Origin: Candidatus Parcubacteria bacterium
GTDB lineage: Bacteria; Patescibacteriota; Patescibacteriia; UBA1558; GWA2-36-10
Assembly (NCBI GenBank): GCA_002869235.1
Contig: PKTI01000024.1
Location: 1-40,610 of the forward strand
DNA: 40,610 nucleotides
Reading direction: 5' to 3'
Shown: positions 1 through 40,610 of the stretch, one piece after another
How positions within the stretch are numbered: the stretch's first letter is position 1
Layout: each line of letters begins with the position of its first letter
Made by a program: the position numbers and the translations under genes
The notes under the pieces: model-generated
What the model saw: only the letters and a program-made list of their open reading frames with translations
Database searches by the model: none
Told to the model about the DNA's origin: nothing

Positions 1-31
1 CTCGAGCAAAATAGCCCTAAAGACGATTTTT

Positions 32-40
32 TGGTATAAT
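32..40 (+). promoter_or_regulatory. Extended -10 promoter for the first lipoprotein gene
   Basis: TGG followed by TATAAT (35-40) gives a TGn-TATAAT extended -10 box, 27 bases before the ATG at 68. No convincing -35 hexamer is seen. The same extended -10 form recurs before several other genes of this window. Confidence 0.55.
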
Positions 41-67
41 AAATTTATATTAATTAAATTAAAAATT

Positions 68-394
68 ATGAAAAAAATTTTATTAGTATTAATTTTCCCA
101 TTAATTATGGGAGCCTCATGTACAGTCAATTCTAATGAACAATCACCCACACAAGAACAAACCAATATCACAGAGACCGAGCTAAGTAGTAATCCTCAAA
201 TATGTAACCAAGCAGAAGATTGTGTAACCATCAGTAATCCTAGCAATTCTTGCTACAAAGCTTACTTCAATAAAAATGCCACTAAGGCCATTGAAGAATA
301 CAAAAATACAAAAAATATAATGAAGCAAGATTGCCCTCAATTTGGTCCAGCGGTGTGCCAAGAAAATAAATGCCAAGCAGAATACATAAGATAA
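68..394 (+). CDS. Small cysteine-rich secreted protein, possible lipoprotein
   Basis: A 108-residue protein of unknown function. Residues 1-17 form a signal peptide (KK, then a hydrophobic stretch) ending in GAS-Cys18. The Cys suggests a lipoprotein, although the residue at -3 is Gly rather than the usual Leu, so plain cleavage is also possible. Residues 19-45 are a Thr/Asn/Gln/Glu-rich linker. The C-terminal 65 residues hold six cysteines (ICNQAEDC, NSCYKAYF, DCP, VCQ, KCQ), consistent with a small disulfide-bonded domain outside the membrane. It has its own promoter and converges on the next gene with a shared terminator whose stem contains the last bases of this gene. No partner can be named from context. 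Confidence 0.75.
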   Translation: MKKILLVLIFPLIMGASCTVNSNEQSPTQEQTNITETELSSNPQICNQAEDCVTISNPSNSCYKAYFNKNATKAIEEYKNTKNIMKQDCPQFGPAVCQENKCQAEYIR

Positions 395-444
395 AATAAA
401 AAAACAACCTCTAAAAATAGACTCCGGGGTTGTTTTTTTATTTT
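393..444. terminator. Bidirectional terminator, 17-bp perfect stem
   Basis: Bases 393-409 and 428-444 are perfect reverse complements (GC core CAACC/GGTTG, then A/T tracts) around an 18-base loop. The A and T tracts make it work in both directions between two convergent genes. The final bases of both coding regions fall in the stem. Confidence 0.9.
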
Positions 445-1207
445 ATTCGTTTGGATAGACTATTATCATGGCTTTTCGACCAGACAAAATTTCTTTTTCT
501 AGCGTTTCATCATCCAACTCATTTACATTTTCCGGTCCGTCATGAATTGCATCATAAAATATATCTGCCTTATAGACATAATTGTGCCCTCTTCTGGTTC
601 CTACGTCATTGGTGATAAAATCACCATCTTTGGTAAAACCTTTGACGACCAAGGTATGATACACTGGACCAGGAGCTTTGTAGAAAGGATTGTTCAATAA
701 TCTGCCAGCCACTGGTACTATCACTGGCCTGTCCATAGCCAAGTGTTTTTTGAGAGCTTCTATTGAAAAATCATAAATAACCTCTACACGTTCATAAGCA
801 AAATATTCCTCGAGCAATATAGCTGTCTCTTGCGCAGTAGTATCTAGATTGTGACCAAATCTCTTGTCCTCCCATTCAACCATTTTGACTATCTCCTGTT
901 TGACTGTTTCTGTATCCAACTCAGTACCTCTATAAAAACTATCTACCAAAAGAGCAGATGTCTCCTCGCAGGCCTCCAGGTATGGCAAAGACCAATCACC
1001 ATCAGGCGCCTGAGCAAAAAATGGAACTGCCAGATTGATGCCAGAAGATGTATCTTCTGGCTCTATGTGATAAGTGTATTTTATCTCTGATGGCAAGCCA
1101 ATTTTTTTGAGTTCATAAAACCAATCTTTTATATGCACACGCATAAAAAAAGCTACTACCAAAAGTATTGCTAAAATGGATATTTTGTATATTTTTTTAT
1201 TACTCAT
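443..1207 (-). CDS. Membrane-anchored C39-like cysteine peptidase
   Basis: A 254-residue protein with a short basic N-terminus and one transmembrane helix (about residues 8-22), so the rest should face outward. The segment VPFFAQAPDGDW followed by EACEETSALL (Cys80) is the hallmark of the C39_2 papain-like family, and His184 in PVYHTLVVKGF with the following D..T.DVG region would complete the active site. The role is probably hydrolysis of a peptide or envelope substrate. True C39 peptidases are fused to ABC exporters and cut double-glycine leaders; here there is no transporter, so the substrate is unknown. This stand-alone anchored form is common in Patescibacteria. It is monocistronic, and its promoter sits so close to the ATG that the mRNA may be leaderless. 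Confidence 0.82.
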   Translation of the reverse strand: MSNKKIYKISILAILLVVAFFMRVHIKDWFYELKKIGLPSEIKYTYHIEPEDTSSGINLAVPFFAQAPDGDWSLPYLEACEETSALLVDSFYRGTELDTETVKQEIVKMVEWEDKRFGHNLDTTAQETAILLEEYFAYERVEVIYDFSIEALKKHLAMDRPVIVPVAGRLLNNPFYKAPGPVYHTLVVKGFTKDGDFITNDVGTRRGHNYVYKADIFYDAIHDGPENVNELDDETLEKEILSGRKAMIIVYPNE

Positions 1208-1214
1208 TGTTTAT

Positions 1215-1223
1215 ATTGTATCA
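1215..1223 (-). promoter_or_regulatory. Extended -10 promoter for the C39-like peptidase gene
   Basis: On the minus strand TGA-TACAAT ends at 1215, only 7 bases before the A of the ATG (1207). The expected start of transcription is therefore at or next to the start codon. Confidence 0.5.
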
Positions 1224-1277
1224 TATTTTCTATTATTATATAAAAAATCAAAAAATATCTTGCCCATTGCTTTTTAT

Positions 1278-1306
1278 CTGACAAACAGCTAGACTTTAAC
1301 TATATC
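1278..1306 (+). promoter_or_regulatory. Sigma-70 type promoter for the zinc-ribbon gene
   Basis: CTGACA (1278-1283), a 17-base spacer and TATATC (1301-1306) precede the ATG at 1322 by a distance that leaves a leader of only about 9 bases. Confidence 0.5.
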
Positions 1307-1321
1307 AATTAACAAAAAAAT

Positions 1322-1828
1322 ATGGGAAATTTTGGCAGAAGTGACAGAAGTAATAGAGGAAATTTTGGCAGAAGAGATTCTGGACGAGGTTTTAATAGAG
1401 ATAGAGGTGATAGATCAAATATGCACCACGCTGTTTGTGATGCCTGCAAAAAAGATTGTGAAGTGCCTTTTAGGCCAACTGGAGACAAGCCTATCTTTTG
1501 TAGCGACTGCTTCAGCAAGCAAGGTGGGGGAAATTCTCGTCCCAACAAATTTGGCAGTGACCGTGACAGAAGACCACGTTTTGAAAAAAGCGCTGGTCCA
1601 GATCATTCAAAAGAAATACTAAAAGAAATAAAAACACTAAACTATAGAATAGATCAGCTGATAAAAACATTGGATCCTAAAGAGGATAAACCTACTGAAG
1701 AAAAAAAAGAAGCGCCTGCTGAAAAAAAAGTAGCTACTAAAAAAACCACTAAAAAGAAGGTGGCCAAAAAGAAAGTGGCTACTAAAAAAACCACTAAAAA
1801 GAAGGTGGCCAAAAAGAAGAAAAAATAA
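1322..1828 (+). CDS. CxxC...CxxC zinc-ribbon protein with Gly/Arg head and Lys-rich tail
   Basis: A 168-residue protein with three zones. Residues 1-32 are Gly/Arg/Asn/Ser-rich with RG-type repeats, a form that often binds RNA. Residues 36-65 hold a zinc ribbon, CDAC...FCSDC with spacing near 17, matching the small CxxC-x17-CxxC family that is frequent in Patescibacteria. A helical, acidic/basic segment (EILKEIKTLNYRIDQLIKTL) may form a coiled coil. The last 45 residues are a lysine tail built from a 15-residue unit (KKVATKKTTKKKVAK) repeated twice, like histone H1 or HctB tails. A nucleic-acid-binding role is likely, but the target is unknown. Another ATG, out of frame at 1332, opens a shadow ORF and is not used. 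Confidence 0.85.
   Translation: MGNFGRSDRSNRGNFGRRDSGRGFNRDRGDRSNMHHAVCDACKKDCEVPFRPTGDKPIFCSDCFSKQGGGNSRPNKFGSDRDRRPRFEKSAGPDHSKEILKEIKTLNYRIDQLIKTLDPKEDKPTEEKKEAPAEKKVATKKTTKKKVAKKKVATKKTTKKKVAKKKKK
1730..1819 (+). repeat. Two tandem 45-bp units coding the lysine tail
   Basis: Units 1730-1774 and 1775-1819 differ at two positions by eye. Each codes the 15-residue Lys/Thr/Ala/Val unit, so copy-number change keeps the reading frame. Confidence 0.9.
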
Positions 1829-1833
1829 ATTTT

Positions 1834-1858
1834 AAAACTACCCTCAAGGGGTAGTTTT
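1834..1858. terminator. Bidirectional terminator
   Basis: AAAACTACCC (1834-1843) pairs with GGGTAGTTTT (1849-1858) around a five-base loop, with T tracts on both strands. It lies between convergent genes ending at 1828 and 1864. Confidence 0.88.
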
Positions 1859-1863
1859 TTGTT

Positions 1864-2907
1864 TTATAAATTTTCTCTGAAAAATTCTATACTCCTAGCA
1901 AAGGCCCTACTGACATTAGCAGCTATGTTGTGATCATCACCCACATACTCATAATAATCAACAGGCTTGCCTATTTTGTCCAATTCCTCTTTGAGGCTAC
2001 GAGATAGCTCTATAGGCACACTCTCATCCCCTGTAGCATGCTGTAGCTCTAGGACGGCATCTATATCGGACAAATAAGAATAAGGGTCTATTTGATTCCA
2101 AAAATCTGGATTTTCACTGGGCAAATCATTTTCTAATACCAACTCCGTACTGGTAGCGTCTTGCAAAAAAGATATCTTGTAATTATAAGTTTCAAACATG
2201 TCCTCATAACTACCCACTACTCCCGCCCACAAAGAGGCAGCTTTGATATCGTCAGAAATTACTATTGCCCTTAGGCCTATCTGACCACCATTGGAGTGTC
2301 CCCAATAGCCAATTCTATCTGCATCAACATTTTCATCGTCTTTCAAATATGCCAAAGCATTGAGTGTGTCTATCAAATATTTTTCAGAATAGTGTGCACT
2401 GACTGGTTCACCCTCAGAATCTCCATGTCCTCTTAGATCAGGCTTGAAAGTGACAAAACCTGCTCTGGCCAAACGTGCTTGGTAGGTAGGATAATTTCCA
2501 GTAGTAGAATACTGGTCCGGCGGTATATAACCATGTATAAATAAAATAGCTGGCCAGCCATTATCAGGCACTTCTCCTAAGGGCACTGTCAACAAACCAT
2601 ATATCTTCAATCCTTCTGATTGATAGGAAACCACCGATTGCTTATAATTGCTCCCATTTAGCAATTCTTTTTCAACTACAAAATCTCCCCCTGGATAATT
2701 TCCAACCCTCAAACTTTCAATTGCCATAGGGTGATTTTTTTCTACTTCTTCAGACAAGTCCTCTTTTTTATCAGTATTTTGAAAGATTTTTTCCACCAAA
2801 TTGACCTTGTATGTATTTTTTGTGTCCTCTTTTGGATAAAACAAAATACCTGTCAAAACAATGACAAATAAGGAAAAAATAAATATATATAAAGCTTTTT
2901 TATTCAT
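1864..2907 (-). CDS. Membrane-anchored alpha/beta hydrolase, S9-peptidase/dienelactone-hydrolase type
   Basis: A 347-residue protein with an N-terminal hydrophobic helix (about residues 6-24) that anchors or exports it. Residues 95-345 carry an alpha/beta-hydrolase fold: the oxyanion segment ILFIHGY, the strand motif DLRGHGDSEG, the nucleophile elbow GYWGHSNGG with Ser205, the acid Asp294 in TGDESVP and His326 in DDHNI. The complete catalytic triad points to an active serine hydrolase, most like the C-terminal domain of S9 prolyl oligopeptidases, without their propeller. The substrate (peptide, ester or lipid) cannot be read from sequence. It is divergent from the MFS gene and convergent with the zinc-ribbon gene. 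Confidence 0.88.
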   Translation of the reverse strand: MNKKALYIFIFSLFVIVLTGILFYPKEDTKNTYKVNLVEKIFQNTDKKEDLSEEVEKNHPMAIESLRVGNYPGGDFVVEKELLNGSNYKQSVVSYQSEGLKIYGLLTVPLGEVPDNGWPAILFIHGYIPPDQYSTTGNYPTYQARLARAGFVTFKPDLRGHGDSEGEPVSAHYSEKYLIDTLNALAYLKDDENVDADRIGYWGHSNGGQIGLRAIVISDDIKAASLWAGVVGSYEDMFETYNYKISFLQDATSTELVLENDLPSENPDFWNQIDPYSYLSDIDAVLELQHATGDESVPIELSRSLKEELDKIGKPVDYYEYVGDDHNIAANVSRAFARSIEFFRENL

Positions 2908-2934
2908 AAAATAAACATCAATAATATTTTTTCT

Positions 2935-2943
2935 ATTATAACA
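2935..2943 (-). promoter_or_regulatory. Extended -10 promoter for the hydrolase gene
   Basis: TGT-TATAAT on the minus strand, 28 bases upstream of the ATG at 2907, with no clear -35 box. Confidence 0.55.
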
Positions 2944-2970
2944 TCTTAGATATAAATATTAAAATTTTTG

Positions 2971-2979
2971 TGATATAAT
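2971..2979 (+). promoter_or_regulatory. Extended -10 promoter for the MFS gene
   Basis: TGA-TATAAT ends at 2979, only 8 bases before the ATG at 2988, which predicts a leaderless or nearly leaderless mRNA. Confidence 0.55.
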
Positions 2980-2987
2980 TCAAATAT

Positions 2988-4166
2988 ATGCAACAAATCC
3001 GAAAATTCTATTTAGCTTCTTTCCTCAAAAATCAGACATACTTTGTCCCAATTATTGTTTTATTTTTTCAAGATCTTGGACTGAGCTATTCGGAAATATT
3101 TTGGATTTTTACTATTGGGTCTGTTTTTTCTTTTATCATAGAAATACCAACTGGAATATTTGCTGATGTCTACGGCAAAAGACGGGGAATACTTATTTCA
3201 AAATTGCTGATATTTATCAGCTTTTTACTTTTTGGTTTTTCGATAAATTTTGTTACCCTACTTGTTGCTAACCTGGTATATGAATTGGGAAAAAGTTTTC
3301 GCTCTGGCACAGAAACAGCTTATGTCTATGGCTATCTTCTGCAAAACAAAAATTCACCTACTTATACTCTAGTCAAGGCAAACCAAAAATTTTATGCCAG
3401 AATATCTGAAAGTATCGGCACAGCCTTGGGCGGATTTGTAGCTTATCATAGTGGTTTTAGTATTGTATTTTTCCTTGCCGCTATACCAGCGCTAATCAAT
3501 TTTGGACAAACCATCACCTGGGCAAAGCTAAAAGAATGCCAACAAACCAAAAAAATAAATATAAAAAATAATATATTATTTGCCAAAGATTCTTTTAGAG
3601 AGTCCCTGCAAAACAAGGGTCTCAGAAAAGTAATAATGAATGTAGCTTTGTTTTCTGCTGGAGTAGTATCGCTAGAAAAGTTTGTTCAACCTTATATGAA
3701 AAATGTAGAAGTTGATCTACAATATTTTGGTATTATATATTCTGTTTTCTTGCTCTTGGCAGCCTTCATCGCTAGATATGCTACTAGACTTGAAGAAAAA
3801 TACGGCGCTGTCAAGATATTAAACTACATAAGCTTACTATCAATAATACCGATAGTGATTTTAGGTCTTGGTATATCATCTGTTTGGGCTATTCCTCTAT
3901 TTTTCTTTGTACTAATGGCAGAAAACATCAGGTCGCCAGTATCCAATTCACTTTTTCACGAAAGGGTCTCTTCCAAAAATAGAGCCACCATGGGTTCTAT
4001 ATTGGAGTTATTTAAATCCTCTATAAAATTAATCACTATGCCTATAATTGGTTATGTGGCTGATCTATACTCCATGCAAATGGCCTTCCTGTTTATAGCT
4101 TTTATAGTAATGATAAGTATGATTTTCTTCTGGCTCAATTATCAAAAACCCCTAAAAAAATATTGA
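2988..4166 (+). CDS. MFS transporter
   Basis: A 392-residue polytopic membrane protein with the size and hydrophobic pattern of a 12-helix major facilitator. The loop after the second helix has the MFS signature GIFADVYGKRRG (D..G.RR), and a related segment recurs in the second half (EKYGAVKILNY). It would export or import a small solute by secondary transport. The substrate cannot be named; the closest general type is the multidrug or unknown-solute MFS_1 group. The gene stands alone, ends with TGA, and is followed within 50 bases by the hemerythrin gene, which seems to have its own promoter. Confidence 0.88.
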   Translation: MQQIRKFYLASFLKNQTYFVPIIVLFFQDLGLSYSEIFWIFTIGSVFSFIIEIPTGIFADVYGKRRGILISKLLIFISFLLFGFSINFVTLLVANLVYELGKSFRSGTETAYVYGYLLQNKNSPTYTLVKANQKFYARISESIGTALGGFVAYHSGFSIVFFLAAIPALINFGQTITWAKLKECQQTKKINIKNNILFAKDSFRESLQNKGLRKVIMNVALFSAGVVSLEKFVQPYMKNVEVDLQYFGIIYSVFLLLAAFIARYATRLEEKYGAVKILNYISLLSIIPIVILGLGISSVWAIPLFFFVLMAENIRSPVSNSLFHERVSSKNRATMGSILELFKSSIKLITMPIIGYVADLYSMQMAFLFIAFIVMISMIFFWLNYQKPLKKY

Positions 4167-4196
4167 TAAAAAAATGTTTTTATACTATGATAAAAG

Positions 4197-4202
4197 TATA
4201 AT
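4197..4202 (+). promoter_or_regulatory. -10 box for the hemerythrin gene
   Basis: A perfect TATAAT 12 bases before the ATG at 4215; the leader would be about 6 bases. No good -35 hexamer is seen. Confidence 0.4.
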
Positions 4203-4214
4203 TAAAATAAATCT

Positions 4215-4622
4215 ATGGCATTAGAATGGAAAAAAATCTACTCTGTAAATGTAAAAGAGATAGATGGTCAGCATCAAAAAATATTTGATCTGATGAACAA
4301 GTTGAAAAGACTAGAAGAAAACGAAATACAGAGTGATACCGTTATCAATGTTGTCAACGAATTGGAAGATTACTCTATTTACCATTTCAACACTGAAGAA
4401 AAACATTTTGACAAAACAAAATATCCTGAAACTGAATTTCATGTAAAACAGCATGAAAAATACAAGAAAAAACTAAGTGAACTAAAAAAAGAGGTAGCTG
4501 AAAAATCAGACAAAGAAACTGTAGACAAAGTATTTAATTTTCTCAGAGACTGGTGGATAAATCATATAGTAAAAGTTGATATGGAATACTCTGAGTTTTT
4601 CAATAAACACGGTATTTATTAA
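4215..4622 (+). CDS. Bacteriohemerythrin
   Basis: A 135-residue soluble four-helix protein. All seven expected di-iron ligands are present in order: His20 (DGQH), His57 and Glu61 (YHFNTEEKH), His76 and His80 (FHVKQHEKY), His117 and Asp122 (NHIVKVD). Hemerythrins bind O2 reversibly at the di-iron site and act in oxygen storage, sensing or detoxification. The single-domain length, with no fused signalling domain, suggests an O2 binder or scavenger in the cytoplasm. Oxygen handling fits an organism that otherwise shows fermentation-type enzymes here. It is monocistronic and ends in a strong bidirectional terminator. Confidence 0.95.
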   Translation: MALEWKKIYSVNVKEIDGQHQKIFDLMNKLKRLEENEIQSDTVINVVNELEDYSIYHFNTEEKHFDKTKYPETEFHVKQHEKYKKKLSELKKEVAEKSDKETVDKVFNFLRDWWINHIVKVDMEYSEFFNKHGIY

Positions 4623-4625
4623 AAC

Positions 4626-4658
4626 AAAAAAGACCTTTGAAAATCAAAGGTCTTTTTT
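4626..4658. terminator. Bidirectional terminator, 15-bp perfect stem
   Basis: Bases 4626-4640 pair perfectly with 4644-4658 around an AAA loop; A and T tracts flank the core GACCTTTGA. It serves two convergent genes. Confidence 0.9.
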
Positions 4659-5068
4659 TATTCTCCTCTATATTTTGTCTCAAAAGCTTCGGCATCATCA
4701 TAGTCCACAAATTCTTTTTGGTACTCCGGTACTCTAAACTTTTCATCTTCCTTGTGCTTAATTCCACACCAATATTTTTCTGTCCTGCCAGCAATAGCAG
4801 CTGCATATCTCAAAAATCCATTAGCATAACCACAATAAACACAATTTGCCTTTTGCAAAATATCTAAATACTCTAACTTGTGTCTATCTACTTTGATGTA
4901 TTTATCTCTTTCTACCAATGGTATCTCCCAAAGAGAAAAACATACATGATGGTATATTTCCAATATTATATCCAAAAGAATTATTGGAAATACTACTGAA
5001 TAAATAAAAGGTATAGATGCCAAATGTCTAAAACTTTTATCATAATTTCTCAAATATTCCATAAGCAA
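4658..5068 (-). CDS. Conserved hypothetical protein with CVYCGYANG motif
   Basis: A 136-residue protein of unknown function. Residues 17-42 form a hydrophobic segment that may be a membrane helix or hairpin. The C-terminal half has the conserved-looking block CVYCGYANG...AAIAGRTEKYWCGIKH, with a CxxC pair and a third Cys followed by His, so a metal site is possible. I recall similar uncharacterised bacterial proteins with the same block but no assigned function. It is the last gene of a minus-strand run: its start lies 4 bases after the end of the GT-C-like gene, so the two are probably co-transcribed. A second Met at residue 3 is an alternative start. Confidence 0.72.
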   Translation of the reverse strand: MLMEYLRNYDKSFRHLASIPFIYSVVFPIILLDIILEIYHHVCFSLWEIPLVERDKYIKVDRHKLEYLDILQKANCVYCGYANGFLRYAAAIAGRTEKYWCGIKHKEDEKFRVPEYQKEFVDYDDAEAFETKYRGE

Positions 5069-5072
5069 TTTA

Positions 5073-6722
5073 TTATTCTAAAATTTTTAAAACCCCTTGA
5101 TCAAATATCATAATTTTTACTTCCCCGCTCTCTAGCTTTTCTAACATTTCATCATTTGGTATCAAACGAATCGTATTTGATTTATAATTTTGATAATTAT
5201 AATTCCAAAGCTCGAAATAAAAACCAAGATATTCTACTGAAGTAAACCCAGTTACCACGTGACCTCCGTCTACACTCTCTGCCAACCAACCTACTCCGTA
5301 TGGCTGCCAATTCAACAATTTATTGTCTTTGTTTTCTGGATCAGCTACTACATACACTGGCAAAAAAGAAACTATATCTGGATGAGTGTTTGGATACATA
5401 AAATAAAGAGCTTGATTGAGGTTGTTTCTATATACCTCTGCTCCAGAAAGGTTGTCTGGCAAGGCTATAGTAGCTAATTTTTGGCCTGGAGGCAAATCCA
5501 AATTTTTATAACTAGCAATAATTTGTCTACTCAAATCACTTGCTTCTTGCCAAAGATTTTTCTTATACTCAATAACTACAACACTAAATAAAGCAAAAAA
5601 TATCAAAATAGCAACTTTAAATTTGTAGCCAATTTTCCATTTGGAAAATAACCAAACAAACCACAATAAGAAAAACACCAATGGTAAATACAAATATCTT
5701 TCACCGGCAAAACTAGTCCTGTGTAATCCCACCAAGATAGCTGGGCCCAAACTAATTATAAAAGTAATAAATAAAGTAAATATGAGCCACTTTTTTTTGA
5801 TAAATAAATAATAAAAATAAATAGCCAGAGCAACTAATACAAAAACTGCCAAAGCGTCGGTCAGATAATAGGCCGCTTTATAAGCTTCTGTCCTAAAAAA
5901 AGAAAAGGTCACTATGTCCGAAATGAACACGGCAATATTTGCTATCCAAGGACTAATATCTATTTGGAATTCCTGCCGACCATAATAACCAAAAACAACT
6001 GCTGTAGATACATACCTTAAAATAAAAAACAAAACTAACAAGAAAAAATAGGCTGGTAGATAAAAAATTATTTTCTTGTCCTTTTGGCCAATGGAATAAA
6101 AATATATTTCCCAAAATAAAATAATAAAAGGGAGCGATATGGCAATCTCTTTGGTCAGTAGAGCTACTGCAAAAAACAATAATGTCAAAAATATATACCT
6201 TGTCTTGCTAGATTTTTTGTAAGAAAAATAAAAAACCAAAGACAAAAGATAAAAAGTCAAAGGAAACAAATGCGCCCAAGCTGCCATCCAAGTAATAATC
6301 TCTACTTGTACTGGCCAAAACACAAAAAGTAAGCCCGTCAATATTGCCCAATTTTGGCTACACTTCAATTTGCCAACAACAAAAACCTGCTTGGCCAAAA
6401 AATAAACCAAAAAAGCATTGATAGAATGCACTAATATACTGACAAAATGATACCAAAAATATTTGATACCAAAAATAGAGTAAAAAAACTTGTAAAATAA
6501 AAATAGGAGAGGGTTATAAGAACCACCAGCTTTTTGTCCAGCATAGTTGGTCAAAAAAACCTGCCAATCCACAACTCTCTGCTGGGCTAAGTACAGCCAA
6601 TGCCAATCGTCAGACAAGAAAAAGTCATTCAGTGTTGTGCCGTAAATCAAAAAAGACAACAACAAAAAAATCAGCCAAACAAAAACTGATCGGTGTTTTT
6701 TGATTTTTTCTAATATATCCAT
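5073..6722 (-). CDS. Polytopic GT-C-like glycosyltransferase
   Basis: A 549-residue protein with about ten or more hydrophobic helices over residues 12-385 and a soluble C-terminal domain (about 390-549). The first outer loop has an acidic pair, LSDDWHWL (Asp38/Asp39), placed as in GT-C transferases that use lipid-phosphate sugar donors (PMT/ArnT-type). It would transfer a sugar to a protein or lipid on the outer membrane face. This call is from topology and the acidic motif, not a family-level match; a related uncharacterised membrane protein remains possible. It lies 9 bases downstream of the preceding membrane-protein gene in the same operon. Confidence 0.7.
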   Translation of the reverse strand: MDILEKIKKHRSVFVWLIFLLLSFLIYGTTLNDFFLSDDWHWLYLAQQRVVDWQVFLTNYAGQKAGGSYNPLLFLFYKFFYSIFGIKYFWYHFVSILVHSINAFLVYFLAKQVFVVGKLKCSQNWAILTGLLFVFWPVQVEIITWMAAWAHLFPLTFYLLSLVFYFSYKKSSKTRYIFLTLLFFAVALLTKEIAISLPFIILFWEIYFYSIGQKDKKIIFYLPAYFFLLVLFFILRYVSTAVVFGYYGRQEFQIDISPWIANIAVFISDIVTFSFFRTEAYKAAYYLTDALAVFVLVALAIYFYYLFIKKKWLIFTLFITFIISLGPAILVGLHRTSFAGERYLYLPLVFFLLWFVWLFSKWKIGYKFKVAILIFFALFSVVVIEYKKNLWQEASDLSRQIIASYKNLDLPPGQKLATIALPDNLSGAEVYRNNLNQALYFMYPNTHPDIVSFLPVYVVADPENKDNKLLNWQPYGVGWLAESVDGGHVVTGFTSVEYLGFYFELWNYNYQNYKSNTIRLIPNDEMLEKLESGEVKIMIFDQGVLKILE

Positions 6723-6731
6723 CAGCTATAA

Positions 6732-7190
6732 TTAAAGAGAAATTCTAACTATGATCAGAGTCACTATTATCTGAAATGGCACTCCATATACTGGCGAATA
6801 CCGCCAACCAAAAGCATTGTGTATTTTGCCGTGCCAGACTATATACCAATACAAAGAAGTCATTTTGAAATTTTCAATAGCAATCCAGGCCAAATCTGGA
6901 ATCCAAGCACCTATAACAGCCCCGGCTAAAGCTGGGCGACTGTATTCGTGCTGACGAGTAACAAAAAAATATATCAAAGCAACAGACAAAATGAAGTCTA
7001 CTGTTGCGACCTTCATCATATATATAAACCTACCACGCTTTGTTTTTTTGTGGGTACCTATATCTTCATCTCCATGAGGAATAAAATCGAGAATAAAATG
7101 TGATATCACACCCAAAAAGAAAGCCAAGACAGGATCAGTGACTTTTGTAGAAATCCATAACGCAGCTGATGTATGTGGTGTTAAAAACAT
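6732..7190 (-). CDS. Small membrane protein with SHFILDFIPHGD motif
   Basis: A 152-residue protein when started at the ATG at 7190. A longer frame reaches an ATG at 7244, but that codon lies at the edge of the rpoD terminator hairpin and would need translation through it, so the shorter start is chosen. Two to four hydrophobic segments are visible. HTSAALW near the start and SHFILDFIPHGDED near residue 30 give a His/Asp-rich pattern (H...D..PHGD) like that of YdjM/DUF457-type membrane-bound putative metal-dependent hydrolases. That assignment is tentative. It is followed by the GT-C-like gene after 9 bases. Confidence 0.65.
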   Translation of the reverse strand: MFLTPHTSAALWISTKVTDPVLAFFLGVISHFILDFIPHGDEDIGTHKKTKRGRFIYMMKVATVDFILSVALIYFFVTRQHEYSRPALAGAVIGAWIPDLAWIAIENFKMTSLYWYIVWHGKIHNAFGWRYSPVYGVPFQIIVTLIIVRISL

Positions 7191-7200
7191 ATCATTATAA

Positions 7201-7241
7201 TAACACAAAGCGCTGGTATCCGACAATGCGGATACCAGCGC
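7201..7241 (-). terminator. rpoD terminator hairpin
   Basis: Arms 7230-7241 and 7210-7221 form a perfect 12-bp stem (GCGCTGGTATCC) with an eight-base loop, followed on the minus strand by a T-rich but interrupted run (TTTGTGTTATTAT). It begins 15 bases after the rpoD stop. The weak T tract may let some transcripts pass into the downstream membrane-protein genes. Confidence 0.8.
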
Positions 7242-7255
7242 CATAGTCGTATAAT

Positions 7256-8611
7256 CTAATAATCTCTAAGTTTTCGCATATCTTCGTGTTTTTTGATCCG
7301 TTCTAGGGCTTTGGCCTCTATCTGACGAATACGCTCACGAGTTACGCCAAATTCTTGACCAACCTCTTCTAGAGTATGAGCTACTCCATCGGCTAGACCA
7401 AATCTCATTTCCAATATCTTTTGCTCACGAGGAGTAAGGTCACCAATTACCTTTCTGACATGGTCTCCCAAAAGTTTAAGAGCTGCTACTCTATCTGGAC
7501 CAATGTTTTTTTCATCTTCTATAAAATCGCCCAAGGTGCTATCTTCTTCATCGTCACCCACTGAAGCTTCTAGTGACACAGTCTCCTGAGAAATCTTTAC
7601 TATTTGTCTGACCTTGTCTATATCTTCTCCCATTTCAGCAGCAATTTCTTCTGGCAAAGGATCACGTCCTAGTTCTTGAACCAAACGACGTTCTACTTGA
7701 TTGAAACGATTGATAGTTTCTACCATGTGAACTGGTATACGAATGGTTCTAGACTGATCGGCCAAGGCTCTAGTAATAGCCTGACGAATCCACCAAGTAG
7801 CATAAGTAGAAAACTTATAACCCTTACGATAGTCAAACTTTTCTACTGCCCTAAACAAGCCTATGTTACCTTCTTGGATAAGATCCAAAAGAGTAAGAGA
7901 GCGTCCAGTAAATTTTTTGGCAATAGATACAACCAAACGCAAATTTGATTCTATCAATTTTTTCTTGGCTTCCAAGTCGCCTTTTTCTTTACGCTTGGCA
8001 TACATCATTTCCTCTTCTGCTGTCAAAAGAGGCACCTTACCTATTTCTCTTAGATACATTTGAATAGAGTCTGCTGCTATATCGGTGAGATCACCTCTTT
8101 TTTGATCACTCTGAATACCAGATCTAGCCAATATCTCTTGTGTGCTTTCTTTGGTGTCCAAAATTCCTCCATCAGTAGCAACTATCTGAATAGCTGATTC
8201 ATCTAACTTGTCCAAAAAACCTTCTAGGTTATCTACATAATCTTCTAAATCCGTAAATACCCTAAGCATCTCATCCTCAGTGATAAATCCTCGAGAATGA
8301 GCTTTGGTGATCAAGCCATCAGCCAAAACTTCGTTGAATTTTGACTTTGGTGCCTTGATCTTGGCTTTGGTCTTTTTGCTAGGAGTTTTTTTGACCGCTT
8401 TTTTGACTGTCTTTTTTACAGCCTTAGTAGTTTTTTTGGCAACTTTCTTTTTGGCTGCCTTCTTTTTTGTCGCTGCTTTAGTAGTTTTGACAGCTGACTT
8501 ACGTACCTTTTTAGGTTTGCTGACACTGCTTTTTTTGGCAGTGCTTTTCTTTTTGGCTACCTTCTTTTTAGAAGTAGCCCTTTTAGTTGTAGCTTTCTTT
8601 TTGACAGGCAT
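7256..8611 (-). CDS. rpoD: Primary RNA polymerase sigma factor with histone-H1-like N-terminal tail
   Basis: A 451-residue sigma-70 protein. Residues 1-90 are almost only Lys, Ala, Thr, Ser and Val with KKVAKK-type repeats, like histone H1 or HctB tails. Residues 91-150 are a helical acidic segment in the place of region 1.1. Region 1.2 ([17 protein letters not shown]) follows near residue 183, region 2 contains [17 protein letters not shown] and [14 protein letters not shown], and region 4 has the helix-turn-helix [22 protein letters not shown]. All promoter-recognition regions are intact, so this is the housekeeping sigma factor. It starts one base after the dnaG stop and is probably translated by coupling; no Shine-Dalgarno site is visible. 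The TTGACN-17-TAnnAT promoters seen in this window fit such a factor. Confidence 0.97.
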
Positions 8612-8612
8612 T

Positions 8613-10415
8613 TTAGCTCTGTAATTTATGAATTTGCTTATTTAATAAGTTAATTTTATGGGCTATTTGATCTTGGGTTTCTGAATCATTATCTAATTCC
8701 GCTTGCCTTAAATCTTTGATCAATTGATTTTTCTCTGTTTCTAGATAGGACTTTTTGAGCCGAAAAATTAGACTTTGCCAGTCATTTTCTATATCTTTTT
8801 CGCTAACATCAGCGTAATCCTTTTCACCTAGAATAGACAGCTTAATCCAATTATCTTTGTCCTCATCACTCAACTCTGGCTGCTTAGAAAAATCATCCAA
8901 ATTGTGATGCTTAGTATAATGAATTATAATCTGACTGTAAAGAGAACGCAAGGACTCTTCCAGTGTATCTGGCTCAATTTCTTCTATCATTTTTTCCAGA
9001 TAATTTATTTTGAACAAGGCAATTGATAGTATGTTTTCAGATAAAATCAATAAATTATCTTTTTTGGACTGTGGTTCTATTTGGTTTTCTTGATAGCTAG
9101 GAACCCCCTCTGTTACTTTGACTTTATCAAATTCTGACTTAAGTGTATCCAAGGATATTTTTAATTCTTCTGATAATTTCCTAATATAATGCTCCTGCTC
9201 AACTTCACTTTGAAGAAACTTGATTACATAAAGTAATTTTTGCGCAGCAATTTTTTTGTGGTCAGCTCTGTTTTTATCAATAGCAGCCATTATCTTTTTT
9301 TGATAATAATCCACTAGGGGCAATGAGTTGGCTATTGCTTCTAGCCATTTACCCTTATCCTCTTTTATGACATCTGCTGGATCTTTGCCAGCTGGAAGAA
9401 GTAATACTTTAAAATTCATTTCCTGCTCCCAACCTAAGCGAATATTTTTGAAAGCCCTAAAAGATGTAAGTAGCCCTGCCTGATCACTATCAAAAGCCAA
9501 GATGACATTGTTGCAATATCTTTTTATCAACTTGAGATGATCAAGAGTTAAGGCTGTACCTGAGACCGCTACTACATTGGTGGTCTCTGCCTGGTGAGCA
9601 GCAATAACATCCATATTACCCTCTACGACAATCAAATACTTTTTCTTTCGCACCATATCTTTGGCAAAATGCCAACCATAGAGAATTTTACTTTTATCAT
9701 AAATAACTGTTTGCGGACTATTGACGTACTTACCACCTTGTTCCTCTTCATCGTAAGCAATGCCGGCTAGAGTTCTAGAAGTAAAAGCCACCATCCTACC
9801 TTGCGTATCAAATATAGTAAACATGATACGTTTGCGAAAACGATCTACATAACCACTACCATCTTTCTTTTTTATTATCAAGCCAGCTTGGAAAATATCA
9901 TCTTCCTTATAACCCTCAGAAATAAGATACCGCAAAAGACCATCCCAAGTATCTCCTGACAGACCGAGCTGCCATTTGTCTATATTGCCCTTTTTTATTT
10001 TCCTTTTTTCTTGAAGATAATCTAAGGCTTTTTTGCTGACAAGGTCATCCTGATTGAGAATCTTCTGATAAAACTTGGCTGCCTCTTGATTTACCTCATA
10101 CAAACGACTATAATCTTCCTTTTTTTCAAAACGCATATTTTCCATCGGCACATTGGCCTTTTCGGCCAACATACGCAAAGCTTCTTTGAAATCTACTCCC
10201 TCGTATTCTTGTACAAAACTAATCAAGTCCCCACCCTTGCCGCAGCCAAAACAATGCCAAATCTGTTTTTCACGAGATACCATAAAACTAGGTGTTTTTT
10301 CATTATGAAAAGGGCACCTAGCTCTAAAATTACCGCCAGCTTGATTGAGGTTTATATAGCCAGAAACAACGTCTACTATATCCAACCTGTTTTTTACCTC
10401 TTCTACGGTATTCAT
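8613..10415 (-). CDS. dnaG: DNA primase
   Basis: A 600-residue primase that makes RNA primers for replication. The N-terminal CHC2 zinc domain has Cys34, His37, Cys55 and Cys58 ([21 protein letters not shown]). The central Toprim catalytic domain shows VVEGNMDVI near residue 265 and FDSDQAG near residue 309. The last 150 residues are charged and helical, as expected for the helicase-interaction region, though weakly conserved. The gene is directly followed by rpoD, the classic macromolecular-synthesis arrangement, here without rpsU in front; a methylguanine methyltransferase gene takes that place 27 bases upstream. Confidence 0.97.
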
Positions 10416-10442
10416 GAACTTATCTTAGGTCAAATTTAAACT

Positions 10443-10922
10443 TTAGTCAAAGCTATTTTCGTGCTGCAAAAGCCACTTTTTACGCCACAAACCGCCTTCA
10501 TAGCCAACCAATTTACCATCACTACCCAATACTCTGTGACAAGGAATAATAATGGGGATTGGGTTTTTATTGACTGCTCCGCCGATTGCTCGAGCGGCCT
10601 TGGGTTGACCTATCATAGTAGCCAAATCTCCATAAGAGATTATGCTGCCATAAGGTACTCGGACTAGTGTTTGCCAAACTTTTTTTTGAAAATCTGTACC
10701 AACAAATTCCAAATCTAAAGAAAACTTCTTTTTGTTGCCAAAAAAATATTCTTTGAGCGTAACAACGCACTTTTCTGTAAGTGCGTTGCTATTTTTCCTT
10801 CTTGCCCGCTCCGCCAAATCGAGGCGAGCCTGTTTTGTAAAATTTATTGCCAGAATATTTTTTTCATCTGCTACAATCTCCAAAACCCCTATTGGTGTTT
10901 TGAGAAAATCTCTACACTCCAT
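10443..10922 (-). CDS. ogt: Methylated-DNA--protein-cysteine methyltransferase
   Basis: A 159-residue suicide repair protein that takes methyl groups from O6-methylguanine. The active-site loop IIPCHRVLG places the acceptor at Cys128, preceded by the helix-turn-helix region with the arginine finger (PKAARAIGGAVNKNP) and the FQKKVWQTLVRVPYG segment. No Ada-type N-terminal domain is present. The stop of the upstream DUF5671 gene lies 2 bases before this start and dnaG follows after 27 bases, so the gene is embedded in the dnaG-rpoD operon. Its 5' half contains two GC-rich inverted repeats that are unusual for coding sequence here. Confidence 0.93.
   Translation of the reverse strand: MECRDFLKTPIGVLEIVADEKNILAINFTKQARLDLAERARRKNSNALTEKCVVTLKEYFFGNKKKFSLDLEFVGTDFQKKVWQTLVRVPYGSIISYGDLATMIGQPKAARAIGGAVNKNPIPIIIPCHRVLGSDGKLVGYEGGLWRKKWLLQHENSFD
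10763..10788. repeat. 10-bp perfect inverted repeat inside the methyltransferase gene
   Basis: CAACGCACTT (10763-10772) and AAGTGCGTTG (10779-10788) flank a six-base loop. It codes part of the variable loop NALTEKCV. On the plus strand it is followed by ATTTTTCC, but no plus-strand gene needs a terminator here. Confidence 0.7.
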
Positions 10923-10924
10923 AA

Positions 10925-11863
10925 CTAATCTATTCTTACTGGCTGTGGTGGAATTACTTTTTCGTTCAAATTAGCGGCCTTCTGATTAAAACATTCGTAA
11001 CCTTTATCATGCTTGTAATCAGATGAATAATAAATATTTGAATCATCGTCTATGTTTGATGTCAAAAATTCTGCGCAAATTTTATATTGATCATCATCAA
11101 CAACCTCATAACTATATTCTTCTTTATTGACTGGATGCGTTATCGTTTCTTGACTTAATCTATAACCAGAATCTCCGTTTACCAAAACATCCAAATCAAC
11201 TGGCACCTCTTCATTCAAAGTATAGTAGTCCAAAACAGCTGCATTGATTTGATACAAATCACTAGTAATTTCTCTGTCTATTTTTCTGTTTCTAGTATCT
11301 TGTGGAGATTCAACAAAAAACCATGAAGCTACAAAAGCGATAAGAATCAAAAACAATGAAACCCAAGCAAAATAAGATATTACTTTATCTTTTTTACCAG
11401 CCACTTCTTCCCTTCTAATATCATAAAGATAAAAAGAGAAAACTGATCCAGAAATAATTAAAGCTGTCAAAGTCTTGAGGATAAACTTGGTAGTAAGATC
11501 ACCATACAAGAAACTATTGATTGTAGCAATCAAAAAGCCAATCATCACTATCACCGCTACCAAAAGGATCAAATAAGTAAGCCATTTTCTGACAGCAGCA
11601 TCTTTGTCCAAGGTACCCTTATAAAGACTCTTGTATATCTGTCGAGAAGTTAGATAATATATAGGTGCTGAAACTATAATTGCTGAAATAGCAAATTTCA
11701 TAACATCATCACTATAAGAGCCACTGTAATTGTTGAGCACATCAACTATCTCTTTGTTGATAATCTGAAACACTATCATCCCCACTGATATAGCTACAAA
11801 AACAAGTGCTACCAAAGATAGAAGATAAAAAAATGCATATTTGGCTGAATCATGTTTTGCCAT
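10925..11863 (-). CDS. DUF5671-type membrane protein
   Basis: A 312-residue protein. The first 200 residues contain about six hydrophobic helices (roughly 12-32, 52-68, 90-112, 127-145, 163-186 and flanks) and match my recollection of the DUF5671 family found in Patescibacteria. Residues 205-312 form a soluble domain that begins with REITSDLYQINAAVLDYYTLNEEVP, a helix resembling the post-cleavage region of pilin/general-secretion pseudopilins (a helix with D..Y...N..P), then CAEF and YECFN cysteines. The function is unknown. It sits in the long minus-strand run, 2 bases before the methyltransferase start. Confidence 0.7.
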   Translation of the reverse strand: MAKHDSAKYAFFYLLSLVALVFVAISVGMIVFQIINKEIVDVLNNYSGSYSDDVMKFAISAIIVSAPIYYLTSRQIYKSLYKGTLDKDAAVRKWLTYLILLVAVIVMIGFLIATINSFLYGDLTTKFILKTLTALIISGSVFSFYLYDIRREEVAGKKDKVISYFAWVSLFLILIAFVASWFFVESPQDTRNRKIDREITSDLYQINAAVLDYYTLNEEVPVDLDVLVNGDSGYRLSQETITHPVNKEEYSYEVVDDDQYKICAEFLTSNIDDDSNIYYSSDYKHDKGYECFNQKAANLNEKVIPPQPVRID

Positions 11864-11887
11864 AATTTTAAATTTTAATTGATTAAA

Positions 11888-12103
11888 CTATTTTTTAAAT
11901 TTTAATTTAGTAAAATGATATATTGCTGATAAAGTAAAGACTATCTGCAAAACTATAAATATATAATCCTCTATATATACACTATACACCAAAAGAAAAG
12001 TCCCGCCAAAGATATACCACAAATCTTCATTCTTTTTTTGAGTCAAAACCCCTGTAGATATAAGTAATAAACCAAATATACCTATTATTTTGTATATATC
12101 CAT
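11888..12103 (-). CDS. 71-residue small membrane protein
   Basis: A short protein with three closely packed hydrophobic segments (about residues 4-19, 29-42 and 46-62) and a basic C-terminus (KLKFKK). No family is recognised. It starts 1 base after the end of the VIT1-like gene and is followed by the DUF5671 gene after 24 bases, so it is almost certainly part of the same transcript. The tight spacing and full hydrophobic pattern support a real gene. Confidence 0.6.
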   Translation of the reverse strand: MDIYKIIGIFGLLLISTGVLTQKKNEDLWYIFGGTFLLVYSVYIEDYIFIVLQIVFTLSAIYHFTKLKFKK

Positions 12104-12104
12104 A

Positions 12105-12827
12105 TTAAACTGCTATATTGATTGAACTGGCAAATTTGCCTATCAGATAACCGGCCAAAAGAGCTATACCTCCCAAAAACAAAACTCTAGATCCCATCTT
12201 GAGCCAATTGCCCTTGGTATAGTAGGCAGTGCTTGCACCCAAAAGAAACAAACCTAGCAAAGTAACTACTATAGAGACTTTTATCGCCAGGTCTATAGGT
12301 AAAACAAAATAAGAAAACAAAGGTATTATGCCTCCAAATATATAGGCAAAAAACATAAATAGGCCATTCATACCTGGATGTCTTTTTTCATTTGGCAATA
12401 TATTGAGTTCATGATGAGCCATCTCGTGGAGCATTAGCTTTTTGTCCCGAGAGGTGGCTTCGGCCATTTTTGTAGCCAGATCCTTTGGCCAACCATCTCT
12501 TATATATATTTGTTCCATCTCCTCTTTTTCCTCGTGAGGAAAATCTTCTATCTCAGTTTCTTCCTCATAGAGCTTCCTCTTTATAATGCCATGTTCAGAT
12601 AAATTGGAAATATAAGATCCAATACCCATAGAAATAGACTCTACAGCGATAATAACCATGCCAGCCAAAATAACCGTATAATGACTTTGGCTACCTACTG
12701 CTATACCTGTGATGGCACCCAAGGTGGATACCATGCCATCTTCCAAACCAAAAACTATATCCCTTATACTAGAAATTATCTTAGAATCTTTGTGGTGAAT
12801 ATAATCTGGGTTATATCGTTTATTCAT
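12105..12827 (-). CDS. VIT1/CCC1-family metal transporter
   Basis: A 240-residue membrane protein. The N-terminal segment RDIVFGLEDGMVSTLGAITGIA is the signature first helix of the VIT1/CCC1 (DUF125) family, which moves Fe2+ or Mn2+ across membranes. A cytoplasmic middle region (about residues 80-150) is rich in Glu/His/Met (EEKEEMEQIY, MLHEMAHHE), as expected for the family's metal-binding domain. Three more helices follow. It would export excess iron or manganese from the cell. The ATG overlaps the stop of the upstream gene (TAATG), pointing to translational coupling. Confidence 0.9.
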   Translation of the reverse strand: MNKRYNPDYIHHKDSKIISSIRDIVFGLEDGMVSTLGAITGIAVGSQSHYTVILAGMVIIAVESISMGIGSYISNLSEHGIIKRKLYEEETEIEDFPHEEKEEMEQIYIRDGWPKDLATKMAEATSRDKKLMLHEMAHHELNILPNEKRHPGMNGLFMFFAYIFGGIIPLFSYFVLPIDLAIKVSIVVTLLGLFLLGASTAYYTKGNWLKMGSRVLFLGGIALLAGYLIGKFASSINIAV

Positions 12828-13555
12828 TATTTCTTTTTCAGTCTAAGTAAATCCTTATATATAAAATATGAATAAGCTACCAAGAAAGGAGAAACTATGA
12901 TGTTGATTATATTTGTTATATCTCCCCAAGTTTCTACAGCCGCTTTGCTATCCATAAAATAAACTGGAATCATCATAATAACCCAAAGGAAAAAACTTAC
13001 TGAAAATATTCTCCAAAATACTGCCCACCATTTACCTTTTATCAATTGCTTACTATGCTTTAGGGCTGAATAACCTTTTTTATCTTCGGCAAACAAAGCC
13101 CAAAAAGCAACTGAATAATAAATCATAAAAATAAAACCCGGTACAATAAATAGTAAGGTCCACAAAAATATCAAAATAGTACTAAAAATACCCAAGACAA
13201 AATAATCCCAGGCATATTTCTTGCCTTCATAAAACAATTTGGAAACTGAGAGTTTGGTTTTTTCTTTTTGCACCAATATAAATATTGCTGCTTGAGCACT
13301 AAAGTATACTACTATACCCAAAAGCAGGCCTCCTAGCATAAGTAATGCCAAAAAGATATTGATCAATACTAGCCAAGCTGTATTGTTTTCCAAAAGATAA
13401 TTAGCCGCCTTAAATAAAGTTGTTATCAGGCCAACTGCCAACCAAGGTAGTGTATACAAAATTATCAAAGTGACAAATTTGCTTAAATTATTGCGGTAAA
13501 CTTGCCAAGATTTTCCCAGCAAACTACCTATGGATTCCATATCCTGTTTAGCCAT
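12827..13555 (-). CDS. Multi-pass membrane protein, GPDPase-membrane-domain type
   Basis: A 242-residue protein with about six hydrophobic helices. The pattern of a soluble N-terminus (IGSLLGKSWQVYRNNLSKF), then helices, then YSALKHSKQLIKGKWWAVF between helices, resembles the membrane domain family related to glycerophosphodiester phosphodiesterase anchors and DUF975. No catalytic motif is present, so no reaction is assigned. It opens the long minus-strand run that leads to dnaG-rpoD, and its stop overlaps the start of the VIT1-like gene by one base. Confidence 0.68.
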   Translation of the reverse strand: MAKQDMESIGSLLGKSWQVYRNNLSKFVTLIILYTLPWLAVGLITTLFKAANYLLENNTAWLVLINIFLALLMLGGLLLGIVVYFSAQAAIFILVQKEKTKLSVSKLFYEGKKYAWDYFVLGIFSTILIFLWTLLFIVPGFIFMIYYSVAFWALFAEDKKGYSALKHSKQLIKGKWWAVFWRIFSVSFFLWVIMMIPVYFMDSKAAVETWGDITNIINIIVSPFLVAYSYFIYKDLLRLKKK

Positions 13556-13587
13556 TTTATTAATTTTAAATGATAAAAGCTTTCTAA

Positions 13588-13596
13588 ATTATAGCA
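13588..13596 (-). promoter_or_regulatory. Extended -10 promoter for the 13.6-7.2 kb minus-strand operon
   Basis: TGC-TATAAT on the minus strand, 32 bases before the ATG at 13555. It is the clearest promoter upstream of the run of genes that ends with rpoD. Confidence 0.6.
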
Positions 13597-13618
13597 AAAA
13601 ACAAAGCTTTTTCCAAAT

Positions 13619-13648
13619 AAAAAACAGCCCCTATTAAGACTGTTTTTT
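13619..13648 (-). terminator. Terminator after the cupin gene
   Basis: AAAAAACAG and CTGTTTTTT arms (13640-13648 and 13619-13627) with a 12-base loop, just after the cupin stop at 13657; the minus strand then reads TTTTTTATT. The GC core is small. Confidence 0.65.
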
Positions 13649-13656
13649 ATAGAAAA

Positions 13657-14055
13657 TTATTCAGTAGTTGTGCCTTCAAAGTCTTCTTCGTTGGCTTCTG
13701 CTTCTTCTTTTGTCGATCTCACAATACCATCTTTGTGGTGAGCAGGAGAATAAATAGTATAGAGTCTCAAGTCTTCTGAATCAGACACATTGACTACATT
13801 GTGTTCTGAGCCAGCTGGCACTACTACAGCCGAACCATCTTCTACAGAATATTCATTACCATCTATTACAACCTTACCTTGTCCTTGTTCAAAACGAAAA
13901 AATTGATCATTTTCGCTATGAGTTTCCAAACCTATTTCTTCGCCAGGCTTCAAACTCATCAAAACTAATTGACTATGCTTTGAAGTATAGAGAACTTTGC
14001 GAAAGTTATCATTTTCTAAGGTCTCTTTTTCAATGTTTGCATTAAATCCTTTCAT
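13657..14055 (-). CDS. Single-domain cupin protein
   Basis: A 132-residue cupin. The frame is open to an ATG at 14172, but that stretch is the tRNA-Ser gene, so the start is the ATG at 14055. Motif 1 is LKPGEEIGLETHSENDQFF and motif 2 is VVVPAGSEHNVVN; the metal ligands His, Gln/Asp and His are partly the usual ones. The C-terminal YTIYSPAHHKDGIV segment is typical of a widespread small cupin family annotated only as cupin-domain protein. Function: probably a small metal-binding enzyme or sugar/ligand binder, not defined. It lies 25 bases after the tRNA and may be on the same transcript. Confidence 0.85.
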   Translation of the reverse strand: MKGFNANIEKETLENDNFRKVLYTSKHSQLVLMSLKPGEEIGLETHSENDQFFRFEQGQGKVVIDGNEYSVEDGSAVVVPAGSEHNVVNVSDSEDLRLYTIYSPAHHKDGIVRSTKEEAEANEEDFEGTTTE

Positions 14056-14080
14056 AATTTTAATGTTGTTAATTATTAGC

Positions 14081-14170
14081 TGGCGGAGAGGACAGGATTC
14101 GAACCTGCGGAACGCTTGCACGTTCACTACCTTTCCAAGGTAGCGCTTTCGACCGCTCAGCCACCTCTCC
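14081..14170 (-). tRNA. tRNA-Ser (anticodon GGA), CCA encoded
   Basis: A 90-base class II tRNA. The acceptor arm pairs GGAGAGG with CCTCTCC, the discriminator is G and CCA is encoded (14083-14081). The D-arm contains GGCTGAGCGGTC, the anticodon loop TTGGAAA reads GGA (codons UCC/UCU), a long variable arm follows (GAACGTGCAAGCGTTC), and the T-arm has GGTTCGAATCC. It has its own promoter. Confidence 0.98.
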
Positions 14171-14186
14171 AAAAATATGCTTAAAT

Positions 14187-14215
14187 AGTATAATTATAAA
14201 CAAAATTTTAGTCAA
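14187..14215 (-). promoter_or_regulatory. tRNA-Ser promoter
   Basis: TTGACT (14215-14210), 17-base spacer, TATACT (14192-14187), with the tRNA 5' end 17 bases further on. Confidence 0.75.
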
Positions 14216-14218
14216 TTC

Positions 14219-14247
14219 AAAAACCGCCCAAACAAATGAACGGTTTT
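14219..14247 (-). terminator. Terminator after the 14.25-14.75 kb lipoprotein gene
   Basis: AAAACCG and CGGTTTT arms (14241-14247 and 14220-14226) with a T run on the minus strand, placed directly after the stop at 14253. It overlaps nothing but abuts the tRNA promoter. Confidence 0.72.
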
Positions 14248-14252
14248 GTGTT

Positions 14253-14750
14253 TTATTGTATTTGTGACTCAATAATCATGACTGTAGTTTGACCCTCATC
14301 ATCTGTGCTAATAGTTACACTTAGACTGCGATCATCTTTTTCCGCACCATACAATACATTTCCCTCTGTATCAAAACTCATGTTTATTTCCCAGCCATTT
14401 TCAGATACTTTTTCTTGGTATTCTTTTTTGAGCTCTGCAACTGACTTTTCAGAAACAATGGTAAGGCTATTACCTAAACTGTTTGAGGCAGCAGCCAAAA
14501 TATTTCCTTCTGTCACATAGACATCTTCTGGCCAGCCTTCTGGCAAAGAAATATTTTCTCCAGCTGACCAAGTGCCGTCATCTGTTTTGATGTTTACATT
14601 ATCTCCTTCTATATTCACATCCGCATTGGCTCCCATAGAAGCCTCCAGACTTTTTTCAGCGGCTTTTTCATTGGCGCTTTTTCCGCAACCAGTAGTCAAT
14701 ACTGATACGCCCAACAATAGCACCAAAAATAAACCCAATTTTTTTTTCAT
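14253..14750 (-). CDS. Lipoprotein of unknown function
   Basis: A 165-residue protein. Residues 1-21 are a signal peptide with a lipobox-like LTTGC, giving lipid attachment at Cys22. After a charged helical linker, residues 65-165 look like one small alpha/beta domain: LPEGWPEDVYVTEGN, LTIVSEKSVAELKKEYQEKVSENGW, then three strands ending VMIIESQ. This layout is common in uncharacterised lipoproteins of Gram-positive-like and CPR bacteria. It would sit on the outer face of the cytoplasmic membrane. It is monocistronic, with a good promoter and a terminator. Confidence 0.82.
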   Translation of the reverse strand: MKKKLGLFLVLLLGVSVLTTGCGKSANEKAAEKSLEASMGANADVNIEGDNVNIKTDDGTWSAGENISLPEGWPEDVYVTEGNILAAASNSLGNSLTIVSEKSVAELKKEYQEKVSENGWEINMSFDTEGNVLYGAEKDDRSLSVTISTDDEGQTTVMIIESQIQ

Positions 14751-14783
14751 AGATTTATCTAAAATATTTAAATATACAAGATT

Positions 14784-14812
14784 AGTATAATTTCAAATCT
14801 ATATTTGGTCAA
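14784..14812 (-). promoter_or_regulatory. Promoter of the lipoprotein gene
   Basis: TTGACC (14812-14807), exactly 17 bases, TATACT (14789-14784) on the minus strand, 33 bases before the ATG at 14750. Confidence 0.72.
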
Positions 14813-14835
14813 TATTTACAAAAAAATATATTTAC

Positions 14836-14841
14836 TATAAT
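14836..14841 (+). promoter_or_regulatory. Possible -10 box for the cysteine-rich lipoprotein gene
   Basis: TATAAT 28 bases before the ATG at 14870. A second TATAAT at 14863-14868 is too close to the ATG to serve it. No -35 hexamer is clear. Confidence 0.35.
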
Positions 14842-14869
14842 ATTTTACTGTAATTATTAAACTATAATA

Positions 14870-15490
14870 ATGAAAAAAACACTAATTTTAATCCTGCCTA
14901 TTCTTTTGGTTGTTACTTTGAGTGGCTGCGCCAAAAAAAATAATCAAGGCAATTCTTTACCAAAAAACACAAATAATCAAGTAGAAGAAAACTCTGGGGC
15001 CAATTGCTTTAGCGTCTGCCACCAAAAAATCCAAGATGTTTGTCTAGAAGAAATAATTGAGATAGGACCGGAAGAGTTGGCTGGCAATAGTTTGATGGAT
15101 CCAGAATTTTGTGAAAATACTTGTATGGCTAATTTCACAGATAATACTCTGGATTGTTTAAGCAAAATAAGCAAATGCGACCAGGTTTTATCGGGTGGTG
15201 ATTATTGTAAAGAAAATGAAATACCTGATTCTGAAATTTATGAAATAGACGAAGATGTGACTAGAGGTGGTTGCCAAATACCGTGTGAAAAATACAAAAA
15301 ATGTGCTGGTTATGGCACCGACGCCACAGCAGCTGACATGGCCGAGGCTTATAATAGCTGTATGGAAGTATGCCAAGATTGGTCAGACGATACAATAACT
15401 TGTATAAACAAAAAAAACATAAACACTGCTGCCGACTGCTCTAATCTTTCTTTATGTGCCCTTGGAGAATATCAAGGATTGATAAAATAA
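14870..15490 (+). CDS. Sixteen-cysteine lipoprotein with an internal duplication
   Basis: A 206-residue secreted lipoprotein: residues 1-19 are the signal peptide and LSGC20 is a textbook lipobox. The mature part has 16 further cysteines in two similar halves. Half one reads CFSVC...VC...CENTC...DC...KC...YC; half two reads CQIPC...KC...CMEVC...TC...DC...LC. Each half holds two C-x3-C pairs, a spacing like that of twin-Cx3C helical hairpins, which suggests stacked disulfide-locked helices outside the membrane. I do not recognise the family. It would need an oxidative folding system elsewhere in the genome. It stands alone and ends in a perfect bidirectional terminator. Confidence 0.8.
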   Translation: MKKTLILILPILLVVTLSGCAKKNNQGNSLPKNTNNQVEENSGANCFSVCHQKIQDVCLEEIIEIGPEELAGNSLMDPEFCENTCMANFTDNTLDCLSKISKCDQVLSGGDYCKENEIPDSEIYEIDEDVTRGGCQIPCEKYKKCAGYGTDATAADMAEAYNSCMEVCQDWSDDTITCINKKNINTAADCSNLSLCALGEYQGLIK

Positions 15491-15504
15491 AATATTAAGT
15501 ACCA

Positions 15505-15530
15505 AAAAACCTCCCCTAGGGGAGGTTTTT
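15505..15530. terminator. Bidirectional terminator, perfect 26-base palindrome
   Basis: AAAAACCTCCCC, TA, GGGGAGGTTTTT: fully self-complementary, placed between convergent genes ending at 15490 and 15535. Confidence 0.92.
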
Positions 15531-15534
15531 ATAA

Positions 15535-17934
15535 TTATTTTCTTTTGCGACGCTTCTTTTTTTCAGTCTTCTTGATAGCCAAGGTTGTCTTGATGACTGT
15601 ATCTGGATTGAGGGATATTGAATCAATACCTTCCTCTACCAAGAACTGCGCAAAATCGGGAAAGTCTGATGGTGCTTGCCCACAGATACCAATCTTTTTT
15701 TTCTTTTTCTTGGCAATCTTTATAACTTGGCTTACCAAATCTTTGACTGCCTTGTTTCTCTCATCATATACGTGAGCCACCAATTCACTATCACGATCAA
15801 CTCCTAAGGCTAATTGGGTAAGGTCGTTGGTACCGATGGAAAAGCCATCAAATATATCAGCAAATTGATCTGCCAAAATTACATTGGATGGTATCTCACA
15901 CATGACATAAACCTCCAAACCATCTACACCACGCTTGAGTCCATTTTGTGCCATTATCTTCAGCACCTTTTTACCCTCTTCTACTGTGCGGCAAAATGGT
16001 ACCATAATTTTGAGATTCTTAAGACCCATTTCTTTTCTTACTTTTACCAAAGCTTTACATTCCATCTCAAAAGCTGGTAAATATTTTGGACTATAATATC
16101 TACTAGCACCACGCCAACCTATCATTGGGTTTCTTTCTTCTGGTTCAAACTGAGTACCACCTATCAGGCTGGCATATTCATTTGATTTGAAGTCAGACAA
16201 CCTAATGATGACATCTTTTGGATAAAAACTAGCTGCAATTCTAGCAATCCCTTCAGCCAGTTTATCAATAAAAAACTGGGGTTTGTTTTTATAAGCAGCG
16301 GTATGCTCTTCAATGATTCTTCTTGTTTTTTTGTCTTTGACTTTATTGAAATGAAGAAGAGCCAAAGGATGAATTCTTATGTAATTGGAAATAATAAATT
16401 CTTCTCTAGCCAAACCAACGCCTTCGTTTGGAATAAATGACTGCAACATAGCCATTTCTGGGTTACCAATATTCATCATGATCTTGGTTTTTGATTTTTT
16501 GACATTCTTCAGGTTTGTTTTATTTACATCATATTTGAGTAGGCCATTGTAAATATAACCCTTTTCTCCTTCAGCACAAGAAACTGTTACATTTTGGCCA
16601 TTTCTAATTTTTTCAGTTGAATTTTTGGTACCAACTATGCAAGGTATTCCCAGTTCACGAGAAATAATAGCAGCATGACAAGTACGGCCGCCTGAATTGG
16701 TAACTATTGCTCCAGCAATTTTCATGATTGGCTCCCAATCTGGATCAGTCATTTCTGTTACCAAAACTTCACCTGGTTTGAATTTGTGAATATCTTTTAC
16801 ATCTCTGATAATATGCGCTTTTCCTTGACCAATCTTGTTGCCCACAGAAGCACCAAAAGTAAGAACTTTTCCTCTTTCTTTCAATTTGTATTCTATCAAA
16901 GTATTTGGATCATCTTGTGAACGAACTGTTTCTGGACGAGCTTGGACAATATATAATTTACCAGTCCTACCATCTTGAGCCCATTCCATGTCCATAGGCT
17001 TTTTGTAATGATCTTCAATTTGTACTGCCCACTTGGCAAGTTGTAAAACTTCTTTATCTTTTAGAGCAAAACGATTTTGATCTTTTTTGGTAACTGGCAA
17101 ACTTTTGACATTATCACTGGACTTACTATCATAGACCAATTTTTGAGCTTTTCTGCCCAAGGCTTTGGAAATTATAGGAGAATAGCTCTTATCCAAAGTA
17201 GGTTTGAACACATAATATTCATCTGGGTTGACCATGCCCTGGACAATGTACTCACCCAAGCCATAAATAGAGTTTATAAGTACCGCATCTCTGAAACCAG
17301 ATTCTGTATCAATAGAAAACATCACACCAGAAGTAGCCAAGTCAGACCTAACCATCTTTTGGACAGTGATAGACAATTTTACCTTGAAATGATTGAAACC
17401 TTTGTCAGCTCTATATGAGATGGCTCTATCTGTAAAAAGTGAAGCCATACACTTTTTGGAATATTCCAAAAGTTCATCAATTCCTTCTACATTCAGATAT
17501 GTTTCTTGTTGTCCGGCAAATGAAGCGTCTGGCAAATCTTCGGCAGTAGCAGAAGAACGTACTGCTACATCTACATTTTTTGTTTTGAACTCCTTGGACA
17601 ATTTGGCATAGGCATCAGCAATTGATTCTTTGAGCTCTTCTGGAAACTCAGCTGCCAAAATAGCTTCTCGTACTTTTTTTCCGTGTGCTTGAAGATTTCT
17701 AAGATTGTGAGTATTTAAGGTTTTCAAAATGCTCCTTATTTCTTTTTTTACTCCTGTTGAAGTAATAAAATAATCATAAGCGTCAGCTGTTACAGCAAAA
17801 CCATTTGGCACTGCTACACCCTTAGGTGTTAGCTTTCTGTACATTTCACCCAAAGAGGCATTTTTACCGCCAACTTTTGGCACATCTTTTATACCGATCT
17901 GCTTAAACCACAAAATAAATTTTTTCTTTATCAT
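15535..17934 (-). CDS. ppsA: Phosphoenolpyruvate synthase
   Basis: A 799-residue enzyme that converts pyruvate, ATP and water to PEP, AMP and phosphate. The N-terminal ATP-grasp domain starts with VGGKNASLGEMY and has AVRSSATAEDLPDASFAGQ. The swivelling phosphohistidine domain has GGRTCHAAIISRELG with the catalytic His420. The C-terminal TIM barrel shows GIGLAREEF-like, FSIGTNDLTQLALGVDRDS and GICGQAPSD motifs. All key residues are present. The last 10 residues are a basic tail (KKTEKKKRRKRK) not usual for the family. A Shine-Dalgarno-like AAAAGGAC lies 7 bases before the ATG. It can feed gluconeogenesis and cell-wall sugars or run with a pyruvate kinase-like flux. Confidence 0.96.
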   Translation of the reverse strand: MIKKKFILWFKQIGIKDVPKVGGKNASLGEMYRKLTPKGVAVPNGFAVTADAYDYFITSTGVKKEIRSILKTLNTHNLRNLQAHGKKVREAILAAEFPEELKESIADAYAKLSKEFKTKNVDVAVRSSATAEDLPDASFAGQQETYLNVEGIDELLEYSKKCMASLFTDRAISYRADKGFNHFKVKLSITVQKMVRSDLATSGVMFSIDTESGFRDAVLINSIYGLGEYIVQGMVNPDEYYVFKPTLDKSYSPIISKALGRKAQKLVYDSKSSDNVKSLPVTKKDQNRFALKDKEVLQLAKWAVQIEDHYKKPMDMEWAQDGRTGKLYIVQARPETVRSQDDPNTLIEYKLKERGKVLTFGASVGNKIGQGKAHIIRDVKDIHKFKPGEVLVTEMTDPDWEPIMKIAGAIVTNSGGRTCHAAIISRELGIPCIVGTKNSTEKIRNGQNVTVSCAEGEKGYIYNGLLKYDVNKTNLKNVKKSKTKIMMNIGNPEMAMLQSFIPNEGVGLAREEFIISNYIRIHPLALLHFNKVKDKKTRRIIEEHTAAYKNKPQFFIDKLAEGIARIAASFYPKDVIIRLSDFKSNEYASLIGGTQFEPEERNPMIGWRGASRYYSPKYLPAFEMECKALVKVRKEMGLKNLKIMVPFCRTVEEGKKVLKIMAQNGLKRGVDGLEVYVMCEIPSNVILADQFADIFDGFSIGTNDLTQLALGVDRDSELVAHVYDERNKAVKDLVSQVIKIAKKKKKKIGICGQAPSDFPDFAQFLVEEGIDSISLNPDTVIKTTLAIKKTEKKKRRKRK

Positions 17935-17958
17935 ATTTTTGTCCTTTTAAATACTCCG

Positions 17959-17996
17959 AAAAATTAAGTCAAGCAAAAATATTGCTAGACTTAATT
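17959..17996 (-). terminator. Hairpin between the 102-residue membrane protein gene and ppsA
   Basis: AATTAAGTC and GACTTAATT arms with an inner GCAA/TTGC pair, followed by TTTTT on the minus strand. It lies 24 bases after the stop at 18020 and 25 bases before ppsA, so it can terminate the upstream unit or act as a partial block in front of ppsA. Confidence 0.65.
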
Positions 17997-18019
17997 CAAA
18001 TTATTAATAAAATTGAAAA

Positions 18020-18328
18020 TTACAAATTAATTTTTTTGGCATATTTACCAACAATAGGCATTTCCCAATATCTGCCCTCAAAAGCTGCCCTAATACCTAG
18101 TACTGCAAACACTAGAGCTAGCACGCCAAGAATCCAGCCAATAACTGGTATGATCCAAGCTACTACTTCTACTATAAAAAGCACCATAGCTTGTTTGGCA
18201 TGAAATTGGACAAACTTGGAATCCTTTTTCAAAAATAAAGGAACCAAGAATAATATCCAAATATAGCCTATGGCTGCCAAAAACTTATTATCTTCAATGT
18301 CCTTGTTGTTTGATTTGTGTTCAGACAT
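18020..18328 (-). CDS. DUF4870/Tic20-like small membrane protein
   Basis: A 102-residue protein with a hydrophilic N-terminus and three hydrophobic segments (about residues 16-31, 45-65 and 66-82). The pattern IWILFLVPLFLKKDSKFVQFHAKQAMVLFI, split by a FHAKQA turn, is the hallmark of the DUF4870/Tic20-like family of bacterial membrane proteins of unknown function. It is the last gene of a three-gene set of membrane proteins and is followed by a hairpin before ppsA. Confidence 0.8.
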   Translation of the reverse strand: MSEHKSNNKDIEDNKFLAAIGYIWILFLVPLFLKKDSKFVQFHAKQAMVLFIVEVVAWIIPVIGWILGVLALVFAVLGIRAAFEGRYWEMPIVGKYAKKINL

Positions 18329-18352
18329 TTTTGTTTTATTTAATTGTTAAAA

Positions 18353-18526
18353 TTATTTTTCCAATAAACGAACGCCCGCCCAAAAGCCAAAAACGAAAGT
18401 AAGCACAGCGATTATTCCTGATATGCTATCTAGAAATGTTGACTGACCTATAGGAACAAAGATAACCACCAAAAGGTAGACTATCAAGGTCACTATAAGG
18501 GAAGCGCCTAAAGTTTTGTTTTTCAT
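18353..18526 (-). CDS. 57-residue two-helix membrane protein
   Basis: A short open frame, MKNKTLGASLIVTLIV... ending ...GVRLLEK, with two hydrophobic segments (about residues 8-25 and 34-50) joined by a short loop and with basic ends. The start ATG overlaps the TGA stop of the upstream 178-residue gene (ATGA), a classic coupling arrangement, and the stop lies 25 bases before the next gene. The overlap, the codon pattern and the amphipathic make-up support a real gene. No family is recognised; it may be a subunit working with the upstream membrane protein. Confidence 0.75.
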   Translation of the reverse strand: MKNKTLGASLIVTLIVYLLVVIFVPIGQSTFLDSISGIIAVLTFVFGFWAGVRLLEK

Positions 18527-19059
18527 ATGTTTATTTTATTTTTATTTAACTTACTAAACAATGAACCAAGCAAAGCCACTATAAAAGCCATCCAGATAGG
18601 TTCTACAAAAAGATTGAGCCAAGTCCAGGCTGATTTTATATAAACTATTTTGATAATAGCCATTATAAGCACTCCGATAACAAAAGCGGAAAAAGTAGAG
18701 GCAAACATTTTTTCGCTTGGTAATCTCCACTTCATATTTGCCAATAGTAGCCATAGAGCCACCAAAATCAAACGCCAAACCCAAGTTGTCCAATACAAAA
18801 TATTTTCACTCCAAAAAGAAATACCAGCAATATAGCGAATAGCCAATTCACTACTGACTATTATAACCAACAATATAAGAGCAGTGAGCATCCAAGAAAA
18901 ATTTTTTGGAGCCAAAGGCTTGAGCTTGAGCACCTCTTCATGTAATTCTTTGCTAATATCAGAATGATCCTGACCAAAATCAGCTACCCAAACTTCGCTG
19001 GTTTCATAATATTGGGAGCCATCTTGGCCTTCTATGTGTTTAGTCTTTTTTAGCAGCAT
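18523..19059 (-). CDS. Four-helix membrane protein with soluble N-terminus
   Basis: A 178-residue protein of unknown function. Residues 1-52 are soluble and charged (KKTKHIEGQDGSQYYETSEVWVADFG), and residues 53-170 have four hydrophobic helices. The tail KLNKNKINI is basic. No enzymatic motif is seen. It starts the small operon that continues with the 57-residue protein through an ATGA overlap and then the Tic20-like protein. Together they look like a small membrane complex, but the function cannot be stated. Confidence 0.7.
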   Translation of the reverse strand: MLLKKTKHIEGQDGSQYYETSEVWVADFGQDHSDISKELHEEVLKLKPLAPKNFSWMLTALILLVIIVSSELAIRYIAGISFWSENILYWTTWVWRLILVALWLLLANMKWRLPSEKMFASTFSAFVIGVLIMAIIKIVYIKSAWTWLNLFVEPIWMAFIVALLGSLFSKLNKNKINI

Positions 19060-19081
19060 GGAAACTATTTATCTTGTCTAT

Positions 19082-19090
19082 ATTATAACA
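19082..19090 (-). promoter_or_regulatory. Extended -10 promoter of the small membrane-protein operon
   Basis: TGT-TATAAT on the minus strand, 22 bases before the ATG at 19059. No clear -35 hexamer. Confidence 0.55.
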
Positions 19091-19115
19091 GAATTTTGAA
19101 TATTTTTGAAATAGC

Positions 19116-19145
19116 AAAAAGCTCCGACCTAGGTCGGAGCTTTTT
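19116..19145 (-). terminator. groESL terminator
   Basis: A perfect palindrome with a 20-base GC-rich core (GCTCCGACCTAGGTCGGAGC) flanked by A and T runs, 16 bases after the groEL stop. Confidence 0.92.
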
Positions 19146-19160
19146 TATAAATATTATTTA

Positions 19161-20822
<1,662 letters not shown>

Positions 20823-20834
20823 TTAATTAAAAAA

Positions 20835-21110
20835 TTACTCAACTACTGCGAGTAAATCATCGTGGTTTAAAATTTTGTATTCTTGGTCTTCTACTTTTAC
20901 TTCTGACCCGCCATATTCAGAAAAAACTACTTTCTGACCTGGTTTGAGTTCCAAAGCCGCTACCTTTTCACCATTGCCGACAGCAACAATTTCACCTTCC
21001 ATGCGAGATTCTTTGCTGACAGTATCTGGTAAAATAATACCAGCCTTGGTGGTTTCTTCCTTTGGCAAAGGTTTTACAATAACTCTGTTTCCTAATGGTT
21101 TTAAATTCAT
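20835..21110 (-). CDS. groES: Co-chaperonin GroES
   Basis: A 91-residue protein that caps GroEL. It shows LKPLGNRVIVKPLPKEETTKAGIILPD with the mobile loop, VAVGNG, PGQKVVFSEYGGSEVK and the C-terminal strand ILNHDDLLAVVE. It is the first gene of the groESL operon, with a leader of about 40 bases that contains the second half of the CIRCE operator. No Shine-Dalgarno site is visible. Confidence 0.98.
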   Translation of the reverse strand: MNLKPLGNRVIVKPLPKEETTKAGIILPDTVSKESRMEGEIVAVGNGEKVAALELKPGQKVVFSEYGGSEVKVEDQEYKILNHDDLLAVVE

Positions 21111-21144
21111 ATTTTTGCTTAAATTAATAATTAATTAATTAAAA

Positions 21145-21171
21145 TTAGCACTCAATATTATAGAGTGCTAA
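21145..21171. promoter_or_regulatory. CIRCE operator (HrcA binding site)
   Basis: TTAGCACTC, nine bases, GAGTGCTAA: a perfect match to the CIRCE consensus. HrcA repressor binds this inverted repeat and represses groESL until heat stress. hrcA itself is not in the window. Confidence 0.96.
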
Positions 21172-21185
21172 TTATATTTTGTCAA
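21157..21185 (-). promoter_or_regulatory. groESL promoter, perfect sigma-70 consensus
   Basis: TTGACA (21185-21180), 17 bases, TATAAT (21162-21157). The -10 box lies in the CIRCE spacer and one CIRCE arm lies in the promoter spacer, so bound HrcA would block polymerase directly. Confidence 0.93.
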
Positions 21186-21196
21186 ATTATTATCCC

Positions 21197-22498
21197 CTAA
21201 TCTTTATGTTTATACAAATTGACCAGACCTACAGCTGCCAACAACCAACCAGTCCAAGAAGTCCATAGATAATGATCAAAAAATCCTATCACTATCAAGC
21301 CCAATATAAGACTAGTAGACATAATATCTACTTGATTGGCTGATTTGATAATAAGCCTGACAACATTGAACAACAAAAAGGCTCCTATCACACCAACTTC
21401 TGCTAAAAGTAAAATAAATATATCGTGAATAGGCTGATTGTTGTAAATAGGTTTGTCTGGTGCTGCCTGATAAAGCTTGTAAGTATTCATGCCTAGACCT
21501 TGCCCTAAAAATGCTGTTTGATAATCATTCCAGCCTAGCTGGTCTAGAGTATCTACTCTCTCAGTTATAGACTGTTCTTCTAGCCTACCCTCTGCTCTCA
21601 ATCTAGTGCCCCAACTATCTGGCCAGATAATGTTGAAACACATAGCTACCAACAAAAATACAATAGCATATTTTATGACCACATTTACTATCAACCACTT
21701 TCTACGGAAAATATTTATCAAAAGTAGAGAAAACAAACTTAAGCTCAAAGCCAAAAGAGCACTACGGGAAAAGCTGGCTAATAGACCAAAAGACGAGATG
21801 ACTAAACCAAAAATTATCAAGAAAAATTCTACAATATTTTTTTTCCCAAAAGCACTGTGCCAACCCTTTTTGTCCATCCTCTTGTAAAAATCCAACCACA
21901 AATATACACCAGCAAAAATAGCTACAAACAAAAATCCTCCCAAAATATTTGGATGGGGCAAAGTACCATAGGCTCTAAGTAATCTTTCGCCTCCCACCTC
22001 TACTACTGATGTACCCAATGTTTCAGGCAAATGAGTAGCTACTCCTAGCCATTTACTAGCTACAACTTCTTGAGCAAGCAATTGCCACATAGCTATAGCA
22101 GCTTGAATAGAACCACTAAAAAGCAAAGCTTTGAAAACAAAATACTTTGGTAAAAATTTTATCAAATAAGCAAATAAAGCAGCTAGATATATAATAGCTA
22201 GATAATAAAAAGATACAGCTGGTATCGGTGAGATAAATCCTATAAACAGAGAATAAATAAACAAGAAATAAAGATATCTATCCTTGGAAAAATAGACTTC
22301 TTTTTTGTTGGCCAACAAAAAGAATATAGCTGCCAAAAGTAATATGGCCATACTCAAATAAATACTGACTCTACCATACTCCCAGATTTGTCCCCCTAGT
22401 TTCCAATCATGAAAAATCCAACGAGTCTGAAAGGGTATCAAAACCACAAAAATAGCTAGTAGAGTTTTGAATGCTTTGTTTGATAATTTATTTTTCAT
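21197..22498 (-). CDS. O-antigen-ligase-like membrane protein
   Basis: A 433-residue protein with about 10-12 hydrophobic helices and a large outer loop in the last third. The loop contains RAYGTLPHPNILGGFL, the later ASFSRSALLALSL and IYNNQPIHDIFILLLAEVGVIGAFLL, which fit the conserved Arg/His pattern of the WaaL/Wzy (O-antigen ligase, PF04932-type) family. It would join or polymerise surface glycans at the outer membrane face. It overlaps the upstream nucleotidyltransferase-like gene by 11 bases, so the two are translated from one mRNA. It has no visible terminator before the groESL promoter. Confidence 0.83.
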   Translation of the reverse strand: MKNKLSNKAFKTLLAIFVVLIPFQTRWIFHDWKLGGQIWEYGRVSIYLSMAILLLAAIFFLLANKKEVYFSKDRYLYFLFIYSLFIGFISPIPAVSFYYLAIIYLAALFAYLIKFLPKYFVFKALLFSGSIQAAIAMWQLLAQEVVASKWLGVATHLPETLGTSVVEVGGERLLRAYGTLPHPNILGGFLFVAIFAGVYLWLDFYKRMDKKGWHSAFGKKNIVEFFLIIFGLVISSFGLLASFSRSALLALSLSLFSLLLINIFRRKWLIVNVVIKYAIVFLLVAMCFNIIWPDSWGTRLRAEGRLEEQSITERVDTLDQLGWNDYQTAFLGQGLGMNTYKLYQAAPDKPIYNNQPIHDIFILLLAEVGVIGAFLLFNVVRLIIKSANQVDIMSTSLILGLIVIGFFDHYLWTSWTGWLLAAVGLVNLYKHKD

Positions 22499-23438
22499 CT
22501 TTGTCTAATATTTTATGAATTATATCTCGCCATTTTTTATAAAACATTTCTCGTCTATCATTTTCATGAAATTTCAACATTTGCTCATTTATAATTACTC
22601 TGGTATCAACATTTACCAAGGACTTGAGGTTGTGATCGATAATCATGTACTGAAAACGACGATACATTGGGTCTAAGAAATTATTGAGCCAAGGCGGAGA
22701 AAATAAAAAATTAAAAAATCTTTCTACTGTTTTACAAGCCTTGGTTTCTTTTACTTGCTTAGAAAAAAGATTGGCATGAGCATTTGGCAAATGCCTACGA
22801 TACCAAGAATTCTCCTCTATAAATTTAGCATATAATCCGTCTGGATCATAGATGGGCATGAGCTGTGATACCCAATATGGAGTATATATATCTTTGCTAT
22901 TTATATTTATATTTTCTATGTTGAGATTATCCTCATCTATATAAAAAGACAAGCAAAAGGTATCCTTGTTCTTTTGTTCACTAGGTCTTTTACCCAAAAT
23001 CTTTACCAAAAGAATAGTAAAAAAACGAGCCAACCATATTTTGCCTTTTTTTGTAATAATAAAAAGATCTATATCACTATCCTCTCTGGCATTGCTGTAG
23101 GCCAAGGTATTACAAACTGCTACCATTCTGACAAAAGGAACTAGACGATAAAATTTTATCAACCTAATAGCCTTATAGTACTTTCTTTCGGCAATATTAT
23201 TATTTTTCTTGCGAATATAAGCTGTATGCTCTCTTCCTTTGAGACTATAAAAAGCTTCAGTTAAACTCAATTTTTCTTTAAGAGCCTGACTTTTTTTCAA
23301 AGCTTTTTTGACATCCAAAAGAGTATAGTTGTCATTTGGTCTATAAAGCCACTTGAAAATCTCCTCTGCTGTCAAAGGATAAGAAAAAATATCAAAAAAT
23401 GCTAGAGTTCTTAGTATTGATTGTTCCAAATCATTCAT
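22488..23438 (-). CDS. Nucleotidyltransferase-fold protein with winged-helix-like N-terminus
   Basis: A 316-residue protein. Residues 8-50 (ILRTLAFFDIFSYPLTAEEIFKWL...) look like a small winged-helix domain. Residues 108-130 carry the nucleotidyltransferase motif SNAREDSDIDLFII with Asp122 and Asp124 as metal ligands; the usual GS is replaced by YSNA. The rest is helical with Tyr/Trp-rich segments and no second known domain. Similar proteins are frequent in Patescibacteria but their substrate is unknown; a nucleotide transfer to a small molecule or protein is possible. It overlaps the ligase-like gene, and its promoter sits directly at the ATG. Confidence 0.75.
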   Translation of the reverse strand: MNDLEQSILRTLAFFDIFSYPLTAEEIFKWLYRPNDNYTLLDVKKALKKSQALKEKLSLTEAFYSLKGREHTAYIRKKNNNIAERKYYKAIRLIKFYRLVPFVRMVAVCNTLAYSNAREDSDIDLFIITKKGKIWLARFFTILLVKILGKRPSEQKNKDTFCLSFYIDEDNLNIENININSKDIYTPYWVSQLMPIYDPDGLYAKFIEENSWYRRHLPNAHANLFSKQVKETKACKTVERFFNFLFSPPWLNNFLDPMYRRFQYMIIDHNLKSLVNVDTRVIINEQMLKFHENDRREMFYKKWRDIIHKILDKDEK

Positions 23439-23444
23439 AGATTT

Positions 23445-23473
23445 ATATTACTCAAAATGGGCTTTTTTATCAA
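23445..23473 (-). promoter_or_regulatory. Promoter of the nucleotidyltransferase/ligase operon, predicts leaderless mRNA
   Basis: TTGATA (23473-23468), 17 bases, TAATAT (23450-23445). The -10 box ends 7 bases before the A of the ATG (23438), so transcription should begin at the start codon. Confidence 0.6.
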
Positions 23474-23475
23474 CC

Positions 23476-23496
23476 AAAAAACCCCTAACTAAGGGG
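23476..23496 (-). terminator. uvrA terminator
   Basis: CCCCT and AGGGG arms with a five-base loop and a run of six T on the minus strand, just after the uvrA stop at 23504. The stem is short. Confidence 0.75.
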
Positions 23497-23503
23497 CTAA
23501 AAA

Positions 23504-26356
23504 TTATTTTTTATTAAAAATTTTGGCTAAATATTGCCCTGTAAAGCTCTTGGTTGCTTTGGCCACTTGCTTGGGAGTGCCTTCGGCTACTATATAACCA
23601 CCCTTATCTCCTCCTTCTGGACCCAAATCTATAACCCAGTCAGAGCTTTTGATAACATCTAGATTATGCTCAATGACCAAAACTGTATTACCTTTGTCTA
23701 CCAAACGGTGCAATACTTCCAAAAGACGTTTGATATCATCAAAATGAAGGCCAGTAGTTGGCTCATCCAAAATATAAAGGGTTTTGCCTGATGAACGACG
23801 AGAAAGCTCAGTGGCTAGCTTGATGCGCTGTGCCTCACCACCAGACAAGGTGGTGGCTGGCTGACCAAGTTTGATATAACCCAGGCCTACATCAACCAAA
23901 GTTTTGAGCTTGTTTTGAATGTTGGGAATATCATAAAAGAAATTCATCGCCTCCTCAGCTGTCATTTTGAGTACTTCAGAAATATCTTTATCGCGATAAT
24001 GAATAGCTAAAGCTTGATCATTGTATCTACGACCATGGCATTCTTTACACTCTACATAAACATTTGGCAAAAAATTCATCTCAATTTTTATCACACCATC
24101 TCCCTGACAATTTTCACAACGACCACCGCGAACATTAAAAGAAAAATGTCCTGCTTTGTAGCCATTGAGTTTGGCTTCTTGTAAATCCGCAAACAAATCA
24201 CGAATATAGGTAAACACTCCAGTATAAGTAGCTGGATTTGAACGAGGGGTTCTGCCAATAGGAGATTGATCAATACTAATTACTTTATCTATATTTTCCA
24301 AACCCTTGATTTCCTTGTGACGACCAGGGTTTTCCTTGGCTCTATAAAAATGTTTACTCAATGCTTTGGCCAAAATCTCTGTCATTAAAGTAGATTTACC
24401 TGAACCACTAACACCCGTAATAGAAATAAATTTACCCAAAGGAAAATTGACATCTATATCTTTGAGGTTGAATTCAGCAGCTCCCAGAATAGACAGGGTC
24501 TTACCATTTCCTTTTCTCTGTTTTTTGGGAAGAGGTATTGATTTGGCTCCAGTGATGTACTGAGCTGTCAAAGATTTTTTGGATTTTTTGATAGTAGCTG
24601 GCGATCCTTGAGCGACCAATTCACCGCCATGCTTACCAGCACCTGGACCAATGTCTATGATGTGATCGGCAGACATTATAGTCTCTTCATCATGCTCTAC
24701 TACAATGACTGTATTACCAATGTCCCGAAGATTTTGTAAAGTTTCAATAAGTTTTTTGTTGTCACGTTGATGAAGGCCAATTGAGGGTTCGTCTAGTATA
24801 TACAAAACACCTGTCAAAGATGAACCAATCTGAGTGGCCAAACGTATTCTCTGTGCCTCGCCACCAGACAAAGTATTGGCTGATCTATCCAGAGTAAGAT
24901 AGCTAAGGCCAACATTGATCAAAAAACTCAATCTTTCCTTTATTTCTTTGACAATTTGATTGGCAATGAGCTGATCTCTTTCGCTCAATTTTTTCATCAA
25001 GCCAGCAAAAAACTTTTGCAATTCACTAATGCCCATATTAGATACTTCGGCAATGTTCTTTTTGTCTACTTCAATACTCAATATTTCTGGTTTGAGTCTT
25101 TTGCCCTGACATGATTCACAAATTTCTATTTTCATGTAGCGCTCTATTTCACTACGAATATAATCTGAATCTGTCTCACGATAGCGTCTTTCTAGATTTG
25201 GTATGACCCCCTCAAAAACTGCTTTTTGGTTATTATTGAACTTGCTGTTATTATCGTTTTCCAATTCATACTTGGTGTCGCCAGTACCGTTTAGTACTAT
25301 ATCCAATTGTTTTTTGGTCAATTTGTTGACGGCTACTCTAGTAGAAAACTTATGCTTTTTTGCTACTGCTTCTACAATGGCTGTGTACCATCCCTGATTG
25401 GCTGCTGTCCTAGACCAAGGACGAATAGCGCCTTCAGCCAAAGACAAGCGTGGGTTGGGTATGACCAAAACTGGATCAACTGTCAGTTTGGTGCCCAAGC
25501 CAGTACATTTTGGACAGGCTCCATGAGGACTGTTGAAAGAAAAATCTCTAGCTTCAATTTCGGCAAAGGCTACTTCATTGTGATTGGGACAAGTAAAGTG
25601 CTCAGAAAAAGGTAAATCCTTGTCCTCTTTTGGCACATTAATGATTACAAAACCATTGGCTAGATCTAAAGCGGTATTAAGAGACTGAGTCAATCTAGAT
25701 TTTGTTTCTTTGCTACCATCTCGTCTAAAATAATCAACTACTATTTCTATAGTATGTTTTTTGTATTTATCAATATCCGTATCCAATGCATCCTTGAGGC
25801 TAAGAAGCTCTCCATCCAATCTTACTTTTTGATAACCAGCAGTCTTGACCCTTTCTAAAGCTTTTCTATGCTCTCCTTTTTTGTCTCTGACGATAGGTGA
25901 AAGCAAAATAAATTCTGTCTCAGCATCTAGGGACCAAATTTTTTCCGCTATTTCTTTTTGACTTTGCTTTATTAGAGCTTCCCCACATTTGTGACAATGT
26001 GGAATACCTACTTTGGCAAAAAGCAATCTAAGATAATCATATATTTCTGTGACTGTGCCGACTGTAGAACGAGGGTTGCGAGAAGAGGATTTCTGATCAA
26101 TAGAAATTGCCGGAGACAAACCGTCAATTTGTTCTACATCAGGTTTATCCATCAAGCCCAAAAATTGTCGAGCATAAGAAGACAGAGACTCTACATATCG
26201 CCTCTGTCCTTCTGCATAAATAGTATCAAATGCTAATGATGATTTTCCTGAACCAGACAAACCTGTAATCACCACAAATTTATCACGAGGAATCTTAACA
26301 TCGATGTTTTTGAGATTGTGCACTTTGGCACCTTTTATAGTTATAAATTTTGACAT
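23504..26356 (-). CDS. uvrA: UvrABC excinuclease subunit A
   Basis: A 950-residue damage-recognition ATPase of nucleotide excision repair. Two ABC modules are complete: Walker [15 protein letters not shown] near residue 32 and [10 protein letters not shown] near residue 645, signature [12 protein letters not shown] in module one and [12 protein letters not shown] in module two, and Walker B segments [13 protein letters not shown] and [13 protein letters not shown]. Zinc sites are CHKC..., CPNH/CPKC and CENC...CKEC. The length matches the family. It is monocistronic with a good promoter. Confidence 0.99.
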
Positions 26357-26400
26357 AAAGCTCTAAGGCTTAAAAAAATTTAAAAACACGAATCTTGGAC

Positions 26401-26429
26401 ATGGTAACATATATTTTCCGAGCGGTCAA
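26401..26429 (-). promoter_or_regulatory. uvrA promoter
   Basis: TTGACC (26429-26424), 17 bases, TACCAT (26406-26401), leaving a leader of about 38 bases before the uvrA ATG at 26356. Confidence 0.7.
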
Positions 26430-26448
26430 GAATTGAGCTGAGATAATT

Positions 26449-26472
26449 AAAAAAGCGATTCAATTGAATCGC
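26449..26472 (-). terminator. Terminator of the small basic protein gene
   Basis: A perfect palindrome GCGATTCAATTGAATCGC (26455-26472) followed by six T on the minus strand. It lies 32 bases after the stop at 26504. Confidence 0.85.
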
Positions 26473-26503
26473 AAAAAAACATGGGCTAGAAAAAGTATAT
26501 AGA

Positions 26504-26755
26504 TCAATAAAATGAAGGCCTACGATAGTTTCTGTAGCGGGAACCGGTTCGCATTGTTGTTGGTTCGGGTTCCGGCTTGGGCTTGGAAATTATCTTCTTT
26601 TTGGGCAAAGTATTGATAGCGTTACCGCCTGAATTGACAATATGATGGATCTGACGCGTATACTTTTTACGCTCTTCGTCGGTCCAAGGACCACGACGAT
26701 TGAACTCAATAAAAGCCTTTTTGGCGTGTTTACGCCTACCTCTGCTTCTAGCCAT
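26504..26755 (-). CDS. Small basic protein of unknown function with a strong Shine-Dalgarno site
   Basis: An 83-residue, very basic protein. The frame runs up to an ATG at 26815, but the ATG at 26755 has GGAGGT five bases upstream and the longer frame covers the promoter, so 26755 is chosen. The N-terminus MARSRGRRKHAKKAFIEF is Arg/Lys-rich, residues 20-50 look helical (WTDEERKKYTRQIHHIV), then comes a Pro/Lys/Glu linker (KPKPEPEP) and an Arg/Tyr tail (YRNYRRPSFY). This suggests nucleic-acid binding. Its base and codon use (CGA, CGC, GGC, GCG) differs from the neighbours. It has its own promoter and terminator. I do not recognise the family. Confidence 0.72.
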   Translation of the reverse strand: MARSRGRRKHAKKAFIEFNRRGPWTDEERKKYTRQIHHIVNSGGNAINTLPKKKIISKPKPEPEPTTMRTGSRYRNYRRPSFY

Positions 26756-26760
26756 GTGAC

Positions 26761-26766
26761 ACCTCC
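26761..26766 (-). promoter_or_regulatory. Consensus Shine-Dalgarno site
   Basis: GGAGGT, five bases before the ATG at 26755. It is one of the few strong ribosome binding sites in the window and decides the start. Confidence 0.85.
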
Positions 26767-26802
26767 CTCCAATGTCTAGAGTAAGAACGACTACCAAAGC
26801 TA

Positions 26803-26831
26803 ATACTAGCCACAAAAAAATTGAGTGTCAA
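26803..26831 (-). promoter_or_regulatory. Promoter of the small basic protein gene
   Basis: TTGACA (26831-26826), 17 bases, TAGTAT (26808-26803) on the minus strand; about 40 bases of leader. Confidence 0.78.
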
Positions 26832-26839
26832 CCTATACC

Positions 26840-26868
26840 TTGACAAAAATAGACCTATTTGTTAGTAT
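26840..26868 (+). promoter_or_regulatory. secG promoter
   Basis: TTGACA (26840-26845), 17 bases, TAGTAT (26863-26868), about 25 bases before the ATG at 26894. It uses the same hexamers as the divergent minus-strand promoter. Confidence 0.78.
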
Positions 26869-26893
26869 GGACTAGTTAATTTATCCTCGAAAA

Positions 26894-27112
26894 ATGAAAA
26901 ATATCCTGTATATTGTACAAATTATTGTATCTGTTCTACTAATTGTAGTCATTTTACTCCAGCAAAGAGGCTCAGGTTTGGGCTCTGCTTTTGGTGGTGA
27001 AAGTTCAGTTTATAGAACAAAGCGTGGTGCGGAAAAAATAATCTTCCGTTTAACTATTGCTTTGGCTGCACTTTTCCTACTCACTGCTCTGGCCAATATC
27101 TTTGTTGAATAA
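26894..27112 (+). CDS. secG: Preprotein translocase subunit SecG
   Basis: A 72-residue protein with two transmembrane helices (about residues 3-22 and 50-70) around a short loop. The family block LLQQRGSGLGSAFGGESSVYRTKRGAEK is complete. SecG joins SecYE in the cytoplasmic membrane and helps protein export. It is followed by a separate promoter for the peptide-binding protein. Confidence 0.96.
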   Translation: MKNILYIVQIIVSVLLIVVILLQQRGSGLGSAFGGESSVYRTKRGAEKIIFRLTIALAALFLLTALANIFVE

Positions 27113-27116
27113 TTTT

Positions 27117-27125
27117 TGCTATAAT
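27117..27125 (+). promoter_or_regulatory. Extended -10 promoter for the peptide-binding protein gene
   Basis: TGC-TATAAT right after the secG stop. The leader to the TTG start at 27206 is about 74 bases and contains a GGGT/ACCC inverted pair (AAGGGT near 27132, ACCCTT near 27175). Confidence 0.55.
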
Positions 27126-27205
27126 AAACATAAGGGTCTCTCTTAATTAAGTAACTAACTCTTAATACTATTATACCCTTCTCAAAAATCAAAGATTTCT
27201 TATTT

Positions 27206-29059
27206 TTGTTAAGGAAAAAATCAGGAAAATTTTCTGGTCAGTTTTTTTCTTTTTTTCAAAAAAGTAAAGACAAGATTTTGCCCCCCGAACCAGAGGATGT
27301 CAATCAACAACTGATCCTTAAATTAAACAAAAAGAAAGTGCCTAGCCTAGGACAAATAAAACAATTACCAAAATTTTTGAATAAAGGAGAAAAACTCCGA
27401 CTAATAATAGTGCTTTTGATCTTTTTGGGATCAAGCCTTACTCTTGGTTGGCGTTTTTATCTCAAAAACTCCATAGCTATACCCAAACAAGGTGGTAGCT
27501 ACACCGAAGGTCTAATAGGCTCGCCTCGCCTAATAAATCCTATTTTGGCTACCAATGATGTAGACAGAGATTTAATCAATCTACTATTCTCTGGTTTGAT
27601 GAAATTTGACGAGCAAGGAGAGCTGGTCCCTGATTTGGCTAGTGGCTATACTATAGACGCCGAACAAAAGGTATATACTTTTGAACTAAGGCCAAACCTA
27701 GAGTGGCATGATGGCACACCAATCACAGTTGATGATGTTTTGTTTACCGTCTCTAGTATCAAAAATTCTGAATATAAAAGCCCGCTTAAAAATTCTTTTG
27801 CTGGCGTGACTGTCACCAAAATAAATAATAAAACAGTCCAGTTTGAATTAGAAAAAGCTTTTGCTCCTTTCCTGTCTATTTTGACAGTAGGTATTATACC
27901 CGAACATGCTTGGTATAGTATCCCCGCCTTTTCAGCCGCCTTGTCTGATCTCAACATCAGACCAATTGGCTCTGGTCCCTACAAAGTAAAAACTTTAACC
28001 AAAGATACCAACGGTAATATCAAAAATTATACTGTAGAGGCCTATGATAATTATCATTTTGGTAGACCGTACATTTCAGAAATAAACTTCAAATTTTATC
28101 CTGATTTTGAAACTGGAGTTATAGCCCTACAAAACAAAAATATAGATGGTTTGATATATCTACCCAAGGAATATAAGGATACCTTGGATCAAGGTAGGAT
28201 AAAATTCAACAATCTACAATTTCCACAGTACACCGCTGTATTCTTCAACCCTCAAAATAATGAGGAATTAAAAGAAAATAAATTTAGACAAGCTTTGGCT
28301 CTAAGTATAGACAAAGAAAGGATACTAAACGAAGTTTTGGGTGGAGATGGACAAATAATTCATAGTCCCATATTACCTGGTATGGTTGGCTATGACCCCG
28401 AGGTAAAGGCTCCTGAATTCGATCCAGAAGCTGCCAAGGCTCTTTTGGAAGAATTGGAATGGCAAATGCCAGATGAAGGCAACTTTAGAACCAAGCCAAG
28501 CGAAGAAGAAAGTGAAGATGAAGAAGAGGTAGCTCCATTGGAGTTGACTGTAAATCTCACCACTATAGACCAATCTGAAAATGTCCGAGTAGTTTCCATC
28601 ATTCAAGAAAATTGGGAATCAATTGGTATCAAAACAAACTTGAACATAGTATCAAAAGAAAGAATAAGAAAAGATGTCATAGAAACACGTGACTACGAAA
28701 TACTTGTTTTTGGAGAAGTAATAAACACAAATTCTGGCCCATATCCTTTTTGGCATTCTAGCCAAAATCAATATCCAGGGCTCAATCTAAGTGTTTTGGC
28801 AAACAAGGATATAGATGATGCATTAGACATATCCCGCGCCGCCAAAACAAATGAAGAAAAAATACAACCTTTAAAAACTTTTCAAGAAAAATTATTAGAA
28901 TTAAATTTTTCTATATTCTTATATAATCCTACTTATACTTATCCGACAGTCAAAAAATTAAAAGGACTGGACTCTCTCCAGTTTATCAATTTGCCGGCTG
29001 ATCGATTAAATAACGTAAATGCTTGGTACGTAAAAACCAAGCGTGTACTCTCTAATTAA
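27206..29059 (+). CDS. Membrane-anchored extracellular peptide-binding protein (SBP family 5)
   Basis: A 617-residue protein. Residues 1-60 are basic and cytoplasmic, residues 64-82 form one transmembrane anchor (LIIVLLIFLGSSLTLGW), and the rest is an outer solute-binding domain. Family-5 features are clear: YTEGLIGSPRLINPILATN..., DLASGYTID, TYTFELRPNLEWHDGTPITVDDVLF near residue 160, and the FRQALALSIDKERI segment. These proteins deliver peptides or other solutes to ABC importers. No permease or ATPase gene is adjacent, and there is no lipobox, so partner genes must lie elsewhere. The start is TTG; no nearby ATG exists. RNase J follows after 22 bases. Confidence 0.88.
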   Translation: MLRKKSGKFSGQFFSFFQKSKDKILPPEPEDVNQQLILKLNKKKVPSLGQIKQLPKFLNKGEKLRLIIVLLIFLGSSLTLGWRFYLKNSIAIPKQGGSYTEGLIGSPRLINPILATNDVDRDLINLLFSGLMKFDEQGELVPDLASGYTIDAEQKVYTFELRPNLEWHDGTPITVDDVLFTVSSIKNSEYKSPLKNSFAGVTVTKINNKTVQFELEKAFAPFLSILTVGIIPEHAWYSIPAFSAALSDLNIRPIGSGPYKVKTLTKDTNGNIKNYTVEAYDNYHFGRPYISEINFKFYPDFETGVIALQNKNIDGLIYLPKEYKDTLDQGRIKFNNLQFPQYTAVFFNPQNNEELKENKFRQALALSIDKERILNEVLGGDGQIIHSPILPGMVGYDPEVKAPEFDPEAAKALLEELEWQMPDEGNFRTKPSEEESEDEEEVAPLELTVNLTTIDQSENVRVVSIIQENWESIGIKTNLNIVSKERIRKDVIETRDYEILVFGEVINTNSGPYPFWHSSQNQYPGLNLSVLANKDIDDALDISRAAKTNEEKIQPLKTFQEKLLELNFSIFLYNPTYTYPTVKKLKGLDSLQFINLPADRLNNVNAWYVKTKRVLSN

Positions 29060-29081
29060 AAATTAATTAAACAAAAAGTTT

Positions 29082-30992
29082 ATGAATGCAATGAAAGATT
29101 CGACTGATAATTTATTATCAGCTACTGGTTCTGTAGCAAAAAAACGTACTACTAGAAACAGAAAAAGAACAGCCAAAAAGGCTGCTCCAAAAAATACTGG
29201 CGGAAAAGATAACAAAAACTCTGCCCCACAAAATAAAAATAAACAACAACAAAATCAAAGATCACAAAACCAACAAAACAGGAAACGATCTCCTAAAAAA
29301 TCTCCTGTAAGTAAAAAGGCTGCTTTGGGTAAGCTACGCGTAATACCCATTGGTGGTTGTGAAGAGGTTGGTAGAAACATGACTGTCTTTGAATATGAAG
29401 ACGACATTATAATTGTAGATATGGGTCTACAGTGGCCTGAAGAAGATATGCCTGGTATAGACTATATTATTCCAAATATAGAATATCTAAAAGGCAAAGA
29501 AAAAAATATCCGCGGTGTAATTATCACCCATGGTCACTACGACCATATCGGAGCCATCCCTCACTTGATACCAAGATTGGGTAATCCAACTATCTATGGC
29601 ACTCCTCTGACTCTAGGTATTATCGCCAAACGTCAGGAAGACTTTAAGGGTAATGCTCCCTTAAAATTAAAATCAGTTACCACTGCCACAAAACTAAAAC
29701 TTGGAAGATTTAAAATTTCATTATTTGGAGTAAGTCATAATATTCCCGGGTCTTTTGGTGTGATTGTTGATTCGCCAAACGGAAAAGTGGTCCATACTGG
29801 TGACTTCAAAATTGATCCAAAATCATCAGGTGATGCACCTACTGAAATAGCCAAAATAAAGGCCTTGGCCAAACAAAATGTCATTGCTCTGATGGCTGAC
29901 TCAACCAATGCTACTGAAACTGGAAAACAATTGACCGAAGGTGATATCCAACACAATATTGATGAAATACTAAAACAAGCTCCAGCTAGAGTTATAGTTG
30001 GTACCTTTGCTTCTCTTTTGGGAAGAATACAACAAATTATTTGGGCTTCTGAGAAGCTTGGTAAAAAAGTAGTTATTGAAGGATTTTCTATGAAAAGAAA
30101 TGTTGAGCTAGCTCAACAACTTGGTTATATGAAAGTCAAAAAAGGAACTATCATACAACTCAAAGACATGAAAAACTATCCTGACAACAAAATAATTATT
30201 TTGTGTACAGGTGCCCAAGGTGAAGACAATGCTGTAATGATGCGTATTGCCAACAATGAACATAGAAAACTCAAAGTTGAACCAGGAGATACTATAGTAT
30301 TTTCATCTTCTGTTATTCCTGGCAATGAAAGATCTGTGCAAAGACTCAAAGACATGCTTTATAGGAAAGGTGCTGAAGTGGTCCACTACAAAATGATGGA
30401 CGTTCACGCTGGTGGTCACGCCAAACAAGAAGATCTATACGACATGATCAAGATGGTAAAACCAAAATATCATGTTCCTGTATATGGTAATCACTCATTT
30501 TTGCAAAATCATGCCAAAGTAGCCAAAAAAGCCGGTATGCCAGATAATCGTATATTTGTACCAGACAACGGACAAGTAATGGAATTTGACAAACAAGGCA
30601 ATGGTAGATTGCTAAAAGAAAAAGTGCCGTCAGAGTATGTATTTGTAGATGGTCTAGGAGTGGGCGATGTATCTCATATAGTACTTCGTGATCGTCAGAT
30701 GATGGCCGCCGATGGTATGGTGGTGGTTATTGCTACTTTATCTGGCAAGAGCGGCAAACTAGTCCACTCTCCAGATATTATTTCTCGTGGTTTTATCTAT
30801 ATGAGAGAAAACAAAGGCCTAGTAGAAAATATCCGTACCAAGATAAAAAATATTATCAACGAACACAACAAAACAAACGGCAAGATCAATGATGCTTATA
30901 TAAAAGAAGCACTTCGAAATGACTTGGGTCAATTCATCTTCCAAAAAACCAAGCGTCGCCCAATGATTTTGCCAGTAGTAATAGAAGTTTAA
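29082..30992 (+). CDS. rnj: Ribonuclease J with low-complexity N-terminal extension
   Basis: A 636-residue metallo-beta-lactamase/beta-CASP RNase that works as 5'-3' exonuclease and endonuclease in RNA decay and maturation. The extension, residues 1-82, is rich in Lys, Arg, Asn and Gln and looks disordered. The catalytic motif THGHYDHIG has His150, His152, Asp154 and His155; further metal motifs are HTGDFKID, ADSTNA and the beta-CASP block ending in HAGGHAKQED. The C-terminal domain is complete. It likely shares a transcript with the peptide-binding protein gene, although the two functions are not related. Confidence 0.96.
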   Translation: MNAMKDSTDNLLSATGSVAKKRTTRNRKRTAKKAAPKNTGGKDNKNSAPQNKNKQQQNQRSQNQQNRKRSPKKSPVSKKAALGKLRVIPIGGCEEVGRNMTVFEYEDDIIIVDMGLQWPEEDMPGIDYIIPNIEYLKGKEKNIRGVIITHGHYDHIGAIPHLIPRLGNPTIYGTPLTLGIIAKRQEDFKGNAPLKLKSVTTATKLKLGRFKISLFGVSHNIPGSFGVIVDSPNGKVVHTGDFKIDPKSSGDAPTEIAKIKALAKQNVIALMADSTNATETGKQLTEGDIQHNIDEILKQAPARVIVGTFASLLGRIQQIIWASEKLGKKVVIEGFSMKRNVELAQQLGYMKVKKGTIIQLKDMKNYPDNKIIILCTGAQGEDNAVMMRIANNEHRKLKVEPGDTIVFSSSVIPGNERSVQRLKDMLYRKGAEVVHYKMMDVHAGGHAKQEDLYDMIKMVKPKYHVPVYGNHSFLQNHAKVAKKAGMPDNRIFVPDNGQVMEFDKQGNGRLLKEKVPSEYVFVDGLGVGDVSHIVLRDRQMMAADGMVVVIATLSGKSGKLVHSPDIISRGFIYMRENKGLVENIRTKIKNIINEHNKTNGKINDAYIKEALRNDLGQFIFQKTKRRPMILPVVIEV

Positions 30993-30998
30993 AGCCTT

Positions 30999-31024
30999 AA
31001 ATCCTCGTTTGACCACGGGGATTT
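30999..31024 (+). terminator. Possible terminator after RNase J
   Basis: AAATCCTCG and CGGGGATTT pair as nine base pairs with one G-U, loop of eight; the T tract is weak (ATTTATTT). Confidence 0.45.
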
Positions 31025-31042
31025 ATTTAGATACAATGTATT

Positions 31043-31048
31043 TATAAT
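31043..31048 (+). promoter_or_regulatory. -10 box for trpS
   Basis: TATAAT 17 bases before the ATG at 31066; the leader would be about 11 bases. The -35 region is unclear. Confidence 0.4.
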
Positions 31049-31065
31049 TTGATAAAAATTTAGAG

Positions 31066-32019
31066 ATGAAAAGTTTACTTTCAGGCATAAAACCAACCGG
31101 ACACATACACATAGGAAATTATCTAGGTACTGTCAAAAACTGGGTAGAATTGCAAGATAAATACAACTGTCATTTTTTCTTGGCTGATTTACATGCTTTG
31201 ACTATAGATATAAGTTCTGAAGAATTAAAACAACAGAGCTTCGATTTGGCTGTGGACTTGCTTTCTCTTGGTATAGACCCCAAAAAATCAATTTTTTTCA
31301 AACAATCTGATGTAGTTGGCCATGCTGAATTGGCTTGGATATTCAATTGTCTTACTCCTGTTTCTGAATTGGAAAGAATGACCCAGTTCAAAGACGAAAG
31401 TGCCAAGCAACCTGAAAATGTAAATGCTGGCCTACTTACTTATCCAGCTCTTCAAGCAGCTGATATACTATTGTATTTGGCAGACAATGTGCCAGTAGGA
31501 CAAGACCAAATACAACATCTAGAATTGACCCGCGTAGTTGCTAGAAAATTCAACAAAAGATATCAAGAATTTTTCCCTGAGGTCAAGCCCGTACTTTCAC
31601 CTACACCAAAAGTAATGGCGCTGAACAACCCAATAAAGAAAATGAGTAAATCTATGGGCCCAGCTAGCTATGTTGCGATAAGAGATGATAGAAAAACTGT
31701 TGTCAAAAAAATCAAAAAAGCTGTTACCAACGAACAAGGTATAAAAAATTTACTTGAATTGTACTCATATTTTGGTGACGAGAAAAAACATAAGGAAATG
31801 CTAAAAGACCACAAAGCTGGCAAACTAATGAATGTAAAGCTAAAAGAAGAATTGACTACTTCTATCATAAATTTCCTTGAGCCAGTACAGAAAAAAATAA
31901 AAGACTATGAAAAAAATCCAGCCAAAGTACAAAAGATCCTAGATGATGGCGCTAAAAAAGCACAAAAAATAGCCACAAAAAATATGGCTGAAATCAGAAA
32001 AATAGTTGGTATAAGATAA
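31066..32019 (+). CDS. trpS: Tryptophan--tRNA ligase
   Basis: A 317-residue class I synthetase that charges tRNA-Trp. The HIGH motif appears as HIGN (residues 15-18, in PTGHIHIGNYLG) and the KMSKS motif is intact at residues 192-196 (KKMSKSMG). The TrpRS block VPVGQDQIQHLELTR is also present. The length is slightly shorter than the usual 330 residues but nothing essential is missing. It is monocistronic and ends in an 18-bp bidirectional terminator. Confidence 0.98.
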   Translation: MKSLLSGIKPTGHIHIGNYLGTVKNWVELQDKYNCHFFLADLHALTIDISSEELKQQSFDLAVDLLSLGIDPKKSIFFKQSDVVGHAELAWIFNCLTPVSELERMTQFKDESAKQPENVNAGLLTYPALQAADILLYLADNVPVGQDQIQHLELTRVVARKFNKRYQEFFPEVKPVLSPTPKVMALNNPIKKMSKSMGPASYVAIRDDRKTVVKKIKKAVTNEQGIKNLLELYSYFGDEKKHKEMLKDHKAGKLMNVKLKEELTTSIINFLEPVQKKIKDYEKNPAKVQKILDDGAKKAQKIATKNMAEIRKIVGIR

Positions 32020-32058
32020 AATAAAAAATCCCCGGCTTGACCGGGGATTTTTTATTTT
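32018..32058. terminator. Bidirectional terminator, 18-bp perfect stem
   Basis: Bases 32018-32035 pair perfectly with 32041-32058 (core TCCCCGG/CCGGGGA) around CTTGA. The stop of trpS and the last codons of the dehydrogenase gene lie inside the stem. Confidence 0.93.
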
Positions 32059-33098
32059 ACTAGATTTTTTAGCTTCTTGCCCGCACAACAGGACTTGATA
32101 TTTTCTATAGTTGTATCCAAAATTCTTTCCAGAGCTTCCTGACTATTGAAAGCATTGTGCGGTGTTACTATTACCTTATCCGATACCAGCAACATATGAC
32201 CTTCCACTATAGTCTGCAAATATTCCGTAATACCTGTTTCACTTTGACCTACAAAGTGCGGTGACAAAAGCTCTGCTTCTTCCTTGAGTATATACTTTTC
32301 TTCCTCTAGTACATCCAGTCCAATGCCTGCCAACTTGCCAGAACGAAGACCGTCTACCAAAGCAGTAGTATCAATCAAGCCACCTCTGGCTGTATTTATA
32401 ATCATTGCACCCTCTTTGACCAACTTGATGTTTTTTCTGTTGATCATATGATGAGTAGATTTGTTGTAAGGTGCGTGAAGAGATATAATGTCTGCCTTTT
32501 TGAGTAAATTGTCCAAAGTTGTATATTTGAATCCCAAACGCTTGGACAATTTTGTACTCCGCTTTACATCAAAGGCCAACACTTCCATACCAAAGCCTTT
32601 GGCCATGCGGATAGCATGCTGACCAATATTACCCGTACCAACAATACCAATGGTTTTGCCTCTGAGGTCAAAACCGCGTAGACCGTCCAAACTAAAATTG
32701 CCTCTAGAAGTTCTCTCGTATGATTGATGAATCTTGCGTGACAAAGAAAGTATCAAAGCAAAGGTATGCTCGGCTACAGTATTGGCACCATAAGTAGGCA
32801 CATTGGCAACTTTGACCTTTGCTTTGGAAGCCGCATTGAGATCTATATGATCAAAACCTGTTGATCTAGTAGTAATCAGTTTGAGCTCTGGCAAATCCGC
32901 CATTATATCCTTGCTCACTTTGGAATATATAAAAGGAGATAAAATATTTATATCTTGTATTTCTTTGAGGGTTTTTTGTGACAAAACATCTGGAAAAAAG
33001 TATAACTTAAAGCCTTTGAGGGCTTTTTTTAGATACTCCTCCTCCCATGCTTCTGTTTCAAAAAAGGCTATTTTTGGTTTTGTTTTTTTCTGAGGCAT
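32052..33098 (-). CDS. D-2-hydroxyacid (D-lactate type) dehydrogenase
   Basis: A 348-residue NAD-dependent oxidoreductase. The Rossmann motif is GIVGTGNIG (residues 151-159), and the catalytic set Arg238 (TARGG), Glu266 or near (DVLEEE) and His314 (TPHNAF) is complete. The insertion before the catalytic His and the TRSTGFDHIDL block are most like fermentative D-lactate dehydrogenase, which would recycle NADH from pyruvate. Other D-2-hydroxyacids are possible. It is the last gene of the phosphomannomutase-slipin-racemase operon, starting 4 bases after murI. Confidence 0.88.
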   Translation of the reverse strand: MPQKKTKPKIAFFETEAWEEEYLKKALKGFKLYFFPDVLSQKTLKEIQDINILSPFIYSKVSKDIMADLPELKLITTRSTGFDHIDLNAASKAKVKVANVPTYGANTVAEHTFALILSLSRKIHQSYERTSRGNFSLDGLRGFDLRGKTIGIVGTGNIGQHAIRMAKGFGMEVLAFDVKRSTKLSKRLGFKYTTLDNLLKKADIISLHAPYNKSTHHMINRKNIKLVKEGAMIINTARGGLIDTTALVDGLRSGKLAGIGLDVLEEEKYILKEEAELLSPHFVGQSETGITEYLQTIVEGHMLLVSDKVIVTPHNAFNSQEALERILDTTIENIKSCCAGKKLKNLVK

Positions 33099-33102
33099 AT
33101 AT

Positions 33103-33903
33103 TTAAAAATTAATTGTTTGAGATTTTATTGTTCTGCCCAAAAACTTTTGAGCAGCTTTATCAAATTTTTCACTACTGTTACTGGTCAAAAAAACTCTTT
33201 TTCTATCTGAAGATTTTTTAACCAAAATTGAATGTTTTTCCAAATATTCTGATAATTTCTGAGCTACCACTTCACCACTATTTAAAACTTGTGTCTGCTT
33301 ACCAAATTGTTTTTTGATCTTGCCTTCCAAGAATCCATAATGCGTACAGCCAAGCACAACTATGTCTGGATTTTGCTTTTTGAGTGGTTCAATATACCCT
33401 TTCAAAATTAATTCTGTCTCTGGATGATCTTCACGTGACTCTTCTATAATTGGCACCAACAAGGGGCAGGCTTGTTGTACAACTTTTATAGACTTACTTA
33501 TGTCTGCAAATTCATTTATATAAGTGCCTGACTCAACTGTGCTATTTGTGCCCATCACTGCAATTATAGAACTGTTTGATATTTGACCAACTGCTTCTGC
33601 CAAAGGCCTGATCACTCCAAGTACTTTCTTGCCTGGATAATATTTTGGCAAATATTTTTGCTGTATCTTTCTCAAAGCCATAGCTGAGGCAGTGTTGCAA
33701 GCCAAAATAATCAAATCACATCCTTGAGCAAACAAATAATCAACCGCCTGTTTGGTGTATTGATATATTATTTCTTGGCTATGATCGCCATAAGGCGCTC
33801 TGGCATTGTCACCCAAATAAATATAATCATAATCAGGCAAGCTCTCTTCTATATATTTGAAAATTGTCAGGCCGCCATAGCCTGAGTCAAAAACTCCAAT
33901 CAT
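33103..33903 (-). CDS. murI: Glutamate racemase
   Basis: A 266-residue cofactor-free racemase that makes D-glutamate for peptidoglycan. The N-terminal DSGYGGLTI, the first catalytic cysteine Cys69 in ACNTAS and the second, Cys186 with His188 in LGCTHYG, are all present. The length is normal. The gene lies 6 bases downstream of the slipin gene and 4 bases before the dehydrogenase gene. Confidence 0.97.
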   Translation of the reverse strand: MIGVFDSGYGGLTIFKYIEESLPDYDYIYLGDNARAPYGDHSQEIIYQYTKQAVDYLFAQGCDLIILACNTASAMALRKIQQKYLPKYYPGKKVLGVIRPLAEAVGQISNSSIIAVMGTNSTVESGTYINEFADISKSIKVVQQACPLLVPIIEESREDHPETELILKGYIEPLKKQNPDIVVLGCTHYGFLEGKIKKQFGKQTQVLNSGEVVAQKLSEYLEKHSILVKKSSDRKRVFLTSNSSEKFDKAAQKFLGRTIKSQTINF

Positions 33904-33909
33904 TAAAAA

Positions 33910-34662
33910 CTATTTTTTATTAGCCATGCTTTCAAAAGCTCTGAGAATTTCCAGTGGCACAGCAAAAATGACTGTATTAGATTGATCTGAAGACAAATCA
34001 TTGATTGATTGCAAAGTTCTCAAATGAAGAGCTCCGTTTGACTCAGCCAAAATCTTGGCAGCTTTGGACATATTGTCAGCGGCTGCTACTTCACCTTCTG
34101 CCTTGATAATAACTGCACGTCTCTCACGTTCAGCCTCAGCTTGTTTGGCAATGGTTCTTTGCATGTCTTTTGGCAGTTCAATGTGCTTGAGGTCTACAGA
34201 CACCACTTTGATACCCCAAGGATCAGTAGCCTTGTCGACAATCTGTTGGATGCGTCCAGAGATAGCATCACGATTGCTGAGCAATTCATCCAAGGTAACC
34301 TCACCAACTACATCACGCATAGTAGTCTGTGCCAATTGTGATACTGCATAATAAAAGTGTTCTACTTCCAAAACTGCTTTTTCAGCAGAAACAACCTTGT
34401 AATAAAGAACAGCGTTTACATTGACCGTTACATTATCCTTGGTAATAGCATCCTGATCAGGCACATCAACAGCCTTGACTCTGATATCTACCTTGGTCAT
34501 TGACTGAAAGATAGGAAAAACCAAGCGCCAGCCTGGGTCCATCATTTTGCTATACTTACCAAGCTGAAATTTTATACCTCTTTCATATTGATTGACCTGT
34601 CGAATGGAGATCAATAAAACAAAGAGGATAAAAACGATTAAAATTACAAAAAATACTCCCAT
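33910..34662 (-). CDS. Slipin (SPFH/stomatin-family membrane scaffold)
   Basis: A 250-residue protein with one N-terminal hydrophobic hairpin (residues 2-19) and an SPFH domain: RQVNQYERGIKFQLGKY, VDIRVKAVDVPDQDAITKDNVTVNVNAVLYYKV, and the coiled-coil part with IAKQAEAERERRAVIIKAEGE. These proteins form ring-like scaffolds in membranes, often with an NfeD partner or the protease FtsH. No NfeD gene is next to it, so the partner is unknown. It lies in an operon with phosphomannomutase and murI. Confidence 0.93.
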   Translation of the reverse strand: MGVFFVILIVFILFVLLISIRQVNQYERGIKFQLGKYSKMMDPGWRLVFPIFQSMTKVDIRVKAVDVPDQDAITKDNVTVNVNAVLYYKVVSAEKAVLEVEHFYYAVSQLAQTTMRDVVGEVTLDELLSNRDAISGRIQQIVDKATDPWGIKVVSVDLKHIELPKDMQRTIAKQAEAERERRAVIIKAEGEVAAADNMSKAAKILAESNGALHLRTLQSINDLSSDQSNTVIFAVPLEILRAFESMANKK

Positions 34663-34683
34663 AGTTTTATATTAGATAATTAA

Positions 34684-36084
34684 TTATTTGATTTCTTTAT
34701 AATCAATAAGACCCATAAGCTCTTCCACTTTTTCATCCAAAACTTTTTTTTCTTTGGCTTCAATATTTAGTCGCAAAAGTGGTTCGGTGTTTGAAGGACG
34801 AAGATTGAACCACCAATTATCAAACTCTACTGTAATGCCATCAATCTCGTCCAAAATATTGTCTTTATAATTTTCTCTTATCTTATCCAGCTCAAGATCT
34901 ATATTATCTACTACAAAATTTCTTTCCTTCAGTTTGTGGTACAGGGTTGCTTCGTCCATTATATCTGAAAGCTTACGTCCATCTTCTGACAAACCTTGCA
35001 AAGTGAGCAACATAGCAATAAAAGCATTGTCAGCATAATAGTTGTCCTTGAAAGCATAGTGAGCAGAAACCTCTCCGCTCATAATACCATTTTCTTCTCT
35101 CATATGACGAGCCAAATTAAGGTAGCCTACCTCACTTCTAATGGGCTTACCTCCTAGGTTAGAAACAAGGTCTTTGACCGAGTGACTGGAAATCAAGTTG
35201 TAGACTATACCAGCGCCAGGGTGCTTATCAAGCATTACTTTGATAATAGGCACCATAGCCATGTCACCCACAAAAAACCTACCTTTATCATCTACTACAT
35301 TTATACGATCACCATCTACATCACAAATAAAACCAATATCAGCCCCTAATTCTTTGATTTTTTTTGCCAATTTATCTGGAGCACCATCTGTCAAAGGATT
35401 TGGTGCTCTATTGGGAAAGCTTCCGTCTAGCTCAGCAAATAAATGTGTAAACTCACATGGTAATCTGTCAAAAATCTTGGGCATCAATAGACCATTCATA
35501 CCATTGCCAGTGTCTACTACGACTTTTAATGGTTTTATTTTTTCTACATCTACAAAAGAAAATATATGCTCTATGTGATCTTTAAAAACATCTTTCTTAC
35601 TTAGTTTGCCATTGACCTCTTCTTCGTCAATTGGAAAATCTAGATTTTGCAAAAATTGGTATAGCTCCTTACCACTGATAAATTCTATGCTATCATCATA
35701 CTCTGTGTTTTTGATAGTCATTTTACAACCCCCATATTCTGGTGGATTGTGTGAAGCTGTGGCCATCAGACCACCATCGTATTTGTATTTACCTACAGCA
35801 AAGTAATAATCATTTATAGAAGCCAAACCAAGATCATCTACACTCACACCGTATTGCAAAAATACCTTAATAACTTCATTTATAATAGGCTCGGAAGACT
35901 CTCTGACATCACGACAAACCACTACATTGAGGTTTTTAATTTTTTTGTTCAATTTTTCAGACAAAAATTTCAAATAAGTCTGAGCAATCATATTGACCAT
36001 CTGCTCATTGATTTGTTTGGGATAAATGCCACGAATATCGTAGGCTTTGAAGATAGAAGCATCCAAATTTTCTTTGTAGGACAT
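34684..36084 (-). CDS. Phosphomannomutase/phosphoglucomutase
   Basis: A 466-residue alpha-D-phosphohexomutase. The phosphoserine loop is ATASHNPPEYGG with Ser111, the Mg2+ loop is CDVDGDRI near residue 255, the sugar-binding loop is GEVSAHYAF and the phosphate-binding end is RPSNTEPLLRLNIEA. It interconverts mannose or glucose 1- and 6-phosphates and supplies precursors for surface glycans. It opens the minus-strand operon with slipin, murI and the dehydrogenase. Confidence 0.95.
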   Translation of the reverse strand: MSYKENLDASIFKAYDIRGIYPKQINEQMVNMIAQTYLKFLSEKLNKKIKNLNVVVCRDVRESSEPIINEVIKVFLQYGVSVDDLGLASINDYYFAVGKYKYDGGLMATASHNPPEYGGCKMTIKNTEYDDSIEFISGKELYQFLQNLDFPIDEEEVNGKLSKKDVFKDHIEHIFSFVDVEKIKPLKVVVDTGNGMNGLLMPKIFDRLPCEFTHLFAELDGSFPNRAPNPLTDGAPDKLAKKIKELGADIGFICDVDGDRINVVDDKGRFFVGDMAMVPIIKVMLDKHPGAGIVYNLISSHSVKDLVSNLGGKPIRSEVGYLNLARHMREENGIMSGEVSAHYAFKDNYYADNAFIAMLLTLQGLSEDGRKLSDIMDEATLYHKLKERNFVVDNIDLELDKIRENYKDNILDEIDGITVEFDNWWFNLRPSNTEPLLRLNIEAKEKKVLDEKVEELMGLIDYKEIK

Positions 36085-36111
36085 AGATTGTGATTAATTG
36101 TCAATACCCGT

Positions 36112-36120
36112 ATTTTAGCA
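36112..36120 (-). promoter_or_regulatory. Possible extended -10 promoter of the phosphomannomutase operon
   Basis: TGC-TAAAAT on the minus strand, 27 bases before the ATG at 36084. A TTGACA nearby (36095-36100) has no matching -10 box downstream. Confidence 0.45.
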
Positions 36121-36143
36121 TACAAAAGCGCAAAAATAAAATA

Positions 36144-36169
36144 AAAAACTGCCCTTGAGGCAGCTTTTT
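36144..36169 (-). terminator. Terminator of the Trm9-like gene
   Basis: AAAAAGCTGCC and GGCAGTTTTTT arms on the minus strand (one G-U pair) around a five-base loop, starting inside the stop codon of the Trm9-like gene (36168). Confidence 0.8.
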
Positions 36170-36854
36170 AAATAAATTCTTCTTTGGATTTTCTGACCAA
36201 ACAATTGATATTGAATTTGGTCTTATACACCCCTTCGGGCTTGAGTTCAAAATGCGCGGTTTGCAAAAGGTGTGTCAATTCCTTATCAGTAAAACTATGA
36301 TAATATCGCCAAGCTTTGGAGCCTTCATAAGTAGTCCAGGGTATGAAAAAATCATTCCAAGATTTTTTGTGCCAAAAATTTTTCATGGCATACTGCAAAT
36401 ATTTCTTTTGCCATAGATTCCAGTTGGTCATAAACAAGTAACCACCTGGTCTAAGCCAGCGATGAATCTTGAAAAGCAAATCTAGACGCTCCATCTTGGT
36501 GGGTAAATGATGAAAAGAGGCTATCATACAAACCATATCAAAACTGTCTGGGTTAAAATTGACCTCCGTCATATCAGCAGCCAAAAATTTGTGCCCTGGA
36601 AAATCCTCTTTGGCTTTTTTGATAAGCTCTTTGGAAAAATCAACCCCCAAATAACTAAAATTTTTGTCTATTTTGTCAAAAGACTTGAGCAATCTACCAT
36701 TTCCGCAACCCAAGTCTAAAACCTTGAAATTATCTCGTAAATATGGTATAAAAACTTGTAATTCCTCCCACGGATAAGCGCGTGAGGCGGAAAACTCTTC
36801 AGCAATGTCATCATAGACTTGCTTAATATTATCTTTTATTTTTTCAGCTTTCAT
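36168..36854 (-). CDS. Trm9/ALKBH8-like SAM-dependent methyltransferase
   Basis: A 228-residue Rossmann methyltransferase. SAM motif I is VLDLGCGNGRLL (residues 45-56), motif II is YLGVDFS, motif III is FLAADM. Beyond the general fold it carries segments that mark eukaryotic Trm9 and the ALKBH8 methyltransferase domain: VYDDIAEEFSASRAYPW (13-29), FHHLPTKMERL (114-124), FFIPW (169-173) and RYYHSFTDKEL (183-193). Trm9, with Trm112, methylates cm5U34 in tRNA to mcm5U34, the step after Elp3. Its start codon overlaps that of elp3 on the other strand, which supports the same pathway. The assignment of substrate is inference; a generic methyltransferase is the alternative. Confidence 0.78.
   Translation of the reverse strand: MKAEKIKDNIKQVYDDIAEEFSASRAYPWEELQVFIPYLRDNFKVLDLGCGNGRLLKSFDKIDKNFSYLGVDFSKELIKKAKEDFPGHKFLAADMTEVNFNPDSFDMVCMIASFHHLPTKMERLDLLFKIHRWLRPGGYLFMTNWNLWQKKYLQYAMKNFWHKKSWNDFFIPWTTYEGSKAWRYYHSFTDKELTHLLQTAHFELKPEGVYKTKFNINCLVRKSKEEFI
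36827..36832 (+). promoter_or_regulatory. Candidate -10 box for elp3, inside the Trm9-like gene
   Basis: TATTAT 21 bases before the elp3 ATG, within the first codons of the opposite gene. No good -35 box; offered because elp3 has no upstream noncoding DNA. Confidence 0.35.
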
Positions 36855-38460
36855 GTCTAAAAATATAGATCAACAACTAATCGAAGAAATTGTCCTGGAA
36901 TTATACAATAAAAATTGTTCCAGCGAGCATGATTTTATGCAAGCTTCTAGACAAGTGTTTTCCAAAAGGAAAATGGTACCTGTCTCTAAAGCCAATTTAA
37001 TTGTAGCATATAAAAATCTGATAAAAAAGGGCAAAATCAAAGAAGATAAGCATTTTGCCAAATTACTGACCAAAAGAGCTGTCCGCACTTTATCTGGTGT
37101 TTCTGTAATTACAGTATTATCAAAACCTTTTACCTGCCCAGGCAGGTGTGTTTATTGCCCCTTGGAGCCAGATATGCCCAAAAGTTATCTATCCAATGAA
37201 CCAGCGGCCGCCAGAGCCAAGATGAATATGTTTGACCCTGTCCGTCAGGTCAATATGCGTATTCAAGCTCTACTCAACAATGGTCACCAAGTAGACAAAT
37301 TGGAAATGCTAGTTTTGGGTGGCACTTGGTCGTTTTATCCCAAAGACTATCAGGAAGAATTTATTCGTGATCTATTTTATGCAGCCAATACCTTTGATCA
37401 AAAAGAAAAAAGAGAAAGACTAAGTCTACTTGAGGAACAAAAAATAAATGAAGACACAAAATATAAAATAATTGGTCTAACTTTGGAAACTAGGCCCGAC
37501 TTCATCAATGAAGATGAAATAAAAAGATTGAGGTACTTGGGTACAACTAGAGTGCAAATTGGTGTCCAGCACACTGACAACAAAATACTTGATCTGATAA
37601 ACAGAGATCATGATATAGAAGAAAGTATCCGCGCTACCAAAATGCTCAAAGAAGCTGGGATAAAAGTAGATCACCATTACATGCCAGACCTACCAGGCTC
37701 TAGTCCAGAAAAAGATCTCAAAATGTTTGAGTATGTTTTTTCTTCACAAGACTTGCAGCCTGACCAAGTCAAAATATATCCTTGTGTGGTCAATGAATAC
37801 GCTCCGCTCTACCGTTGGTATGAACAAGGTAAATATAAACCTTTTTCTGAAAAAGACCTTCTGGAGCTTTTGCTTAAAATAAAAGAACTGGTGCCTCCTT
37901 GGGTTAGAATCAATAGATTGATAAGAGATATACCAGAAGAAAGTATTGTTGCTGGAAACAAAATCACCAATCTCCGACAATACCTACAAGCGGAAATGAA
38001 AAAAAGAGGCAAGGCCTGCCAGTGTATCCGCTGTCGCGAAGTAAAAGGGGAAACAGTAGAAAAACCAAATTTGATAAAAAGAGAATATCCAGCTTCTGAC
38101 GGCCAAGAAATATTTTTGAGTTTTGAGTCAGAAGACGAAAAAAAGATATATGCTTTTTTGAGATTGAGATTTAATGAAAACCCAAAAGAAAATATATTCC
38201 CTGAACTGAAAAATGCTTCTTTGATCAGAGAGCTTCATGTCTATGGTAAGATGATACCAGTCTATAGTGAAGACTCTGATGACGAAATAAGTCAGGCCCA
38301 ACACCTGGGACTAGGAAAACAACTAATGGCTGAAGCAGAAAAAATCACTCAAGAAAGAGGGCTGACAAAAGTAGCTGTTATTTCCGGAATTGGTGTTAGA
38401 AACTACTACAAAAAACTTGGCTATAAACTCGAAGGCACTTATATGACCAAAGAGTTATAA
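36853..38460 (+). CDS. elp3: tRNA wobble-uridine cm5U synthase Elp3 (radical SAM + GNAT)
   Basis: A 535-residue, full-length single-subunit Elp3. The N-terminal helical part includes the tRNA-binding basic stretch (LLTKRAVRTLSGV). The radical-SAM cluster is Cys95, Cys99, Cys102 in KPFTCPGRCVYCPLEP. The zinc-type block CQCIRC sits at 389-394. The C-terminal acetyltransferase domain has QAQHLGLGKQLM (481-492) for acetyl-CoA and the family end ISGIGVRNYYKKLGY. Elp3 builds the carboxymethyl group on U34 of tRNA from acetyl-CoA by radical chemistry; single-subunit forms exist in archaea and some bacteria, without the other Elongator subunits. It is head-to-head with the Trm9-like gene, and the two ATG codons share two bases. 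Confidence 0.97.
   Translation: MSKNIDQQLIEEIVLELYNKNCSSEHDFMQASRQVFSKRKMVPVSKANLIVAYKNLIKKGKIKEDKHFAKLLTKRAVRTLSGVSVITVLSKPFTCPGRCVYCPLEPDMPKSYLSNEPAAARAKMNMFDPVRQVNMRIQALLNNGHQVDKLEMLVLGGTWSFYPKDYQEEFIRDLFYAANTFDQKEKRERLSLLEEQKINEDTKYKIIGLTLETRPDFINEDEIKRLRYLGTTRVQIGVQHTDNKILDLINRDHDIEESIRATKMLKEAGIKVDHHYMPDLPGSSPEKDLKMFEYVFSSQDLQPDQVKIYPCVVNEYAPLYRWYEQGKYKPFSEKDLLELLLKIKELVPPWVRINRLIRDIPEESIVAGNKITNLRQYLQAEMKKRGKACQCIRCREVKGETVEKPNLIKREYPASDGQEIFLSFESEDEKKIYAFLRLRFNENPKENIFPELKNASLIRELHVYGKMIPVYSEDSDDEISQAQHLGLGKQLMAEAEKITQERGLTKVAVISGIGVRNYYKKLGYKLEGTYMTKEL
36900..36905 (-). promoter_or_regulatory. Candidate -10 box for the Trm9-like gene, inside elp3
   Basis: Perfect TATAAT on the minus strand, 46 bases before the ATG at 36854 and inside elp3 codons 16-18. 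The -35 region is poor. Confidence 0.4.
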
Positions 38461-38490
38461 TTGACAATAATCTTTATATATAGTTAATAT
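38461..38490 (+). promoter_or_regulatory. Promoter of the foreign-looking gene
   Basis: TTGACA starts on the base after the elp3 stop; 18 bases later comes TAATAT (38485-38490). The leader is about 40-50 bases. Confidence 0.6.
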
Positions 38491-38534
38491 ACAAACGAAG
38501 CGATCCTTTCAACACCTCGAAGCCACAAGGGGGC

Positions 38535-39242
38535 GTGCCTTTGACAAAAGAAGCTACCATCCGCCAATACAGGGCGGACGTAAAACTGGGAGTCGATTTT
38601 GACTCGCCAAAAACTCTAGAGAGATTTCTTGCCTTCACCAGAATATCCGATGAACCTCGAGCTATCTACTATATACCAATCCTAGAAAATGGGGGCATAA
38701 TCCCCCGAGATGACTCCGAATTCCAGGCCCTTTTGGATAGAATGGGTATCATAGACTTTGATATTCCCAACATCCTGAGAGGCTTTTTCTTGACCGACTT
38801 CCTCAGGTCCGAAAGGAGACTTGCCATGGACATGGCGTGGTATCACAACACCACAAGCGATCGGAAGGCTGATTTTCGTACCTACCTCGAAAAGAGGATG
38901 AGGCCGAGAATCGGCGACAACCAGAAGGAGCTTCGAGACAAGGAGTTCATCAAGCTGGTGCTTCTGCCTCTGTTGCGGGCCGAGGGCGAATTCAATCCCT
39001 ACAACGTCGAGATCGAATTGGCCCAACGCTGGGACATGACGGTCGGCCAGATGATCGACAAGCTCCACGATCTGTGGACCGAGATGACTCGTCTGTGGAA
39101 GACCCCTGAAGTCGCCAAGCACCTTGGCAAATCCCAGACCACCATCAAGCGGTGGGCCAAGGGACGCCTGTACGGCGAAAAGGGGCGCTCAGGCCACTGG
39201 TACTTCACCCACGAAATCATTATCGACCTCGAGGTCGCCTAG
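38535..39242 (+). CDS. Unknown protein with C-terminal excisionase/MerR-like helix-turn-helix; base use unlike its neighbours
   Basis: A 235-residue protein if started at GTG (38535). An AAGGGGG Shine-Dalgarno site ends one base before that GTG but seven bases before the in-frame TTG at 38541, so TTG is the more likely start (233 residues). The C-terminus TPEVAKHLGKSQTTIKRWAKGRLYGEKGRSGHWYF is a helix-turn-helix of the excisionase/HTH_17 type. The central part has charged helices (RTYLEKRMRPRIGDNQ, WDMTVGQMIDKLHDLW) and no family I know. The 3' half is strongly GC-richer, with codons such as CTC, GTC, GGC and GCC that neighbours avoid. It has its own promoter and terminator. A DNA-binding regulator acquired by transfer is plausible. 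Confidence 0.75.
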   Translation: MPLTKEATIRQYRADVKLGVDFDSPKTLERFLAFTRISDEPRAIYYIPILENGGIIPRDDSEFQALLDRMGIIDFDIPNILRGFFLTDFLRSERRLAMDMAWYHNTTSDRKADFRTYLEKRMRPRIGDNQKELRDKEFIKLVLLPLLRAEGEFNPYNVEIELAQRWDMTVGQMIDKLHDLWTEMTRLWKTPEVAKHLGKSQTTIKRWAKGRLYGEKGRSGHWYFTHEIIIDLEVA

Positions 39243-39248
39243 ACAATT

Positions 39249-39272
39249 GACCGATTTATTCGGTCTTTTTTT
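39249..39272 (+). terminator. Terminator of the foreign-looking gene
   Basis: GACCGA and TCGGTC arms (39249-39254, 39260-39265) with a five-base loop and seven T. Confidence 0.88.
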
Positions 39273-39276
39273 ATAC

Positions 39277-39304
39277 TTGCCTGTAAACCAAAATGTGCTA
39301 AACT
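39277..39304 (+). promoter_or_regulatory. Possible glyA promoter
   Basis: TTGCCT (39277-39282), 16 bases, TAAACT (39299-39304); leader of about 22 bases to the ATG at 39334. Confidence 0.5.
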
Positions 39305-39333
39305 AAATATCGTATTATTAAAGCTAAAAATCA

Positions 39334-40596
39334 ATGGCTAAGCTAAAAATCACTGACCCAAAAATATCAGAAATACTAGAAAAAGAGTTAGATAGACAAC
39401 GTCACGGAGCAGAAATGATTGCTTCAGAAAATTTTGTTTCTCTGGCAGTACTCCAAACAGCTGGTTCAGTGCTAACCAACAAATACGCTGAAGGCTACCC
39501 TAGCAAAAGGTATTATGGTGGTAATGAATTCATAGATCAATCAGAGCAATTGGCTATTGATAGAGCCAAGGAGCTTTTTGGTGCCGAACACGCCAATGTC
39601 CAACCTCACGCTGGCTCTCAAGCCAACATGGAAGCTTTTTTTGCCTTAGCTGATCTAGGCGATACTATTTTGGGATTTTCCCTAGACCACGGCGGACACC
39701 TCACCCATGGACACCCGGTCAATTTTTCTGGAAAGTTTTATAATTTTGTTCACTACGGTGTAGACAAAAAAACCGAGCTAATAGACATGAATCAAGTCCT
39801 AGAGCTAGCCAGACAAAACAAACCAAAAATAATCTTGGCTGGTGCTTCTGCTTATTCTAGAAAAATAGACTTTGCTGCTTTCCAAAAAATCGCTGAAGAA
39901 GTTGGGGCATATTTGATGGTAGACATGGCTCACATTGCCGGTCTAGTGGCTACCGGACTTCACCCAGATCCAATCCCTTATGCTGATGTAGTCACTACTA
40001 CTACTCACAAAACTTTGCGTGGACCCCGAGGAGCCATGATACTTTGCAAAAAAGAAGATAGATTGAGACAAAAAGACAAAAAAAATCTAGCACAAAAAAT
40101 AGACTCCGCTGTTTTCCCTGGCATGCAGGGCGGGCCACTGGAACACATTATAGCTGCCAAGGCAGTAGCTTTTGCCGAAGCCCTAAAACCAGAATTTAAA
40201 ATCTACCAAGAACAAGTAATAAAAAATTGTAAAGTATTGGAAAATAATTTTAGAGATGCTGGAATACGTATGGTTTCAGATGGAACTGACAACCACCTAC
40301 TTATGATAGATGTCACTAGTGTAGGGCTGACTGGCAAAGAAGCTGAAACTCTTTTGGACAAGGTCCATATTTTTACCAATAAAAATATGATACCTTATGA
40401 CAAAAGAAAGCCAGTAGACCCATCTGGCATCAGGCTGGGCACCGCTGCTTTGACCAGCCGAGGGCTCAAAGAGGCCGAAATAGAATTGGTGACTTCTATA
40501 ATAATAAAAACACTAAAAGAAAAAAAAGCTGATCCAGCTAGCAAAGAAAAAATTATTGAGCTAATGAAACAATTTGAACTTTACCCTGAACTCTAA
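39334..40596 (+). CDS. glyA: Serine hydroxymethyltransferase
   Basis: A 420-residue PLP enzyme that interconverts serine and glycine and loads one-carbon units on tetrahydrofolate. The PLP lysine is Lys226 in [14 protein letters not shown], with the substrate-binding [11 protein letters not shown], the DMAHIAGL strand and the C-terminal [13 protein letters not shown]. The protein is full length. No Shine-Dalgarno site is visible. The stop overlaps an ATG that may open the next gene. Confidence 0.98.
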
Positions 40597-40610
40597 TGGA
40601 CAAAATGATA
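40596..40610 (+). CDS. Possible start of a downstream gene, cut by the window end
   Basis: The glyA stop TAA overlaps an ATG (TAATG), then GAC AAA ATG ATA runs to the end of the window. Only five codons are visible, so this rests on the coupling pattern seen elsewhere in the window. Confidence 0.3.

Follow-up and report, generated by a model that had tools for sequence, protein, structure and literature searches.

An Elp3 and a Trm9-like methyltransferase encoded head to head in a Parcubacteria genome likely form, together with MnmA, a wobble-uridine pathway whose two dedicated enzymes operate without Trm112 and replace MnmE and MnmG. The analysis establishes the identities of the genes, the residues they carry, their adjacency, the absence of MnmG, MnmE and free Trm112, and the presence of MnmA and the relevant tRNAs. 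The chemistry built on these observations is inferred and is worded accordingly below.

A head-to-head gene pair encoding Elp3 and a Trm9-like enzyme

The stretch of DNA that we analysed (the window; 40,610 nucleotides) is contig C36 of a 967,429-base genome that is 97% complete and assembled in 59 contigs. A Trm9-like SAM-dependent methyltransferase of 228 amino acids (aa) is encoded at positions 36168 to 36854 on the reverse strand, and a 535-aa Elp3, with an N-terminal extension, a radical SAM domain and a GNAT/KAT domain, at 36853 to 38460 on the forward strand. A single CATG (36852 to 36855) contains both ATGs, which overlap, one on each strand, making the pair strictly head to head. The first ATG was chosen for both genes, and the true starts are not experimentally known. 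The nearest relative, L138, has the identical CATG arrangement; its contig is labelled Ignavibacteriales, possibly through misbinning, and its pair is 66% and 74% identical to that of the window. Directly 3' of the methyltransferase gene lies a terminator-like hairpin of 13 pairs with a T-rich tail (36142 to 36170, reverse strand), recognized by a consensus match only.

On TIGR01211 the 535-aa protein reaches 542 bits (cut-off, 350), the match spanning residues 46 to 535, and it exceeds the Pfam cut-offs for Radical_SAM and Radical_SAM_C, with GNAT marginally under its own (20.6 against 20.7 bits). It also matches solved Elp3 proteins from archaea, bacteria and yeast, with E values down to 3e-119. 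C95, C99 and C102, the CQCIRC block at residue 389 and the GNAT end are all present, and E212, K307 and Y309 occupy the places of M. infernus E207, K302 and Y304, an offset that we counted by hand from the structure-match alignment. Those three M. infernus residues are essential, their mutants being without all or most activity (PMC13315578). The window protein is predicted to make cm5U34, an inference made without an activity assay.

General libraries say little about the methyltransferase. Pfam finds only a class I core, with the generic Methyltransf_25/11 models first, and no Trm9 model appears among the Pfam or NCBIfam matches. UbiE and BioC were considered and set aside, the library matches being generic or far below cut-off. 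The identity therefore rests on profile, residues and context. A single-sequence search of the PDB placed fungal Trm9 (Yarrowia, 5cm2_Z) first at 2e-17, ahead of a runner-up at 3e-15, and a 49-member family profile gave 5cm2_Z 118 bits against 92 for the next structure, 1ve3; 5cm2_Z is the single Trm9 structure among the profile's PDB matches. The protein contains the segments VYDDIA..FS.SR.YPW, FIPW and RYYH. In yeast Trm9, the substitutions R29A, H115A, R241A, Y243A and N271A have strong effects on the affinity for tRNA and on kcat (PMC5372719), and all five positions are matched in the window enzyme, by R25, H115, R183, Y185 and N215, under what we take to be the yeast numbering (mapped via 5cm2_Z and the yeast sequence). 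Across 59 head-to-head relatives, R25 is kept in 58, H115 and R183 in 57 each, and N215 in 55; conservation is weaker at Y185 (yeast Y243), which only 30 of the 59, about half of the family, retain.

The predicted structure of the methyltransferase is a high-confidence class I fold (pLDDT 94), and Foldseek ranks Trm9 second. Trm9 is not singled out by fold: in a separate comparison it reached Z 20.8, at rank 15 among many near ties, and METTL6 (Z 22 to 23) and several other class I enzymes scored equally well or better. We consider the protein a likely cm5U34 carboxyl O-methyltransferase, a function that is inferred, as methylation was not assayed.

The original prediction, made from the sequence alone, had placed a complete Elp3 with the three cluster cysteines, the CQCIRC block and the GNAT end head to head with a methyltransferase at 36168 to 38460, and had assigned the latter's segments to the Trm9/ALKBH8 type. 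Both reading frames lie at that place, the Elp3 features held by profile and residues, and the segments are present as described. A profile search of the 228-residue protein, which it had also proposed, returned Trm9 as the best solved match and not an unrelated family, with the generic models ranking first in Pfam. The Elp3 and Trm9-type identities thus held on three counts: the profile matches, the functionally important residues and an adjacency conserved in relatives.

Conservation of the pair across genomes

In a sample of 287 genomes of the phylum, we found Elp3 in 106 and the full-length Trm9-like methyltransferase, counted at 120 bits or more, in 78. All but one of the latter also carry Elp3 (77 of 78, against 106 of 287 overall; hypergeometric probability, 4e-44), and the sole exception, G066, is 78% complete. 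The association is far beyond chance, with the reservation that this statistic ignores kinship and the genomes are not independent. Genomes without Elp3 yielded weak matches to the methyltransferase profile, in which the signature residues were missing where checked.

The original prediction had suggested testing whether the pair is conserved in Patescibacteria. It is: 65 of the 78 genomes carry it head to head, at spacings of up to about 400 nt. Four more pairs are separated by up to 1.7 kb, and one further, weaker head-to-head pair (93 bits) occurs in G212. In a separate collection of genomes, Elp3 adjoins the methyltransferase in 51 of 80 relatives, divergently every time, and the divergent pair is found in contigs labelled Patescibacteria, Chloroflexota, Fermentibacteria (Fermentibacterota), Deltaproteobacteria (Myxococcota) and Nanoarchaeota. 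In one Gracilibacteria relative a single frame of 527 aa encodes the methyltransferase together with a glycosyltransferase domain of the WecG type (L187:2965-4548).

A proposed wobble-uridine pathway and its rivals

MnmG was not found in the window genome at a threshold of E 1e-20, and neither was MnmE above cut-off, its model matching only at positions 183 to 336, the GTPase stretch, below cut-off. Given the completeness and fragmentation of the assembly, any single gene absence could reflect a gap. Across the phylum sample, MnmG is present in 6 of 287 genomes and absent from 281 at the same threshold, and MnmE is above cut-off in 5 of 287. None of the six MnmG genomes has Elp3, an outcome that alone has a chance probability of 0.06. 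Matches to MnmE in 150 further genomes were discounted as below cut-off; those listed cover the GTPase part and probably represent, by inference, Der or a related GTPase. The U34 modification route of most of the sampled genomes is unresolved, 281 of 287 being without MnmG and 181 of 287 without Elp3.

MnmA is present in the window genome (367 bits), as are U34 tRNAs for Lys, Glu, Gln and Arg, each with a C34 partner. A profile search of the same genome found no free-standing Trm112; the best stretch (G000:C56; 18.7 bits, cut-off 22) opens a protein of 301 aa that carries a different methyltransferase domain. Trm112 is above cut-off in 10 of 287 genomes, compared to 78 with the methyltransferase. 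Characterised eukaryotic Trm9/ALKBH8 requires Trm112. Because no free-standing Trm112 was found, the pathway would be a Trm112-free variant, and with this partner missing we do not file the pair as a Trm9-Trm112 holoenzyme.

Two observations on other tRNAs were made in passing. A tRNA-Ile with a UAU anticodon (L064:1498-1574, reverse strand) is present, with no TilS match in the genome, so that AUA is apparently read there without lysidine. At L080, two tRNAs with the Leu anticodons UAA and CAA (positions 1501-1576 and 1599-1675) have a short, class-I-like length, and ordinary-length Leu(UAA) and Leu(CAA) tRNA genes exist elsewhere besides these.

In the pathway we propose, Elp3 would use SAM and acetyl-CoA to make cm5U34; candidate substrate tRNAs include Lys(UUU), Glu(UUC), Gln(UUG), Arg(UCU) and Gly(UCC). 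In the next step, the Trm9-like enzyme would use SAM to convert the cm5U carboxylate to mcm5U without Trm112, and MnmA would add the 2-thio group on the Lys, Glu and Gln tRNAs, giving mcm5s2U. This route would take the place of MnmE/MnmG. The reactions, the substrate tRNAs and the order of the steps are all inferred, without measurement of an activity, a product or a tRNA. Esterification is not obligatory, as about a quarter of the sampled Elp3 genomes are without the methyltransferase.

The original prediction had inferred that this bacterium makes mcm5U (or a related ester) with two adjacent genes and no other Elongator subunits, perhaps instead of or beside MnmE/MnmG. The two-gene claim is supported, with mcm5U as an inferred rather than a measured product, and "instead" is favoured by the lack of MnmG and of MnmE above cut-off. 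The absence of further Elongator subunits stays an inference, outside what our searches covered. The search it had proposed for mnmE, mnmG and a Trm112-like protein returned none above cut-off and a single weak Trm112-like stretch, fused.

Three alternatives deserve consideration. The one that survives best, though we think it unlikely, is that the enzyme does esterify cm5U but requires an activator that escaped detection, either a diverged Trm112 or the Trm112-like domain fused to another methyltransferase in this genome. The subthreshold stretch at G000:C56 speaks for it; against it, that stretch is fused to a different methyltransferase, and Trm112 is far rarer in the sample than the methyltransferase, as counted above. 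It is somewhat less plausible that the enzyme, like METTL6 with its m3C32, modifies a different site in tRNA and adjoins Elp3 through shared regulation of tRNA maturation rather than membership of one pathway. METTL6 structures are indeed among the best fold matches, with higher Z scores than Trm9, but the profile that gives Trm9 118 bits leaves METTL6 outside its best 60 matches (below about 46 bits), the Trm9 cm5U-site residues are conserved, and the occurrence of the methyltransferase tracks Elp3 nearly one to one. Slightly less likely still is a small molecule or the Elp3 protein as the target, leaving plain cm5(s2)U as the final nucleoside: the class I fold is common to many small-molecule enzymes and generic Pfam models match first, but the Trm9-specific R25, R183, N215, PW and RYYH, which lie outside the SAM-binding core, are kept here, and those generic methyltransferases of the phylum that were checked lack them.

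A second neighbour of Elp3 and comparison with known systems

Leaving G212 apart, 28 Elp3 genomes have no full-length methyltransferase at 120 bits. We searched 80 genomes, chosen by their Elp3 and methyltransferase status, with an asparagine-synthetase profile and found a lone domain of this type, 260 to 283 aa long, in six. All six have Elp3, and none has the signature methyltransferase. The lone domain adjoins Elp3 in every case, divergently at 90, 208, 111 and 637 nt and co-directionally at 14 and 20 nt (L033:16-864 and L256:1492-2277 on the reverse strand; L035:702-1481, L044:3210-4022 and L255:1504-2292 on the forward strand; and L257/L264, split). The sample is small, comprising six genomes from four families, and the copy in G058 is split over two contigs. 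By profile and by fold the best matches are asparagine synthetases, the nearest solved being asparagine synthetase B and human ASNS. The other asparagine-synthetase matches lie in frames of 511 to 647 aa and are probably ordinary asparagine synthetases, although this is an inference. On an Elp3 tree built by a quick method, the lone-domain label requires at least three separate changes, one of which falls inside a family whose remaining members carry the methyltransferase. UDG, LPG synthase, TP methylase and POR genes beside Elp3 in other methyltransferase-less genomes showed no pattern.

A bolder reading, which has as much against it as for it and which we offer as a lead rather than a result, is that an exchangeable neighbour of Elp3 finishes the cm5U carboxylate, the methyltransferase giving the mcm5U ester and the lone domain the ncm5U amide. 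Since ester and amide both form on this carboxylate, the lone domain is a candidate for the enzyme that forms ncm5U; according to a 2019 paper, none was known in any organism (PMC6412123). ncm5U34 has been reported in Thermoplasma acidophilum (PMC5372719). Against the ncm5U reading, a PP-loop domain might also serve thiolation or an unrelated reaction.

The Elp3-methyltransferase pair resembles the eukaryotic mcm5U pathway of Elongator (Elp3) and Trm9-Trm112 or ALKBH8-TRMT112, with identical Elp3 cysteines and catalytic residues, a methyltransferase bearing the Trm9 signature and five functional residues, and thiolation available. It differs in that no free Trm112 was found, the host is a bacterium, the genes are head to head, and thiolation would fall to the bacterial MnmA. 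Archaea such as Haloferax and Sulfolobus solfataricus have both homologues, with mcm5(s2)U proposed (PMC2584109, PMC5372719), and in S. solfataricus the two are clustered (PMC2584109); most archaea, however, have Trm112, in some fused to Trm9-like domains (PMC2584109, PMC5372719). Dehalococcoides mccartyi DmcElp3, a bacterial member of this Elp3 family, has a solved structure (5l7j) to which the window protein aligns at 8e-109, but no methyltransferase partner is described for it in the literature sections bearing on it. The bacterial MnmE-MnmG(-MnmC) xm5U34 pathway shares the wobble uridine target and MnmA for 2-thiolation, whereas its enzymes and chemistry are unrelated and its MnmG is missing from the window genome and nearly all of the sample.

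A 2017 review stated that relatives of Trm112-dependent methyltransferases are undetectable in bacteria, where the wobble uridine is modified via MnmE-MnmG (PMC5372719), and we found no such bacterial pair described in the open-access literature searched on Elp3 in Patescibacteria and on CPR wobble modification. The original prediction had known of no experimentally described bacterial pair; the pair is indeed new for bacteria, but not outright, given the archaeal precedent (PMC2584109). Across a large bacterial phylum whose sampled genomes almost all lack MnmG, our results place a Trm9-type enzyme next to Elp3. If the proposed pathway is correct, it would provide a simple two-gene, Trm112-free system for the in vitro study of mcm5U synthesis, and the swapping of neighbours at Elp3 would single out a candidate for the missing ncm5U enzyme.
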